Source: Planctomycetota bacterium | GTDB lineage: Bacteria > Planctomycetota > Planctomycetia > Pirellulales > Pirellulaceae | Reading direction: 5' to 3' | Assembly: GCA_016872775.1 (NCBI GenBank) | Contig: VGZA01000020.1 | Span: 1 to 64,000 of the forward strand | DNA length: 64,000 nucleotides | Shown: positions 1-64,000 of the stretch, one piece after another | Numbering within the stretch: the first letter of the stretch is position 1 | How the letters are laid out: every line of letters begins with the position of its first letter | Notes under the pieces: generated by a model | Seen by the model: the letters and a program-made list of their open reading frames with translations, nothing else | The model's database searches: none | What the model was told of the DNA's origin: nothing | Position numbers and translations under genes: made by a program

Positions 1-55
1 GGGGAACGGGGAACGGGGAATGGAGAATGGGGGACGCGGAACGGGGGCCGGGGGT
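1..55. repeat. G-rich short tandem repeat (about 7-bp unit)
   Basis: Degenerate head-to-tail copies of GGGGAAC / GGGGAAT / GGAGAAT fill the first ~55 bases, ending in a G-run. The array starts at the window edge, so its full length is unknown. It lies upstream of the secreted-protein gene at 149. Confidence 0.65.
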
Positions 56-148
56 GATCTTTTGGAGAATCGCTGAGGCGCCTGGCGCCGTGATGACGCA
101 TTATGATTTGGCGAGTCCCAGGCGACAGTTCATTGGTTTTAACACAAG

Positions 149-1084
149 GTGCACGATGATGTTCCGGCGATTTTACTGGCATTGATGTTCACGACGGCAT
201 CCACAGCGGCCTGCTGGGGGCAGGTCCGCATTGGACCGAAACTGGTGGAGGGACGGGAAACACGCAGCGAAGTGGTACAGAAAGCCAAACAAGTACTTTC
301 GATCGCGGGCATGGATATCGATTCACGGTCGGAAAATCGGCAAGTTCAAGCGCTGAAGACAGGAAAAAGGGATGGCGCGGGCCAGGTCACGGTCTCGGCG
401 ACAATCGAGCAACTGCAAGTGAACATGTCCGCCCAGGGGATGGATTATGCGTTTGACTCGCAGTCGCCCGACAAGGCGGGGACGTTGGCCTTTGACGGGA
501 TACTGCGCGGTATCCATAAGGCGACGATGGGCCGCACTGCGGTGACGACGTTCGACAAGGACGACAAAGTCGTCAGCGTCGCCTTTCAGCCCGATATCCT
601 GTCGACGTTACCTGAGGAGAGCCGCAAGCAGGTAGGGGACCAGCTCAGCCCGGATGCACTGAAGCAAGAAGCGATTCGGGACCTCGATCGATTTCCCAAA
701 TCGGCGGTGTCCAAGGGCGACAGCTGGCGGGTCAGCGAAAAGAAGAACCTGGGGAGCGGTCAGGTGATGACGGTTGATGTCGAGTTCACTTACGAAGGAC
801 AGGTGAATGTCAACGGCCAGGAGCTGGAAAGAATCACATCCAAGGTGGTGGCGGTCGACTTCGGTCTGGAGAAGAATTCCCCGCTTCCTTTTACGGTCAC
901 GAATACCAAGCTCAAGGCCACGGAAACGCGTGGCGAGATCTTATTCGACAACAAGCAGGGGTTAAGTGTCAGCGAGTCCGATTCGACGCGAATCGAAGGC
1001 ACGATGGACTTTACGATCAATAACATGGACCTGCCGGTGAAACTGGACCTGCGGCTGGTGACATCGCAGAAGTTGATCAAGTAG
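149..1084 (+). CDS. conserved hypothetical secreted protein
   Basis: A 311-residue protein of unknown function. The N-terminus (about residues 5-22) is a hydrophobic stretch rich in Ala/Leu/Thr followed by CWGQ, which fits a signal peptide, so the mature protein is probably outside the cytoplasm. The rest is soluble and beta-rich in appearance, with no cysteine pair or catalytic motif that I recognise. The start is uncertain. The GTG at 149 is needed to keep the signal peptide, while the in-frame ATG at 185 would leave too short a leader. An ATG at 156 in another frame opens with MMFRRFYW and stops after 9 codons, so a small indel at the 5' end is possible. The gene converges on the minus-strand isomerase-like gene and shares its terminator hairpin. 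Confidence 0.7.
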   Translation: MHDDVPAILLALMFTTASTAACWGQVRIGPKLVEGRETRSEVVQKAKQVLSIAGMDIDSRSENRQVQALKTGKRDGAGQVTVSATIEQLQVNMSAQGMDYAFDSQSPDKAGTLAFDGILRGIHKATMGRTAVTTFDKDDKVVSVAFQPDILSTLPEESRKQVGDQLSPDALKQEAIRDLDRFPKSAVSKGDSWRVSEKKNLGSGQVMTVDVEFTYEGQVNVNGQELERITSKVVAVDFGLEKNSPLPFTVTNTKLKATETRGEILFDNKQGLSVSESDSTRIEGTMDFTINNMDLPVKLDLRLVTSQKLIK

Positions 1085-1107
1085 ATCCCACGCGATGGGT
1101 CGATCCG

Positions 1108-1139
1108 CGCGAAGCGTTGGGGATCACCAACGCTTCGCG
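1108..1139. terminator. bidirectional hairpin terminator, 13-bp perfect stem
   Basis: The arm at 1108-1120 pairs without mismatch to 1127-1139 across a 6-base loop. It sits 24 bases past the stop of the plus-strand gene and spans the last codons and stop (1124-1126) of the minus-strand isomerase-like gene, so one arm is coding. No U-tract follows on either strand. Confidence 0.65.
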
Positions 1140-1969
1140 ACTTCGGCCCGCATAAACGCCAGCGCGTCCCTGCAGAGTTGTTCTTCACTTTCGAACATTT
1201 TCCGCCAGATCTTCGTGGCCGCCGCCAGTTCCGGCAGTGCCAGCCCAAACGCTTCGACCATCAACCAGCCGTCGTAGTTGATCTGCCGTAACGCGTCGAA
1301 GTTCTCGCACCAACGGACATTCCCCTGGCCCGGCGTGCTGCGGTCGTTTTCTGAAATGTGCACGTGGCAGAGCACATCCGCGCAGGAGTGGATCGCGCGG
1401 GAGATGCTTTTTTCCTCGATGTTGGCATGAAACGTGTCATACATCATCCGGCAGTTGGGATGGCCGATCTCGCGCACAAATCGGGCGGAGTCGGCATGCG
1501 TGTTCAACAGGTAAGTCTCGAACCGGTTCAAGCACTCCACGCCCAGCATGACATGTGTTTTCGCGGCATGTTCGGCGACCTGACGCATGCTGTCGATTCC
1601 CCATTTCCATTCGTCGGCGGTCGGCCCTTTGCCGGAAAAATGGCCCAATGCCGAATGGTAGGGACCGACAAGGGTTGTGGCGCCGACCGCTTCGCAACAA
1701 TCGAGGACTTTTCGGGTCAGCTCTACGCCGCGAGCCCGGATCGCCGGATCGGAACTGATCGGGTTGTCGTCCGCACCGCGCACCGTGACGGCTGTCCGCA
1801 ACAAGCCGAGCGAATCGAGCCGTTTGCCCCAGGCCGCATAGTCCAATTCGGTATTGAAAATCGGCAGCTCCACGCCGTCGTAGCCCAATCGCTTGATCGA
1901 TTCCAGAACGGGCAACATTCCGTCGTGCAGTTCCCCGGTCCACAACAGCAGATTCATCCCGAACTTCAT
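1124..1969 (-). CDS. sugar phosphate isomerase/epimerase-like TIM-barrel protein
   Basis: A 281-residue protein of the xylose-isomerase-like (AP-endonuclease 2) TIM-barrel superfamily, which includes hydroxypyruvate isomerases and ketose 3-epimerases. Visible family signs are the opening MKFGMNLLLWTG, a GYDGVELPIFN segment near residue 35, GVECLNRFE mid-protein, the metal-site-like MMYDTFHANIEE, and CHVHISENDRSTPGQG followed by a C-terminal VEAFG. These supply the Glu/Asp/His metal ligands typical of the fold. The start is the ATG at 1969, preceded by GGAGAG, and it overlaps the stop of the upstream gene by four bases (ATGA), which suggests translational coupling. The substrate cannot be told from sequence. 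Confidence 0.85.
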   Translation of the reverse strand: MKFGMNLLLWTGELHDGMLPVLESIKRLGYDGVELPIFNTELDYAAWGKRLDSLGLLRTAVTVRGADDNPISSDPAIRARGVELTRKVLDCCEAVGATTLVGPYHSALGHFSGKGPTADEWKWGIDSMRQVAEHAAKTHVMLGVECLNRFETYLLNTHADSARFVREIGHPNCRMMYDTFHANIEEKSISRAIHSCADVLCHVHISENDRSTPGQGNVRWCENFDALRQINYDGWLMVEAFGLALPELAAATKIWRKMFESEEQLCRDALAFMRAEVAKRW

Positions 1970-2619
1970 TCGCACTCTCCAGAAAGCAACTCGGATCGAC
2001 GTAGTCTTACCAGAACACGGGCATCGGGCAGCAGATCGCGGATGCAATCCGAGAGCTCCGGCAGGCCGACGCGCCGCATTACCATGTTCAATCGCCTCAG
2101 CAGTTTCCCATCCTCGGAATAGTCGTACAAGAATGGATCGGCACAAAATCGGTCGATCAGTGCCGCCATGTTTCGAGCGGGCCGGAGGGCACAACAATCG
2201 ACGGCCTGGCAAACGCTGGATATATCGATGTTCCGCAGCGCCTGGTAGTACCGATCGAGCGACTCCGGTGCGAGAGCGGCCAGTTCGGCGTCCAACAGCA
2301 TTTCGACCAGAATATGTCCGACAAAACTCGGACGCATCGACGCATCGTGTCCCAGCAGGTCGCGAATTCGGCGGGTAAACTCCCAGGATAACTCCACAAA
2401 TGCCCGCGTTCCGTGGAACCACTGGTCATCGTGAAGATGCTGCAGGATGCCGTTGGCGACGGCCGCGATATGCGGAACGGCGCTGACCGCCCAAGGGGTT
2501 GCCGTTTTCGATCGAACGCGGTTGGTGCGGTCCGCAACGCGCAGCCAGTCCGGAACAGCCGTCCCCGCCACGAAATAGGGGTCGTGCAGGAATCGCCGTC
2601 CATGCGTGAAGTAGTTCAT
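1966..2619 (-). CDS. conserved hypothetical protein, possible metal-dependent hydrolase
   Basis: A 217-residue soluble, mostly helical protein that opens MNYFTHGRRFLHDPYFVAGT. The early His and Asp residues and the AVPDW segment are faintly like the start of acyl-carrier-protein phosphodiesterase (AcpH/HD-like) proteins, but I cannot confirm membership and leave the function open. It has no signal peptide and no membrane segment. It overlaps the downstream isomerase-like gene by ATGA, so the two are almost certainly co-translated. The upstream ~350 bases contain no convincing gene. Confidence 0.7.
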   Translation of the reverse strand: MNYFTHGRRFLHDPYFVAGTAVPDWLRVADRTNRVRSKTATPWAVSAVPHIAAVANGILQHLHDDQWFHGTRAFVELSWEFTRRIRDLLGHDASMRPSFVGHILVEMLLDAELAALAPESLDRYYQALRNIDISSVCQAVDCCALRPARNMAALIDRFCADPFLYDYSEDGKLLRRLNMVMRRVGLPELSDCIRDLLPDARVLVRLRRSELLSGECE

Positions 2620-2966
2620 CAGCGTCCGCGCTCGGTCCGCGCTCGGGAATCATGGCAGGTTACCCTGGGGGTCGTTGGGCTGCAACAACCCTTTTCCAAT
2701 TCGAGGGCGGTGGCATCCGGGGTATCCGGGGTCGTTCGGCTTCGTCGCGCGGATGCGTCCTCCGTACTGATTCGTGGCTCCTCGGTCCCGCCGGGGTCCG
2801 GCCCCAACGCCCGGGCCGTCCGACAATCGCGCGTCGAGTTCCCGCGTGGTCACCGGCACGGGCGGTACGCAGGGCGAAAATGGCTCGGGAAACGGCCCTG
2901 ACGAAGTGACTCCGATCGTCCCGCAAGGTGTTGCCGTGCCGAACCCGTGAGCGCGGCCGAGCTGGC
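2620..2966. other. 347-bp intergenic stretch, no supported gene
   Basis: It lies between the start of the 217-residue protein and the end of pckG. Overlapping open frames exist on both strands, but they are Pro/Arg-rich with no recognisable domain, as expected of GC-rich non-coding DNA. It contains a perfect two-copy 11-bp tandem repeat (GTCCGCGCTCG) at 2624-2645, just upstream of the minus-strand start at 2619. Confidence 0.5.
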
Positions 2967-4814
2967 TCAACGATGGGCCGGCGTCGTCTCCCAACGCTCC
3001 GGTGAGCGCCACAATCCAGAGAGGATCAACTCGCGGATATAGACCATCTCCTTGGGCAAACGATCATACAACCGCGCGAATAACTCGGCGTGCGAGATCA
3101 TTTCCTGCATCCAGGCCTCGCGATTGACCGACATCATTGCCTCGAAATCCGATTCGGAAAAACTTTCCAGACCGGTCCAATCGATATCGCGGTATTGGGG
3201 CATCCAGCCGAGTGGACTTTCGATGCTGGCGGCGCGGCCGCGGGCCCGTTCGACAATCCATTTGAGGATCCGCATGTTCTCGCCATATCCAGGCCAGAGG
3301 TATCGGCCATCGGCCCCTTTGCGAAACCAGTTCACATGGAAAATTCGCGGTGGATTATGGATGCTGCGCCCGAACTGCAGCCAGTGGTTAAAGTAATCGG
3401 CCATATGGTAGCCGCAGAAGGGCAGCATAGCGAACGGATCGCGGCGTACCTGACCAACGGTGCCGCTGGCGGCTGCGGTCTTTTCGGAACCCATGGTCGC
3501 GGCGGCGTAGATCCCGAAACTCCAGCTTACCGCTTGATAGACCAGTGGCGTCGCGGTACTGCGACGCCCGCCGAAGATGAACGCCGAAATCGGAACTCCC
3601 TGCGGATTATCGTACTGCGGGTCGATCGACGGACATTGTGCCAGAGGCGCGGTAAAGCGGGCATTGGGATGGGCCGCCGTTCGGCCGCAGCCCGGCACCC
3701 AGTCCTGGCCGGTCCAGTCGATCAGGTGGCGCGGCGGTTCCGGCGCCATGCCCTCCCACCAGACGTCGCCGTCGTCCGTCAAAGCGACGTTGGTAAAAAT
3801 GGTGTTCGCCCGGATGGCGGCCATCGCGTTGGGGTTCGATTGTTCCGAGGTTCCTGGGGCCACGCCAAAAAAGCCGTACTCCGGATTGATCGCGTAAATC
3901 GTCCCGTCCGCCCCCGGTTTGATCCAGGCGATATCGTCGCCGACGGTGGTCACTTTCCAACCTTTTTCCCGCAAGGCGGGCGGTGGAACCATCATCGCGA
4001 AGTTGGTCTTGCCGCAGGCGCTGGGGAACGCCGCCGCCACATAAGTCTTCTCACCACCGGGCGATTCGACCCCCAGGATCAACATATGCTCGGCCAGCCA
4101 GCCCTCGTGCCGTGCCAGCACCGATGCGATCCGCAGCGCGAAACACTTTTTTCCCAGCAGCGCGTTGCCGCCGTATCCGCTGCCGTAAGACCAGATCGAA
4201 CTCTCCTCGGGAAAATGAACGACGTACCGGTACTGGCGATTGCAGGGCCAAGGAACGTCCGAATGTCCAGGTTCCAGCGGCATTCCCAAGGAGTGCAGGC
4301 ACTGCACGAAGTCCCCGCTTCCCAATTGTTCAATCACCGATTGCCCCATCCGCGTCATGATCCGCATGCTGGCGGCGACGTAACGCGAGTCGGTCAGCTG
4401 CACGCCGATGTGGGCAATCGGCGAACCCAGCGGTCCCATGCTGAACGGAATCACATACATCGTCCGGCCGCGCATCGAACCGTCGAAGCGCGCCTGCAGC
4501 TCGGCCTTCATTTCCTTGGGGTGTACCCAGTTATTGGTCGGCCCCGCATCGCCTTTGCTCAAACTGCAGATGAAGGTGCGATCCTCCATGCGCGCCACGT
4601 CGGAGGGGTCCGATCGGGCGAGGTAGGAATTGGGGCGGCGCTCTGCGTTGAGCCGCACAAGTGTGCCGGTGCCGATCATTTCCTCGCACAGTCGGTCGTA
4701 TTCCTCGACCGACCCATCGCACCAGTGCACCGCATCGGGCTGGCATAACTCTTCGATGGTCTTGACCCAGGCGACCAGCTGCCGGTTGGTGACGTCGCTC
4801 GAGGTATACGGCAT
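2967..4814 (-). CDS. pckG: phosphoenolpyruvate carboxykinase (GTP)
   Basis: PEPCK converts oxaloacetate plus GTP to phosphoenolpyruvate, CO2 and GDP, the entry step of gluconeogenesis, in the cytoplasm. The 615-residue length matches the GTP family (about 600-620) and not the shorter ATP type. The kinase-1a P-loop [13 protein letters not shown] is at about 263-275 and contains the family's reactive Cys (about 266). The metal and kinase-2 segment [10 protein letters not shown] follows near 292. Further family blocks are [30 protein letters not shown] and the C-terminal [21 protein letters not shown] chose ATG 4814 because AAGGA lies about 9 bases upstream; an in-frame GTG at 4838 would add eight residues. 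Confidence 0.97.
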
Positions 4815-4967
4815 TCGACAAGTTCCTTTTCGTTCCACGTTACTGGTCGAGGCGGGGGGCTGACAAGGGAGCGCGGACTTGCGGACGATGCGCCGCCGCG
4901 TGGCGTGATGAGGCGCTCATGGAACCGCATTCGGGTGGGCGTCGGCGTACCGCGACCCATCCTACGT

Positions 4968-6257
4968 TCAGCGAACCGACGAAGGCGGCGCGGCTTGTGG
5001 ATGCCGGCGGTTGCGGGAAAGGGCCCACCAGAGCACGAGTCCAGCGATCGGAATTGTCGCTCCCAGGCCGAACGACAGCGTGTACAGTTTTCGGTCAAAC
5101 AGAAAACCATGCAGAGGGCTGACGATAGCAACTCCGGCGCCCCAGGCACCCGCGCCCATGCCGGCGATCAATCCTGAACTCTGGCGCGAGTACTCCCCGG
5201 TGGCGTAGGCGATCGCGACAATGATGAATCCGGCCGCGGTCGACATGGCCAGAAACATCAAGGCCATTACGAGCGGGAACGCGCTGCAGAACGGCAGCAG
5301 AGCCAGCAGCAGGCTCAGCGCGCTCAGCAGCAGGAACAGTAGCCAATGCGCGGCCCGGCGATCGGTCGCGGACTGGATCCAGCGATCGGCGGCCCAGCCC
5401 CAGAAAAAATAACCGATCTCCCATCCCAACGGCGGGATCCAGAGGTACGCTCCCAAGGCGGTTTGCGACAAGCCAAATGTCGATTTCAGGTAGCTCGCGG
5501 AATAGTAAAGTATGAACCCCAACGGAGAGCCGCCCAGCGCGTAAGCGAACATGAACGCCCAACTTCGGCCGTCGAACCAACTTGGACGTTCCGCCGAGTC
5601 GTCGGATTCTTGTGCCGCGATCCGCGCGTGCCGCATGTCGGGCCGTCGGGCGACGAACTGCCAGGCAATTACCCAGGCGACACCGATCAAGCCGGTGAAC
5701 AGGAATGCGGCGCGCCAGCCCCAGACTGCCTCGATCGGCGTGACGATCCAAGGCGCCACGATGGCGCCCAGGGAACCGCCGCTGTAGGCGATCGCAACGC
5801 CCCTCGCCCGGGAGTGCGCGGGCAATGAGAGCATCACCGCGCGCAAGCCGCCGGGAAATGTCGCCCCTTCGCCAAAGCCCAGGAACGCCCTCGCGATCGC
5901 TAACTCCCAGAACCCGTTGACCCAGGCGTGGGATGCCGAGGCGACTGTCCAGAACAGTACGGCAGCCGTCATGCCGATCCGCAGTCCAAACCGATCCAGG
6001 ATCCAACCCCAGACCGGGTTTCCAATCATATAGGCGATCGAAAAACCGGTGATGGCCCAACCATAATCGGTCTCATTGATTTTCGTCGCGTCGCGGATCG
6101 TCGGCGCGAGTACCGCCAGCACATTGCGATCGACGTAGCTGATCAAAGAAACCAGCATCATGGCGAATGCGGGAATCCAGATCGGCCATCCCGGCGGCCG
6201 GCAATCCGGGGAGTCCGCGGGTGGCACGCCTGGCGCGTTGGATCCGTTGTCCGACAT
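4968..6257 (-). CDS. MFS transporter, anion:cation symporter-like
   Basis: A 429-residue inner-membrane carrier with about 12 hydrophobic helices in two halves. After a Pro-rich cytoplasmic N-terminus, the SLISYVDRNVLAVLAPTI segment, the loop-2 motif DRFGLRIG, and FLGFGEGATFPGGLRAV in helix 4 are typical of the ACS group (hexuronate, galactonate and related organic anions). The substrate is not known. ATG 6257 is preceded by GGAA at suitable spacing; a longer in-frame start at 6314 is less likely. It lies about 150 bases upstream of pckG in the same direction, so the two could be co-transcribed. That would pair uptake of a carbon acid with gluconeogenesis, but this is inference. Confidence 0.88.
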   Translation of the reverse strand: MSDNGSNAPGVPPADSPDCRPPGWPIWIPAFAMMLVSLISYVDRNVLAVLAPTIRDATKINETDYGWAITGFSIAYMIGNPVWGWILDRFGLRIGMTAAVLFWTVASASHAWVNGFWELAIARAFLGFGEGATFPGGLRAVMLSLPAHSRARGVAIAYSGGSLGAIVAPWIVTPIEAVWGWRAAFLFTGLIGVAWVIAWQFVARRPDMRHARIAAQESDDSAERPSWFDGRSWAFMFAYALGGSPLGFILYYSASYLKSTFGLSQTALGAYLWIPPLGWEIGYFFWGWAADRWIQSATDRRAAHWLLFLLLSALSLLLALLPFCSAFPLVMALMFLAMSTAAGFIIVAIAYATGEYSRQSSGLIAGMGAGAWGAGVAIVSPLHGFLFDRKLYTLSFGLGATIPIAGLVLWWALSRNRRHPQAAPPSSVR

Positions 6258-6549
6258 GGCCTGATTCCGAAAATGGCAATGCAGCTCAGGTCCGGGCCGG
6301 ACCACGGCCACCAATTGAACACCGACTCCCGGCGCTCGTCCATCACCACCCGCGGAAAATCGCCGGAAAGGCCCAAGAAATATCGTTCCGCGTTGCTTGA
6401 CGGCTCCTGTGGCCTGGAGCGGAAAATCAGCCTTTCTATTTCCGTATCAGTATCTTCCTCAACCCGCGGAAAGAGTCGATAGAATATTGTGCTAAGAAAC
6501 GACGTTGCCGCCGTGGTGGACCGAGTAACGAATTCCGGCAGAAGGGATA

Positions 6550-7125
6550 ATGACAGAAATGCAACGCGTCAAAGACCTGACGGCAAAACAACGGGGCGAA
6601 CTGCTGAGGGTACTGGAAGCCCGATTTGAGTCCAACAGCAATCGCCATCCTGGCCTGGAGTGGGCCAAAGTAAAGAAGAGATTGGAAGCCGATGCTGGAA
6701 AACTGTGGTCACTCCAGGAAATGGAGAGAACCGGCGGCGAGCCCGACGTTGTTGGCCATGACCGAAAGACAGGGGCGTACATTTTTTGTGATTGCTCGGC
6801 GGAGAGCCCTCAAGGCCGCCGAAGTGTCTGTTACGATCGCGACGCTCTGGAGTCCCGCAAGGAAAACAAGCCGAAAACCAGTGCCCTGGAAATGGCGACC
6901 GCGATGGGTATTGAGCTGCTTACGGAAGCCCAATATCGGGATCTGCAGCAGCTTGGAAAATTCGATACGAAAACTTCAAGTTGGGTGGAGACACCTTTGG
7001 TGATCCGAGAGCTCGGCGGAGCCCTGTTCTGCGATCGTCGCTACAACCAGGTCTTTGTCTACCACAACGGGGCGGAATCGTATTATGCCGCTCGGGGATT
7101 CCGTGGCAGGCTTAGCGTGGGTTAA
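6550..7125 (+). CDS. DUF4256 domain protein
   Basis: A 191-residue soluble protein recognised as DUF4256 family from the segments LEARFESN.NRHPG, the MERTGGEPDVVG block near residue 56, FCDCSAESPQGRRSVCYDR near 80, and the C-terminal ELGGALFCDRRYNQVFVYHN. Several conserved Cys residues are present. The biochemical function of the family is unknown. The start at 6550 has a strong ribosome-binding site (AGAAGGG) close upstream. It is the first gene of a plus-strand run of small genes, with a 290-base divergent spacer to the MFS gene. Confidence 0.85.
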   Translation: MTEMQRVKDLTAKQRGELLRVLEARFESNSNRHPGLEWAKVKKRLEADAGKLWSLQEMERTGGEPDVVGHDRKTGAYIFCDCSAESPQGRRSVCYDRDALESRKENKPKTSALEMATAMGIELLTEAQYRDLQQLGKFDTKTSSWVETPLVIRELGGALFCDRRYNQVFVYHNGAESYYAARGFRGRLSVG

Positions 7126-7297
7126 TCGAACGATCTCGTTTGTTTGTCCGAACTGCCAGCAAGCGACGGTCCTCAACGGCGGGTTGCGCACTGCGGCCCG
7201 ATTTGCCCTTCGACTTCCGCGCAGCGAACCGCTGGTGCCGAAGACGCGTAATGGAGTGCATCGATCCTCGTGACGACCGGATGGTCGGGCGAGGGCC

Positions 7298-7633
7298 ATG
7301 ATGGACAATCCTTATGCGTCACCCGGGAACGATGTCTCGGCGGAAACAGCTCGCCCGCCTTCCCCGCGTCGCTGGGCTGCCGTTGGCTTTTTCATCGTTT
7401 TTCTGCCGATCGCTTTCCTTGGAATCCGTGGTCTGTACTTGGATGCACGGTACGCCGCGACGTTGCCGCCGAATGTCGTACGCTGCGAAAACTGCATGCT
7501 GGCCGCAATGCTTCTGATCTTCCCGATCGGTCCGATTCTTGGCAGCATTGGTGCCGGTGTCGGTTACGTTTCTGCTATCTTATGCGGTGCTGTGTTCGGT
7601 GGCTCGGTCGCCCAGGTTCGCTCCGGGACCTAA
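7298..7633 (+). CDS. small two-helix membrane protein
   Basis: A 111-residue protein that opens MMDNPYASPG, an N-terminal style common on small planctomycete membrane proteins. Helix 1 is at about residues 26-45 and a long hydrophobic region of one or two helices at about 68-103. A Cys-x-x-Cys (CENC) sits between them. No function can be assigned. Its end is 37 bases before the alpha/beta hydrolase gene, so the two are probably one unit. Confidence 0.55.
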   Translation: MMDNPYASPGNDVSAETARPPSPRRWAAVGFFIVFLPIAFLGIRGLYLDARYAATLPPNVVRCENCMLAAMLLIFPIGPILGSIGAGVGYVSAILCGAVFGGSVAQVRSGT

Positions 7634-7670
7634 TCGAGCTTCGGTTATTTCTTCGGTGGTAACCAGCAGG

Positions 7671-8432
7671 ATGAAGAAGAGTACGCCGACAAGATCTCTG
7701 TTGCGCATCGCTGCCCGGTGTGGCGTGATTTACGTCGTGGTTTGCTCGGCCATGTTCGGCCTTCAGAGATCGTTGCTGTACTTCCCATCGCACGACGCGC
7801 CCGAGGGGAGGCTTTCCGCCTGGTCGGAAGCGGGATTGGTCGTCGGGTACTGCCGCGAGGTTACGAATCCCGACACGGTGTGGCTGATGATGCACGGCAA
7901 CGCCGGGCAGGCATCGGATCGCGACTATGTCCTTGACCGTCTTCCTGCATCCGATGCGCTCTACGTGCTTGAATATCCGGGATATGGCGCCCGGCCCGGC
8001 AAACCGTCCCGCTCATCGTTCGATGACGCGGCCCTTCAGGCATACAATGTCCTTGCCAAGAAGTATCCGGACACGCGGCTCTGCGTCATTGGCGAATCGA
8101 TTGGCAGCGGTCCCGCGTCGTACTTGGCGACGGCACCGCGTCGGCCCGACAAGCTGGTCCTGATTGTCCCTTTTGACGCCCTGCACCGCGTTGCCTCTCG
8201 CCGCTTCTTCATCCTTCCGGTATCGCTGCTGCTGCTCGACCGCTGGGACAACGTCGATGCACTTCGATCGTACAGCGGTCCGATCGACATTTTTGGCGCT
8301 CGGGATGACGACATCATTCCGTGCGACCACGCCAAGAATCTCGCGGGCCAGTGTCAGCGAGCCCGCTTTCACGAAATTCCCGGCGGTCACAACGACTGGT
8401 CGCTCAGCACGCAGGTAAAGATCGAGTATTGA
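7671..8432 (+). CDS. alpha/beta hydrolase (BEM46/ABHD-like)
   Basis: A 253-residue serine hydrolase of the alpha/beta fold anchored by one N-terminal membrane helix (about residues 12-30). The oxyanion segment MMHGNAGQ, the nucleophile elbow GESIGSG, the acid loop FGARDDDIIP and the terminal histidine in GGHNDW together give a complete Ser-Asp-His triad. The layout matches BEM46/ABHD13-like membrane-tethered hydrolases, with the catalytic domain probably in the periplasm or at the membrane face. The natural substrate is unknown. I chose ATG 7671, just after AGCAGG; the frame is open further upstream, but that part overlaps the previous gene. Confidence 0.85.
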   Translation: MKKSTPTRSLLRIAARCGVIYVVVCSAMFGLQRSLLYFPSHDAPEGRLSAWSEAGLVVGYCREVTNPDTVWLMMHGNAGQASDRDYVLDRLPASDALYVLEYPGYGARPGKPSRSSFDDAALQAYNVLAKKYPDTRLCVIGESIGSGPASYLATAPRRPDKLVLIVPFDALHRVASRRFFILPVSLLLLDRWDNVDALRSYSGPIDIFGARDDDIIPCDHAKNLAGQCQRARFHEIPGGHNDWSLSTQVKIEY

Positions 8433-8509
8433 AGGGCTCTAACGATCCACTTAGAGTTTTTTGTGTGATCCATTCAGCTTCCAACCTGGCGCCCGTATTT
8501 TACTCAAAG

Positions 8510-9100
8510 ATGTGGTATCGCTACGTCGGGGTAAGTGTGACTACGACACTGGCTGTTTTTAGCAGTGTACTGGGGCCACTTTATTTGTTCGACATTTTGA
8601 AAAGGGCGGATGGAAGACCTGGAACCGATGCTGGCATCGCGCTGTCGATCATGGCGGGTCCATTCTGTTCCGTCGCGCTGCTCGGCTGGTTTGATATTCA
8701 TGCGCGGCGGAAGCCCCTGTTGAGAATTTGCAAGGAAGGTCTCGAACTTAATGTGATTGGCGCTTCGAGCCTTGACGGCGTACCGCTGGTTCCCCCCATC
8801 GTGCGCCTGATGTGGCTCATTCTGACACTGCAAGGATTTAAGAAACAAACTGCCTGGATTCCTTGGGAGACGCTGCGCTCCGTGAATGTCGTTGGTTTGC
8901 CGATGGTGCGATCGTTGCTTATCGACGCGACGCTTGTATATCCGACATTCCACGGCGATAATTTGACGGCCAAGGTTGGGGATAACATCGGTTTTCGTGA
9001 TGCTGAGTTTCAGGATCCGTTGGAGTCGATTGCGGCAGCGATTCTCTACTTTGGAAACGACCGCGATGCACGCGATCGCTTGCCGAGCCTGGGCGATTAG
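8510..9100 (+). CDS. membrane protein with PH-like C-terminal domain
   Basis: A 196-residue protein with two N-terminal transmembrane helices (about 6-29 and 42-62), followed by a soluble part. Its LRICKEGLELNVIGASS and PWETLRSVNVVG segments look like the short strands of bacterial PH-like domains, where a cytoplasmic sheet follows a membrane hairpin. This is a structural guess; I do not recognise a named family. The ATG at 8510 was chosen because it immediately precedes the first helix. It follows the alpha/beta hydrolase gene by 77 bases. Confidence 0.6.
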   Translation: MWYRYVGVSVTTTLAVFSSVLGPLYLFDILKRADGRPGTDAGIALSIMAGPFCSVALLGWFDIHARRKPLLRICKEGLELNVIGASSLDGVPLVPPIVRLMWLILTLQGFKKQTAWIPWETLRSVNVVGLPMVRSLLIDATLVYPTFHGDNLTAKVGDNIGFRDAEFQDPLESIAAAILYFGNDRDARDRLPSLGD

Positions 9101-9269
9101 TGACCAACCCAGCGTGGCCCTCGCTTCGCTCGGTTGCCGGGAATGCTGACCTTCTTGATGTCGAACTTGATGTCGAAGACGCTGTGCCAGTCGGCAGCGC
9201 AACGACTTCTGTGCTCGGTCCGGGGTTGTTCGTGCCCCTTTCATTGGTTCGGGCGGCCTTTTCCTCTCG

Positions 9270-9299
9270 TTGACGATCGCGGTGGCTCACCGCTAAACT
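9270..9299 (+). promoter_or_regulatory. candidate sigma70-like promoter before tkt
   Basis: TTGACG at 9270-9275 and TAAACT at 9294-9299 are separated by 18 bases, in a 245-base spacer that holds no gene and 47 bases before the tkt start. The -10 match is weak. The spacer also carries a direct repeat of CTTGATGTCGAA around 9155-9180. Confidence 0.25.
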
Positions 9300-9345
9300 C
9301 GTCGCTGATTTGGTACCTTGGGGCGGCAGTAAGGAAAGTGCGGGC

Positions 9346-11385
9346 ATGAGCATCGAGCAGCTTGCGATAAATACGATTCGCACACTTTCGATGGACGGAG
9401 TGCAGAAGGCCAACAGCGGTCATCCCGGCACACCGATGGCGTTAGCGCCTGTTGTCTATCAGCTCTGGCAGGAATTCATGCGCTATGATCCGTGCCACCC
9501 GAACTGGCCGGCGCGCGACCGGTTCGTGCTTTCGTGTGGCCACGCCAGCATGCTGCTCTTTTCGGTCCTGCATCTGGCCGGAATACGCAAGTCGGACGGG
9601 GCCGAATCGTTGGCGATCACGCTGGAAGATTTGAAGAATTTCCGGCAGCTTCACAGTCCGTGCGCCGGGCATCCGGAGTATCGCGAAGCGGCGGGGATCG
9701 AGGTGACGACCGGACCGCTGGGCCAGGGGATTGCGACGAGTGTCGGGATGGCGATCGGCGCGAAATGGATGGCGGCGCGCTACGATCGGCCGGGGTACGA
9801 GATGTTCGAGTTCGACGTTTTCGCGCTCTGCAGCGACGGCGACCTGATGGAAGGTGTGGGATGCGAAGCGGCATCGATTGCCGGACATTTGAAACTCTCG
9901 AATCTCTGCTGGATCTACGACGATAATCGGATCACGATTGAAGGCGAAACCGAGCTGGCGTTCAGCGAGGATGTGGGGCGTCGCTTTGAAGGTTTGGGAT
10001 GGAATGTGGTGCACGTCGCGGACGCAAATGACCTGACGGCGCTCGCTGAAGGTTTTCGCGCGTTCCTGAACACGACCGATCGTCCGACCCTGATCATTGT
10101 GCGCAGCGTGATCGGTTATGGATCGCCCAACAAAGCCAACACGCATGGTGCGCACGGAGCGCCGCTGGGCGAGGAGGAAGTGCGCAAGACGAAGCAGGTC
10201 TACGGATGGCCGGCGGACGCGAACTTCCTCGTTCCGGACGAGGTCCGGGCGCATTTCGCCGCGGGGATCGGTAAACGAGGCGGCGCGATTCGAGCCGGCT
10301 GGGTGGAGCGATTTGCCGCGTATACGTCGCATTACCCGGAACTGTCGGCCGAACTGCAGGCGATCTGGAGCGGCCAGCGGCCGATGAACTGGGAACACGG
10401 TATTCCGACATTTCCGGCCGACGCCAAGGGGCTGGCGACTCGCGTCTCCTCCGGCAAAGTGATTAATAGTCTCGCTCGAAGTTTTCCCTGGTTCCTCGGC
10501 GGCTCCGCCGACCTCGCCCCCTCCACGATGACATTGATCGAAGCGCCCGAGGCAGGCCACTTCAGCGGCGAACACTATTCGGGACGGAATTTCCACTTTG
10601 GGATCCGCGAACACGGAATGGCGGCGGCGTGCAACGGCATGGCGCTGGTCGGATTACGACCCTATGGCGCGACGTTTTTCGTCTTCAGCGACTATCTCCG
10701 TCCCGCGATGCGCCTCAGCGCATTGATGCGGCTTGGAGTGACCTATGTCTTCACCCATGATTCGATCGGACTGGGGGAAGATGGTCCGACGCATCAGCCG
10801 GTCGAGCATCTCGCGGCGTGCCGGGCGATCCCCGGACTGATCGTCGCCCGGCCTGGAGACGCCAATGAGGTTTCCGAGATCTACCGCGCCGTATTGTCGA
10901 TCCACGATCGGCCGTCCGCGCTGGTACTGAGCCGTCAGAATGTTCCGACGTTGGATCGAACGCGCTATGCGCCTGCCACGGGTGCAGCCCAAGGAGCCTA
11001 TGTGCTGGCGGAGACCTCGTCCAATCCGCGGGCGATCTTGATCGGAACGGGCAGTGAGCTGGCGATCTGCGTGGCGGCGTACGAGTCGCTGGCGGTGGCG
11101 GGAATGGCTGTTCGCCTGGTGAGCATGCCCTCGTGGGAGTTGTTCGAACTTCAGCCGGCCGAGTACCGGGCCCAGGTATTGCCCGCGGGGATCACGGCGC
11201 GGGTCGCTGTCGAGGCCGGAATCCAACAAGGATGGGAACGGTACTTGGGTCCGCAGGGACGTTTTGTCGGCATGTCGACCTTCGGAGCGTCGGCACCCGC
11301 CGGCGTACTCTACAAGCACTTTGGGTTGACCGCGGAACGCGTCGCGGCCGAAGTGAAGGCGGCATTGGAATTAAGTTCCAATTGA
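9346..11385 (+). CDS. tkt: transketolase
   Basis: Transketolase moves two-carbon ketol units between sugar phosphates in the non-oxidative pentose phosphate pathway, using thiamine diphosphate and a divalent metal. The 679-residue length fits the family. The N-terminal block ANSGHPGTPMALAP, the ThDP site SDGDLMEGVGCEAASIAG (about 163-180) ending in the metal ligand region YDDN, and the pyrimidine-domain glutamate in HFGIREHGMAAA are all present. So is the phosphate-site segment THDSIGLGEDGPTHQPVEH. ATG 9346 follows AAGGAAAG. A secreted-protein gene follows 25 bases after the stop. Confidence 0.97.
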   Translation: MSIEQLAINTIRTLSMDGVQKANSGHPGTPMALAPVVYQLWQEFMRYDPCHPNWPARDRFVLSCGHASMLLFSVLHLAGIRKSDGAESLAITLEDLKNFRQLHSPCAGHPEYREAAGIEVTTGPLGQGIATSVGMAIGAKWMAARYDRPGYEMFEFDVFALCSDGDLMEGVGCEAASIAGHLKLSNLCWIYDDNRITIEGETELAFSEDVGRRFEGLGWNVVHVADANDLTALAEGFRAFLNTTDRPTLIIVRSVIGYGSPNKANTHGAHGAPLGEEEVRKTKQVYGWPADANFLVPDEVRAHFAAGIGKRGGAIRAGWVERFAAYTSHYPELSAELQAIWSGQRPMNWEHGIPTFPADAKGLATRVSSGKVINSLARSFPWFLGGSADLAPSTMTLIEAPEAGHFSGEHYSGRNFHFGIREHGMAAACNGMALVGLRPYGATFFVFSDYLRPAMRLSALMRLGVTYVFTHDSIGLGEDGPTHQPVEHLAACRAIPGLIVARPGDANEVSEIYRAVLSIHDRPSALVLSRQNVPTLDRTRYAPATGAAQGAYVLAETSSNPRAILIGTGSELAICVAAYESLAVAGMAVRLVSMPSWELFELQPAEYRAQVLPAGITARVAVEAGIQQGWERYLGPQGRFVGMSTFGASAPAGVLYKHFGLTAERVAAEVKAALELSSN

Positions 11386-11410
11386 TCTCAACCATTCAAA
11401 GGAGCCTGGC

Positions 11411-11923
11411 ATGCGACTTCAATACGGACGGCTCGTTGGAAGCTTCCTGCTTGTCTGCGCGCTGATCGTCCCATCCAGCACGAGCGCCGACCAACCGGCG
11501 CAGGGAGCCCCCGCCGCCGCGACGTCGAAACCGCCGCGCGACCGGCAGGAACTCTATAAGGAACTCGCCGAGAAACTGCACCGCGTCAAGCTGACCGGCA
11601 ACTTCACCATTCATGGCAAGGACGGCCCGCTGGTGAAAGAGGAGTACTATATTCTCAGCGCGAAGAAGCTTGATCAGGGCGAGATGTGGCTGCTGAACGC
11701 ACGGATCAAGTACGGCGATCACGATCTTACCGTGCCGCTGCCGTTGGAGATCCAATGGGCTGCGGAGACGCCCGTGATTACGCTCGATAAACTCACCATT
11801 CCCGGCCTGGGAACATTTGGCGCGCGCGTCCTGTTTCACGAAAAATCGTATGCCGGAACCTGGTCGCACGACAAAGTCGGCGGGCACCTATTCGGCACTT
11901 TCGAGAAAATGAAGGATGAATAA
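11411..11923 (+). CDS. small secreted protein of unknown function
   Basis: A 170-residue protein with a clear signal peptide (hydrophobic core about residues 9-22, cleavage near TSADQ) and a Pro/Ala-rich linker. The mature domain has repeated charged-hydrophobic alternation suggesting beta strands (TGNFTIHGKDG, EEYYILSAKKL, GEMWLLNARIKYG). No catalytic motif is visible. A strong ribosome-binding site (AAAGGAG) precedes ATG 11411. Its position 25 bases after tkt suggests read-through, but nothing links the functions. Confidence 0.75.
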   Translation: MRLQYGRLVGSFLLVCALIVPSSTSADQPAQGAPAAATSKPPRDRQELYKELAEKLHRVKLTGNFTIHGKDGPLVKEEYYILSAKKLDQGEMWLLNARIKYGDHDLTVPLPLEIQWAAETPVITLDKLTIPGLGTFGARVLFHEKSYAGTWSHDKVGGHLFGTFEKMKDE

Positions 11924-11928
11924 CCGGC

Positions 11929-11943
11929 GACTTGGCCCAAGTC
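11929..11943. terminator. short hairpin between convergent genes
   Basis: GACTTG-GCC-CAAGTC forms a 6-bp stem in the 46-base gap between the secreted-protein gene and the converging glycosyltransferase gene. TTGT follows on the plus strand. It is a plausible but weak bidirectional terminator. Confidence 0.35.
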
Positions 11944-11969
11944 TTGTCCGGCCGATTCCATCGAAATGG

Positions 11970-13139
11970 TTACACGCGATTGGCGCGCAGTTCGCGTAAC
12001 GCGTAGTGCGTGTCGCGCCAGCGGATCCCGCCGCTGCGCAGGGCAATCAGCATCGAACGCCACTGGATCCAGATCATCGTCGCGGCGGCGAATGGTAAAG
12101 CGAGCGAGCGCCAAGGCGACATCCGTTGCAGGTTCGCCGTTTGAGCTACCAGCGAAAGCAAGATGGCAATCGACCCCAAATTCAGCCACCAGGCGACGCC
12201 GCTGTAGATCCCAACTGCTAGAAACGGCCAGACATGCATCATGAAAACGGCCAGTGACGTCGCCGCGACCATCGCGACCTGGTATTCGGCCACCGCAAAG
12301 GTGTTCTTTTCCAGTCCCACCACCAGCTCACGAAAACTCGAATACCACTCCACGCTGATCATGCCCATCCCGTTCAGGCACTCGGCGCGGCCGCCACACC
12401 GCTTAAGCACTTTCGCCAGCTTCAGATCGTCGTCCGGCCGCATCGCGAGCGCGGCGTGCCCGCCCGCCGCGCGATAATGTTCACGACGAACCAGGTTGAA
12501 AGCGCCGATTCCCAGATGAGTGCTGCTGCGCTGATCGCGTACCTTCCACGGGCGCAGATATGCGTAAAAATAGAAAGCGAAGCAGACCACAAACGATTGC
12601 AGGAACCAGCCCGGCATGCACGTGTCAGGAGCCATCGTCAAGTGATCCAGGCGGTTTCGCAACGCGAACGGAATCGCACGCCGCAACACGGTGGGCTCGA
12701 AAACCACATCGGCATCCGTGAACAACAGCCATTCACCCCGCGATCGATCCGCCCCGTACTGCATCGCATGATTCTTGCCCAGCCATCCTTGGGGAAGCTG
12801 CTCGATCGATACGATATTCAGTCGAGGATCGAACGCCTTCATCCGCGCCAGGATCGCGCCGGTGCCGTCCGTGGACCGGTCGTTGACGACGGTGATTTCC
12901 AAACGCGGATAGTCGAGTCGCAGCAGGGACCGCAGCGCCTGTTCGATCTGCCGTTCTTCATTCCGCGCCGGCACGATGACCGACACCATCGGCAGTTCCT
13001 TTCCCCATTGCGGCGGTTGCTGCTGCAGGTTATCGATTCTGCGGATCCCGAATTGAAAATCGAGGCCGATTACCGTGGCGACGACTAGTGTGCAGGCGGC
13101 GATGACGATCAAGCTGATAGAGATCATTGGTATTCCCAT
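11970..13139 (-). CDS. membrane glycosyltransferase, family 2
   Basis: A 389-residue inverting GT-A fold enzyme tethered to the membrane by an N-terminal helix (about 5-24), with further helices near the C-terminus (about 285-370). The nucleotide-sugar half shows VSVIVPARNEERQIEQAL, VVNDRSTDGTG and the metal-binding FTDADVVF. The acceptor half has GIGAFNLVRREHYRAAGGH and the acidic MRPDDDLKL. The topology is that of CESA-like processive or membrane-lipid GT2 enzymes. The donor and acceptor are unknown. I kept the start at 13139; an ATG four codons in (13127) is equally possible. A 170-base divergent spacer separates it from the ABC ATPase gene. Confidence 0.88.
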   Translation of the reverse strand: MGIPMISISLIVIAACTLVVATVIGLDFQFGIRRIDNLQQQPPQWGKELPMVSVIVPARNEERQIEQALRSLLRLDYPRLEITVVNDRSTDGTGAILARMKAFDPRLNIVSIEQLPQGWLGKNHAMQYGADRSRGEWLLFTDADVVFEPTVLRRAIPFALRNRLDHLTMAPDTCMPGWFLQSFVVCFAFYFYAYLRPWKVRDQRSSTHLGIGAFNLVRREHYRAAGGHAALAMRPDDDLKLAKVLKRCGGRAECLNGMGMISVEWYSSFRELVVGLEKNTFAVAEYQVAMVAATSLAVFMMHVWPFLAVGIYSGVAWWLNLGSIAILLSLVAQTANLQRMSPWRSLALPFAAATMIWIQWRSMLIALRSGGIRWRDTHYALRELRANRV

Positions 13140-13309
13140 GCACCGGATATCGCCAATTCACGCTCGCAGCAGCGCCGGAACGCTCCACGTAGCCCACCTA
13201 TTTATCCCATTTTGACAATGCAGGGCCTTTTCAACCGGCCAGGGATGGCGGATAGTGGTACGGACCCCTTCAAGGTTCGCAGATTGTATCACGAGGTTAC
13301 CGGCATCAC

Positions 13310-14032
13310 ATGCACGTATTGCAAGCACGCGATCTGAGAAAGACGTTCGGCGAGGGGGAAGCCGCCGTAGAAGCACTCAAGGGAGTGAATTTTGGGGTTC
13401 GAACGGGCGAGATGGTGGCGATCATGGGTCGCTCAGGCTCGGGCAAGAGTACGCTCCTGACCTTGCTTGGCGGTGTGGATGTGCCGACGTCGGGCCAGGT
13501 GATGTTGGAAGGCAAGGATCTAGCGACGATGGACGACACGGCCCGGACTCTGATTCGGCGCCGTCGCATTGGCTTTGTGTTCCAGTCGTTCAATCTGCTG
13601 CCGATCTTGTCGGCGGAGGAGAACGTGGCCTTGCCGCTGGAACTGGACGGAGTGCCGGCGCTCGAAGCGCGGAAGCGGGCCGTCGAGGTATTGGAGTCGG
13701 TGGGCCTTTTTTCGCGACGCGGGCATTTGCCGAGCAAGATGTCGGGGGGCGAGCAGCAGCGGGTGGCCATTGCGCGGGCGCTGGTGATTCGGCCGGCGAT
13801 TCTGCTGGCGGATGAGCCGACAGGCAACCTCGATTCGGTGAATGGGCAGCGTGTGACGGCCATGTTGCGGAAGCTGGTCGAGGAACAGGGGCAGACGATC
13901 GTGCTGGTGACTCACGATCCAGGAATGGCGGCCCAGGCTGACCGGATCATCCATCTGGCGGACGGGTATGTCGATCGCGAAGAGACGTCTCTGTCGGCGA
14001 ATGAAGCTTCGAGTTTCGTGGCGGAGCGGTAG
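13310..14032 (+). CDS. ABC transporter ATPase, LolD/MacB type
   Basis: A 240-residue ATPase subunit that powers an FtsX-type permease. Walker A GRSGSGKSTLL is at about 40-50, the Q-loop is in IGFVFQSFNLLP, the signature is MSGGEQQRVAIARAL, and Walker B with the catalytic glutamate is ILLADEPTGNLDS, followed by the H-loop VTHD. The NLL(P) Q-loop and the short length match the MacB/LolD/FtsE group, which work as mechanotransmitters on lipoproteins, peptides or the division machinery. The cognate permease starts 4 bases after its stop. Confidence 0.93.
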   Translation: MHVLQARDLRKTFGEGEAAVEALKGVNFGVRTGEMVAIMGRSGSGKSTLLTLLGGVDVPTSGQVMLEGKDLATMDDTARTLIRRRRIGFVFQSFNLLPILSAEENVALPLELDGVPALEARKRAVEVLESVGLFSRRGHLPSKMSGGEQQRVAIARALVIRPAILLADEPTGNLDSVNGQRVTAMLRKLVEEQGQTIVLVTHDPGMAAQADRIIHLADGYVDREETSLSANEASSFVAER

Positions 14033-14036
14033 CCCG

Positions 14037-16682
14037 ATGAGTTTGAAGACATTTCGGCGTCGGGCGGTCTTCCAGCGCCCTGGCCGTGCATTTCTGACGG
14101 TTGCCAGCATCGTGATCGGTGTGGGAGCAACGGTGGCGATCACGCTGGTCGCCAACACGTCGCGCGATGCCTACAAGCAGATGTTCGCGACGGTGATCGG
14201 GAAGGCACAGCTGGAGGTGGTTTCCGCGGACATCGGCGGATTCGATGGCGGAATTCAAGCCGAGATCGAGTCGATCGCGGGTGTTAAAGCGGCCGTGCCG
14301 TTGCTCAAGCAATACAGCGTGCTCTATCTCGGGTCGGGTCGGCGCGATGCGGAGGATTCGGACGACGAGGACCGTGAACAGGACCGGGAAGAGGTTGACG
14401 GCGGTCGAGATCGTAGCGGCGGCGAAGACGGCGATGAAGCGCGCGATTCTTCGTCGCCTGCGTCCAATCGGGTTCGGCTGCAATTGCTGGGAATCGATCC
14501 GGAGCGGGACCGTCTGGTGCGTGATTACGCGGCCAAGGAAGGGCGGGCGATCCAGTCGGGCGACGAAGCGATGATTGACGCCGGGTTTGCCGAGAGTTTA
14601 GGGATCAAAGTCGGGCAGGAAGTGCGTTTGATGACGCATTCCGGGATCAAGAACTTTACGGTCACCGGACTCTGGGAGCCGAAGGGTGGCAACACGATTA
14701 CCCAGGCCGGTCTGGTCTACATTCCGATCGCGCAGGCCCACAAATATTACCGGTACCGAACGCGGAATCATGTCGACTCGATTCAATTGGTCTTGGATTC
14801 GGGCGTCAAGACGGAGCAGGTTCGCGAGGAGGTGGCGAAGCTGTTGCCGCAAGGACTGCAGGTGCGTCCACCGGTCTCGGAAACGCAGTTGATGAAAGAG
14901 ACGTTGTTTGCGACGGAGGAAGGGCTGCACCTGGCGACTTTGTTCTGTGTACTGCTGGCCTGCTTCATCATTCTCAATACGTTTTTCATGAATGTAAGCG
15001 AACGGCGGAGGCAGCTGGCGATACTTCGCGCGATTGGCGCGTCGCGTGGGCAGGTGATCGGCGCGATTATTGTCGAGAGTCTGGCGATGGGACTTGTGGG
15101 AACCGGTCTGGGGGTCTTGAGCGGTATTGGACTGGCATCGGTGGCGAATCGGATCATTACGAGTGTCTTCGAGGTTCCGCTGCCGGCGATGGAGTTGACT
15201 TGGGTTCCTTTTGTTTTGGCGCCATTGATTGGGTTCGGGATGTCGTTTCTGGGGGCGGTTGTTCCGGCCTGGCACGCCGGCACGATTTCGCCGCTGGAGG
15301 GGCTGGACCGTGTGTCCCGCGCCGATCTGGCGGGCTCGTCGAGGGGTGTGCGCCTTTCGGGCGCGGCGCTGATCGGAATCGCGGCGATCGGCCTGGGCTG
15401 CGTCTATTACCAGCTGGTGCCGAACTCCACCGACAAATACTTCGGCGTGCTGCTGCTGATGGGGGCGGTGTTTCTCTACGAGGTCATCGTCGTGCCCTGT
15501 GCGCCGATAATCGTTGCGTTTCTGCGCCCGCTGGTGGGCGTCGAGGCGGAACTGGCATCGCGGCAGATCCTGCGGCATCGGGTGCGCACCAACCTGACGG
15601 CGGGCGTGGTCTTCGTCGCGGCCAGCACCGGGATCGGACTAGGCTATGCGATTCTGGATAATGTCGAGGATGTCCGGCAATGGTATCGCCAGGCGATCCG
15701 GGGCGACTTTTTCATACGAGCGATGATCCCCGATTTCAAGACGGGCGACTCGGCCGACCTGCCCGAAGCGCTGGGAGATGACCTGCGCAAAGTCCCCGGT
15801 ATTCGCACTTTGGAATCGATTTCATTCGTGGAGAATCAGATCGGAGAGCAGCAGGTGGTCGTGATCGCGCGGGAATTCTCCGATCCGCAGGAGGTGCCGT
15901 TCGACGCGATCAGCGGCGATGCCCGGCAACTGGTCGCCGAACTGATGAACGGCAAGGTCGTGATCGGCAGCGTGTTGGCCCTGCGTCAGAATCTCAAAGT
16001 CGGCGACTTCATTGAACTCCAGACGGTCGAGGGTCCACGGAAACTGGAGGTCGCCGGCATTACCAACGATTATCTGGTGGGTGGACTTTCGCTCTACATT
16101 CACCGTTCCCTGGGAGAAAAATTGCTGGGGATCACAGGTTGCGACGGATATGTCGCGTTTACCTATCCCGCGAATCGCGATGCGGTTCAGGCGGCGCTCA
16201 AGCCGATCGCCAGAAAGCATGGCGTACTGCTGCATACGGTCGGTGACATTCGCAAGATCGTCGAGGACAAAGTTCAAGGCCTGAATACTCTGCTTTGGGC
16301 CTTGGTGACGCTGATGTTCGTGGTCGCCTCGTTCGGCGTCGTGAATACGCTGACGATGAATGTCCTGGAGCAGACGCGCGAGCTGGCGATTCTGCGGATC
16401 GTGGCGATGACGCGAGCCCAGACGCGGCGGGCGGTCCTCTGTCAGGCGATGGTCATCGGGGCCGTGGGTGTGGTGCCGGGCGTGGGAGCGGGGATCTTTG
16501 TCGCCTGGTTGATTAATATTCTGATGGAGCCGAGTATCGGTCATCCGATCGGATTCGGATCGCACCCGTTCTTGGTGACCGGCGCGCTGCTGGGCGGGTT
16601 GGGCTTGACAGTTTTCGCGGCCTGGTTGCCGGCACGCCGCGCGTCCAACGTCGATGTCGTCCAGGCATTGCACTACGAATAA
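14037..16682 (+). CDS. double FtsX-domain ABC permease with acidic insert
   Basis: An 881-residue permease formed by two tandem MacB/LolC-like halves. Each half has an N-terminal helix, a large extracytoplasmic domain and a three-helix FtsX block (blocks at about 300-420 and 760-880, the latter ending VDVVQALHYE). Both blocks carry the cytoplasmic coupling motif RRQLAILRAIGASR or RELAILRIVAMTR. The first extracytoplasmic domain contains an unusual acidic, Asp/Glu/Arg-rich insert (about residues 101-144). With the adjacent ATPase it makes a complete exporter or mechanotransmission system, probably for lipoproteins or envelope lipids. The substrate is not evident. The start at 14037 follows the ATPase stop by 4 bases. 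Confidence 0.92.
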   Translation: MSLKTFRRRAVFQRPGRAFLTVASIVIGVGATVAITLVANTSRDAYKQMFATVIGKAQLEVVSADIGGFDGGIQAEIESIAGVKAAVPLLKQYSVLYLGSGRRDAEDSDDEDREQDREEVDGGRDRSGGEDGDEARDSSSPASNRVRLQLLGIDPERDRLVRDYAAKEGRAIQSGDEAMIDAGFAESLGIKVGQEVRLMTHSGIKNFTVTGLWEPKGGNTITQAGLVYIPIAQAHKYYRYRTRNHVDSIQLVLDSGVKTEQVREEVAKLLPQGLQVRPPVSETQLMKETLFATEEGLHLATLFCVLLACFIILNTFFMNVSERRRQLAILRAIGASRGQVIGAIIVESLAMGLVGTGLGVLSGIGLASVANRIITSVFEVPLPAMELTWVPFVLAPLIGFGMSFLGAVVPAWHAGTISPLEGLDRVSRADLAGSSRGVRLSGAALIGIAAIGLGCVYYQLVPNSTDKYFGVLLLMGAVFLYEVIVVPCAPIIVAFLRPLVGVEAELASRQILRHRVRTNLTAGVVFVAASTGIGLGYAILDNVEDVRQWYRQAIRGDFFIRAMIPDFKTGDSADLPEALGDDLRKVPGIRTLESISFVENQIGEQQVVVIAREFSDPQEVPFDAISGDARQLVAELMNGKVVIGSVLALRQNLKVGDFIELQTVEGPRKLEVAGITNDYLVGGLSLYIHRSLGEKLLGITGCDGYVAFTYPANRDAVQAALKPIARKHGVLLHTVGDIRKIVEDKVQGLNTLLWALVTLMFVVASFGVVNTLTMNVLEQTRELAILRIVAMTRAQTRRAVLCQAMVIGAVGVVPGVGAGIFVAWLINILMEPSIGHPIGFGSHPFLVTGALLGGLGLTVFAAWLPARRASNVDVVQALHYE

Positions 16683-16683
16683 G

Positions 16684-17043
16684 ATGAAGACCTCGACCAC
16701 GATTCTGCTGCTGGTGATCTCCAATCTGTTCATGACCTTTGCCTGGTATGGCCACCTCAAGAATCACAAAGCGTCTCCGCTTTGGATGGTGGTGCTGGCA
16801 AGCTGGGGGATTGCGTTTTTTGAGTACTGCTTTCAGGTCCCTGCGAATCGGCTGGGGGCGATTTCCGGCTTGACAACGGCCCAATTAAAGACGATTCAGG
16901 AAGTGATCACGCTGTTGGTCTTTGCCGGCTTCTCGATTTTGTACTTGCGGGAGCCGTTCCGCTGGAATTATCTGGTAGGCTTCGCATTGATCGCCGCGGG
17001 CGCCGGTTTTGTCTTCCTGAACCTGGGGCGCGGATCGGGTTGA
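16684..17043 (+). CDS. DUF486 (DMT-superfamily) membrane protein
   Basis: A 119-residue protein with four hydrophobic helices. The opening MKTSTTILLLVISNLFMTFAW followed by YGHLK, and the later LTTAQLKTIQEVITLLVF and YLREPFRWNYLVGF, are characteristic of the DUF486 family, a small relative of the drug/metabolite transporter superfamily. The transport role is not established. Its ATG sits one base after the stop of the FtsX-type permease, so it is almost certainly in the same transcript. Confidence 0.92.
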   Translation: MKTSTTILLLVISNLFMTFAWYGHLKNHKASPLWMVVLASWGIAFFEYCFQVPANRLGAISGLTTAQLKTIQEVITLLVFAGFSILYLREPFRWNYLVGFALIAAGAGFVFLNLGRGSG

Positions 17044-17071
17044 GCGGGACTCGGAAAAAGGGATCGGCGGG

Positions 17072-17881
17072 ATGGACCTGGGGATTTCCGGCAATGGTGC
17101 AGTGGTCACGGGCGGCGCCAGCGGGATTGGCCATGCGGCCGCTCGCGGACTGGCCCGGGAAGGCGTCCGCGTCGCACTCTGGGACCTGGCCGATTCGGTA
17201 ACCGAAGTGGCGCGGCAGATCGCGGCGGAGCACGGTGTCGAAGCGATCGGAGTGCAAGCCGACGTGACCGATGCCGCATCGGTGGCCACGGCCCTCCAAG
17301 CGACTCGTGCGACGCTCGGGGCGATCGACCATCTTGTGCATTCCGCCGCGATCGGCTCCGGAAAATTCGGGTTCCCCTTCACGAACCTGATTCCCGAGGA
17401 TTGGATCAGGACGTTGAACGTGAACATCCTGGGCATGGTTCAAGTCGCGCACGCCGTGGCGCCGACGATGTTGGAGCGTGGCCAGGGAACGATGGTCTTT
17501 GTCGCTTCCGTCGCGGGTCAGATCGGTTCGCAGACCGATCCACCTTATAGCGCGTCCAAGGCGGCCAATATCAACTTTGCGCAATGCATGGCCAAGGATC
17601 TCGCACCGCGTGGAATCCGCGTGAATACCGTCTGCCCCGGAATGGTGCAGACGGCGTTGAATCGGGCCGTCTGGCAGGCCTGGCACGACCACCAGCCACC
17701 GGAGAAGAGGCGCGATTACGAGGATTGGGCCGGAGAAAAGATTCGCAATTTGATCCCAATGGGGAGTTGGCAGACGGCGGAAAATATCGCGGACATGATC
17801 GTGTTCTTGTCGAGCCGTCGCTCGTGTCAGGTGACCGGACAGACGATCAATGTGGATGGCGGGTTCGTGATGCACTGGTAG
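17072..17881 (+). CDS. short-chain dehydrogenase/reductase
   Basis: A 269-residue classical SDR, NAD(P)-dependent and cytoplasmic. The cofactor motif TGGASGIG (13-20) and the strand-2 end LWDLAD suggest NAD preference because Asp follows the strand. The catalytic Ser146 (VASVAG) and Tyr159-x3-Lys163 (YSASK) are complete. The C-terminal block FLSSRRSCQVTGQTINVDGG is typical. The insert between helix F and the C-terminus (about 190-230) has a WQAWHDHQPPEKRRD segment that probably shapes the substrate pocket. The substrate is unknown. It follows the DUF486 gene by 28 bases. Confidence 0.92.
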   Translation: MDLGISGNGAVVTGGASGIGHAAARGLAREGVRVALWDLADSVTEVARQIAAEHGVEAIGVQADVTDAASVATALQATRATLGAIDHLVHSAAIGSGKFGFPFTNLIPEDWIRTLNVNILGMVQVAHAVAPTMLERGQGTMVFVASVAGQIGSQTDPPYSASKAANINFAQCMAKDLAPRGIRVNTVCPGMVQTALNRAVWQAWHDHQPPEKRRDYEDWAGEKIRNLIPMGSWQTAENIADMIVFLSSRRSCQVTGQTINVDGGFVMHW

Positions 17882-17932
17882 CGCGACGCGGGCCACAATT
17901 TCTTGCATAGTCGTTTTTTGCGGGGCGAGAAG

Positions 17933-19276
17933 ATGAGCGAACCGATCATCAGTGTGTCGGGATTACGCGGGATCGTGGGCGACAGTTTGACACCGGAACT
18001 GGCGATCCGGTTTTCACTGGCGTTTGCCTCCGATTTGTCCGATGGGCCGGTGGTTCTGTCGCGCGACGGTCGCACGACCGGCCGCATGCTGGCCGACCTG
18101 ATCCGCGGCGCGCTGTGTGCGGCCGGTCGATCGGTGATCGACGCCGACGTGGCCGCGACACCGACGTTGGGTGTCCTGGTTCGCGCGCGCCGGGCGGCAG
18201 GCGGAATCCAGATTTCCGCCAGCCACAATCCGCCCGAATACAACGGCCTGAAACTTTTCGCCCCGGACGGGCGGGTGTTGACCGCGGAGGCGGGACGGGT
18301 CGTGCTTCAGAAATTCCAGCAGGGGACACCGAACTGGGTTCCTTATCAGAAGATCGGCAGGGTGGAACCATGTGAGGACACCACGACCGACCACCTGGGA
18401 CTGGTGACCGCCGTGGTCGATCTGGAACGGATTCGGAGCTTTGGATACCACGTATTGCTCGACGCCAACCACGGCGCCGGCGCATTGCTTGGCCGACGGC
18501 TCCTGGAACATCTGGGCTGTCGGGTGACGGTTTTGGGAGCGGAGCCAACGGGGCTGTTCGCGCATCCTCCCGAGCCGACCGCGGAGAATCTGGTGGCGGT
18601 GGGAAAACAGGTTCGCGCGGCGAATGCGGTCGTCGGATTCTGCCAGGATCCGGATGCCGATCGGCTGGCATTGATCGACGCTTCCGGAACGTATATCGGT
18701 GAGGAATTTACGTTGGCAATCTGCGTCGACCACGTGCTGCGATCCCGCAAGGGCCCGGTCGTAACCAACTGTTCGACCAGCCGCATGACGGAGGATCTGG
18801 CGGGCCGCCACGGCGTTCCATTCTTCCGCTCAGCGGTCGGCGAGGCCAACGTCGTCGACTTGATGAAGGCGCGCGGCGCGGTTTTCGGCGGCGAGGGCAA
18901 CGGTGGGCCAATCGACCCCCAGGTCGGTTTTGTCCGCGATAGTTTTGTCGGCATGGCGCTGGTGCTGGACGCGATGTCCGTCCAAGGAGAGTCGCTGAGC
19001 CAGCTGGTTGCGCGGATCCCTCGCTATGCGATTCACAAGTCCAAGGTCGAGTTGCCTCGGGAACGGATCGCAGCCGCGCTGGAGGCGCTGGCCGCCAGTG
19101 AGCCGGATGCGGCTTGCGACCGCCTGGATGGACTGCGTCTCGACTGGCCCGGCAAATGGCTCCTGGTTCGGGCCAGCAACACGGAACCGATCGTGCGGGC
19201 GATCAGTGAAGCTCCGACCGCGGCGGAAGCCGCCGAGTTGTGCGAACGGGCCGATCGCGTGCTGCGCAGTGTGTAA
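17933..19276 (+). CDS. phosphohexomutase (phosphoglucosamine/phosphomannomutase family)
   Basis: A 447-residue alpha-D-phosphohexomutase that interconverts hexose 1- and 6-phosphates through a phosphoserine. The active serine is Ser97 in the SASHNPPEYNGLK motif. The metal site is CQDPDADRLALID, the sugar-specificity loop is GGEGNGGPI, and the C-terminal phosphate site is RASNTEPIVR. The GEGNGG loop and overall length resemble GlmM and PMM/PGM enzymes; I cannot decide which from sequence alone, so no symbol is given. ATG 17933 has GGGGCGAGA upstream. Confidence 0.9.
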   Translation: MSEPIISVSGLRGIVGDSLTPELAIRFSLAFASDLSDGPVVLSRDGRTTGRMLADLIRGALCAAGRSVIDADVAATPTLGVLVRARRAAGGIQISASHNPPEYNGLKLFAPDGRVLTAEAGRVVLQKFQQGTPNWVPYQKIGRVEPCEDTTTDHLGLVTAVVDLERIRSFGYHVLLDANHGAGALLGRRLLEHLGCRVTVLGAEPTGLFAHPPEPTAENLVAVGKQVRAANAVVGFCQDPDADRLALIDASGTYIGEEFTLAICVDHVLRSRKGPVVTNCSTSRMTEDLAGRHGVPFFRSAVGEANVVDLMKARGAVFGGEGNGGPIDPQVGFVRDSFVGMALVLDAMSVQGESLSQLVARIPRYAIHKSKVELPRERIAAALEALAASEPDAACDRLDGLRLDWPGKWLLVRASNTEPIVRAISEAPTAAEAAELCERADRVLRSV

Positions 19277-19478
19277 GCCATCGGTTCCGGGGATTGTTCA
19301 ATTCGTGGTTATTATTCCGATCGCGACGTCGTCCGTCGTCTTCTCAGCTTGAATTCCACAGGTTTGGAAGCGTAGACTCAAGGACAGGTAAGACCCGGAT
19401 CGGGTTGTTTTCGGCCGGGCGGCCAATCGGTCGTTCGGCTGGGATTGGGGCCAGCAATTTGTATGAGCAGGTTCGACC

Positions 19479-20843
19479 ATGATTGAACTCGGCGGCGGTG
19501 GTGTTGGCGGAGGCCGGATAGCCCGCCGCGGATTCCTGCGGTTCGGGTCGTTGGGCTTCGCCGGATTTTCGCTGGCGGACTGGTTACGCTCGCAAAAAAA
19601 CGCGCTGGGTGCGGACGCTTCGCAGCGGTCGCGAAATCCGCGCTCCATAATCCTGTTCTGGATGGCTGGCGGACCTTCGCACTTGGATATGTACGATTTG
19701 AAGCCTGACGCACCGGCGGAGGTGCGAGGCCCCTTTCGCCCGATCGATACGCGACTGCCCGGACTGCAAGTGTGCGAACTGATGCCGCGGCACGCCGCGA
19801 TCGCGGATCGACTTGCGGTGGTGCGATCGATCTCCCACGAGCATGGCAATCACGACGACGCGTCCCATTGGATGCAGACCGGCTACCCGCTGCTTGATGC
19901 TCGGCAACGCGGGCAGACGCACCCTTGTCAGGGTTCGGTGATCGCTGCGTTGCGCGGCGCGAATCAGACCGATATGCCACCCTATGTATGTATTCCGGAG
20001 GATTACCGGCGGCACCTGGGCTTCTATCAGTCGGCGGCCTACTTGAGTTCACGATTCAACGCTGTCAACGCCGGAGGTGACCCAAGCCTGGGAAACTATC
20101 GGCCGCCCGATTTCCGATTACCCGAAGAATTGACGCTGGATCGACTGCATGATCGGCGGTTGCTGCGACAGTCGTTCGATCAGTTTCGACGGACTTTGGG
20201 GGCGAGTGAAGCCTATGCCGCCTTGGACGATTCCTACCGCGAGGCGATCGACTTGATTACAGGTCGGCGAGCGCGCGAAGCTTTTGACCTGGCGGCGGAG
20301 CCTGATGCGTTGAAGCAACGTTACGGCCGGCACGCCTACGGCCAGTCGGCACTGCTGGCGCGACGGCTTGTGCAGGCGGGAGTGACGTTTGTCACGATCA
20401 ATCTCTACGAGAAGGATGTCGATTGGTGGGATGATCATTACACGATCGAGGTGAATTTACGCAAACGTCTGCCGCTGTACGATCAAGCTTTGGCTGCGCT
20501 GATCGAGGACCTCGACGACCGCGGCATGTCCCAGGATGTGATGGTGGCGGCGTTTGGCGAATTTGGCCGTGCACCGCGCATCGATGCCGGCGCGGGTCGC
20601 GGGCACTGGCCCGGCGCGATGGCGGCGGTGCTCTGCGGCGGCGGAATACGCGGCGGGCAGATTGTCGGTTCGACGACGGCCGATGGCGGTCGACCGCTCG
20701 ACCGACCGTTGACCCCTGGCTGCCTGCTGGCGACCATGTATCACGCGATCGGCGTCGATCCCGACCAGTCGCTGCCCGACCGGCAAAATCGCCCCGTGCC
20801 GCTGTTGCCCGAGGGGCAACCGATTCGGGAACTTGTGGGATGA
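19479..20843 (+). CDS. DUF1501 protein, Tat-exported
   Basis: A 454-residue member of DUF1501, a sulfatase/alkaline-phosphatase-like family abundant in Planctomycetota. After a Gly-rich lead, a twin-arginine signal (ARRGFLRFGSLGF, about 18-30) is followed by a helix. Family blocks are WMAGGPSHLDMYDLKP, LPGLQVCELMPRHA, YGQSALLARRLVQAGVTFV, and the C-terminal FGEFGRAPRI with GRGHWPGAMAAVLCGGGIRGG. Substrates of DUF1501 proteins are not established. Unusually for the family, the next gene is a sugar-dehydrogenase/cytochrome fusion and not a DUF1549/DUF1553 protein. Confidence 0.9.
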   Translation: MIELGGGGVGGGRIARRGFLRFGSLGFAGFSLADWLRSQKNALGADASQRSRNPRSIILFWMAGGPSHLDMYDLKPDAPAEVRGPFRPIDTRLPGLQVCELMPRHAAIADRLAVVRSISHEHGNHDDASHWMQTGYPLLDARQRGQTHPCQGSVIAALRGANQTDMPPYVCIPEDYRRHLGFYQSAAYLSSRFNAVNAGGDPSLGNYRPPDFRLPEELTLDRLHDRRLLRQSFDQFRRTLGASEAYAALDDSYREAIDLITGRRAREAFDLAAEPDALKQRYGRHAYGQSALLARRLVQAGVTFVTINLYEKDVDWWDDHYTIEVNLRKRLPLYDQALAALIEDLDDRGMSQDVMVAAFGEFGRAPRIDAGAGRGHWPGAMAAVLCGGGIRGGQIVGSTTADGGRPLDRPLTPGCLLATMYHAIGVDPDQSLPDRQNRPVPLLPEGQPIRELVG

Positions 20844-20882
20844 CATTCCGCTGGCTCAAGGCAACTCAAAGGAAGACGGATC

Positions 20883-23168
20883 ATGGGGAATCGGATCGGA
20901 GCGTTGGGGACGATAGCGATCGGGTTGTTGGGGCTGGCGGCGGCGAACGGTGGTGACACCGCGCCCAAGCGACGCGCCTCTGGACTAGACAAAAGGGTTC
21001 CCTGGACCAGTTCTCGCGTCCACGGGACACCCGATCCGGCTCCACCGTTTCGCGCCCAGAATGCTTTTCCCAAATTGCGGTTTCACGAGCCGCTGGTGCT
21101 GGCTCAAGTGCCTGGACTGCCGCGGTTGGCGGTCGCCGAACGGCCGGGACGTGTGCTTACGTTCGATAATCGGCGGGATGTCGCCGCCGCCGAACTGATG
21201 CTCGATATCAAACGCCCCGTGTACGGAATGGCGTTTCATCCCCAATTCGCGACGAATGGATACCTGTACCTGACGTCGATTGTCGATCCGGCCGAATCGC
21301 CGCGGGGAAGCCGTATCTCCCGATTCACCGTTTCCCGACCCGACCAACTGCCGCTGCAAGCCGACGCCGGTTCCGAAAAAGTGATTTTCGAATGGCCTTC
21401 GGGCGGCCACAACGGAGGTTGCCTGCAGTTTGGCCCGGATGGCTTCCTCTATCTTGCCACCGGGGACGGCAGCGGGATCGCCGATCAGTTGGAAACAGGG
21501 CAGGACCTGACCGATTTACTGGGGGCGATCGTCCGCATTGACGTCGATCGTCCGGCGGGCGGACGTGATTATGGAATTCCCGCGGATAATCCGTTTGTCG
21601 ATCTGGCGCGCGCTCGACCGGAAATCTACTCGTACGGGCATCGTCAGGTCTGGCGGTTTTCGTTTGATCGGCAGGGCCGTCTCTGGGCCGGAGAAGTTGG
21701 TCAGGATCTCTGGGAGATGATTTACCTCGTGCAAAAAGGCGGAAATTATGGTTGGAGCGTTCAGGAAGGCGCCCATCCGTTCCGCCCCGAACGCAAACGT
21801 GGTCCGACTCCGATCCTGACTCCGCTGGTCGAGCACCCGCATTCCGACTTCCGTTCGATTACCGGCGGCTACGTGACGGAGAGCATGCGGATTCCCGAGC
21901 TGCGTGGCACGTATATCTACGGTGACTACGACACCGGCCGGATCTGGGGATTGAAGTACGATGGCAAGTCGGTCAGCGAGCATCGGGAATTGGAAGACAC
22001 TCAATTGCGAGTTGTTGCCTTCGGCCAGGATGCGGCGGGCGAGGTATTTTTTGTCGATTTCGCTGGCGGCGGCATTCATTGGCTGGTTCCCGCGCCTCCG
22101 ACGGTCGAATCCACGGACGATTTTCCACGCAAGCTGAGCCAGACCGGCCTGTTCAGTTCCACCAGGGATCTGACTCCGGCGTCCGGCGTGATTCCTTATT
22201 CCGTGAATTCAGAACTTTGGTCGGACGGCGCGATCAAGGAGCGTTATCTGGCGGTCCCTGGCGACGAGAAGATTGAATTCGACACGGTGCTCTATCCGAA
22301 TGGTGCGCCGGGCGCGGAACCGGGTTGGCGGTTTCCCCACGACACGGTGCTCGTCAAGACATTTTCGCTGGAGCTGGAACCGGGCAAGCCGGAGAGTCGC
22401 CGCAGGTTGGAAACGCGGTTGTTACATCATAAGCATATGCCGGGGACGGAGGAGTACGGCGACCAGTATTGGCTGGGTTACACCTATGTCTGGAACGACG
22501 AGCAGACCGACGCGGAGTTACTTGGCCCGCAGGGCCTGGACCGCAAATTCACGATTCGAGAACGGGGCGCGAGTCGCGAACAGACCTGGCATTTTCCCAG
22601 CCGCGCCGAATGCACGCTCTGCCACACCATGGCGGCCAAGTACGCGCTGGGGGTCAATACGCTGCAGATGAACCGCGACCATAACTACGGAGGCGTCGTC
22701 GCCAACCAGTTGGAGACTCTGAACCATATCGGGATGTTCACAGAGCCGATGCCCAAACCGGCCTCGAATTATCCGCGTCTCGCCGACTACCGTGACGCGT
22801 CGCAGGATCTGCATCTCCGCGCGCGTTCGTATTTACACTCGAATTGCTCGCATTGCCATCGCAAGTGGGGCGGCGGCAACGCCGACTTTATACTGCTGGC
22901 CTCCTTGTCGCTGAAGGAAACGGGGATTCTCGGCACCCGCGCGGGGCAGGGAACGTTCGATATTCCCGAAGCGCGGATTCTTCAACCGGGTCGGCCCGAC
23001 CGGTCGCTGATCCTCGCCCGCATGGGCAAGCTAGGCCTGGGACGCATGCCCCACGTGGCATCCACCGTGGTGGACAACGATGCGCTGCAGTTGCTCGAGG
23101 CCTGGATTCGCGCCACCCATTCCGCGGAAGTGCGGGAGCGTACAGGAGTGATCCCCGGTCAACCGTGA
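20883..23168 (+). CDS. PQQ-type sugar dehydrogenase fused to diheme cytochrome domain
   Basis: A 761-residue secreted redox protein. The signal peptide covers about residues 1-25. Residues about 55-400 form a glucose/sorbosone dehydrogenase beta-propeller: LPRLAVAERPG, GHNGGCLQFGPDGFLYLATG with the catalytic-type His, YSYGHRQVWRFSFD, VGQDLWEMIYLVQKGGNYGW and GTYIYGDYDTGRIWGLKYD. Residues about 410-760 are a domain of the HNE_0200 type (SQTGLFSS..., PYSVNSELWSDGA), with two heme c motifs, CTLCH (about 577) and CSHCH (about 655). Electrons from substrate oxidation could therefore pass inside one chain to bound heme; this is an inference from the domain order. It sits 39 bases after a DUF1501 gene. 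Confidence 0.88.
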   Translation: MGNRIGALGTIAIGLLGLAAANGGDTAPKRRASGLDKRVPWTSSRVHGTPDPAPPFRAQNAFPKLRFHEPLVLAQVPGLPRLAVAERPGRVLTFDNRRDVAAAELMLDIKRPVYGMAFHPQFATNGYLYLTSIVDPAESPRGSRISRFTVSRPDQLPLQADAGSEKVIFEWPSGGHNGGCLQFGPDGFLYLATGDGSGIADQLETGQDLTDLLGAIVRIDVDRPAGGRDYGIPADNPFVDLARARPEIYSYGHRQVWRFSFDRQGRLWAGEVGQDLWEMIYLVQKGGNYGWSVQEGAHPFRPERKRGPTPILTPLVEHPHSDFRSITGGYVTESMRIPELRGTYIYGDYDTGRIWGLKYDGKSVSEHRELEDTQLRVVAFGQDAAGEVFFVDFAGGGIHWLVPAPPTVESTDDFPRKLSQTGLFSSTRDLTPASGVIPYSVNSELWSDGAIKERYLAVPGDEKIEFDTVLYPNGAPGAEPGWRFPHDTVLVKTFSLELEPGKPESRRRLETRLLHHKHMPGTEEYGDQYWLGYTYVWNDEQTDAELLGPQGLDRKFTIRERGASREQTWHFPSRAECTLCHTMAAKYALGVNTLQMNRDHNYGGVVANQLETLNHIGMFTEPMPKPASNYPRLADYRDASQDLHLRARSYLHSNCSHCHRKWGGGNADFILLASLSLKETGILGTRAGQGTFDIPEARILQPGRPDRSLILARMGKLGLGRMPHVASTVVDNDALQLLEAWIRATHSAEVRERTGVIPGQP

Positions 23169-23217
23169 GGAGGAGCTGCCAGGGACACGGTTGTTCGGTG
23201 TGGCGTGCCGGGACGAT

Positions 23218-24246
23218 TCAAGCGTTGTGGCGGATGGTGATGATATCACCGTCGCGGATCACGTAGTCCTTGGGTTCCTGGCGCATCAGGTTTTGGGCTT
23301 TGATTTCCCGTTCGCTGCCGAGGCGGAACAGGTCATCGCAGGTCATCGTCTCGGCGCGTACGAAACCCCGTGCCAGGTCGGTATGGATCGCGCCGGCGGC
23401 TTCGACCGCCGTCGACCCGCGGCGGATCAACCAGGTTCGGATCTCCTTTTCGCCGGCGGTGAAAAAGACCATCTGGCCGGAGGCATCCATGATCCGCTGG
23501 ATCAGTTCCTGCCGGTCAAGGACCATCACGCCCATTTCGGCGCAGAACTCGCCCCGCTCCGCTTCCTCCATCCGAGACAGGTCGCGTTGCATTGCCACGG
23601 AGACGGCGGCCGACGGCACTTCCGGCCCCGCGATCTGCGGGAAGCGACCGGGATTCGATTCCAGTTCGGACGTGTTGAAGATCACGAAACGGGGCTTGCG
23701 CGCGAATAGCTGGAACGACTTGATGGCACGTTCCTGTTCTGGCGTGAGCGGGATGGTATGCAGCGGCTGACCGCCTTCGATCATTTTCAGCAGCGGTTCC
23801 AGCGCTTCCAGTTCCTCAACCTGTTCCTCCCGATTGGCGCGGGGCTTCTTGACCGCGTCCCGCAGCCGTTCAACCCGGCCCGAAACGATATCCAGGTCGG
23901 CGATCAGCAGATCGTCGGCAAAGTTGCGCAAGTCCGCCGCCGGATCGGTAGCGTCGTAGGCGGCCACAACGACAATCAGGCAGCCGGCCTCCCGAATCAA
24001 TGCCAGTTTTTGGGCGCTGCCTTCGTGGGATCGGCTGAGCCCGGGCGTATCGACGATCTCCAGCCGTGCATGCGTTTCTTTCTTCGGCTTGTAGATTTCG
24101 TAAAGCCGTTTCATGCGCGGATCGAGCACCTCGGTCATGTGACTCTGGGTGACGTGCGCAAGAGCTGGATCGGCGTCAACGCCGGTGAGCCAGGAGAACA
24201 GAGTGCTTTTACCCGAGCCTTGATAGCCGACAATACCGATTTTCAT
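23218..24246 (-). CDS. YchF-like GTPase/ATPase with TGS domain
   Basis: A 342-residue P-loop NTPase of the Obg/YchF branch. The C-terminal TGS domain (about 275-342: IHTDLARGFVRAETMTCDDL through DYVIRDGDIITIR) is very close to YchF. The G domain diverges: G1 reads GYQGSGKSTLF where YchF has PNVGKST, G3 reads VDTPGL instead of VDIAGL, and the base-specificity motif is FNTSE (NxxE type, which favours ATP in YchF). It is therefore a paralogue and not the housekeeping YchF. The ATG at 24246 overlaps the stop of the transglutaminase gene by four bases, which couples it to the MoxR/DUF58/TgpA operon. Confidence 0.85.
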   Translation of the reverse strand: MKIGIVGYQGSGKSTLFSWLTGVDADPALAHVTQSHMTEVLDPRMKRLYEIYKPKKETHARLEIVDTPGLSRSHEGSAQKLALIREAGCLIVVVAAYDATDPAADLRNFADDLLIADLDIVSGRVERLRDAVKKPRANREEQVEELEALEPLLKMIEGGQPLHTIPLTPEQERAIKSFQLFARKPRFVIFNTSELESNPGRFPQIAGPEVPSAAVSVAMQRDLSRMEEAERGEFCAEMGVMVLDRQELIQRIMDASGQMVFFTAGEKEIRTWLIRRGSTAVEAAGAIHTDLARGFVRAETMTCDDLFRLGSEREIKAQNLMRQEPKDYVIRDGDIITIRHNA

Positions 24247-26609
24247 CCCAACTCCCGCGCCGAGGCTCGTTGCTCCAACCCGCTCCGTATTTCCAGCAGG
24301 TGATGTTCTATCGCTTGGGTTTGCGTTTTGTCCAGGGTGGACCCGCCAAAGCGGACCTGATAGAAGGCGCGGATAATGCGGCGGCATGGATCGATCAACT
24401 CTGGTGCGCGTTCCGCGAGCAGGTTCACCAGCTGCCGGCCAAACTCCTCGGGAGTCTGCGAAGCCGCGCGGCGCCAGCCGTGGCGGGCCATGACCCGTTC
24501 GAATTGAAGATAGAACTCCGTCATGCGGCGATGGCGATCCGGAACGGTTTCCCTTGACAGTCGCAACTTGATTTGCATCCGGCGCCACCAGGAGGCCAGC
24601 CGCGCCCCGTACCATTGACGCATTCGCAGAACGATCCAGGTTGCGAGCACCAGTATGATTGCCACCAGACTTACCCGCCAGATTTGAGCCCAGATCGATC
24701 GTTCCGAAGCGTGCCATGATTGCCAGAGCGAATTCAAGATCACGTCGTAGTTAATCGAGGCCAGCATATACTCGGCCAACTCGTCCGGCCCAAGCTCGGT
24801 GCCGCGTCGAGTTGCCTGCGGATGGAAGCCGAGCACATAGTCGTTCCAGAGAAATTGGGCATAGTCCAATACATTTCCCAGTCGATCGAGAAACGACATT
24901 TCGGGTGCGGTCGCCAGGAAGGCGGAACTGCCGGGGGTCGGGTCCAATCGCAACCATCCGCCCGAGGGATAGTTGGACACGTCGACGATCCCGGCCGCCA
25001 GCAGGTCGGTGGGGCGCATGTAGACCTCGACCCAGGCGTGCGCATCCGATTGCCGAACCAGATAATAGTCCCCTAGACGGTTGTATTCGCCGCCGTGGTA
25101 TCCGACGACGAGCCGAGCGGGGATCCCCTGGGTTCGCAGCATCAGCGCCAGCGCACTTGCGAAATACTCGCAGTGTCCCTGCTTATGATTTGCGACGAAG
25201 TCCTCGATCGGATCGAGTTCCTCGTTGCGGGCGAAATTGAAATTCAGCGTATATTGGTATCTCCCCGATTCGGTGAAATGCCTCTCCAGCGCCTTGGCCT
25301 GTTTGTACCAGTCCATTCCCTCACTCTGTTCCGCGCGCAACACTTCATCGGCGACCCGACGCAAGATCGGGAATTGTTCGCGAAATTGCCGTTCCTCATT
25401 GTCGTTCATCAAGGGCCGAGGTCCGGAAATCGGGACGACCTGCATCGATCGGCCACCGCGAAGGCCGTCGGTGCCGAGAGTGTAATAGAAAGGTTGGGCG
25501 CTTGGTGTCGAGTCGCGTGGGGGCGAGAGACGCACGATCCGGCCATTCGCATTGTCCATGAACAGTTCCGGCGGCGTGCCTGCGACGGCCCGGGGCGGAA
25601 ATACCGAGAACACCGTGCTGTCGGTCGTGGGGGCGAGGTAGATATGCTGCAGAACGATGTTATTCGACGTCGTGGCAGCCGGCACTTTTACCAGCGTGTC
25701 CTGCTGGGACGGCTGCCAGACCGCCGAACGATCGCGTTGGCTGTAGTTGGTGAGCACCAGTCCACGGAAGTATGGTTCCTCGACCAGAATGTACGGGTTA
25801 CCGCTGCGGGCTTCCTCGAGTCCAACCCGCATTGCGATCTCGTCGCTCTGCAGCACTTTCCCCATTTCGTCGAGCGAAACCCGGGGCGAAAAGCCGACCG
25901 TCGACTGCCGAGCGCCCCGCCCGGACTGCCACGATAGATTCGGCACGCGTCGCATTGCGTAGAAAGCAAACACGGCAAAGACGACGGAGATCAGGCAAAT
26001 CGCGCCGATCTGGCGCATGAACGGAAAACAAAGCAACTGCCCGTCGGTGAGTGCCGGTTCCACGACCAGCGCATCGCCGCGGATCCAAGCCTGCGAATTG
26101 TCGGATTCGCTGCCGGTCGAATTGGCTGTCAAGCGAGTCCCCGCCGGTGCCGTTTCGCGTAACACGTAGAACAAGGTCAACGTGACAAAATTCAGGATCA
26201 TGAATACGACCAGCAGCATGCCAAATTCGACGCCGACATTCAATGCGGCCGCCACAACCACCTCCAGCAGGCTCAGCACGATCAGCAGCCAGTAAATGCT
26301 ATGCCGCTTTTCCAGATAGAGCAGCATCACCTGCAGGAAGATCAGCAGGTTGGTTATTGTCTCCAGGCGGTTGCGATCCTCCCGTCCAGCAATGTTGGAG
26401 AACGAATAGACCAGGAACAACAGCGTGGCGGTGCCGGCGACAGGGCGGCCGATTCCGAATCCCAGCGTGTCGGTGAAGAACAGCGATGTGACGGCGACCA
26501 GCGCCATCGCCAGCGGATAGACAATGTCACCCTTGCCCAGCCCCAGGAAGATCGAGCCGAGAACGGTGAGCAGCGCGACGCTGATCTGAAAAATACGTTC
26601 GACTTTCAT
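24243..26609 (-). CDS. TgpA-like transglutaminase membrane protein
   Basis: A 788-residue protein with the TgpA layout: about six N-terminal membrane helices (1-220), an extracytoplasmic region with a transglutaminase-like cysteine-protease fold, another helix (about 645-665) and a cytoplasmic DUF4129-like tail. The catalytic triad is visible: Cys480 in GHCEYFASALALMLR, His524 in SDAHAWVEVY and Asp556 in LRLDPTP. Such proteins act on peptides or the cell envelope, and the exact reaction differs among members. It follows the DUF58 gene by 24 bases and overlaps the downstream GTPase gene by ATGA. Confidence 0.92.
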   Translation of the reverse strand: MKVERIFQISVALLTVLGSIFLGLGKGDIVYPLAMALVAVTSLFFTDTLGFGIGRPVAGTATLLFLVYSFSNIAGREDRNRLETITNLLIFLQVMLLYLEKRHSIYWLLIVLSLLEVVVAAALNVGVEFGMLLVVFMILNFVTLTLFYVLRETAPAGTRLTANSTGSESDNSQAWIRGDALVVEPALTDGQLLCFPFMRQIGAICLISVVFAVFAFYAMRRVPNLSWQSGRGARQSTVGFSPRVSLDEMGKVLQSDEIAMRVGLEEARSGNPYILVEEPYFRGLVLTNYSQRDRSAVWQPSQQDTLVKVPAATTSNNIVLQHIYLAPTTDSTVFSVFPPRAVAGTPPELFMDNANGRIVRLSPPRDSTPSAQPFYYTLGTDGLRGGRSMQVVPISGPRPLMNDNEERQFREQFPILRRVADEVLRAEQSEGMDWYKQAKALERHFTESGRYQYTLNFNFARNEELDPIEDFVANHKQGHCEYFASALALMLRTQGIPARLVVGYHGGEYNRLGDYYLVRQSDAHAWVEVYMRPTDLLAAGIVDVSNYPSGGWLRLDPTPGSSAFLATAPEMSFLDRLGNVLDYAQFLWNDYVLGFHPQATRRGTELGPDELAEYMLASINYDVILNSLWQSWHASERSIWAQIWRVSLVAIILVLATWIVLRMRQWYGARLASWWRRMQIKLRLSRETVPDRHRRMTEFYLQFERVMARHGWRRAASQTPEEFGRQLVNLLAERAPELIDPCRRIIRAFYQVRFGGSTLDKTQTQAIEHHLLEIRSGLEQRASARELG

Positions 26610-26633
26610 ACGACAACCGTGGTCCGAATTTTC

Positions 26634-27797
26634 TCAGGACTCGCCCAAAAACAGTTGCTTGAATCGTGAGGAACCGACTTCGATCCATTGCAGTTCCGTA
26701 CCGTCGGCCACCGCAGGCATCTGGGGGTCAGGCGCTCGCGTACTGGCGACGATGACCTTGGTCCCGCTGGAGGCGTTGCGCAGGGAGGCCAAATTCAGCT
26801 TCGCGGGTTCGTACCCGCTTCCGGGTTGGACCTCCGCAAGGTACTCGAGGACTTCCCGTGCCAACAACGGCGAAGCGGCGCGATCCCAGCTGCGCGTCTC
26901 CTGGCCGACGATCGCCAACGTCAGGTTGCCCGCCGCCCGGTGGCAGATATCGGCGACGATCGTGCCGGCGAAACTGACGGTCCATTCGACGGCCAGCTGG
27001 TGACGCTCCTCCGCGGTTGACGGGTTCCAGAGATCGACGATCAGAATCAGGTCCTTGTTCCGGCGCTGTTCGAACTGCAGGACCGCCATCCCGCCGATCT
27101 TGGCGGAAGTTCTCCAATGGATCCAGCGTCGGCTGTCGCCAGGTCGCCACTCGCGCAGCCCGTAATAATCACCTTCGGAGAAACCTCGGCGCTGTGCTGT
27201 CGCCCGAGTCCGTTCCGACTGCTGGCCCTCCGATTCCCTCGCGCCGATGAATTGCGACCACTGCGAAGTGAGTCGTCCCAGCCGGGGCGTCACCAGGATT
27301 TCGTCGACGAGGTTGATCGCGCGCTCTCCGGCGACGAAGCCCCAGGGAAAACGAGTGGAAACCGCGGACGCGGTGATTTGGATCCGGCCGCGCCGCGTCG
27401 GGCGAACCGCGTAATGCGTCCGGACCGTCGTGCCGGCGGGAACGGACGGGATCAGCACCCGCGAAACGCGGATGTCCGACGTCGTTATCGGATTCAGCGA
27501 TTCCACGCGATCGCGGACTTCCAGCGCCCAGGATGCCAAGCGCCGGCGCCGATTCTCCACCAGCAATTCGACACCCAGTGGCATTCCCGCTTCCACACTC
27601 GACGCCACGCGGCGCGACACCCGCAAGTTCGAAAGCGTCGCCGTGACGATCCGCCAGCTGAAGACGATCGGGCCAATCATGATCGCCGCGATCACCAGCA
27701 ACAGATTGACTTCACGGAAAACCGCGCCGCCAATCACAAACAACAGCATGAACAGGTAATAGACGCCTTCGCGGGTCAGGCGAGTGGGATGTGCCAT
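26634..27797 (-). CDS. DUF58 protein
   Basis: A 387-residue protein with two N-terminal membrane helices (about 12-50) and a soluble part carrying the DUF58 signature block EGDYYGLREWRPGDSRRWIH followed by WRTSAK, then a von Willebrand A-like remainder (LILIVDLWNP). DUF58 proteins regularly accompany MoxR ATPases and transglutaminase-like proteins. The MoxR partner is thought to remodel or activate them, but the function of this set is not known. The ATG at 27797 starts MAHPTRLT, 14 bases after the MoxR stop. Confidence 0.9.
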   Translation of the reverse strand: MAHPTRLTREGVYYLFMLLFVIGGAVFREVNLLLVIAAIMIGPIVFSWRIVTATLSNLRVSRRVASSVEAGMPLGVELLVENRRRRLASWALEVRDRVESLNPITTSDIRVSRVLIPSVPAGTTVRTHYAVRPTRRGRIQITASAVSTRFPWGFVAGERAINLVDEILVTPRLGRLTSQWSQFIGARESEGQQSERTRATAQRRGFSEGDYYGLREWRPGDSRRWIHWRTSAKIGGMAVLQFEQRRNKDLILIVDLWNPSTAEERHQLAVEWTVSFAGTIVADICHRAAGNLTLAIVGQETRSWDRAASPLLAREVLEYLAEVQPGSGYEPAKLNLASLRNASSGTKVIVASTRAPDPQMPAVADGTELQWIEVGSSRFKQLFLGES

Positions 27798-27811
27798 GGC
27801 AGGACCAGCTA

Positions 27812-28789
27812 TTAAGTCGGTACCGGTACACTCTCCACTAATCGCCCGATCAGCGATTCCACCGCCGCGCGGTGCGCTCCCTGGAGGTGCGTTCGTGAAA
27901 TCACTCGATGCGCGAGAATTGGAACCGAGAGCTGTTTGATGTCGTCGGGTGTCACGTACGATCGACCGCCGACCAGCGCGCCGGCCTGCGCCGCCCGATA
28001 CAAGCAAAGCGCCCCACGCGTGCTGACTCCGACATGCAAGTCGGGTGATTTGCGAGTCGCCTCGACGATGTCCAGGATGTAATCGTACAACGACTCGTCC
28101 ACTTCGATGTCCCGCACCGCCCGTTGCAACGTCATCACCTGTTCGCACGATAGGACCGGCGCAAGGTCGTCGATTGGCTGTCCCATCCGATGACTGGTGA
28201 GCACCTGACGCTCGTCCTCCCGCAGCGGATATCCCATCGACACCCGCAACAGAAATCGATCCATCTGGCTCTCCGGTAAGGCATAAGTCCCTTCAAATTC
28301 GAACGGATTCTGCGTGGCAATCACCATGAATGGGCGCGGCAATTCATGCGTCTTGCCGTCCACCGTCACCTGCCCGTCACTCATCGCTTCCAAGAGTGCG
28401 CTCTGCGTACGGGGCGGCGCGCGGTTGATTTCGTCCGCCAAGACGATGTTGGCGAAAATCGGTCCCTTGTTGTAGACAAATTCGAGCGACTTCGAATTGA
28501 AGACGCTGCTGCCAACAATGTCGCTCGGCAGCAGGTCAGGAGTGAACTGAATCCGGCAGAATTCGCCCGCGACGCTCTTCGCTAATGCCTTACCCACCAA
28601 CGTCTTACCGACGCCAGGGACATCCTCAAGCAATAGATGTTCCCCCGCCAATAGCGCGATGACCGTCAACCGAATCACTTCGTCCTTTCCAAAGACCACT
28701 TGCCCCATGTTCGACTGGAGCTGGCCGACAAGTTCGCGCAAAGCCACCGGTACGCCATCGTCGTCGCCGACGGGCCGATTCAACTGCAT
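27812..28789 (-). CDS. MoxR-family AAA+ ATPase
   Basis: A 325-residue AAA+ ATPase. Walker A is EDVPGVGKT (about 55-63), Walker B is VLADEINRAPPRTQSALLEA, and the sensor-1 region is MVIATQNPFEFEGTYALPE with MDRFLLRVSMGYP. A C-terminal lid with GVSTRGALCLYRAAQA and YVTPDDIKQL is typical of MoxR. These ATPases act as chaperones that assemble or activate metal or VWA proteins. It heads the operon with DUF58, TgpA-like and GTPase genes. The ATG at 28789 has GGGGAG about 13 bases upstream; longer in-frame starts exist. Confidence 0.92.
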   Translation of the reverse strand: MQLNRPVGDDDGVPVALRELVGQLQSNMGQVVFGKDEVIRLTVIALLAGEHLLLEDVPGVGKTLVGKALAKSVAGEFCRIQFTPDLLPSDIVGSSVFNSKSLEFVYNKGPIFANIVLADEINRAPPRTQSALLEAMSDGQVTVDGKTHELPRPFMVIATQNPFEFEGTYALPESQMDRFLLRVSMGYPLREDERQVLTSHRMGQPIDDLAPVLSCEQVMTLQRAVRDIEVDESLYDYILDIVEATRKSPDLHVGVSTRGALCLYRAAQAGALVGGRSYVTPDDIKQLSVPILAHRVISRTHLQGAHRAAVESLIGRLVESVPVPT

Positions 28790-29219
28790 CCGACCGATCT
28801 CCCCGGGGGCGGGAATTTCGCGCCAACCCGTTTCGAACGTAATTCGTGGTCTTGGTGTGGATTCGAACGAGCCATGAGCATAGCCTACCAAAGTAACGGC
28901 TGCCAGAATCCCGGCGGCGTGCACCGGGTTCCGCCCGACTCGGTTTTCCCCCAGGACTCCGTGTGACCTGGGCTGCCTGGGGTGCCTTCCCGGCCTGTTT
29001 ACGGAGCGATGCCAGTTACGGTTCGACCGTCCGCCGTCCGCACAGGCAATCGCGCAACCCCCTTTACAATTTACTAGTACCCTCTACTATAAGTATATTG
29101 AGATCGGCGACGTTCCCGTCGTGGCGATTCCCGACCGATTGCCTGGACCGCTTGCTTGAATCGTTCTTTCGGGCAGATTGGGTGGGAGCCGCCATGGTCG
29201 GCAGGGAGGAGAGCGGGCC
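28790..29219. other. 430-bp divergent spacer, AT-rich patch
   Basis: It lies between the divergently transcribed moxR operon and the HTTM unit. It holds no supported gene. A short AT-rich patch at about 29060-29105 stands out from the GC-rich surroundings. Confidence 0.5.
29063..29090 (+). promoter_or_regulatory. candidate promoter for the HTTM unit
   Basis: TTTACA (29063-29068) and TACTAT (29085-29090) are 16 bases apart, in the only AT-rich patch of the spacer and about 130 bases upstream of the start at 29220. The match is partial. Confidence 0.3.
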
Positions 29220-29795
29220 ATGGAGCGTCTGCCGATCGATCTTTTCGTGGCTGCCTACCTTCTGGCGGCTTGGGCCTGGAATCTACCCGACAGCTATCTG
29301 TTGAAGCGCGCGATCGCTCCATGGCGATCGGCCATTCTGTATCTCGGACTCTGGCACGGCTGGAACATGTTCGCGCCCGAGCCGTTGATGGTCAATCGCC
29401 GCTGGGAGGCCTGGTTGAGTTTTGCGGACGGCAGCCAGGCGATCTGGCGGCCGCCGCATTGCAGTGAACTCGGCTGGTTCGCCGCGTTTTTGGAAGTGCG
29501 CGACCGCAAGTTCCTCGACAATCTGGCTCAGGAGTCGATGCGGTTCCTGCGCCCCGCGTTCTGCGAATATCTGGCGCGAGCATTTTCCAGTTGGCAACGG
29601 CAGGTGACGGGCGTGGAATTGGCGCTCTATCAGCAACCCGTCGCACCGCCGAACGGTGCCCCGACGAGCCAACCGTGGGAGCGAAAAACGCTGTGGGTGT
29701 TGGACGTTTCCCCGCTGACGCGGTCGCGCACGATTCGAGCTGACAGCGGGAACGCGGGGATCGATCGATCCAGCGCGCAGGAGTTACGGCGATGA
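29220..29795 (+). CDS. HTTM-partner membrane protein
   Basis: A 191-residue protein with hydrophobic helices near residues 4-24 and about 30-48, then a soluble region. The pattern LYLGLWHGWNMFAPEPLMVN is typical of small proteins encoded just before HTTM-domain proteins in Planctomycetota; its function is not known. ATG 29220 has a strong GGAGGAGAG 9 bases upstream. The stop overlaps the next start by four bases (ATGA at 29792), so the pair is translationally coupled and probably forms a complex. Confidence 0.75.
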   Translation: MERLPIDLFVAAYLLAAWAWNLPDSYLLKRAIAPWRSAILYLGLWHGWNMFAPEPLMVNRRWEAWLSFADGSQAIWRPPHCSELGWFAAFLEVRDRKFLDNLAQESMRFLRPAFCEYLARAFSSWQRQVTGVELALYQQPVAPPNGAPTSQPWERKTLWVLDVSPLTRSRTIRADSGNAGIDRSSAQELRR

Positions 29796-30706
29796 TCGCG
29801 TGGGAACATGTCGGCGCGGCCTGGACGCAGTTCTTCCATTCCCAGACTTTGCCGTCGACGATCGGTCTGTTCCGCATCGTCTGGGGCTTGCTGTTGATCG
29901 CCAATGGTATTGTGCTGATTCGAGACGTCAACAGGTATTTTGGTCCCGGGGGCCTGTTGTCGGCATCCGAATATCGTGCCTCGTACGGACGATCCCGCCT
30001 TTGCCTTTTTCGTTGGCTGCCGGAATCGAACATGACGGCCCCACTCCTGCTGGCCGTGCATCTCCTGGCGGCAGTCGGACTGACGGTCGGATTCTGTACG
30101 CGGCTGAGCGGCGTAATTGTGTTTGTGACACTAGTATCGTTCCATCACCGCAATCCGGCCGTATTCCATTCCGGCGATTCGTTGATGCGATTGCTTACGT
30201 TTCTGTTGATATTCAGTCGGTCCGGCGCATGGCTGTCAGTCGATGTCTGGCTGGCGACCGGAGAACTCGGCGCGAATTCGATCGCGTCCGCCTGGTGCGA
30301 GCGCCTAATGCAGTTGCAAGTCAGCATTGTCTATTTGCGCACGGTGCACTGGAAATTGCGCGGCAAGTGTTGGCCGGAGGGAACCGCGGCCTATTATCCG
30401 ACGCAGATCGAGGCGTTTCGGCGCGTTCGTTTGCCGAATTGCCTGCGCGGTATTGTCTGGACTCGACTGGCCACCTGGGGGACGCTGGCGACGCAGATCG
30501 CGATCGGAGTAGGGGTCTGGATCGAGGATTTGCGGTGGATGGTGCTTCTGGCGGGAATGGCCTTGCATCTTACCTTCGAGGTGTTTTTGAACCTGCAGTT
30601 TTTCGGCGCGATCATGATCAGCTCCTACCTGTTGTTCCTCGATCCGGTGGTCGTCGATCGCCTGTTGCGTCGGTCGGTATTCGACGAGGTGCGGGTCGAG
30701 CGGGCG
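29792..30706 (+). CDS. HTTM-domain (vitamin K carboxylase-like) protein, no stop before copA
   Basis: About 305 residues carry an HTTM domain (horizontally transferred transmembrane domain; the membrane half of vitamin K-dependent carboxylase): SQTLPSTIGLFRIVWGLLLI, FHHRNPAVFHSGDSLMRLLTF, WHKLR-like TVHWKLRGKCWPEGTAAYYP, and several further helices ending near SSYLLFLDPVVVDRLL. The domain ends near 30700, but the frame has no stop there and stays open to 32833, running antisense through the copper ATPase gene. I therefore give only the supported part and treat the rest (about 700 residues) as antisense translation. A frame change near the end would reach a stop at 30760-30762 in the next frame. 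It is coupled to the 29220 gene by ATGA. Confidence 0.7.
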
Positions 30707-33148
30707 TCAGTGGATCGCACTTTCGATGCGTGCGTTGCGCAGTCGCAGTGCGTTGCCGATGACACACAGCGAGCTGAACATCATCGCGGTGGCGGCGAAC
30801 ATTGGATGCAGCGAGATCCCGGTCACGGGGACGAGTGCTCCCGCGGCCAGCGGAATGCCGATGATGTTGTACGAGAAAGCGAACACCAGATTCTGACGGA
30901 TATTTCGCATCACAGCGCGACTGAGCTGTACCGCGCGCACAACACCGGTCAGGTCGCCGCCGATCAGACTGACGCTGGCGGCTTCGATCGCGATGTCGCT
31001 TCCCGTGCCCATGGCGACACCGACGGTGGCGGCAGCCAGGGCCGGCGCGTCGTTGATTCCGTCGCCCACCATGACCACGACCGGCGATTGCGGTTGGGCG
31101 ACCGGAACAGCCGATCGCGGCAGGCGAAGTTCACGAATCCGGCGGATCTTGTCGTCGGGACGGAGCGAGGCCTCGATTGTCTCGATGCCCAGTTTTCCGC
31201 CGATCGAGGCGGCGGTCGAGGCATGGTCGCCGGTCAGCATCACCGTGGCGATTCCCATCTGGTGCAAGGCCGCGATGACTTGGGGACCGGTTGGTTTGAT
31301 CGTGTCCGCGACGACCATCCTCCCCGAGTAAGCCCCCGACTCGGCGATCCAGACAATGGTAGCGCCCTGGGCACGGTAGGCATCGACGTCGTCGCTTTCA
31401 TCCGGCAAGCCATGAACGCCGGCCTTGCGCAGAAATTCACGATTGCCCGCCAGGATCTGGCGTCCGTCGATCCAACCCCGCACGCCTCCACCCTGGACGG
31501 CACCGACGTCGGTAGCCTCGCCAAGAACCGTGCCGGAACGTTCGGCTTCCGCGAGGATCGCCCGCGCGATCGGATGCGCGCTGTGGCGTTCGAGCGCCGC
31601 GACACGACGCAGCAGTTCGGCTTCGCCGCCTCCGACCGCGCGAACCTCGACGAGTCGCGGACGGCCCTCCGTCAGCGTCCCGGTCTTGTCAAACGCGACG
31701 ATCGTCGTTCGCTCCAGGATCTCCAGAACCTCCACCTCGCGGATCAGCACGCCGGCGCGGGCGCCTCGCCCCATGCCAACCATGATCGACATGGGAGTGG
31801 CCAGGCCCAGAGCGCAAGGGCAGGCGATGACCAGCACCGAAATCGAACTGGTCAATGCCCGTACGAGGCCCTCCTGGCCGCCAAATCGCCACCAGGCCAG
31901 AAACGCGATCAGCGCGACGCCGACGACCGCGGGCACAAACCAAAAGGAAACCCGATCGGCGTAGCGCTGAATCGGCGCGCGGCTGCGTTGTGCCTCGGCG
32001 ACCAGTTGCACGATGCGAGCCAGTGTTCCCTGGTTTCCCAACCGAGTGGCTGCGACGAGCAGCGACCCGCTCAGATTCATCGTCCCACCGAACAACTCAT
32101 CCCCCGGCTTTTTCTCCACCGGCATCGGCTCTCCCGTCAGCATCGACTCGTCGATCGTGGAAGATCCCTCGTTAATCACGCAGTCCACCGGGACACGATC
32201 ACCGGGCAAGACACGCAGCTGGTCGCCCGGTACCACCGACTCGATCGCGACTTGTTCGTCGCCAGCCGGCGTAACCCGCCGTACGACCGCCGGCTGCAGT
32301 TCCAGCAGTCCGCGGATCGCGTCGCCGGTCCGATGGCGGGCGCGAATCTCCAGGACCTGGCCGACAAGAACCAGAATCGTGATCACCACCGCCGATTCCA
32401 CGTACTGCATCGGTTCACCGTGGTGCAGCATCGACTCCGGGAACCAGTCCGGCCGCAGCAAAGCAATGGCGCTCTCCAGCATCGCGGCGCCGATCCCCAA
32501 TCCGATCAAGGAGAACATGTTCAGGTTGCGGGTACGAACCGATTGCCAGGCCCGCAGGAAGAGGAACCCGCCCGGCCAGAATGCCACCAGCGCGGCCAGC
32601 ACGAAATTCACCAGCTGCAGATACCGTGGCAGGCCATGGCCACGGATCATGCTCGACATCGCGGTTGCCAGTACCGGCAGGCCCAGGATCAAACTGCCGG
32701 CCAACCGGCGCTGCATAATGCGGAGTTCCTGCTGGTAGACGTCGGAAGCGGCACCTGGCAGCTCAGGTTCGAGTGCCATCCCGCAAATCGGACAATCGCC
32801 AGGAACGAGGCTGCGCGCGCTGGGGCACATTGAGCAGATGTAAACGATGCCCTCCTGCGTACCTGTTGTTCGTACGCTGGCAGGCAAGCCGGCGTGGCAT
32901 GAACCGTGGTCGATTGTCGTCGTCGCCGCCGCCGCCTGGGTCGAGCCGCAACAGGTACCGGCGGGCGAAGACCCTCCTAGATCCAAAGGCACCATCGAGC
33001 CCGATCCCCGGGCCGGCTTCCCGCTTTCGCCGGCCAAAAACCGCTGCTGGCACCTGGGACAACAGAAATAGAACCGAACTCCATCGCGATCGGCAAAGAT
33101 CGCACTCGATTCCTCGACGGTCATTCCGCATATGGGGTCAGTCGCCAT
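30707..33148 (-). CDS. copA: copper-exporting P1B-type ATPase
   Basis: An 813-residue cation-exporting ATPase. The N-terminus has a YHS-like metal-binding domain (about 1-42: DPICGMTVEES, FYFCCPRCQQRF), then a heavy-metal-binding Zn-ribbon-like domain at about 103-127, with no classical HMA domain. The A-domain has DESMLTGEP (about 333-341). The ion site is CPC at 443-445 (IACPCALGLATP), the phosphorylated Asp487 is in DKTGTLTEG, and the N-domain HP signature is SAHPIARAI. The hinge is GDGINDAPALAAA. Helices with YN and MMFSS near the C-terminus support Cu(I) specificity (P1B-1). ATG 33148 opens at MATDPICGM. The 3' end abuts and opposes the HTTM gene. Confidence 0.93.
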   Translation of the reverse strand: MATDPICGMTVEESSAIFADRDGVRFYFCCPRCQQRFLAGESGKPARGSGSMVPLDLGGSSPAGTCCGSTQAAAATTTIDHGSCHAGLPASVRTTGTQEGIVYICSMCPSARSLVPGDCPICGMALEPELPGAASDVYQQELRIMQRRLAGSLILGLPVLATAMSSMIRGHGLPRYLQLVNFVLAALVAFWPGGFLFLRAWQSVRTRNLNMFSLIGLGIGAAMLESAIALLRPDWFPESMLHHGEPMQYVESAVVITILVLVGQVLEIRARHRTGDAIRGLLELQPAVVRRVTPAGDEQVAIESVVPGDQLRVLPGDRVPVDCVINEGSSTIDESMLTGEPMPVEKKPGDELFGGTMNLSGSLLVAATRLGNQGTLARIVQLVAEAQRSRAPIQRYADRVSFWFVPAVVGVALIAFLAWWRFGGQEGLVRALTSSISVLVIACPCALGLATPMSIMVGMGRGARAGVLIREVEVLEILERTTIVAFDKTGTLTEGRPRLVEVRAVGGGEAELLRRVAALERHSAHPIARAILAEAERSGTVLGEATDVGAVQGGGVRGWIDGRQILAGNREFLRKAGVHGLPDESDDVDAYRAQGATIVWIAESGAYSGRMVVADTIKPTGPQVIAALHQMGIATVMLTGDHASTAASIGGKLGIETIEASLRPDDKIRRIRELRLPRSAVPVAQPQSPVVVMVGDGINDAPALAAATVGVAMGTGSDIAIEAASVSLIGGDLTGVVRAVQLSRAVMRNIRQNLVFAFSYNIIGIPLAAGALVPVTGISLHPMFAATAMMFSSLCVIGNALRLRNARIESAIH

Positions 33149-33299
33149 GCCCCAATTGAACCGCAGACGTGACGGGACGTCCACTCGGTACCGTTTGACC
33201 GCGTCCCCGGCGTGGCAGCGCCGCGCGGATCGGTGGCAACGGCCGCCGATAGCCGCTAGAATATCGGGCGCGTTCCAACCCGCGCATCGGAGTTCCAAG

Positions 33300-34142
33300 A
33301 TGTTCTCCACGAATCAGGAACCGCAATTTCTTATCGCGCTCGCGACGTTGAGTTACCTGTTGACTGCCGCGCCCGACATTCGCGATGCCACCGCGCAGCA
33401 GGGATTACAATCGACGGTCAGGGCCGGTCGCGTCGTGGTGTCGGACGGCTTCTACGAGCGGTTTGGGATTCGCTGGGGGATTCACGGTCGCGGGTTCTTT
33501 TTTGATAACGGCGGGCCGGGTCCGGTGCCGGTGTTCGGCGGGTTTGATCCCAATACGCAAGGACAATTCGGATTTGCCGGACGGAACGGATACTTCAACC
33601 TGTTCGCAGCCAATGGCAACAGTCGATCGATCGTGTCCAACAGTGCGATTCTGACCTTGCCGAACGGCGGCTATGGCGAGGTCATGAGTTCCGAGTTGCG
33701 GCCATTTGTGACGGGAGTCGTTCCGGTGGTTGGCGACGGCAGCACGAGTCTGCTTGAGGAGCGACTACACCGGCTGCGCAGCGGCGAACGCGGTTCGATG
33801 GTTCGTCGTCGTGTCGAGGCGCCGGCCGATCCGGGATTTGGGGCCGAAGGTGAGTTGTCGCGAGACCGATCGGTGGAAGCATCACGATCATCGTCGAGCT
33901 CGGCGGGCAGTTCGGCTGTACGAGGTGACCTGAGTTTGGCGGAAATCCGGCGGCGGCAAGCCGCGGATGACGCGGCTCGCGATACGGCCGTTTTGGAGCT
34001 GCGCGATAAAGGCCGTCAGCATGAGGCGCGTGGTGAATTGGGAGCGGCACGCGTTTTTTACCAGCAGGCACTGAAGCGGGCGCAGAGCACGGTAGCCGAG
34101 GAACTCCGCGGCAAACTCGAAGAACTGGCGACGAAACGCTGA
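33300..34142 (+). CDS. secreted protein with Ser-rich linker and helical tail
   Basis: A 280-residue protein with a signal peptide (core about 10-25, cleavage near TAQQG). A Gly/Phe-rich region (about 55-125: GRGFFFDNGGPG, GFAGRNGYFNLFA) leads to a Ser-rich linker near 200 and a TPR-like helical end (REARGELGAARVFYQQAL region). The family is unknown. The ATG at 33300 is preceded by CGGAG. It diverges from copA across 152 bases, which should contain both promoters. Confidence 0.7.
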   Translation: MFSTNQEPQFLIALATLSYLLTAAPDIRDATAQQGLQSTVRAGRVVVSDGFYERFGIRWGIHGRGFFFDNGGPGPVPVFGGFDPNTQGQFGFAGRNGYFNLFAANGNSRSIVSNSAILTLPNGGYGEVMSSELRPFVTGVVPVVGDGSTSLLEERLHRLRSGERGSMVRRRVEAPADPGFGAEGELSRDRSVEASRSSSSSAGSSAVRGDLSLAEIRRRQAADDAARDTAVLELRDKGRQHEARGELGAARVFYQQALKRAQSTVAEELRGKLEELATKR

Positions 34143-34319
34143 TCGAATTGGACAGCGCCACTTTGCTGGCTCGGAGTACCTCGGCAGCGGCATAAACTGG
34201 GTCCAGCCCGGTCGAGTGTACCGGCCCCGCGCACCAACCGACGTCGCCGAGACCGAAACGGTAACGACGACGAATCGTGGCGATCGAACCGGCGTTCGTG
34301 TGCTGTGCCCGTGGCAGCC

Positions 34320-34334
34320 CGCCGCAAAGCGGCG
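34320..34334. terminator. GC hairpin between convergent genes
   Basis: CGCCGC-AAA-GCGGCG gives a 6-bp perfect stem with a 3-base loop, 9 bases past the minus-strand metallopeptidase stop and within a 200-base convergent gap. CTGTTCATTT follows on the plus strand. A likely bidirectional terminator. Confidence 0.45.
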
Positions 34335-34342
34335 CTGTTCAT

Positions 34343-35044
34343 TTAATCGTCGCTGGAACTGCGCATCGACGCTCCGAAGAGCCTGTAGGCGTAATACAGC
34401 ACCGCCAGAATCGACTGCAATGTAGCCGCGACGTAGGTCAATGCGGCCGCGTTCAGCACGCGGTTGACCGGGCCCATATCCTGATGTGCCACGATACCCA
34501 ATCCCACCAGTTCCGCCTTGGCCCTGGAACTGGCATTGAATTCGACCGGCAAATTGATGATCTGAAACGCAGCGACGCTGCCGAAAAGCAACAGTCCGAT
34601 GATCGCCAGCATTTTCAGGTGGAACCCGATGCCGATCATCAGCAGGATCATGCCGATCCCACTGCCGAAGTTCGCGATGGGGACCGCCATGTTACGGATT
34701 CCCAGCGCCAGGTAGCCGTGCGCGTGCTGCAGGGCATGGCCGGCCTCATGGGCGGCGATTCCCACCGCGGTCAGTGAGTGGCTCTGATAAACTTCCGGGC
34801 TCAGCCTCAAGACGCGCGCGCGCGGGTCGTAATGGTCGCTCATGTGACCTGGAACCTGTTCGATCTCCACGTCGTTCAACCCCGCGGAATCGAGAATCCG
34901 GCGTGCGGCTCCGAATCCGGTCGTCTTGGCGGGAATCTGTTGCCCGCGATGGTAGGCCGATGAAACCAGCCCCTGCGCGATCAGGCCCAGTATCACCGCT
35001 GGGGAGATCGCCAACAGGTAAAGGAAGTCGTAATACATGAACAT
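34343..35044 (-). CDS. YugP-type zinc metallopeptidase, membrane-bound
   Basis: A 233-residue membrane protein of the YugP family (neutral zinc metallopeptidase). The zinc motif HEAGH lies in AAHEAGHALQHAHGY (about residues 98-112). Hydrophobic segments occur at about 6-28, 125-165 and 200-225. Family features include ARRILDSAGL, LRLSPEVYQSHSLTAVGIA, and LPVEFNASSRAK. Substrates are unknown. Its divergent neighbour is a lipoprotein, but that is only context. Confidence 0.92.
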   Translation of the reverse strand: MFMYYDFLYLLAISPAVILGLIAQGLVSSAYHRGQQIPAKTTGFGAARRILDSAGLNDVEIEQVPGHMSDHYDPRARVLRLSPEVYQSHSLTAVGIAAHEAGHALQHAHGYLALGIRNMAVPIANFGSGIGMILLMIGIGFHLKMLAIIGLLLFGSVAAFQIINLPVEFNASSRAKAELVGLGIVAHQDMGPVNRVLNAAALTYVAATLQSILAVLYYAYRLFGASMRSSSDD

Positions 35045-35423
35045 GGAATTTCCTCCCGAACTATTTTCCGCCCTCGTTCAAATCCCTCGGTCAAGCCCGT
35101 CTTTCGTTGAGTTATTCGCCGCGTCGACCCCAGTCTGAAACGCGGACGGGTTTTTCTCCCCTGGGAGCCGATCGCCCGATCAATTGTTGGTCGTTATCGC
35201 CTTGACGACAAGTTCGCAGCCAGCTCGATTTCGGCCGGACTTTGTCGGCCGGCCTATTTTACGGGCCGAACGGTCTGAACTAATATGGGGTACGGAAGAT
35301 AATGTTCTGTTCGGACCGCGCCGGACTTGATAATCGCACCGATTGTCGCGGTCATAACCCTTGACAGCTCTGGTAATCATGATACGCAATTTGATCGATT
35401 TTCCCGCTTCGGTTCGAGTCGGA
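35045..35423. other. 379-bp divergent spacer
   Basis: It lies between the metallopeptidase and the lipoprotein genes. It contains an imperfect palindromic stretch GGCCG...CGGCC at about 35230 and a TTGACA at 35361-35366 that could be a -35 element. No gene or RNA is supported. Confidence 0.45.
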
Positions 35424-36602
35424 ATGCAACGAAACTCGCTGGGCGTATCGCGGCCCGCGATGCGGAACGGCGCCCTGGCGATGGTGCTGGGCCTGGCGTT
35501 TGTCGCCGGTTGTGGTGTCGACAAGAGTAAACTCGCCGCGCTGCTCCCGGTGGACGAACTTCCCGCGGATCTGGCTCTGCGGGACATGATCGATGCCACC
35601 ACGGACAGTGCTTACCTGAATCGAAGGCTCAACCTTCGCGATCACGCTGCCTGGCAGATCGTCCATGGAATTCTGGCTTACGAACACGATTTTATTGTTT
35701 CCGATGAACAGGGACGGCTGGTCCCGGCACTCCAGCACCTGCTCGACGGTGGGGAGATGCAAGGTTGGGTATTGCGGCCTGGTGTCGAATTGAGCGAGAG
35801 CGGGCGTCGCGGTATCGTCGCGGTGCTCGACGCCGGAAGCACCATTGGGCAAGGACACGCCGACCAGTGGCTTGGATATCTGGCCGATTGCAATCTGCCG
35901 ATCGATCAGGTGATCAAAGTCGCCGGACGGGATTACACCCTGGCGGATATGTTGCGGCAAGCGGAATGGGACGTGCCAGCGAACGAGACGCGTGAGTACA
36001 GTTGGACATTGATGGCATTAACCACCTACTTTCCGACCAGCCACGAGTGGACCGCGAGCGACGGGAAACGATGGTCCGTGCCTCAATTGCTGGAGACGGA
36101 GGTCGGCCACGATCTGTCGGGCAGTGCCTGCGGAGGCACGCATCGCATGGGCGGAATCGTCATGGCATTGAACCGTCACAAGCAGCAGGGCGGTGCGCTG
36201 GAGGGAGCCTGGGCCGCGGCGGACGAGAAAGTGCGGGAGTGCCGGTTGCTTGCCCGCGAGTACCAGAACGCCGACGGTTCGTTATCGACCCGTTTCTTTT
36301 CCGGTCCGGGGAGCTCACTCGAAATCAAAACCAGCCTGCATGCGACGGGACATACTTTCGAGTTTCTGGTGATGGCGTCTAACGATCAGCAGGTCCGGGA
36401 AGATTGGCTGCGCCGCGCCGCGGTGAATCTGTGCGAGTTACTCGAAGCGACTTCCGATGTCGATCTCGAATGCGGAGCGCTCTATCACGCCATTCGCGGT
36501 TTGACGCTATACCGTGAACGGCTTTTCGGCAGTCGACCATTTCCGCGCGAAAAAATACTGCCTCGTAGCGCGAAACTTGGTAGCACGAAACTTGTTTCGT
36601 GA
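35424..36602 (+). CDS. planctomycete-type lipoprotein of unknown function
   Basis: A 392-residue protein with a lipoprotein signal: n-region RPAMRNG, hydrophobic LAMVLGLAFVAG, and lipobox VAGC at residues 27-30, so Cys30 should be lipidated. The mature part is mostly helical (DHAAWQIVHGILAYEHDF, ATGHTFEFLVMAS, ADGSLSTRFFSGPGSSLEI), loosely like an alpha/alpha-toroid; I recognise no enzyme motif. Alternative starts are ATG 35379 (unusually long n-region) and ATG 35460. The last ~12 residues and the stop codon (36600-36602) are made by copies of a palindromic repeat. Confidence 0.7.
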   Translation: MQRNSLGVSRPAMRNGALAMVLGLAFVAGCGVDKSKLAALLPVDELPADLALRDMIDATTDSAYLNRRLNLRDHAAWQIVHGILAYEHDFIVSDEQGRLVPALQHLLDGGEMQGWVLRPGVELSESGRRGIVAVLDAGSTIGQGHADQWLGYLADCNLPIDQVIKVAGRDYTLADMLRQAEWDVPANETREYSWTLMALTTYFPTSHEWTASDGKRWSVPQLLETEVGHDLSGSACGGTHRMGGIVMALNRHKQQGGALEGAWAAADEKVRECRLLAREYQNADGSLSTRFFSGPGSSLEIKTSLHATGHTFEFLVMASNDQQVREDWLRRAAVNLCELLEATSDVDLECGALYHAIRGLTLYRERLFGSRPFPREKILPRSAKLGSTKLVS

Positions 36603-36693
36603 TTCGCAGCGCCAAACGTGTTTCGCAACTCGAAGCGCGAAACTTATTTCGGCGTGGCTGCTCGATCTCGAAACAAGTTTCGTGCTACGCGCG
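36565..36693. repeat. cluster of palindromic repeats (core CGAAAC-NN-GTTTCG)
   Basis: A perfect 18-bp palindrome (CACGAAAC-TT-GTTTCGTG) at 36584-36601 is flanked by a truncated copy (36565-36579), two degenerate copies at about 36604-36654, and an inverted copy at 36667-36684 plus GCTAC. The lipoprotein stop (36600-36602) and the converging fumarylacetoacetase-family stop (36685-36687) both lie in copies. The cluster probably works as a bidirectional terminator. Related copies are at 48277, 48388 and 48500. Confidence 0.8.
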
Positions 36694-37665
36694 ACCGCCG
36701 ACGACGGGAGTGCGCAGGGTGCCGATCGGCGCGAGTGTCGCTTCGAGCAGGTCGCCTGGTTGGAGATAGGTGCCGGTGGAGTTTCCCACGCCGGCGGGCG
36801 TGCCCGTGGAGATAATATCGCCCGGCTCCAATGTCACAAAACTGGAAATGAACTCAATGACCGCGGCCACGGAAAAAATCTGTTGAGCCGTGGTCGCATC
36901 CTGCATCGTTCGTCCGTTCCGTTGCAACCGCATCGTGACGGACTGGGGATCGGGCAGGTCATCCGCGGACAGAATGGCGGGGCCGCATGGGCAGAATCCG
37001 TCGTGCCATTTGCCGTGCAGCCAGTCAAAAAAACTGTCGCGCTCGCGTTTCTTTCTTCCCGGATTGGGCCGGAACTTTCGATCGGAGATGTCGTTCACGA
37101 TCGTGTAACCGGCGACTGACTTCAGCGCATCCGATTCCCGTACTCCTTTACACTTTTCGCCGATCACCACCGCCAACTCCAGTTCCCAGTCGATTGCGTG
37201 AGGCGAAACGGCGGGGATTGTCAGGGGCGCATCGGGATCGACGAGTGTGGTGGAGGGCGGCTTCATAAACACATAGGGAAAAGTTTCGGCGCGTTCCGTC
37301 GCCGTGCCGCCGCCTTCCTTGATGTGTTCATTGTAGTTTCCGGCAAGCAGCAACAGTTTGTTCGGTCGTGGGATCGGTACAAGAAGCTGCACCGAGCTGG
37401 TAAGGAGCGCCAGCTTTTCGACGATGGTCGCGTCGGCGGCCATGCGTTGGTGCAGGGTACGGGCCAGTTGGGCGAAGCGGCCTTGCGGCGGCAGGAAGTC
37501 CAGCACCGAGACCGGTTCGCCGGTTCGCCGGGATTCCTGCCAGAGATTTTGCTCCGTCGCGTCGGCGAGTTTCCCCAGGGCTCGATCGAAAGGCACCAGC
37601 CGGTCGTCGAAATAGAATCCGACTGCCGCCGTTGCGGCGGGGGTTGCAAAGCGACAGATTCTCAT
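36685..37665 (-). CDS. fumarylacetoacetate hydrolase-family protein
   Basis: A 326-residue FAH-fold enzyme, a family that includes hydratases, hydrolases and decarboxylases of 2-oxo acids such as 2-hydroxyhepta-2,4-diene-1,7-dioate. Metal-binding Glu pairs are in WELELAVVIGEKCKGV, the Asp ligand lies in YTIVNDISDRKF, and the glycine-rich block DIISTGTPAGVGNSTG is near the C-terminus. The N-terminal 100 residues form the extra domain seen in many bacterial members. The specific substrate is unknown. Its final codons come from the palindromic repeat cluster. Confidence 0.9.
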   Translation of the reverse strand: MRICRFATPAATAAVGFYFDDRLVPFDRALGKLADATEQNLWQESRRTGEPVSVLDFLPPQGRFAQLARTLHQRMAADATIVEKLALLTSSVQLLVPIPRPNKLLLLAGNYNEHIKEGGGTATERAETFPYVFMKPPSTTLVDPDAPLTIPAVSPHAIDWELELAVVIGEKCKGVRESDALKSVAGYTIVNDISDRKFRPNPGRKKRERDSFFDWLHGKWHDGFCPCGPAILSADDLPDPQSVTMRLQRNGRTMQDATTAQQIFSVAAVIEFISSFVTLEPGDIISTGTPAGVGNSTGTYLQPGDLLEATLAPIGTLRTPVVGGRA

Positions 37666-37728
37666 TGGGGATTTCTCATCGGCGATCGCTCCGTGGCCAC
37701 CGCGACGGCTTCCACCGCGGCAAACCGA

Positions 37729-38739
37729 TCACAGCCCGCTGGAAATTTTCAGCAGTTGTCCCGACTTTGCGCCTTCGCCGTCCTTCTTCGGACCGATGAC
37801 CGTAATGAACAGTTCACCCGCCTTGTTAAACGCCATCGCCGTCGGTTTGTCGAGCCCGGCGACCTTTACCGGCTTGATCGCTTGCTGGCCATCTTTTGTT
37901 TCGCGTTCCAGCCGGAACAGACCTCCGTCTTCGGTCTTCATCCAGGCGAAATCGATCGCATAAAGTTGTTCGTTCTTGGGGTGATAAGCCAGACTGGCGA
38001 TGTCATACAGGCCGGTCTTGAGGTTCAACAGCAACTTGCCGGAATTCGGATTGTAAAAACTCAGCAGGCTGTCCCCAGGCACGTTGATTTCCCCCATTTG
38101 TCCGACGACCAGTTCCCCTTTCGTGCCCAGGGTGATGGCGACCGGCGCATCGACTTCCACTGCTTCTTTGGTGGCGATGAACCGCTTCAGTTCGCCGATC
38201 TTCTGGCCATTGATGTCGCACTTCGCGATCCAGCCTTTGGTATCGTCGCCGTTGCAGGTGACGAAAATACCGGCCTTTGTCGCGACCAGTCCGTACAGGT
38301 TGCCTTCACCTTTGACTTGATCATTGGCTGCCAGCGGGCCGGCCTTCGCTTTGCTGTCCTCGTACTTCAGCGCCGGCTTCCCCGCGGCCGGGACAGCGTA
38401 AACGCGCAGGCACTCTTCACCGTCCTTGAAACCGCCATCGCCGACGACGAGCGTGTCTTTGTCGAGGAATACGAGCCCGAGCGGTCCGATGTTGTACATC
38501 GGTCCTTTGCCATAGACGTCCAATGGATAACCGGTGATGACGTCCTCGATCTTTCCGTCAACGATCCGCACGACGCGTCCCGCGCCGCTGTCGGCCACGA
38601 ATAGATGACCCGTTTCGGGCTGCACCGCCACGCCGCAGGGGTTATCCAATCCCGAAACAACGACCTCAACCTTGGGTTGGGCGGCGACGGTAGCCGCCAT
38701 CAACAGCGAAACGGCAAGTCCGGCAAGCACGCGACTCAT
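37729..38739 (-). CDS. secreted NHL/SMP-30-like beta-propeller protein
   Basis: A 336-residue protein with a signal peptide (about 1-20, cleavage after VAAQ). Repeats typical of six-bladed propellers follow: GLDNPCGVAVQPETGHLFVA, SGAGRVVRIVDGKIEDVITG, and GLYDIASLAYHPKNEQLYAI with a matching GLDKPTAMAF at the end. This fits an NHL or SMP-30-like fold with a sugar or lactone function, but no active-site residues can be assigned. It lies 27 bases after the cytochrome c peroxidase-like gene, so they may be one unit. Confidence 0.8.
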   Translation of the reverse strand: MSRVLAGLAVSLLMAATVAAQPKVEVVVSGLDNPCGVAVQPETGHLFVADSGAGRVVRIVDGKIEDVITGYPLDVYGKGPMYNIGPLGLVFLDKDTLVVGDGGFKDGEECLRVYAVPAAGKPALKYEDSKAKAGPLAANDQVKGEGNLYGLVATKAGIFVTCNGDDTKGWIAKCDINGQKIGELKRFIATKEAVEVDAPVAITLGTKGELVVGQMGEINVPGDSLLSFYNPNSGKLLLNLKTGLYDIASLAYHPKNEQLYAIDFAWMKTEDGGLFRLERETKDGQQAIKPVKVAGLDKPTAMAFNKAGELFITVIGPKKDGEGAKSGQLLKISSGL

Positions 38740-38766
38740 GACACGACTCCTGAAAAATTTGGATTT

Positions 38767-39798
38767 TTACTTGGGCAATTCGGGGCGGGCAATGGCCGGG
38801 TAGCTTTGGCTGCTGAGACCTTCCTTGAGGAACGTCACCAGATCGGCTTTCTGCTGCGCGGTCAGTTTCAAAGGAAAGATCTCTTCATCCAGCGTGGGAT
38901 TGGGAAATCCTCCCTTGTCGTAGTAATCGACGACCTCTTCCAGAGTCTGAAAGCGGCCGTCATGCATGTAAGGTGCGGTGCGGGAGATCTCGCGCAGCGT
39001 CGGGGTTTTGAACGCACCGCGGTCGCCCGGCATCTTCGTCTGGGAAAATCGGCCCAAATCTGGATCGGATCTTTCCATGCCGATTCCGATATTATGGAAT
39101 GCGCCATCGGTAAAACTGGGGCCGGAATGGCATGCGCTGCATTGGGCGGTGTTAAAGAACACTTTCATGCCGCGTTCGGCCGACGCGCTGAGCGCTCCCG
39201 TCTTGCCTAGCTTTTGCCGATCATAGGGGGCGTCCCCGGAAATCACAGTACGTTCGAATGCCGCGATCGCTTTGGCAATTCCATCCGCAGTGGCGTCGCT
39301 GCCGAAGACCTCCTGGAACTGCCGGCGATAGCCGTCGATCTTGTTTAACTTCGCGATCAGGTCTTCCAGCTTCATATCCATTTCGATCGGGTTCTGGATC
39401 GGGCCGAGGGCCTGGCCCTCCAGTTTCCATGCGCGTCCGTCCCAGAATTGAAAGTCAACATATCCGGCATTGATAATCGTCGGCGCGCTGCGGCCACCCT
39501 TCTGACCGCGAATTCCGGTAGCTACCGACTCGTTGTTGCTCCATCCCTTCTGGGGATCGTGGCACGACGCGCAACTGACCGAATCATCGCTTGACAGCCG
39601 CGGATCAAAATAAAGTTGACGCCCGAGCGAAATCTTGGCATCGGTAGACGGATTGTCCGCGGGAATCGGAAGAGGAGGCAGACCTGCCAAGGGCGGCTGC
39701 TTTTCATTGCCGAGCAATCCAGGTGCGATCCAGGCCGCGGCAACCGTCAGTCCGCTGAAGATTCCGACGATGGAGAGGATTCCGAAATGTCGCATCAT
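38767..39798 (-). CDS. di-heme cytochrome c peroxidase family protein
   Basis: A 343-residue secreted diheme protein of the CcpA/MauG family (usual length about 320-360). The signal helix covers about residues 8-30. Heme motif 1 is CASCHDPQKGWS and heme motif 2 is CSACHSGPSFTDGAFHNIG. The loop GRQLYFDPRLSSDDSVS and the distal-heme region RGAFKTPTLREISRTAPYMH, with His, are also present. It reduces peroxide with electrons from a c-type carrier, or acts as a MauG-like oxidant. The substrate is not fixed by sequence. It is the first gene of a minus-strand run with the NHL-like and FAH-like genes. Confidence 0.92.
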   Translation of the reverse strand: MMRHFGILSIVGIFSGLTVAAAWIAPGLLGNEKQPPLAGLPPLPIPADNPSTDAKISLGRQLYFDPRLSSDDSVSCASCHDPQKGWSNNESVATGIRGQKGGRSAPTIINAGYVDFQFWDGRAWKLEGQALGPIQNPIEMDMKLEDLIAKLNKIDGYRRQFQEVFGSDATADGIAKAIAAFERTVISGDAPYDRQKLGKTGALSASAERGMKVFFNTAQCSACHSGPSFTDGAFHNIGIGMERSDPDLGRFSQTKMPGDRGAFKTPTLREISRTAPYMHDGRFQTLEEVVDYYDKGGFPNPTLDEEIFPLKLTAQQKADLVTFLKEGLSSQSYPAIARPELPK

Positions 39799-40030
39799 CT
39801 AAGATACTGTCCGGTGAGAATATTGAGGCGGGGGAGTTCGGAGATGCCAAGATTCTCCAACACCCAGGACGGTGTGGCAAGGTGGCACACCCCGCTGTGC
39901 GTACCGCATAATGGCAGGGGGGGACAGGAATTGGCGGCATCGCTGAATCCAACCTGCTCGAACCGGGGTATCTAACGATAAACGGGTGCCCAGCGAGTCA
40001 TGTCCAAATCTTTAGAGAGGTGTATTTCCC

Positions 40031-41842
40031 ATGGTAGGCAAAAAGTGGTTTTCCTTGATTACCTTGCTGGCTGGACTCTGCTGTCACGAGACCGGCTGGG
40101 CCCAGGCACGTCCAACCGCGCCCTACCTGCTGCCGGATACGACGCTGGCTTACTTCCGCATGAGCGACTCTCGGGAGTTCCTTGCCAAGATGAACGAAGC
40201 GGCGATCGGCCGGATGATCAAGGACGAGCAGGTGAAGCCGCTGGCCGACAAGCTGTACGGTTCGATGGCGCAGGCATTCTCGCAGATCCAGGATCAGGTT
40301 GGATTGCCGCTGGAACAGATCCTGTCGATACCGCAGGGCGAAGCGTTTCTGGCGGTGGTGCCGGTCGAGGATTCTCTGCCCCAGCCGTTTTTCCTGATCG
40401 ATACGGGCAACCAGATCGTGCGGGCGCAGACGTTGATCGCTCGCGCCGAAGCATTACTCGAGCAGCAAGGCGTTCCCAAAACGACCGAAGTCGACGGCGA
40501 CGCGAAGATCGATATATACACCCCGCCGGCGGGTGACGGTCCCCGCAATCTGGTTCTGTTTCAGAAGCAAGGGACCATCGGTATTTCCACGAGTGTGACG
40601 GTGGCCAAAGGTGTTCTGGCCGCGTGGCGGGGCGACGCGACGATCAACGGTAAGCCGTTCGTGCCGCTGGCGGAGAGTCGCAAGTTCACTTCGATCATGA
40701 ATCGCTGCGCCGGAACCACCGACGAACGTCCCCAGCTCACGTTCTTTGTCGATCCGATCGAGATCATCCGCGCGATTGGCCGGACCAATGCCGCTGTTCG
40801 TACCGCGCTCGCTTTCTTGCCGGTGGTCGGCATTGACGGAATCGAAGGGATTGGCGGAAGCATGTTCCTGATTACGGGGGAGTACGAAAACCTGACCCAT
40901 TTGCATGTCCTGCTGGGCAGCCCGCGATCGGGGGTCGTCAAGGCACTGGCGGTTGCCTCCGGCGACGCAACGCCCGAACCGTTCATCGCGAACGACGTGA
41001 TTAACTACATGACGATCCACTGGGACTTTGAGGCCACGTTGCGGGAAGTCGGCAAGCTGGTCAACAGTTTTCAAGGCGAGGGTGCGTTTTCAAATCTCCT
41101 GAAGTCACGCGTTTCGGAACAACTGGGCATCGATTTTGAAGCCGACATCATTCAGCAGTTGACCGGCCGCGTCAGCTATGCGGGACTGGTCGAAAAACCG
41201 ATCCGATTCAACAGCAATACCCAAATCGTCGCGATTCAGGTCAAGGACCCCAAAGCGGCAAGCGCCAGCCTGGATGCAGTGATGGGTCGATTTTCCGATA
41301 CGTTCAGCCGCAAGGCGTTCGGCGGAGTAACCTACTATTCGACCACGATCAACCCCAACAATACCAATCTGGATTTGGATTCGCAGCAGGGACGCGCGCA
41401 ACTCAGCCTTCGCGCTCAGCAAATCACGCTCGCGGTGGTCAGCGATTATCTCGTGTTCACCGACAGTGCACGGACGCTCGAACATTGCATTGCGGCGATG
41501 AGCGACGAAATGAAGCAATTGGCAAACGAATTGGATTTCAAACTGATCGCCAGCAAAATTCGTCGTCAGGCGGGCGGCGTCGAACCGGGCATGATCTCCT
41601 TTGGTCGCCCCGAGGAAGGGATGCGATTCATGTACGACTTGCTCCTGGCTAACGACACGCGCAGCAATCTCTCGTCCGGAGCGGCGAATAACGAATTCCT
41701 GAAAACGATCGACTCGGCATTACAGGAACATCCGTTGCCGCCCTTCTCGGTGCTGGCAAAATACCTGGCGCCAGGCGGAGGCATGTTGACGAACGACGAA
41801 AGCGGCTTCCACTTCTTGAGCTTTACACTCAAGCGGAAATAG
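40031..41842 (+). CDS. large secreted protein, DUF3352-like
   Basis: A 603-residue protein with a signal peptide (about 1-25, ending near GWAQ). The opening domain LPDTTLAYFRMSDSREFLAK and the later FLLIDTGN-like and LTFFVDPIEIIRAIGRT segments are characteristic of large planctomycete secreted proteins related to DUF3352, whose role is unknown. It contains no heme or protease motif. A GAGAGG lies 11-13 bases before ATG 40031. The DUF4126 gene follows 36 bases after the stop. Confidence 0.75.
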   Translation: MVGKKWFSLITLLAGLCCHETGWAQARPTAPYLLPDTTLAYFRMSDSREFLAKMNEAAIGRMIKDEQVKPLADKLYGSMAQAFSQIQDQVGLPLEQILSIPQGEAFLAVVPVEDSLPQPFFLIDTGNQIVRAQTLIARAEALLEQQGVPKTTEVDGDAKIDIYTPPAGDGPRNLVLFQKQGTIGISTSVTVAKGVLAAWRGDATINGKPFVPLAESRKFTSIMNRCAGTTDERPQLTFFVDPIEIIRAIGRTNAAVRTALAFLPVVGIDGIEGIGGSMFLITGEYENLTHLHVLLGSPRSGVVKALAVASGDATPEPFIANDVINYMTIHWDFEATLREVGKLVNSFQGEGAFSNLLKSRVSEQLGIDFEADIIQQLTGRVSYAGLVEKPIRFNSNTQIVAIQVKDPKAASASLDAVMGRFSDTFSRKAFGGVTYYSTTINPNNTNLDLDSQQGRAQLSLRAQQITLAVVSDYLVFTDSARTLEHCIAAMSDEMKQLANELDFKLIASKIRRQAGGVEPGMISFGRPEEGMRFMYDLLLANDTRSNLSSGAANNEFLKTIDSALQEHPLPPFSVLAKYLAPGGGMLTNDESGFHFLSFTLKRK

Positions 41843-41878
41843 CCGCGAACTGTAAAGCGGTGAGCCGGATCCTGATTC

Positions 41879-42472
41879 ATGGAAACGATCTTCGGTACGA
41901 TAACATCGGTGTCGGTTGGATTGGGCCTGGCAGCCTCCTGCGGGTTTCGAGTCTTTGTGCCGATGCTGATGATGAGCATCGCCGTGAAATCGGGACTGCT
42001 GGAGTTGTCGTCGGGATGGGACTGGATTGGAAGCTGGCCTGCGTTCATCGCCTTCTTTGTCGCGACGATTGTGGAAATCGCCGGCTTCTATGTGCCGTGG
42101 TTCGACCATCTGCTGGATACGATCGCCGCGCCGTCGGCGGTGGTTGCCGGGACGGCCACCACGGCGGCGTGCGTGGCGGAGCTTTCGCCGTTTCTGCAAT
42201 GGTCGACCGCCATCATCGCCGGTGGTGGGCTCGCCGCTTCGATCAAGGGATTCACAGTGCTGGCCCGCGGCGGTTCGACCGCTGCCACCGCCGGGATCGG
42301 CAATCCCCTGGTCGCAACGTTCGAACTGTTGATGTCGATTGTCCTCTCCGTCCTGGCACTTGTGGTGCCGATCCTGGCCGCGGTCGTCGTCGGACTGATC
42401 GGCTTTGTGATTGTCAAGCGCGTGCTCCATTTTCGAGCAGCACGCCGCGCGTCGACCCAGGCCCCGGCGTAA
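41879..42472 (+). CDS. DUF4126 membrane protein
   Basis: A 197-residue protein with about five hydrophobic helices. The segments GLGLAASCGFRVFVPMLMMS, PWFDHLLDTIAAPSAVVAGT and GGGLAASIKGFTVLARGG match DUF4126, a membrane family of unknown function. It carries a short Arg-rich tail. It lies 36 bases after the secreted-protein gene. Confidence 0.9.
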   Translation: METIFGTITSVSVGLGLAASCGFRVFVPMLMMSIAVKSGLLELSSGWDWIGSWPAFIAFFVATIVEIAGFYVPWFDHLLDTIAAPSAVVAGTATTAACVAELSPFLQWSTAIIAGGGLAASIKGFTVLARGGSTAATAGIGNPLVATFELLMSIVLSVLALVVPILAAVVVGLIGFVIVKRVLHFRAARRASTQAPA

Positions 42473-42493
42473 ATAACGGGTCGTTTCTTCGTT

Positions 42494-42523
42494 TTTCTCG
42501 CAAAGACGCTCTTTCTCGCAAAG
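42494..42523. repeat. 12-bp direct repeat pair
   Basis: TTTCTCGCAAAG occurs at 42494-42505 and 42512-42523, 18 bases apart, in the spacer between the DUF4126 gene and mqnA. Confidence 0.7.
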
Positions 42524-42606
42524 AAACCGCTTGGATCGTGAGGGGCGGGCGGTTAATCGGCTCCATCGCGAGCGGTTCGTTGGTGGGAGGCCGCAAGTTG
42601 GGCGGC

Positions 42607-42671
42607 GCGCTTAGACGGAGTGTTTGGACGGCGGGTTTCGACGGCGTGCTTGGACGGCGCGGTCGGGCGGG
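42607..42671. repeat. 13-bp tandem repeat (five degenerate units)
   Basis: Units in perfect register: 42607-42619, 42620-42632, 42633-42645, 42646-42658 and 42659-42671, with consensus GTGTTTGGACGGC. It ends 50 bases before the mqnA start, so it lies in the promoter or leader region. Confidence 0.75.
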
Positions 42672-42721
42672 GCGGCTGGCTCCTTTGCGATGCCCTGCCG
42701 GCTAGCTATAATCGGTGCGTT

Positions 42722-43549
42722 ATGAACATTTCCAACAAGCCCCGGGTAGGGGCGGTATCGTACCTGAACACCAAACCGCTGGTGCACAAACTGAGGCAAT
42801 TTGCGCCCGGGATCGAACTGGTTTTTGATCTGCCCAGCCGGCTGGCGGATCGGCTTGCCTGCCGCGAGTTGGATGTGGCATTGATTCCCTCGGTCGAAGC
42901 ATTTCAGGACCCGGCCTACGGCATCATTTCGGATGCCTGCATCGCCTGCCGTGGACCGGTGCTGAGCGTAAAGCTGTTCTCGCGCGTTCCGTTCGAAAAG
43001 ATCCGTTCGCTGACGCTCGATGAGGGTTCGCGAACCAGCGTTGCCTTGACGCGGATTCTCTTGCAAGAGCGGTTTGGGTTGACCCCGCGTTGCGAGCTGT
43101 TGCCGATCGGTGGATCGGTGCTGGAAACGACTACGGATGCCGTGTTATTGATTGGGGATCGAGCGATCCATCCGCCACGAGGTCCGTTTGTCGGAAGTTG
43201 GGACTTGGGTGACGAGTGGACGCGGTGGTGCCAATTGCCGTTCGTATTTGCGATGTGGATAGGCCGCAAGGATCGGGATTGGAGTGAACTCGACCTTGCG
43301 TTGCGGCAGGCGCGCGACGCCGGGGTGCGGGATCTGGATTCGATCGCCGCGGCGGAGGCAACGCTGGTCGGTTTGTCGCCGAAGGAGTGTCTGGTCTATT
43401 TGCGGGACAATCTGCACTTCCAATTAGGAAACTCGGAAAGGAACGGCCTGGAGCTGTTCCGGCGCCGTGCACAGAATCTGGGTCTCGCGCCGTCGTGTTC
43501 AATGCCACTGGAATTTGTTTCATCGCCCACGCTCACCGCCGTCGTCTGA
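42722..43549 (+). CDS. mqnA: menaquinone biosynthesis protein MqnA (chorismate dehydratase)
   Basis: A 275-residue protein of the futalosine pathway of menaquinone synthesis. MqnA dehydrates chorismate to 3-[(1-carboxyvinyl)oxy]benzoate, using a periplasmic-binding-protein-like fold in the cytoplasm. The family opening VGAVSYLNTKPLVHKL, the pocket segment ELDVALIPSVEAF, and LLIGDRAI followed by a WTRWCQLPFVFAMWIGR block are clear. ATG 42722 is the first start after the tandem repeat. mqnC follows after 8 bases. Confidence 0.93.
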   Translation: MNISNKPRVGAVSYLNTKPLVHKLRQFAPGIELVFDLPSRLADRLACRELDVALIPSVEAFQDPAYGIISDACIACRGPVLSVKLFSRVPFEKIRSLTLDEGSRTSVALTRILLQERFGLTPRCELLPIGGSVLETTTDAVLLIGDRAIHPPRGPFVGSWDLGDEWTRWCQLPFVFAMWIGRKDRDWSELDLALRQARDAGVRDLDSIAAAEATLVGLSPKECLVYLRDNLHFQLGNSERNGLELFRRRAQNLGLAPSCSMPLEFVSSPTLTAVV

Positions 43550-43557
43550 CCGTTGCC

Positions 43558-44721
43558 ATGATCGCATCCAACCGCAAAACAGTATCCGAGATCCTCGAGC
43601 GAGCGGTGGCGGGCGAGCGGTTGTCTCAGGCCGACGCGTTGACGCTGTTAGAGTCGTCGGACCTGACGGCGATCGGACGGGCGGCAGAATCGGTTTCGCG
43701 GCGTCTGCACCCGGAGCCATACCGCACCTACAACATCGATCGGAACATCAACTACACGAATATCTGTACCGCCGTCTGTGATTTCTGCGCGTTCTACCGG
43801 ACGCCAAAAAGCCAGGAAGGGTACGTACTGCCGCGGGAAGAGCTGCTGCAAAAGGTCGCGGAAACCGAGTTGCTGGGCGGGGACCAGATTCTGCTTCAGG
43901 GTGGACTGCATCCCGATTTCAAACTGGAGTGGTACGAGCAGCTGTTGACCGACATCAAGACGCGGTTTCCGCGAATCAACATCCACGGATTCAGTCCGCC
44001 TGAATTACATCATTTCACGAAGATCAACAAGCTGCCGATTCGCACGGTCTTGGAACGGCTGCGGGCTGCCGGGCTGGGGAGCATTCCGGGCGGTGGCGCG
44101 GAGATCCTTGTCGATCGAGTGCGCCGCGAGATTACACGCGGGAAAGTGCTGAGCGACGATTGGCTGAACGTCATGCGTGTCTGGCACGAACTGGGCGGAC
44201 GCAGCAGCGCCACGATGATGTTTGGCCACGCCGAAACGCTGGCGGAGCGTGTGGAGCACCTGGAGCGGGTTCGATCGCTGCAGGACGAAACCGGCGGCTT
44301 CAGCGCCTTCATCTGCTGGACATTTCAGCCCGAGCATACCGAAATGGCGCATTTCGCTCGCGCGAGCGCTTTCGAGTACCTCAAGACTCAGGCCGTAGCC
44401 CGTCTCTACCTGGATAATATCCCCAACATCCAATCCAGCTGGGTAACGCAAGGGTTGAAGATCGGTCAGCTGGCTTTACTGTTTGGCGCCAACGACATGG
44501 GCAGTCTGATGATCGAGGAAAACGTAGTGGCCGAGGCGGGCACCGTGCACTACCTGACGCTGGACCAGATCCGTGACGCGATCACTGAATTGGGATACAC
44601 GCCCCGACAGCGAAACGTGTTCTATCAGTTACTCGGTGACGACCACGAGCAGCGCGCGATCGAGGGCAGTCGCCTCCACTATGAGCGACTTGCCCGTCGA
44701 TCGTTGGCAACGATCCAATGA
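43558..44721 (+). CDS. mqnC: MqnC, cyclic dehypoxanthine futalosine synthase (radical SAM)
   Basis: A 387-residue radical-SAM enzyme that cyclises dehypoxanthine futalosine, a later step of the futalosine menaquinone route. The [4Fe-4S] motif is CTAVCDFC (Cys70, Cys74, Cys77). The GSIPGGGAEILVDRVRR block, TATMMFGHAE-like SATMMFGHAETLAERVEHLE, and SSWVTQGLKIGQLALLFGAN plus DMGS and MIEENVV support MqnC over MqnE. ATG 43558 lies 8 bases after the mqnA stop. The other pathway genes (mqnB, mqnD, mqnE) are not in this window. Confidence 0.94.
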   Translation: MIASNRKTVSEILERAVAGERLSQADALTLLESSDLTAIGRAAESVSRRLHPEPYRTYNIDRNINYTNICTAVCDFCAFYRTPKSQEGYVLPREELLQKVAETELLGGDQILLQGGLHPDFKLEWYEQLLTDIKTRFPRINIHGFSPPELHHFTKINKLPIRTVLERLRAAGLGSIPGGGAEILVDRVRREITRGKVLSDDWLNVMRVWHELGGRSSATMMFGHAETLAERVEHLERVRSLQDETGGFSAFICWTFQPEHTEMAHFARASAFEYLKTQAVARLYLDNIPNIQSSWVTQGLKIGQLALLFGANDMGSLMIEENVVAEAGTVHYLTLDQIRDAITELGYTPRQRNVFYQLLGDDHEQRAIEGSRLHYERLARRSLATIQ

Positions 44722-44729
44722 TCGAATCG

Positions 44730-46871
44730 TTATTTGGGCATCGGCAACAGAATTAACTCGTTCTCGTTGAATGCCGCCTCGCCTGACTTGCCATTGACCT
44801 TGAATTGGATCTTGAGCTGTTTGGTAACGCCCGGTGTCGGATCGCCGAAGCTGGTGTTGAAGCTGGGGGAATCGAGTGCGATCAGCAGGGAATCACCCGC
44901 ATTCTTCTTGACAATCGCAGTCACATCCTTGAGCGTCGATCCCGCCCCATATTCGGCTTTGACGATTTCGAGTTTCACTTTCGCCACGCCGATTTTCTCG
45001 ATCAGCTCACGAACGGCATCACTTTTGGTTGTGAGCTTTTGCGCGATCACGGTCGCCGCTTGCACGGCCTCTTCCTTGACTTCCTGGATCTGGGCGGCTT
45101 TCACGGCCACCTTGAGCGTATCGACGCTCGGGTAGCGTTTGAGAATTTCCACGACCAGTTTCTGCTCCGTGGAGTTGCGAGCGGCATCCAGCGCCTTCTC
45201 GCACATCTCCGCGCGCTGCGCATCGGCCATCACGAACTGCCTGGCGATTCGCAGGTAACCTCGCAGGGCCCGCACCTGGTACTTTTCTCCGGGCGCGGTC
45301 TTGGCAAGGTCGAGCAGAACGGGCGCGGCATCGATCGTCATCCATTCGCCCAATAACCGGCTTCCGGTATCCTGCAATTGCGGGTCGTTGCTCTTGGCGG
45401 ACGCGGCGATCGATTTCAGCGCGTTGCCGCCACCGACGGCCCCGAGGATTTCAAGCAGTACCGGTTTCGTACCGGCCGGCGCTTTGGCCATCGCGGCGCT
45501 CAGCAGATCCGCGCAGGCATCGCGATCGGGCATCCGCACGCAGGCTTCCTTGAGTGCTTTTTGTGCCACCGCGCTGTCGGCCGCGTTCTTGGGAGAGACC
45601 ACCTGCCCGATCAGCACCGGCAGCTTGTCGGCCGAGACGGTCGCGCCGAGCGACACGAGCGCGGCCGAACGGATGTTCTTGTCGGCATGGTCGAGTGCCT
45701 TGATCAGCGCCGACTCCGCGGCAACGCGGCGACTGCCAACCAGCTGCAACAATACGGGGTAAGACTTCCCGTCGGGTTTCGCCAGGCGAGCGATGATTTC
45801 CTGATTCACGGCATCGCCGGTCAAATCGGTCAAAGCGCCTTTGGCTGCCTGAGCCAAATCGGCGTCTTCCTGGGTTGCGACCTCCAGCAGGGCCGCCAGA
45901 CAGGATGCGTTTCCGACACGCCCCAATGCCTGGAGGGCGGCCATGCGCACTGCCTTATCGCCGTCGGCAGCCGCTTTCAGTATCGCCGGCAGTTGTACCG
46001 TTTCCTTGCGATCCGCCATCGCCGCAATCAGCAGCGCTGCCCGTTCGGGCTTTGCCTTCGGCAACTCGTCGGCCAGCGCCTTATCAATCTGATCACCAGC
46101 CATCTCGCGCGCCGTGCCCAAGGCGATCTGGAACAGGAGCTTGTCGCGGGAACGCAGCTGTTCGACCAGCAGCTCGACGCCATCCTTTCCGCGAGCCAAT
46201 ATCGCGCCACGCATCGCCTCCAGTACTCGCTGTTTGGGGACGTCGGACTTGCGTACTTCGTCATAGATGTCGGCCGCCTCGGCTTGACGACCGCCCAACA
46301 GCCGCTGCTCGGCGCAGAGCACGCAACCCTCGGCCACGGCGGATCGAACCTTGGCGTCGGCGGTCTTCAATGCCGCGCGCAACGCGCCGCTTGCCGCGTC
46401 GTTGCCGATTCTTCCCAAGGCGACTGCCGAGGCCGATGCGACTTCCACGTCTTCATGTTTAAGGCGCGCCGCCAATGCGCCGACCGCCGCCGCGTCGCGA
46501 CGCACTCCGATCGAATTGATCGCACCCACCAGCAGGTTGCCGTTCAAATTGTCGATGGCCTTGCGCAACGCCTCGTCGGCCGCCGGACCGGGAATCACTT
46601 CCAGCGGAATCCTGGCCCACGACGCCAGTTGCTCATTCGATAACAGGGGCGCCAGATCGGCGACGGCGGCGCTCGAACCATGAACCGCCAGATGTTTGCA
46701 GGCCAGCGCTTTCTCCGCGGCCGGCGCGTCACTGCGCAAAACCGCAATCAGCTCCTTCTCGCGCTGCGTACTGTCGGCAGCGTTATCCGCCGCACGCAAC
46801 ACTCCCGTCCCCAGCCCGCAGAAAAACGCAAACAGGAAGACGATTGTTCGATTAGTAAGTTTCAGTTGCAT
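44730..46871 (-). CDS. large secreted HEAT-repeat protein
   Basis: A 713-residue protein with a signal peptide (about 8-27) and a long array of alpha-helical HEAT or PBS-lyase-like repeats between about 35 and 640 (for example AVGALAARLKHEDVEVASAS and AALQALGRVGNASCLAAL). The last ~60 residues form a beta-rich end (QLKIQFKVNGKSGEAAF). Such proteins are binding scaffolds; no catalysis is implied. It lies 8 bases after the mqnC stop, converging on it. It is the second gene of a minus-strand pair with the Gfo/Idh/MocA gene, 75 bases downstream. Confidence 0.85.
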   Translation of the reverse strand: MQLKLTNRTIVFLFAFFCGLGTGVLRAADNAADSTQREKELIAVLRSDAPAAEKALACKHLAVHGSSAAVADLAPLLSNEQLASWARIPLEVIPGPAADEALRKAIDNLNGNLLVGAINSIGVRRDAAAVGALAARLKHEDVEVASASAVALGRIGNDAASGALRAALKTADAKVRSAVAEGCVLCAEQRLLGGRQAEAADIYDEVRKSDVPKQRVLEAMRGAILARGKDGVELLVEQLRSRDKLLFQIALGTAREMAGDQIDKALADELPKAKPERAALLIAAMADRKETVQLPAILKAAADGDKAVRMAALQALGRVGNASCLAALLEVATQEDADLAQAAKGALTDLTGDAVNQEIIARLAKPDGKSYPVLLQLVGSRRVAAESALIKALDHADKNIRSAALVSLGATVSADKLPVLIGQVVSPKNAADSAVAQKALKEACVRMPDRDACADLLSAAMAKAPAGTKPVLLEILGAVGGGNALKSIAASAKSNDPQLQDTGSRLLGEWMTIDAAPVLLDLAKTAPGEKYQVRALRGYLRIARQFVMADAQRAEMCEKALDAARNSTEQKLVVEILKRYPSVDTLKVAVKAAQIQEVKEEAVQAATVIAQKLTTKSDAVRELIEKIGVAKVKLEIVKAEYGAGSTLKDVTAIVKKNAGDSLLIALDSPSFNTSFGDPTPGVTKQLKIQFKVNGKSGEAAFNENELILLPMPK

Positions 46872-46946
46872 GATTGATCGTCCGTTATGTTGAGGTGTGA
46901 ATTCGTTGGAAGTGGAGTCACCGAAACGGTCCCGTCGACGACTTAT

Positions 46947-48233
46947 TTACAGTCTCCAGGGTTCCCGCAGGGCTTCAGAACGCAGCCGATTGGCATGTTC
47001 GTCTCCCACAAACTCATTGGTCACCGGATCGAATTTCACCTGTCGGTTCAAGTACAACGCAATATTCGCGGCGTGGCACGCGATGTGCGCGTTGCATGCC
47101 GCTTCGGCGTTCCCCTTGGGCTGACTCCGGGATTTCACGCAATCGAGGAAATCGCGGACGTGGAACGTGGCGGGGTAACCGTCAATTTCCGCCACGGTGC
47201 GACCCGCAAGGAGTTCGGGAGAACTCAATACGAGCTTTCCGCTGTCGCCGGCCTCGACCCAGCCGTTCGCTCCTTCGAAACGAACCGGGCAGGAGCCGAG
47301 CGGAATCCAGCCGGTTTCGCGGAATACCAGTTCCACCCCATCGGCATAACGTGCCACAAGTTGCCCGTCTTTGGGCGCGTTGTATTCGACAGGCGGTAGC
47401 ACGTCATTCACCGCCCACTGGCAGAGATCGACGCAGTGCGAACCCCATTCGAGCACACCCCCGCCGACCAGGCCGCCGCCTTTTTCGAAGTTGAATCCGT
47501 CGAGCAATTTCGGATTGAACGGCCGCCAGGCGGCCGGCCCCAGATACATGTTCCAATCGACAACGTTCTTATCCGGTTCCGGTTCGGGTGCCAGCCAACC
47601 GCTGGTCATCGCCTGCATGCCGGCCGGGTGAGCATAGACTCGGGTGAGTTTGCCGAGCTTTCCGGTGCGAGCCAACTCGCAGGCAAAGGCAAAATGTGGC
47701 AGATTCCGCCGCTGGGTTCCGGCCTGAAATACTCGCCCCGTGCGGCGGATCGTGTCTTTGAGAATCAGGCTCTGTGCGACGTTCTTGGTACACGGTTTTT
47801 CGCAATAGATGTCCTTTCCGGCCTTGGCAGCATACATCGATGCAGTGCAATGCCAGTTCGGTCCCGTCGCGATCAGCACGGCATCGATATCGCTGCGATC
47901 GAGCAGTTCTCGAAAGTCGCGATACATCTTGCAGTTCTGGTTGCCGTATTTGTCGTCGGCGATTTTCTTGACGGCCACCCGCCGCGCTTCCTTGGCGTCG
48001 CAGACCGCAGCGAACTGCACATCCTTCTGCTCCAGGAAACACCCCAGGTCGTAGGTGCCGCGGTTCCCGATCCCGATGCCTCCCACCACGATCCGTTCGC
48101 TGGGCGGTACCGCGCCGTCCAGCCCCAAGGCAGAACTCGGAATGATCGTCGGCAGGGCGATGCCTGTCCCCACCGCCGCTAGACTGGTATTGAGAAAACG
48201 ACGCCGATGAAGCGACTTTGGCTGCTTCGACAT
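46947..48233 (-). CDS. Tat-exported Gfo/Idh/MocA oxidoreductase
   Basis: A 428-residue NAD(P)-dependent oxidoreductase. The N-terminus carries a twin-arginine signal (SLHRRRFLNTSLAAVG). The cofactor fold shows GGIGIGNRG near 50 and the dinucleotide-binding region continues to the family EKPCTKN motif near 140. A C-terminal beta-sheet domain follows. Members act on sugars, inositol or related polyols. Export with its cofactor fits the Tat route, but the substrate is unknown. ATG 48233 is chosen so that the Tat signal is N-terminal. The divergent spacer with palindromic repeats lies upstream. Confidence 0.9.
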   Translation of the reverse strand: MSKQPKSLHRRRFLNTSLAAVGTGIALPTIIPSSALGLDGAVPPSERIVVGGIGIGNRGTYDLGCFLEQKDVQFAAVCDAKEARRVAVKKIADDKYGNQNCKMYRDFRELLDRSDIDAVLIATGPNWHCTASMYAAKAGKDIYCEKPCTKNVAQSLILKDTIRRTGRVFQAGTQRRNLPHFAFACELARTGKLGKLTRVYAHPAGMQAMTSGWLAPEPEPDKNVVDWNMYLGPAAWRPFNPKLLDGFNFEKGGGLVGGGVLEWGSHCVDLCQWAVNDVLPPVEYNAPKDGQLVARYADGVELVFRETGWIPLGSCPVRFEGANGWVEAGDSGKLVLSSPELLAGRTVAEIDGYPATFHVRDFLDCVKSRSQPKGNAEAACNAHIACHAANIALYLNRQVKFDPVTNEFVGDEHANRLRSEALREPWRL

Positions 48234-48276
48234 GAAGACACTCCTGCTGGGACCCGGAACGTTTTGCGAACGCACT

Positions 48277-48299
48277 GCTCGAAACAAGTTTCGAGCTAC
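48277..48299. repeat. palindromic repeat copy, intact
   Basis: Arms GCTCGAAAC and GTTTCGAGC flank AA (48277-48296), followed by TAC. Identical to the copy at 48500. Confidence 0.85.
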
Positions 48300-48387
48300 C
48301 TCGCGCGTCCAACAGCATAACCGGTGGCAATGGCCGATTCCACCTTGCCGCCCCCAAAAAGTACCCCGAATCTTCGCGCCCAAAACC

Positions 48388-48410
48388 GAGCTCGAAACTT
48401 GTTGCGAGAA
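48388..48410. repeat. palindromic repeat copy, degenerate
   Basis: GAGCTCGAAACTTGTTGCGAG carries the same core in the reverse sense with one substitution in the right arm. Confidence 0.6.
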
Positions 48411-48499
48411 GCAGCCCGAACCTTATTCCGAACACAATCCGGCGCCAAACGCCAAGAAAGCGTTTCGTTGAGCAAATCCAGTCCCCAGGTGGGTTTTGT

Positions 48500-48522
48500 G
48501 CTCGAAACAAGTTTCGAGCTAC
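48500..48522. repeat. palindromic repeat copy, intact
   Basis: Same arms and flanking TAC as the copy at 48277, a 23-base identity, in the middle of the 502-base divergent spacer. Confidence 0.85.
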
Positions 48523-48735
48523 TGCTCGCCGCCAGCGTGGCATTGGCATGGTGTTTGCCTTTTGCGACGTAGCGACTGCCGTTCGACCGGGTTCAGCCGG
48601 GAAAAACCGGAGTTTCGCTGAACGAGTTGGAGCGCAATTCACCGCGCCGTGTCGAGGAATTCACCAGCGGCTGGCTCGAACGTTCCTGGCTCGGTGTCGG
48701 AGGGAGATTACCGACGAAAAATGGAGGCGTTCAAA

Positions 48736-49923
48736 ATGAAGAGATCATGTTCCGTCTTGTGCCTGCTCGCGATGTTCACAATCACGTTCCTTCCGCACTT
48801 CGTCGTCGCTCAGGAAGACACCGCAAAGGTCGCGAAAAAAACTTCGGAGGAACTACGGTTAAGGACGATCGAACGGGGGCTGCAGTATTTGCGTCAGAGC
48901 CAGAGCGAGGACGGCACGTTAACGATTAAAGCGGGACCTGGCATCACTGCACTGGCGATTACCGCGGCGATTCGATCGGGCGAACCGCTTGACAGTCCGA
49001 TGGTCAGCAAGGGGATGGCGGCCCTCGAGTCGTTTGTGAAACCGGACGGCGGCATCTACGGAAGTGGCAGGCTCAGGAATTACGAAACGTGTATTGGAAT
49101 TCTCTGTTTTGCTGAGGCGAATCGTGGTGGGAAGTACAACACGATCCTGCAGAATGCCAAGCGGTTTGTGAAAACAATGCAATATGGTGTCGGTTCCGAT
49201 TCCACCGGCGACAAGGACGATGTCTGGAATGGTGGTGCCGGTTACGGTGCCCAAGGACGACCCGATCTTTCGAATACGGCTTACCTCATCGAAGCCCTTC
49301 GCGCCCTGGACGTGGGGCCCAACGATCCGGCGGTCAAGGCGGCACTTGCCTTTGTTTCCCGTTGCCAGAATCTGCCAGGCGAACATAACACGACGCCCTT
49401 TGCCGCCAAAACAGGCGACGGCGGATTCTATTACGAAATCCCGAAGGAAAACGTCGACCCGTCAAAAGACGAAGAGGCGTACACTCCTGACGGGGGCCTG
49501 CGCAGCTATGGCACGATGACGTACGCGGGCTTCAAGAGCATGATCTACGCAGGGTTGACGGCTTCGGATCCCCGCGTCACCGCCGCGAGGAAATGGATAC
49601 AGAAGCACTATTCGGTTCTCGAGAATCCGGGCCGGGGACAGGCGGGAGTTTACTACTACTACCATACGTTGAGTGCCGCGTTGCACGCGGCGGGACTTGA
49701 CCAGATCACCGATTCGACGGGCGCGTCACGTGACTGGCGATCCGATCTGATCGCATCCCTGGCCAAACGGCAGGCAGCCAACGGTTCCTGGGCCAACGAG
49801 AATCGCCGCTGGTTCGAGGACGATACCAACCTGGCCACGAGTTTCGCTCTGCTTGCCCTGGCTCATTGCCAGGCGAACCCGCCCGCAGGAACGGCCGATG
49901 TTCCGACGAAACCGTCGAAATAG
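48736..49923 (+). CDS. secreted prenyltransferase/terpenoid-cyclase-fold protein
   Basis: A 395-residue protein with a signal peptide (about 1-25) and an alpha/alpha-toroid of squalene-cyclase/prenyltransferase-type repeats: RGLQYLRQSQSEDGTL, GMAALESFVKPDGGIYG, AYLIEALRALDVG, GAGYGAQGRPDLSNTAY, and the closing KRQAANGSWANENRRWFEDD plus TSFALLALAHC. No DxDD or zinc-site motif that I recognise is complete, so it may bind rather than cyclise. ATG 48736 follows GGAGG. The membrane protein gene follows after 9 bases. Confidence 0.85.
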   Translation: MKRSCSVLCLLAMFTITFLPHFVVAQEDTAKVAKKTSEELRLRTIERGLQYLRQSQSEDGTLTIKAGPGITALAITAAIRSGEPLDSPMVSKGMAALESFVKPDGGIYGSGRLRNYETCIGILCFAEANRGGKYNTILQNAKRFVKTMQYGVGSDSTGDKDDVWNGGAGYGAQGRPDLSNTAYLIEALRALDVGPNDPAVKAALAFVSRCQNLPGEHNTTPFAAKTGDGGFYYEIPKENVDPSKDEEAYTPDGGLRSYGTMTYAGFKSMIYAGLTASDPRVTAARKWIQKHYSVLENPGRGQAGVYYYYHTLSAALHAAGLDQITDSTGASRDWRSDLIASLAKRQAANGSWANENRRWFEDDTNLATSFALLALAHCQANPPAGTADVPTKPSK

Positions 49924-49932
49924 TGAGTCGAT

Positions 49933-50682
49933 ATGCAATCCAGAAGGACTCGGCCGACGGTGAGCCGCTGGGTCATCCGAATCAGCCTCGTATCGCTGAT
50001 TGGCTCCGTCGCCTCGCTTGCGTTGTTGAACTTTCTCGACGAACGACTGGAGCGTGTAAGCTTGTCGTCGTTGCTAGTGGCTCGAGTCGATTTGTCCCCG
50101 GTCGGTTATCGCGCGCTGCTCGTGGTCCTGCCCTGGTCACTCCTGATCTCCCTGGGACTTTTTGCGGGGGCGGCCTTCTTCGGGGCGCGAACGCAGCGGA
50201 GTCTCCGACACCTGTTTCTATTGACGACGATGATGGGTGCCGCACTGGCGCTGTATGTCAACTGGCAGCGAATTTCCTGGGAGGGACGCCGTTATCGAAT
50301 GGCCAGCAAGATCGCTGCGCTTCAATCGATCTGTGATGCGCTTACGGCGGATTGGCCGAAACGCGACATGGATCATCGATTGCTTGGGCCGATCATGGTT
50401 TATCCCCAGTGGAATCCGTCAACGCTGATCTTGCTGACGCCGAAGCCCGTTGATGATCGGTTTCGAATCGCCGCCGTTGATCGATCGCCGGGTGAGATAC
50501 TTCGGTTTGAACTTTCGAGCGGCTACGAGACAATCTGGTTGGAACATCGTACTGATTCCCAGGCGCCGGACGACTTCGCGAACGGCATCCACCAGAATTA
50601 CACTCCCCAGTATTCGCTCCCGATGTCGTCGCAATGGTTCCTCGTTCGCTACGAGGGAACCGGCGGAACCGGCCCGGACTAA
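49933..50682 (+). CDS. membrane protein of unknown function
   Basis: A 249-residue protein with three hydrophobic helices (about 13-33, 58-80 and 92-108), then a soluble C-terminal domain (about 120-249) without a recognisable motif. It begins 9 bases after the terpenoid-cyclase-like gene, so the two are probably co-expressed. No function is assigned. Confidence 0.6.
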   Translation: MQSRRTRPTVSRWVIRISLVSLIGSVASLALLNFLDERLERVSLSSLLVARVDLSPVGYRALLVVLPWSLLISLGLFAGAAFFGARTQRSLRHLFLLTTMMGAALALYVNWQRISWEGRRYRMASKIAALQSICDALTADWPKRDMDHRLLGPIMVYPQWNPSTLILLTPKPVDDRFRIAAVDRSPGEILRFELSSGYETIWLEHRTDSQAPDDFANGIHQNYTPQYSLPMSSQWFLVRYEGTGGTGPD

Positions 50683-50763
50683 GTTCGCGTTGTACCCTGG
50701 TGGGCCGACCGGGATGATGCGGCTAGAATCACGGTCAAATTTGCCTTTGCAGGAGAGCTAGCG

Positions 50764-51867
50764 ATGATTCGCAGATCATGGGCCGTGTGGGCATGGGTGG
50801 TGTTGAGCCTGGTGGCGGCGGCCGATTCCGCGTCCGCGCAGGAGGAACTTTCCTGGCACGACATCACGAGTTGGGGTGTTGAGGGGCGGATCTTGCCGGA
50901 GCAACCGAGGGCCCGCTGGTTCGATCGCTTCCCGGCTTCGGCGGAGGGAAAGGTGACGGCGAATGTCTGGAACCTCAGTCGCGACAGCGCGGGGATGATG
51001 GTCCGCTTCCAGACCGACTCGCCGATCATCCATGTGCACTACGAACTGCGCAGCGATCGATTGGCGATGCCGCATATGCCGGCGACAGGGGTCAGCGGCG
51101 TCGATCTGTACGCCCGCGATGCTCAAGGTAAGTGGAAATGGGTGCAGGTTTCCCGTCCGGCGTCGAAGGAAGTGAATACGCTGTTGATCGGAGGACTCGC
51201 GCCCGGCAAACGCGAGTATGCGCTCTATCTGCCGCTTTACAACGGCGTGGAGTTTCTCAAGGTAGGCGTCGCGCCTTCGGCGTTTTTCGAGGGGCTTCCG
51301 CCGCGGGGATCTCCGATCGTCTTCTACGGAACCAGCATCACGCACGGCGCGTGTGCCAGCCGGCCGGGGATGGTGCATACGGCGATTCTCGGGCGCCGTT
51401 TCGATCGACCGGTAGTGAATCTGGGGTTTTCGGGCAACGGGAAAATGGACCTGGCGGTCGCGGAGTTTCTGGTCCAGCTTGATGCGGCGATTTATGTCAT
51501 CGACTGCCTGCCGAATATGGGACCGGCGGAGGTGACCGAGAAATGCGCGCCGCTGGTGCGCAGGCTCCGCGAAGCGCGCGCCGACACGCCGATCGTCCTG
51601 GTGGAAGATCGCCGATTCACGAACAGTTGGATCACGCCGGCGAAAGAGAAGTTCCACGACGACAACCACGCCGCTCTGAAAGCGGCGTACGACGGTCTGA
51701 TACAAGCGGGAATTGGCCGACTGTTCTATATTCCAGGCGATCGGCTTTACGGCGACGACGGAGAGGGCGCGACGGACGCTTCCCACGCCAGCGATCTGGG
51801 GTTTATGCGGCAGGCCGACGCGTTCGAACCGGTGTTGCGCCAGGCCTTATCGTCCTCCGGAAAATAG
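50764..51867 (+). CDS. secreted SGNH/GDSL-type esterase
   Basis: A 367-residue secreted hydrolase. The signal peptide ends near ASAQE (about 26). A beta-rich N-terminal domain (about 30-175) is followed by the SGNH fold: block I VFYGTSITHGA supplies the Ser, block II is NLGFSGNG, and the C-terminal DASHASDLG supplies Asp and His. The layout matches the carbohydrate-esterase-like SGNH group in which a beta-sandwich precedes the catalytic domain. A probable ester or acetyl-sugar hydrolase; the substrate is unknown. Confidence 0.9.
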   Translation: MIRRSWAVWAWVVLSLVAAADSASAQEELSWHDITSWGVEGRILPEQPRARWFDRFPASAEGKVTANVWNLSRDSAGMMVRFQTDSPIIHVHYELRSDRLAMPHMPATGVSGVDLYARDAQGKWKWVQVSRPASKEVNTLLIGGLAPGKREYALYLPLYNGVEFLKVGVAPSAFFEGLPPRGSPIVFYGTSITHGACASRPGMVHTAILGRRFDRPVVNLGFSGNGKMDLAVAEFLVQLDAAIYVIDCLPNMGPAEVTEKCAPLVRRLREARADTPIVLVEDRRFTNSWITPAKEKFHDDNHAALKAAYDGLIQAGIGRLFYIPGDRLYGDDGEGATDASHASDLGFMRQADAFEPVLRQALSSSGK

Positions 51868-51878
51868 CCCTGCCGGGG

Positions 51879-52076
51879 TCAGCGGGAGGCACGGCGGCGA
51901 ACCGTGTTGCCGTAGACGTGCAGGGGCCGATTGGGTCGATCGAGGATGTCGAGCGATTTGATCTGAGCCCGCTGCTCGCCTGAGGCCACAATGGGCAGCC
52001 TCTCGGCTGCCGGCAACACTGCCGCTGCCAGTTGCAGGATCACAATCGCCAGGCTGTAACGCAGGCCATTTTTCAT
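51879..52076 (-). CDS. very small secreted protein with NTVRRR tail
   Basis: A 65-residue protein with a hydrophobic signal (about 5-22, IVILQLAAAVLPAAE) and a short basic tail, IKSLDILDRPNRPLHVYGNT then VRRRASR. This proline- and arginine-rich tail resembles tails I recall from short planctomycete proteins, but the family has no assigned function and I cannot run a search. The ATG at 52076 has GGAG 11 bases upstream. It faces the SGNH esterase gene with a 12-base gap. Confidence 0.5.
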   Translation of the reverse strand: MKNGLRYSLAIVILQLAAAVLPAAERLPIVASGEQRAQIKSLDILDRPNRPLHVYGNTVRRRASR

Positions 52077-52144
52077 CGGCACGTACTCCGCGAGGCTGCC
52101 GGCACAGGAAGGATCGTTGGACGCGCTGACGGGCAGCGCTCCAG

Positions 52145-52180
52145 GGCACCAGGCGCACCAGGGGCACGAGGGCACCTAGG
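52145..52180. repeat. 9-bp tandem repeat, four units in register
   Basis: GGCACCAGG, CGCACCAGG, GGCACGAGG and GCACCTAGG run head to tail from 52145 to 52180, in the spacer between metG and the very small secreted-protein gene. Confidence 0.7.
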
Positions 52181-52371
52181 CGCGCGACCACTTGAACGCA
52201 TGATCGGTCGGCCGAACGGTATCGTTGAGTTTACTCGGTTGCGCCGCTGCCTTGCACACAGCCGGTAAAGTCAAGCCTCCGAGCGGGTCACCCGTCGGCC
52301 ACGGAAATTCGAATACGCAGAGTCTTTTCGCGTCGAAAACAGCGCCCCGACCCACCCTGCGGGACGTGCTT

Positions 52372-54432
52372 TCAGTGCACCCGTTGTCCGACTTTGGCGC
52401 CCGAATCGACGCCGAGCAGAAACACATCTTTGTCGCCGGGTCCGACGGCGACGATCATGCCTTCGCTCAGGCCGAATTTCATTTGTCGCGGCGCCAGATT
52501 GGCGACGACGACCACCAGGCGGCCCACAAGTTGTTCCGGCTTGTAGGCGGCCTTGATTCCGGCGAATACGGTGCGCCGCACTTCGCCGCCGAGGCTGAGC
52601 GTCAGTTTCAGCAGTTTCTTGGCGTCCGGGACATCCTCAGCGGCCAACACCCGTGCCACGCGCAGGTCCACTTTGGCGAAGTCATCGATCAGGATGGTCG
52701 GCTGCAGCGGCTCGGCCAACAGCGCTTCCTCGGTATCCTGTGGAACGGTCGTCGCGCCCGCGGCGGCGGGCGTTGCGGATGTGGCGTCGAGTTCCTTTTC
52801 CCTGCTGTCCTCAATCATGGCTTGAATATCCTTGGGATCGATTCTCTGAAGCATATGTTGAAACGTAGCGACAGGCGTGCCGACGAGCGGGCTGGCGGCG
52901 TCGCGCCAATTGCGGATCGGCACGCCGAAAAGTTCATCCGCCTGCCGGGCGAGGCGGGGGAGTACCGGCGACAGATAGACGACGATCTGGCGGAACAAGT
53001 TGAGCGCCACGCTGCAGACATCCTGCAAACGACCGGCCTGCGCCGGGTCCTTGCTCAGCGTCCACGGTGCATTGGATTCAACATAAGGGTTGGCTCGATC
53101 CGCCAGCTCCATAACCAGCCGCATCGCGCGTCCGAAGTCGCAGGCTTCATAGGCCGCGGCGATCTCGTCGCCAGCAGCCGCGCCGCGCGCAAACAGTGCC
53201 TCGTCGTCCGGATAGGTCGCCGACAAGCCGGTCTGCTTCACGAATCGAGCGGTGCGCGAGGCAAGGTTCACCACCTTGCCTACCAGATCGGAGTTGACCT
53301 TGCTGGCGAATTCCGACAGGTTCAAGTCGAGATCGTTCAGCGAGGGACTCAATTTGGTCGCGTAATAATAACGGAGGAAGGCCGGATCGAGATGCCGCAG
53401 GTAGGTCTCGGCCTTGACGAACGTACCCGTCCGTTTCGACATTTTCTGACCGCCGACGGTGAGAAAACCGTGGACGTGCACTTTGGTTGGCAGCTGCAAT
53501 CCGGCCGAATGGAGCATCCCGGGCCAGAACAGCGTGTGGAAATACATGATGTCCTTGCCGATAAAGTGGTGGATCTCGGTTCCCGGATCGCGCCACCAGA
53601 GGTCAAAGTTCTCGCCGTGCCGCTGGCACCATTCCCAGGTCGACGCCATATAGCCGATCGGTGCATCGAACCAGACATACCAGCAGTTCCCGGGGCTGTC
53701 GGGAATTTCAAAACCAAAGTAGGGCTGGGGGCGGGAAACGTCCCAGTCGCGCAGCGGCTTATTGAGGAAATGGCCGTGCAGATAATTTGAAACTTCGGGT
53801 TCGAGGTGGTCCGCGGAGCGTGTCCATTCATCCAGGAACGGGTGCAGCCGCTCGAGTTCCACGAAAAGATGAGCGGCCTGTCGAAGTTCCGGTTTGGCGC
53901 CGGACAGCGTGCTGACCGGATCGATCAACTCGTGCGGGCCATAGGTGCTGGAGCAGCGATCGCAATTGTCGCCATACTGGTCCGGCGCCTTGCAGACCGG
54001 ACAGGTGCCTTTGACGAACCGGTCGGCGAGAAACGTGCCGGCGACCGGATCAAACAGCTGGGTAACGGCCCGTTCGGAGACCATTCCTTTCTGGCGAAGC
54101 GCTTGCCAGATCTGCCCGCAGAGTTGCCGGTTTGCGGGACTGTTCGTACTGCCATAGTGATCGAAGCCGACTTCAAATCCGGCAAAGTCCCGCTCGTGCC
54201 GCTGCTGCATTTCGGCGATGACCTGTTCCTCGCTCCGCCCTTCCTGCCGCGCCCGGATCATGATCGCCGTGCCATGGGTATCGTCGGCGCAAAGGAACAC
54301 GCAGCGGTTGCCCGCCAGCTTCTGATACCGGACCCAGATGTCGGTCTGGATATACTCGACCAGATGCCCGATATGAATAGGTCCGTTGGCATACGGTAAG
54401 GCGGCCGTTACCAGGATCCGTCTTTGTGTCAT
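52372..54432 (-). CDS. metG: methionine-tRNA ligase
   Basis: A 686-residue class I aminoacyl-tRNA synthetase that charges tRNA-Met. The HIGH motif (20-23, in [12 protein letters not shown]) and KMSKRTG (about 330, [12 protein letters not shown]) are intact. A zinc knuckle CPVCK...CDRCSS lies at about 145-162. The C-terminal dimerisation/tRNA-binding domain (about 585-686: [20 protein letters not shown]) is fused, as in many bacterial MetRS. ATG 54432 follows GAGAGG. The Ala/Thr-rich linker at about 565-580 is normal for domain junctions. Confidence 0.96.
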
Positions 54433-54799
54433 TTCCTCTCCGTCCCCGCGCTCCCGCCGCCGACTTTTCCGCTCCCGGCGACCTTTGCCAAAAACTCCTC
54501 CGACGGAGCCGCAGCCGTTGCGTGGCCCATGTGCAGCCGCGATTCGGAGGACAATTGCCGCGGCCGAGTGGTTCGGCGAGCATTGTATCGCAAGCCGATC
54601 CTGGCCTCCAGTCGAGGGAAGTCGTACCGTGGAACGCCGTCGCGCGATCGTCAAGTTCGGCTATCGGCGGTCGATCGGCGAATGATAGAATGGACCCCAT
54701 GGCCCAGGCGATCCGATGCGAGGGGGATGAGCTCGCCGAATTCGTCGTCGTAATGTTCCCGCGATTTCGGTCCTCGGCTGTCTGTTGGAGGATGCGGTG
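54433..54799. other. 367-bp divergent spacer
   Basis: It lies between metG and the redoxin gene. A 36-codon open frame (54690-54800) ends in TGATG at the redoxin start, but it has no visible ribosome-binding site. No RNA gene is supported. Confidence 0.45.
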
Positions 54800-55699
54800 A
54801 TGAGGCGATCAGATCTTGCGGGTTGGATGGTCCCTTGGTTGGTCCTGGCGATGGCTGGCGGGTTGCTGCCGGGCGCGGAAGACAAGTTGTTTTCGGGCCC
54901 GCAGGTCGGTGAGCGACTGGTTCGATTCAAGGTCCGAGGCGTCTTTGACCAGGATGCGGGCAAGGATCTCGACTTTGTCGCGGCCGCCGACGGCAAGCCG
55001 ATCGTGTTGATTTTCGTTCACGACGTGAATCGGCAATCGGTGAGCATGGTCAGGATTCTCTCTGAATATACGCTTGGCCGCGCGAAGGACGGCTTGGTAA
55101 CGGGAGTCGTATGGCTGGATGAGGACGCGACGGCGGCGGAGAACCAGCTCAAGCGGATTCGGCATGCATTGACTCCGAAAGTGCCGACCGGCGTATCCGT
55201 CGAGGGACGCGAAGGGCCCGGGTCCTACGGTTTGAATCGCAACGTGATGCTGACGATCCTGGTCGGAAAGGATGGGCTGGTGGCTGGAAACTTTGCCTTG
55301 GTGCAGCCAAGTCTGCAAGTCGACTTGCCAAAGATCCTGGAAAGTGTCGTGTCGGTGGCTGGCGGGAGCGTACCGAAGCTCGAGGAACTGCCCGGCATGC
55401 GAGAGATGATGAGGAACATGTCTTCGCGCGAGGAAGCTCCCAACCTGCGTCCCCTGATGGCGCCGTTGATTCGGCGTGAAGCGAGCGACGAGGACGTCGA
55501 TCGAGCGGCGAAGGCGATTGAGGAGCGAGTGGAAAAGGACGAGGCGGTGCGCAAAGAAATCGCTCGCATCGCCAATACGATCGTCGATTCGGGCAAGCTG
55601 GAAAATTATGGCACGGCACGAGCCCAAGAGTATTTGCGCAAGTGGGCCAAAGAGTTGCGGAAAGGGCCGACGGAACGTCCCGCGGAGAAAAAGCAATGA
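54800..55699 (+). CDS. thioredoxin-fold (redoxin-like) secreted protein
   Basis: A 299-residue protein with a short signal peptide (about 1-25). A thioredoxin-like core is visible in PIVLIFVHDVNRQSVSMVRI, LVTGVVWLDEDATAAE and NRNVMLTILVGKDGLVAGNF, but no CXXC is present, so it is probably not a disulfide reductase. The helical C-terminus (about 195-295) is rich in Glu/Arg/Lys. ATG 54800 has GGAGG 8 bases upstream. Its stop overlaps the next start by four bases (ATGA), which couples it to the DUF1549/DUF1553 gene. Confidence 0.7.
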   Translation: MRRSDLAGWMVPWLVLAMAGGLLPGAEDKLFSGPQVGERLVRFKVRGVFDQDAGKDLDFVAAADGKPIVLIFVHDVNRQSVSMVRILSEYTLGRAKDGLVTGVVWLDEDATAAENQLKRIRHALTPKVPTGVSVEGREGPGSYGLNRNVMLTILVGKDGLVAGNFALVQPSLQVDLPKILESVVSVAGGSVPKLEELPGMREMMRNMSSREEAPNLRPLMAPLIRREASDEDVDRAAKAIEERVEKDEAVRKEIARIANTIVDSGKLENYGTARAQEYLRKWAKELRKGPTERPAEKKQ

Positions 55700-57885
55700 T
55701 CGGCTTGGTCTGGTTCGGGCTGATGTTGCTGGCCGCGGAGCCCGAACGGCCGATCGACTTCGATACGGAAATCGTGCCGGTTCTGACTCGATCCGGTTGC
55801 AACGCCGGCGCCTGCCACGGCGCGGCGGCGGGGCGCGGTGGTTTGCACTTGTCGCTGCTCGGCGCCGATCCCGCAGCCGACCATGAGGCGATTGCCCACG
55901 CGTTCGAAGGACGGCGGATCAACTGGGTTCACCCGCGTAAAAGCCTGTTATTACGCAAACCCACGGGGCATCTCGACCATGGCGGCGGAATGCTGCTCGA
56001 TGCGGATAGCCCCGGAGCCGAGCGGATAGTGCGCTGGATTCAGGAAGGCGCTTTGCGAACGTCCCCACGGCGACTTTCGGCATTCGAGGTCTCACCGCGC
56101 CGCGCTCGGCTCGCAACGATTCCCGCCGAGGTAACGCTCGAGGCTACGGCAAGATTTGACGAGGGGCGGCCGGAAGATGTTACCGCCTGGACGATCTTTC
56201 AATCCGCCGATCCGTCGGCCGTAACGATCGGCGACGATCATCGCGCGCGAATCCATCGCCGCGGACAGCACTTGATTCTGGCGCGGTTCCTGCATCGCGT
56301 CGAACCGATGGTGCTTGTCGTTCCCTGGGCGGCGCCAGATGCTGCGAGGTCAGATGCTGCGAGGACGGATGCTGCGAGGACGGATGCTGCGACGTCGGAA
56401 CGCGTACCGGTCGATGATTCCGACTCCTCACCCGAAGAAGTCATCGATCGCCACGTCATGCGGTTGCTCGACGAGTTACGAATTCCCGCCTCTCCGCCGG
56501 CGACCGACACGGAGTGGCTGCGTCGCGTTACGTTGGACCTCACGGGGCGATTACCCGATCCCACGTTTGTCGCTCTGTTCTTGCAGACCGATGGTGGCAG
56601 CCGTCGGGAAAAGCGGGAGCGGATGGTCGATCGGTTGTTATCGAGCGACGCATTCGTTGACTTCTGGACGCTGCGGTTTTCCCGGTTGCTGCAAATGCAC
56701 TCGTTGCCGAACGAGCAACAGGGGCTGGCAGCCTACGCCGGATGGCTACGGAGCGGAATTTCCGGGGGAACGGGATGGGATGAAATGGCCCGCCAATTGT
56801 TGACGGCAACCGGCGATTCCCACGTCATCGGACCGGCGAACTTCGGACGGATGGCCGCGGACCCTCGAGCCCACGCGGAACTGGTGGGTCGATTTTTTCT
56901 GGGAATGCGACTGGGTTGTGCCAACTGCCACAACCACCCGCTCGACAAGTGGACGCAGGACGACTACCACGGTCTAGCGGCGATTTTTGCGCGGCTCGAA
57001 CGTGGTCGGATCGTGGAACTCTCGGCGCGCGGCTCGGTTACGAACCTGCGGACGGGCGAACCTGCGGTACCGCGAATCCCTGGCCTGCGCGACCTGCCCG
57101 CCGACGGCGATCACCGCGAGGCGGTTTTCCAATGGGCTGTAACCGGCCCGAATAATTACTTCGCCCGGGCCACCGTGAATCGACTCTGGCGAGCCATGTT
57201 CGGCCGCGGATTGATCGAACCGCCCGACGATTTGCGGGACACCAATCCGGCAACGCATCCCGAACTGCTGGAGTGGCTCGCCGCCGACTTCGCTAAACAT
57301 CGGTTCCAGATCCGACATGCGCTGCGTGGAATCGCGCTCAGCGATACTTACGCTCGCAGCGCAACGCCGCTGGACAACAATGGCCCGGACGACCAGTTCT
57401 ACTCCCACGCCCTTCGCCGCCCGCTCGACCCCGAGGTACTCGTGGACGCAATTGCGGACGTTACGGGCGTCGCCGAAACGTTTGGTGACGGGGTGTATTC
57501 CCGCGCTGTTGCCGTCATTGATCCGTTGTTTCCCGCGCCCACCCTGGATACGCTCGGTCGCTGTAATCGGGCCGCCGCTTGCGAGGAAACGTTGGTCAGA
57601 AATGCGACGTTACCAGCTCGATTACACCTGCTTAACAGTGCTTTGATCAACGCGAAACTGGCGAGCGATCTAGGACGATTGCATCTGCGGATCGCAGCGG
57701 GATGCACGACGGAAGAAATTGTGAATGAGTTTTACTTGCACGGACTGTCGCGGCGGGCCACTGTCGATGAACGATCGGCCTGGCTTGAGGAACTCGAAGT
57801 AACCGACCGCGACGAGCGACGGCGGCGGCTGGAAGACTTCGTCTGGAGTTTGCTCAACAGCCGGCAGTTTGCCGAGAACCACTAA
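55696..57885 (+). CDS. DUF1549/DUF1553 Planctomycete-cytochrome protein
   Basis: A 729-residue secreted protein. An N-terminal planctomycete cytochrome region has the unusual heme-like motif CNAGACH (a C-x4-C-H spacing) near residue 34. DUF1549 follows (IDRHVMRLLDELRIPASPPA, RRVTLDLTGRLP, LSSDAFVDFWTLRFSRLLQM), with CANCHNHPLDKW as an ordinary CXXCH heme motif, and then DUF1553 (FARATVNRLWRAMFGRGLIE, NPATHPELLEWLAADF, and LNSRQFAENH as C-terminus). A DAARSDAARTDAARTDAA repeat links domains at about 215-235. Function is unknown; DUF1501 proteins are the usual partners, and one follows after 21 bases. Its ATG overlaps the redoxin gene stop. Confidence 0.9.
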   Translation: MIGLVWFGLMLLAAEPERPIDFDTEIVPVLTRSGCNAGACHGAAAGRGGLHLSLLGADPAADHEAIAHAFEGRRINWVHPRKSLLLRKPTGHLDHGGGMLLDADSPGAERIVRWIQEGALRTSPRRLSAFEVSPRRARLATIPAEVTLEATARFDEGRPEDVTAWTIFQSADPSAVTIGDDHRARIHRRGQHLILARFLHRVEPMVLVVPWAAPDAARSDAARTDAARTDAATSERVPVDDSDSSPEEVIDRHVMRLLDELRIPASPPATDTEWLRRVTLDLTGRLPDPTFVALFLQTDGGSRREKRERMVDRLLSSDAFVDFWTLRFSRLLQMHSLPNEQQGLAAYAGWLRSGISGGTGWDEMARQLLTATGDSHVIGPANFGRMAADPRAHAELVGRFFLGMRLGCANCHNHPLDKWTQDDYHGLAAIFARLERGRIVELSARGSVTNLRTGEPAVPRIPGLRDLPADGDHREAVFQWAVTGPNNYFARATVNRLWRAMFGRGLIEPPDDLRDTNPATHPELLEWLAADFAKHRFQIRHALRGIALSDTYARSATPLDNNGPDDQFYSHALRRPLDPEVLVDAIADVTGVAETFGDGVYSRAVAVIDPLFPAPTLDTLGRCNRAAACEETLVRNATLPARLHLLNSALINAKLASDLGRLHLRIAAGCTTEEIVNEFYLHGLSRRATVDERSAWLEELEVTDRDERRRRLEDFVWSLLNSRQFAENH
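56338..56397 (+). repeat. 15-bp in-frame tandem repeat, four units
   Basis: GATGCTGCGAGGACG-type units at 56338, 56353, 56368 and 56383 encode D-A-A-R-T/S in an acidic/Ala linker of the DUF1549/DUF1553 protein. The unit is a whole number of codons, so copy changes would not break the frame. Confidence 0.85.
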
Positions 57886-57906
57886 GCGAGTTCCGAGGTT
57901 TGCAGT

Positions 57907-59256
57907 ATGCGGAATCCTTATTCGAAGCCCCGCGGGGCGGTGACCCGCCGAGACAGTCTCCGAATCGGCTGCCTGACGGCACTCGGCGTTGGAGTGGCCG
58001 ATTTTCTGCGGCTGCGATCGGTCCGATTGGGCGGGCAGGCGATGGCCGGAGAGCATCTCGGCCGCAGCGCTGCGCGCTCCTGCATATTGCTCTGGTTAGA
58101 CGGTGGCCCCAGTCATTTGGAAACACTCGATTTGAAACCCGAGGCTCCGCTGGAAGTGCGCGGGCCGTTTCAGCCCATTGCCACCCAGGTCGCCGGGATC
58201 CAGATCAGCGAACTGCTGCCGGAGACCGCAAAACAGGCCGACAAGCTGGCGATCATTCGTTCGTTGACCTCGCCATTGGGAGAACACGGACTGGCCAACA
58301 ATTATCTGCTGACCGGGTACAAGCCGTCGCCGGTATTGCAGTACCCAAGCTACGGTGCCGTGGTTGCTCATCAACGCCGCGACGATGGACTGCTGCCGCG
58401 CTATGTGACGATTCCGGAACCGCGGACGGGCGGCGCCGGATTTCTTGGTTCGACCGTGGAGCCCTTCGCCACCGGCGGCGATCCCTCGAAGCCCGATTTC
58501 CGCGTCCGCGACCTCGATTGGTTTCCTGGAATCGATGCGGCCCGATTGCGGCGAAGGCGCGATTATCTGCGGTCCTTCGACGCGGCGCAAGCGGCGGTGG
58601 AATCGTCGGACTCGGTGGGCGATCCAGCTTGGGAACGAGCGTACCGACTTGCGACGTCGCGCGAGGCAAAGAGCGCATTTGATCTGTCCCAGGAACCGGA
58701 CTCGGTCCGGGTGCGCTACGGTCCGCGGATGTTCGGGCAGAGTTGCCTATTGGCGCGTCGGCTCGTCGAGCGCGGAGTGCCGTTCGTGAGCGTCATCAAC
58801 ACCGGTTGGGACACGCACGAGGGGCTGGTCCTGCAGCTGAAGCAAGGCTATTCGGGTGCAAAAGTGGGTGTGGGGCTGGTACCAACCTTTGATCTTGGAT
58901 TTGCGGCGCTACTGGAAGATCTGGCGCTGCGCGGACTCTTGGACGAGACGCTGGTGATTGCACTGGGTGAATTCGGGCGGACACCGAAACTGAATGTGCG
59001 CGGCGGCCGCGATCATTGGCCGCGCGTCTTCAGCGCGGTCATGGCGGGTGGAGGTGTACCGGGAGGACAGGTGATCGGGGCGAGCGATCAGGTTGGCGAA
59101 AGCCCGGTCGACGAGCCGATTTCGCCGAATGATCTGGCGCGTACCATTTACACCTTGCTAGGTATCGACCCGGACCTGGAATTGCGAACCGGGGACGGGC
59201 GACCGGTGCCAGTGAATCAGGGCGGCAAGCTCGTGCGGTCGCTTTGCAGTCGGTGA
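57907..59256 (+). CDS. DUF1501 protein, Tat-exported
   Basis: A 449-residue DUF1501 member. A twin-arginine signal (TRRDSLRIGCLTALGVG) lies near residues 13-30. Family blocks are LWLDGGPSHLETLDLKPEAP, GIQISELLPETAKQADKLAI, YGPRMFGQSCLLARRLVERG with STWDTH-like INTGWDTHEG, and GEFGRTPKLN followed by GGRDHWPRVFSAVMAGGG. It lies 21 bases after the DUF1549/DUF1553 gene and belongs to the classical planctomycete pair. The reaction is unknown. Confidence 0.92.
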   Translation: MRNPYSKPRGAVTRRDSLRIGCLTALGVGVADFLRLRSVRLGGQAMAGEHLGRSAARSCILLWLDGGPSHLETLDLKPEAPLEVRGPFQPIATQVAGIQISELLPETAKQADKLAIIRSLTSPLGEHGLANNYLLTGYKPSPVLQYPSYGAVVAHQRRDDGLLPRYVTIPEPRTGGAGFLGSTVEPFATGGDPSKPDFRVRDLDWFPGIDAARLRRRRDYLRSFDAAQAAVESSDSVGDPAWERAYRLATSREAKSAFDLSQEPDSVRVRYGPRMFGQSCLLARRLVERGVPFVSVINTGWDTHEGLVLQLKQGYSGAKVGVGLVPTFDLGFAALLEDLALRGLLDETLVIALGEFGRTPKLNVRGGRDHWPRVFSAVMAGGGVPGGQVIGASDQVGESPVDEPISPNDLARTIYTLLGIDPDLELRTGDGRPVPVNQGGKLVRSLCSR

Positions 59257-59453
59257 GCGCTGCCATTTGTCACAGATGTGGGCGGTACTGTCGCGCCGGT
59301 TTCGAGCGATCGGCGGGGTATGACCTTGATCGGGAGCCGTGCGGCGCTCTAGGATAGCTGCGGCACGGAGTTCTTGCCTCTTTCGACCGATTCTGTGCCC
59401 CCACCGACACGCCCACCTGGAAAAGGCCCACCGTTTGCAGATAAACGGGCCGT

Positions 59454-60821
59454 ATGAATACCCACCTACCTACCCGCCGCCGGCTTCGTTCCTCGATTCC
59501 CTCGTCTAGGGTGCGCGTTGTGCTGGTCAACGCGCTGCTGCTACTGCTGTTGCTGGGCCTGATCACACCGTGTCGAGCGGACGAATTCGAGCAGGAGCCG
59601 ATCAAGTACAGCCAGTCGACGCCGGACAATATTGTTACGCGGTTGCAGGCCGAGATCGACGCTGGCAAAGTGACGTTGCGATACGAGGACCATTTTGGTT
59701 ATCTGCGCTCCGCGCTGGAGGCGTTGCGCGTACCGCTGAGCTCCCAGATGCTGGTGTTTTCCAAGACAAGCCTGCAGCGGGAGCGAATTGCTCCACGTAC
59801 GCCGCGAGCGATCTACTTCAATGATGACGTCTACGTCGGTTTCTGCCAGAGCGGAGACGTGATGGAACTGTCGGCCGTTGATCCGCGACTCGGCGCGGTG
59901 TTTTATACCCTTGATCAGCGCGACCCCGAACGGCCGCGCTTCTCGCGGCAAGGCGACAACTGCCTGATCTGCCATGCGTCATCCAATACCCAGCATGTCC
60001 CCGGGCACCTGGTCCGCTCGGTTTATCCCGATTCGCGGGGATTCCCGTTGCTGGCCTCCGGTACCTTCCGCATCGATCACACCAGCCCGATCGAAAACCG
60101 CTGGGGCGGCTGGTACGTGACCGGCACACATGGCGCCCAGAAACACCTTGGAAATATGATTGCGGAGGCGCGAACGCGCCCCGAGGATGTCGATAATTCG
60201 GCGGGAATGAATCTCAAGGAACTGGGCGACCGCTTTCGCACCACGTCCTATCTGACTCCCCACAGTGACATCGTGGCGTTGATGGTGCTCGAGCACCAGG
60301 TGGAAGGTCACAATCTGTTGACGCGCGCCAGTTTCCTCACGCGGCAGGCGCTGCATTTTGAGAAGTCGTTGAATTCAGAGCTGAAAGAAGACAAGGACAA
60401 GCGGTGGGACAGCACGACCGCGCGGATCCGCAGTGCCTGCGAGCCGCTCGTGCGTTACCTGCTGTTCTCGAAGGAGGCCCGGATCAACGAACCAATTCTA
60501 GGCACCTCCCAATTTGCCGCCGAGTTTCCGGCTTTGGGTGTGCGTGATTCGCGGTCGCGGTCGCTTCGGGATCTGGACCTGTCGCGACGACTGTTCAAGT
60601 ATCCGTGCAGTTACCTGGTCTATTCCCAGAGCTTCCAGCAGCTTCCGATCGAGGCGAAGGATTACGTAATTCGCCGATTCAGCGAGATTCTGGAAGGCAG
60701 CGACCTGTCGCCGGAATTCCGGCATCTGACGACCGAGGATCGGACGGCGGTTCGCGAAATTCTGGCGGATACGCTGGAAGGCGCTCCGGCCGCATGGCGC
60801 GGTGACACTTCGTCGCGCTAA
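59454..60821 (+). CDS. secreted protein with one heme c motif
   Basis: A 455-residue protein with an Arg-rich n-region and a hydrophobic core LLLLLLLGL, ending near CRADE, so exported. A single CLICH heme motif sits at about 173 inside RQGDNCLICHASSNTQHVPG, which suggests a c-type cytochrome. The rest contains DRFRTTSYLTPHSDIVALMV and other conserved-looking blocks. I do not recognise the family, but similar single-heme proteins accompany DUF1501/DUF1549 genes. The 196-base spacer before it could hold its own promoter. Confidence 0.75.
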   Translation: MNTHLPTRRRLRSSIPSSRVRVVLVNALLLLLLLGLITPCRADEFEQEPIKYSQSTPDNIVTRLQAEIDAGKVTLRYEDHFGYLRSALEALRVPLSSQMLVFSKTSLQRERIAPRTPRAIYFNDDVYVGFCQSGDVMELSAVDPRLGAVFYTLDQRDPERPRFSRQGDNCLICHASSNTQHVPGHLVRSVYPDSRGFPLLASGTFRIDHTSPIENRWGGWYVTGTHGAQKHLGNMIAEARTRPEDVDNSAGMNLKELGDRFRTTSYLTPHSDIVALMVLEHQVEGHNLLTRASFLTRQALHFEKSLNSELKEDKDKRWDSTTARIRSACEPLVRYLLFSKEARINEPILGTSQFAAEFPALGVRDSRSRSLRDLDLSRRLFKYPCSYLVYSQSFQQLPIEAKDYVIRRFSEILEGSDLSPEFRHLTTEDRTAVREILADTLEGAPAAWRGDTSSR

Positions 60822-60890
60822 ATTCCGACGGGCAGGGTGGGTCTAAGAGTGCCTCGACCCCCCGTGTAATGATCGACCCGCCTACGCAGG

Positions 60891-60906
60891 GCCGCGGCTT
60901 CGCGGC
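60891..60906. terminator. small GC hairpin at convergent ends
   Basis: GCCGCG-GCTT-CGCGGC (6-bp stem) lies in the 84-base gap between the converging cytochrome-like and WD40 genes; its last base is the first base of the WD40 gene's stop. A plausible but weak terminator. Confidence 0.35.
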
Positions 60907-61907
60907 TACGTTTTGGCTTCGGCTTTGGCTTCCAGCCGTGTGATCCGCAGGTGCTTGTCGAAGTGGATCGTGGCAATCTGGATCCCATCGCTGCTCAGAT
61001 CGAGGTCCCTCACCAGATTTGGCAATTGAAAACGGTGGAACTCCTTGTTCTGATCGGGCCGCCAGAACAGCAGGAAGCCGCCGCTGTTGCCGCCGCACGC
61101 CCCGATCAGGTACGATTCCGGGTGATTCACGATGCGCCACAGGGGTCCTTTGATGCCTTCAGCGATCTGCGACTGTACCAGTTTCTGGGATTCCCATTCG
61201 TAGACATTCACCAGCGGTTCCAGGACGGCGCCTAAAGGGTTCTCGGACTTATACAATCCGCCACAGGAAAAATGCTGAGTTTGCGGATTGAACGCCATTG
61301 AACGTACGCCGCCGAAGTGGACTCCCTGGCCGCCGTTGTACGAGTGCAATTCCTTGGCCTCGAACTTGCGAACCAGATTGCCCGTCGCGACTTCCCATTG
61401 ACAGACAATCCCGAGCAAGTCTCCCGACAGTAGAAACTGGCCTGTGGGGTGGAACAGCGCGCTGTAAATCTGGTTCTCGTGACCCGACATCTGCCTCACC
61501 AAAGTCCCGTCGGCGGTTGACCAGACCTTTACGATCTGGTCGTTGCCAACGGTTGCGATCAGGCTGCCGTCGGGACTCAAGGTTACAGCCCGAATCCAGC
61601 CTTGATGGGCTTCGACCTTGCGAATCGGTTCCGGCTTCTCGGTGGCCACAGGCCACCAGACCAACCGCCCGTCGCCCCCCGCGGAAAGCAGCGTTTCGCC
61701 ATTAGCGGTTACCGCCAGGGCGAAGACCCAACTGTCGTGTGCAGTGAAGGCGATCTTTTCGCCCGAGTCCAGCTTCCAGCGCTGGATGGTGTTATCCTCC
61801 GCGGTGGAAAAGACAAAACGGTTCAGCGGGTCAAATCGGCAGGCGATCAGCGGGCTGGTATGGGCCCACTGGCTGGCGACATGAGCTTTGGTCGGATCGG
61901 TTGGCAC
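60906..61907 (-). CDS. WD40-repeat protein
   Basis: A 333-residue beta-propeller protein without a signal peptide. WD-type blades are visible: HTSPLIACRFDPLNRFVFST with NTIQRWKLDSG, HDSWVFALAVTANGETLLSA, HQGWIRAVTLSPDGSLIATV with QIVKVWSTADGTLV, HENQIYSALFHPTGQFLLSG and so on. This is a protein-protein scaffold of unknown partner. The start is GTG 61907 with GAGGA upstream. It is the last gene of the minus-strand operon after a DUF1501 gene (13-base gap). Confidence 0.85.
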   Translation of the reverse strand: MPTDPTKAHVASQWAHTSPLIACRFDPLNRFVFSTAEDNTIQRWKLDSGEKIAFTAHDSWVFALAVTANGETLLSAGGDGRLVWWPVATEKPEPIRKVEAHQGWIRAVTLSPDGSLIATVGNDQIVKVWSTADGTLVRQMSGHENQIYSALFHPTGQFLLSGDLLGIVCQWEVATGNLVRKFEAKELHSYNGGQGVHFGGVRSMAFNPQTQHFSCGGLYKSENPLGAVLEPLVNVYEWESQKLVQSQIAEGIKGPLWRIVNHPESYLIGACGGNSGGFLLFWRPDQNKEFHRFQLPNLVRDLDLSSDGIQIATIHFDKHLRITRLEAKAEAKT

Positions 61908-61920
61908 GTTCGGTCCTCGC

Positions 61921-63210
61921 TTAGACCAGCAATTCCTTAATCGGCGACGATGCTGGGTCGGCGATCGGGAGTTGTCGACCGCCGATGTCGAAGGAGCCGA
62001 GGGAATCGACGCCGGTGGCTTGCAGGTAGGTATGGAACAGATTGGCGTGGTCGACCTGTCGATCGGAAACGGCCGTTCCGTTGGCGTTGGTCTTGCCGAT
62101 CACAGCGCCAGGTTGAACGCGGCATCCGCCGAGCACTACGGACCAGGCATTGCCCCAATGGTCCCGACCGTAGTACTGATTGATATTCGGCGTACGTCCG
62201 AATTCGCTCAGCACGACAATCAATGTGTGCTTGAGCAGTCCGCGATCGGCCAGGTCGGTTACCAGCGTCGCGAACGGCTTGTCGAATTCACCCATCTGTT
62301 CGAAATGGAAATTAAAGTTCTCGTTGTGTGTGTCGTAATTCGAATGGGAGACCTGTACGAAGGCGATGCCATGTTCGACGAGGCGGCGGGCCAGCAGGCA
62401 GTGCCGGCCGAAATCGTGTTTCCCGTAACGGTCATGGTCCTTTTCCGGTTCCTTTGTCAGGTCGAAGACATGGTTCTGCTGCATGAGCTGCAGTCCCTGT
62501 TCGTAATTCGACGTGTAGGCATCGGTCATCGCCGTACGTCGCTTGGAGGCGAAATGGTCATTGGCCTTGCGGCGAAAATCCTGCCGTTGGCCGTCGGCCT
62601 GTTCCGAGACATTGGCGGGACGCGCGGAATTGGCGGGCGCTTTGCCATTGTCGAGCGCGACACTGGCGAATTGCGGTCCAAGGTAAGCGGAATCGTTGCC
62701 GCGCCCACCACCGCCTCCCGGTGTAATGCGGATATGCCCGGGTAAGCCCGCTCGGTCGGCCGCAAGCGACTTGGCGGCGACCGCGCCGATCTGCGGAAAT
62801 TCGGCGGCCGGTGTCTGTCGGCGGCCGGTTAGCATCATATAGGCCCCTTTGCCGTGGTCGCCTTCGGCCGTGTTTATGCTGCGGACGACCGCCAGATGGT
62901 GCATCACCTTGGCGGTCTCCGGCAGCAGCTCGGAAATTTGCAGACCGGGAACCGACGTCGGAATCGCTCGGAACGGGCCACCGGTGTCGGTGCCGGGTTT
63001 CGGGTCCCAGCTTTCCAGTTGACTCAAGCCACCATGCATATTGACGACAATGATCCGCTTCTGTTCTTTGACCAGCTGGTCGGATAGGGCCGGGCGAGCC
63101 AGCGCACCCAAGCCACCCACGACCGCTCCCACGCCAGCGGCCATCCCTCCCAGAAACGAGCGTCTTGCGAGCAGATGTTCGGCCGATTGGCAGGCATAGG
63201 TGCATTTCAT
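61921..63210 (-). CDS. DUF1501 protein, Tat-exported
   Basis: A 429-residue DUF1501 member with a twin-arginine signal (LARRSFLGGMAAGVGAVVGG, about 15-34). Family blocks are IVVNMHGGLSQLESWDPKPG, GLQISELLPETAKVMHHLAV, YGKHDFGRHCLLARRLVEHG and the C-terminal SEFGRTPNINQYYGRDHWGN. The ATG at 63210 has AGAGGAG upstream. It follows the partial DUF1549/DUF1553 gene by 15 bases and precedes WD40, the second complete-pair arrangement in the window. Confidence 0.92.
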   Translation of the reverse strand: MKCTYACQSAEHLLARRSFLGGMAAGVGAVVGGLGALARPALSDQLVKEQKRIIVVNMHGGLSQLESWDPKPGTDTGGPFRAIPTSVPGLQISELLPETAKVMHHLAVVRSINTAEGDHGKGAYMMLTGRRQTPAAEFPQIGAVAAKSLAADRAGLPGHIRITPGGGGGRGNDSAYLGPQFASVALDNGKAPANSARPANVSEQADGQRQDFRRKANDHFASKRRTAMTDAYTSNYEQGLQLMQQNHVFDLTKEPEKDHDRYGKHDFGRHCLLARRLVEHGIAFVQVSHSNYDTHNENFNFHFEQMGEFDKPFATLVTDLADRGLLKHTLIVVLSEFGRTPNINQYYGRDHWGNAWSVVLGGCRVQPGAVIGKTNANGTAVSDRQVDHANLFHTYLQATGVDSLGSFDIGGRQLPIADPASSPIKELLV

Positions 63211-63225
63211 GGTTGCAACACTCCT

Positions 63226-64000
63226 CTAGTGATTGAAGCGGAATTCGGCGGTTGCCAGGAGTCCCCAGGCGAGTTCCTGCACGGCGGCAGTTTTCTCGCT
63301 TCCTCGGGACGCCAGGTAGCGGGACACTTCGGCAACCTCCGAAGCAACAGGCTTGCGGGACAGGATCGTCATATACAATTCTTCGGCGAGTGCTCCCGCG
63401 TCGTCCAATTTGAGCAATCGCTCGGTCAAGTTTCCAGCCGCAGGGGCCAACCAACCGGCAATGGTTCCCCCGTTGGAAAAGAACAACGCCTGGTCGACGG
63501 TCGCGAAATACTCCTGGGCTTGTCCAGCGCCCGAACCGTAGAGTGACACGAACTGTCCCAGGTTCCCTTTGAGTTTCTCATCGACCCCGGCTTCCAGTTG
63601 TCGATTGCGTTCGGCTCGCCGGGCGGGGTCGGCCATCGCGGCTGCGTCGAGCGGTGCCGTCTTGTTCAATTCCGCCTCGACCGCGAGGCGGTGGCTTTCG
63701 ACGAGCCCCGCAACCTTCATCACGCTCCAACCCAACTGTTCGGGGGTGAGTGCACGGAGCGGGCTGGTGTAGAACCGTTCCGCCGAGCGCTGCACGATCG
63801 ACTGTTCCAGGGTTGGAAGGGCGGCACGAGTCTGGCTGATTCTTGCTTGCGCGACCTCGATCTGTTCCCGCATCGCCGGCAGCTGTGACTTCAACATTTC
63901 CGCCTTAGCTGTCATTGTCGCCAATGCCTGCTTCGCAGTGTCGACTTTCGCCGTGGAGGCATTGAACTCCGACTCGCGCGCCTGCATCACTTTTTGTAAA
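63226..64000 (-). CDS. DUF1549/DUF1553 protein, C-terminal part (cut by window edge)
   Basis: The 258 visible codons hold the C-terminus of a DUF1549/DUF1553 protein, ending ELAWGLLATAEFRFNH, the typical family end. The visible N-terminal side, residues about 5-75, is a long Ala/Gln/Glu-rich coiled-coil-like stretch, found in some family members. The frame has no stop up to the window edge (64000), so the gene continues beyond it. It heads the operon with DUF1501 and WD40. Confidence 0.85.
   Translation of the reverse strand, partial: LQKVMQARESEFNASTAKVDTAKQALATMTAKAEMLKSQLPAMREQIEVAQARISQTRAALPTLEQSIVQRSAERFYTSPLRALTPEQLGWSVMKVAGLVESHRLAVEAELNKTAPLDAAAMADPARRAERNRQLEAGVDEKLKGNLGQFVSLYGSGAGQAQEYFATVDQALFFSNGGTIAGWLAPAAGNLTERLLKLDDAGALAEELYMTILSRKPVASEVAEVSRYLASRGSEKTAAVQELAWGLLATAEFRFNH

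Follow-up and report, generated by a model that had tools for sequence, protein, structure and literature searches.

In the 64,000-nucleotide stretch of DNA analysed here (the window), two genes end facing each other across an array of short repeats. The plus-strand gene (35460..36602, with its start taken from a hexamer gene caller) is lipoprotein-like and has no Pfam match; its stop codon, TGA (36600..36602), lies at the edge of a palindrome. The minus-strand gene (36685..37665) encodes a 326-aa protein of the fumarylacetoacetate hydrolase (FAH) family with a complete Pfam domain (PF01557, positions 6-214 of a profile of 214). Its stop codon, TAG (usually named amber), at 36685..36687 on the minus strand, is the TAG of a repeat tag. 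Among the best 80 of 225 matches to the FAH-family protein the identity is at most 64%; most of them come from planctomycete MAGs, the remainder including Verrucomicrobia, and the genome under study is accordingly a probable planctomycete.

Five units make up the array (36564-36692), whose tags point outward. A half unit comes first, then a full unit and two degenerate ones, and the last is again a full unit, oppositely oriented. The outer half unit (36564..36579, plus strand, CGTAGCGCGAAACTTG) consists of a tag and one arm, lies within the lipoprotein reading frame, and is listed with inverted repeat I4 and direct repeat D1. Truncated half units of this kind precede the first full palindrome in many arrays of the genome (stretches L011, L031, L055, L065, L068 and others). 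The first full unit (36580..36601, plus strand) has the tag GTAG at 36580-36583 and palindrome arms at 36584-36591 and 36594-36601. The segment 36584-36601, CACGAAACTTGTTTCGTG, had been described as a perfect 18-bp palindrome; its 8-bp arms are indeed perfect, but the TT at the centre is not self-complementary. The degenerate units (36606..36628 and 36632..36654, both on the plus strand) have one arm mismatch each. In the last full unit (36667..36689, minus strand) GTAG is read from 36688 down to 36685. The four copies of the core are at 36586-36599, 36612-36625, 36638-36651 and 36669-36682. The repeat exceeds chance: core matches are far above the shuffled and reversed controls, and with up to two mismatches the window contains 11 matches, compared to a mean of 0.57 in shuffles. 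Thus the original prediction of repeat copies at the ends of both converging genes holds, as does its claim that both stops, TGA at 36600-36602 and the minus-strand TAG at 36687-36685, are inside repeat units. A second cluster of the same family (48276..48522, cores at 48280, 48393 and 48503) is situated between divergent genes, one encoding a GFO/IDH/MocA-type oxidoreductase and the other a squalene-hopene-cyclase-like protein.

The consensus derived from 145 oriented copies, (C)GTAGCTCGAAACTTGTTTCGAG, consists of a GTAG tag followed by the palindrome. Within the tag G is conserved in 97% of these copies, T in 90%, A in 94% and the final G in 85%; a C precedes GTAG in 65%, and the sequence outside the unit is close to random. 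The complete tag GTAGC (all five positions) is retained in 104 of 157 copies. The 5.85-Mb genome contains 133 exact copies of the 14-nt core and none of the reversed control pattern, and tagged units with at most one mismatch number 176 genome-wide. Outside this genome the family is hardly seen. Five of 59 relatives have one copy of the core each and the other 54 have none, and as the reversed control also matches in four of the 59, the single copies are at chance level. The tagged pattern is present in one of 241 genomes of the bacterial family, the genome under study, and a 22-mer had no match in any record of a multi-species collection of genome contigs, from which this genome itself may have been left out. 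The relatives compared all lie outside the genus. Hence the family is apparently species-specific, new in sequence and known in kind.

Neighbouring copies at most 300 nt apart form 71 pairs. In 38 of these the tags point outward, in two inward, and in 26 both copies have the same orientation; the orientation is unclear in five. Clearly opposite units, the feature that characterises BIMEs, are therefore seen in 40 of 71 pairs, almost always with outward tags. The distance between cores in the outward pairs ranges from 21 to 244 nt. Single units make up 35 of 82 clusters.

We analysed the placement of copies relative to genes in the window and 73 fetched stretches (669 kb), which together include 121 of the 133 exact cores; the stretches were picked for containing copies, so the frequencies below are not genome-wide. 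We predicted 545 genes (86% coding) with a simple hexamer model of our own; its stops are exact for each frame, its starts are rough, and predictions of short genes may be wrong. When one arm mismatch at most is allowed, there are 157 copies, of which 120 are intergenic and eight intragenic. The other 29 extend over the 3' end of a gene, and none extends over a 5' end; random positions overlap 3' and 5' ends equally often (1.9% each). The 82 clusters fall between tandem (40), convergent (22) and divergent (15) genes or inside genes (3), and two at a contig or stretch edge were left unclassed. In 38 of the 40 tandem clusters the upstream stop is nearer than the downstream start (p = 4e-8), the median distances being 13 nt and 151.5 nt, respectively. 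The preference for convergent over divergent gene pairs is not significant (22 of 77 against 15 of 82 pairs, p = 0.14). Enrichment at gene 3' ends, which had been suggested as a test of the array's role, is thus observed in the fetched stretches. The arrays mostly lie just 3' of stop codons, with the tags toward the genes.

The association with stop codons is exact to the base in many cases. Tags were located by a half-site scan that yielded 211 sites compared to 27 in the reversed control, so that about one in eight could be due to chance; a stricter set demanding a downstream palindrome contains 179 sites. A same-sense tag occurs from -60 to +100 nt of 72 of 481 gene 3' ends, and in 63 of these 72 the nearest tag is 0-20 nt from the stop, with a distance of exactly zero in 31. 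No antisense tags were found at 0-17 nt from the stops of the same 481 gene ends. One of the 31 coincident matches (L060:1183-1482) was dropped, since it lies in a simple repeat of GTAACCC and no palindrome is near. This tandem repeat, at about 1480-1545 of stretch L060, coincides with a predicted gene end and is unrelated to the REP family. The remaining 30 of 481 gene ends in the 74 stretches have the stop codon exactly on a tag with a downstream palindrome. In 20 of them the tag belongs to a full palindrome, and in ten to a half unit that precedes a full unit. Translation of 27 genes ends at the outermost tag, and seven others read through it, three of them ending at a later tag. This is above the one-third expected for a random frame (p = 5e-8), and the excess implies that either selection or a site preference acts.

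In the 32 genes whose nearest tag is 3-20 nt past the stop, the frame of the tag is evenly distributed (10, 10 and 12), and the stops are TAG in 17, TGA in ten and TAA in five. The 406 genes not linked to tags have TAG in 79 cases, TGA in 239 and TAA in 88; three of the 481 gene ends were omitted from this comparison of stop contexts, because the context ran off the stretch. CGTAG ends five of the 406 unlinked genes, and CG precedes the stop in 23 of 31 coincident cases (including the one simple-repeat match). Six genes, in stretches L022, L030, L032, L034, L043 and L045, have a TAG stop with the tag's own TAG immediately after it (TAGTAGC or TAGTAAC). Taken together, these counts support a dispersed element that is tied to gene 3' ends and whose copies supply stop codons.

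The proteins that stop on a tag do not appear to be visibly cut short, as judged by sequence comparison. A Pfam scan of 20 of the 29 such proteins other than the FAH-family one identified a domain ending at most ten residues from the C-terminus in eight, and no domain near the end in 12. Seven of the eight domains reach within three positions of the profile end and the one in L068 is six short; the domain in L031, also among the eight, is a repeat domain and hence little informative. Within the window the FAH gene conforms to the tag-stop pattern, and the lipoprotein gene is an exception: it reads through two tags out of frame and then stops at the TGA on the palindrome edge, so that its last 12 residues, RSAKLGSTKLVS, are encoded by REP sequence; alignments with its homologues (n = 19) reach residue 354-371 of 380, and their tails are varied. 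As for the ancestral stop, the homologues of the two genes (19 each) are highly variable in stop codon and tail.

The repeat at 36564-36692 is best explained as a BIME-like array of a GTAG-tagged REP family, that is, of short non-autonomous palindromes spread through the genome. At many gene ends the TAG within the tag is the stop codon itself. Most likely the tag is the element's own and would have taken on the role of stop where the protein naturally ends; selection would have removed copies inserted further inside genes or into promoters. The family was probably moved in the past by a RAYT (Y1 HUH) transposase that is now undetectable in the assembly. We consider this explanation fairly probable as a whole, that is, for the REP family, its RAYT past and the stop-supplying tag jointly.

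All features of GTAG-type REPs are present: a short high-copy palindrome, GTAG at one of its ends, and a mostly extragenic location near 3' ends. A stop-supplying array of this kind is an instance of a phenomenon in print since 2013, when Di Nocera et al. (PMC3733652, in its available text) reported that GTAG REPs often provide a TAG stop codon, lie less than 20 bp from the 3' ends of convergent and upstream ORFs, and form families in Planctomycetes as well. The family described here shares with those GTAG REPs and BIMEs the GTAG at one palindrome end, the high copy number in a single genome, units in opposite orientation, closeness (<20 bp) to 3' ends, and the terminal TAG as a stop. It differs in host and apparently in sequence, the consensus having been found in none of the other genomes searched, and also in that no RAYT was detected in the genome. 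The array is real, well defined and ordinary in kind; what it adds is an apparently species-specific REP family with measured placement. The sequence of the family, base-exact counts of stops on tags, and a RAYT-less planctomycete REP family were not met in the available text of the open-licence literature.

RAYT transposases are thought to move GTAG REPs (PMC3733652, PMC2817692, as far as their available text goes); the RAYT association is a companion feature that does not enter the definition of GTAG REPs in PMC3733652. No RAYT gene was found with either PF01797 or NF047646 in this assembly, a draft of 141 contigs in which absence is provisional. On the other hand, PF01797 matches are present in 45 of the 59 relatives, and a RAYT is the presumed past mobiliser, as in the RAYT/REPtron systems covered by the accessible portions of PMC2817692 and PMC6006769; the lack of a RAYT by two models sets this genome apart from them. 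According to the available text of PMC3733652, REPtrons may be absent through deletion. The missing gene counts against the proposed RAYT history of the family, and the genome offers an example of REPs that are abundant although no RAYT can be detected.

Another possibility is that the REPs inserted 3' of pre-existing (C)GTAG sequences, natural TAG stops being their targets, and that the tag is, or copies, host sequence. We favour the element bringing the stop, and give landing a smaller though substantial chance. The ratio of 27 tag stops to seven read-through tags, far above one in three, fits landing; a stop supplied by the element must assume selection to account for it, or else the site was chosen. 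The natural ends of the proteins are kept, the C-termini of FAH homologues from relatives being at most five residues apart in all 19 cases, with TAG as the stop in eight of the 19 (TAA in nine, TGA in two). For proteins that look uncut, a pre-existing stop is at least as good an account as a supplied one. Moreover, of the 32 genes whose tag follows the stop by 3-20 nt, ten have GTAG at the stop as well, compared to 24 of 406 unlinked genes (p = 4e-5). However, every unit has a tag, including units in array interiors and in divergent regions, distant from stops. The same 32 linked genes have their own stop ahead of the tag, in ten cases TGA and in five TAA, so proximity to a stop needs no TAG target. 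Finally, the stretches contain 186 CGTAG sites between genes, and 108 of them have no REP. Insertion aimed specifically at in-frame CGTAG stop codons as the target site, with some enzyme that is not a recognised RAYT spreading the family, seems improbable. The exact coincidence of stop and tag at 30 gene ends makes it testable whether GTAG REPs bring stops or land on them.

The original prediction suggested that the array may act as a bidirectional terminator; that it serves both convergent genes as an intrinsic terminator of this kind is very unlikely. On either strand the entire array forms a strong fold (z = -6.0 and -6.1), and the copies are placed at 3' ends, as a terminator would be, but a strong fold on both strands is expected of any inverted pair, and the hairpin of a single unit is modest (-5.6 to -8.3 kcal/mol). 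A T-tract follows ten of 314 copy sides (3.2%), compared to 5.0% of 5,000 random intergenic places; tested for a stable hairpin with a T-tract behind it, the REP unit thus does not qualify as a canonical intrinsic terminator. A consensus scan of the window produced two terminator-like sites with 1.6 expected. Terminator-like structures at most 120 nt from the stop occur in one of 72 linked, three of 400 unlinked and one of 472 shuffled genes. The 15 of 82 clusters that lie between divergent genes, that at 48276-48522 among them, also argue against a terminator as the general role. One candidate in favour is a predicted minus-strand site at 36576-36560, with the bases of the outer half unit paired and a T-rich tail, which may terminate the FAH transcript at this single locus. 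On the minus strand the stem and tail together span 36576-36549, within the lipoprotein gene and downstream of the FAH gene. In the fetched stretches, canonical terminators with a hairpin and a T-tract are almost absent behind genes generally (four of 472 gene ends, one of 472 in shuffled sequence).

The outward GTAG...CTAC tags resemble the two ends of one element, yet their reading as terminal inverted repeats of a miniature transposon (MITE) moved by a DDE transposase is the least credible of all, given that the linkers of outward units, compared by eye, look unrelated and show no conserved interior, that the wide range of core spacing gives no fixed size, and that so many clusters are lone units.

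A comparison with known structured RNAs gave no more than two weak microRNA matches, far below their gathering scores, and this reading was rejected. In RNA, each unit could fold into a small hairpin right behind the stop codon. By analogy with the REPs of E. coli, such a hairpin may slow 3'-5' decay or affect the termination of translation; ribosome stalling is reported for E. coli REPs that lie no more than 15 nt from a stop codon (RepRanger paper, PMC12306157, in its available text and citing earlier work). Going by that work, the repeats may act in RNA stability or in the termination of translation. The repeats considered here share with the E. coli REPs of the same text the position of a hairpin repeat directly behind stops, and differ in that, in this genome, the tag is often the stop codon itself.
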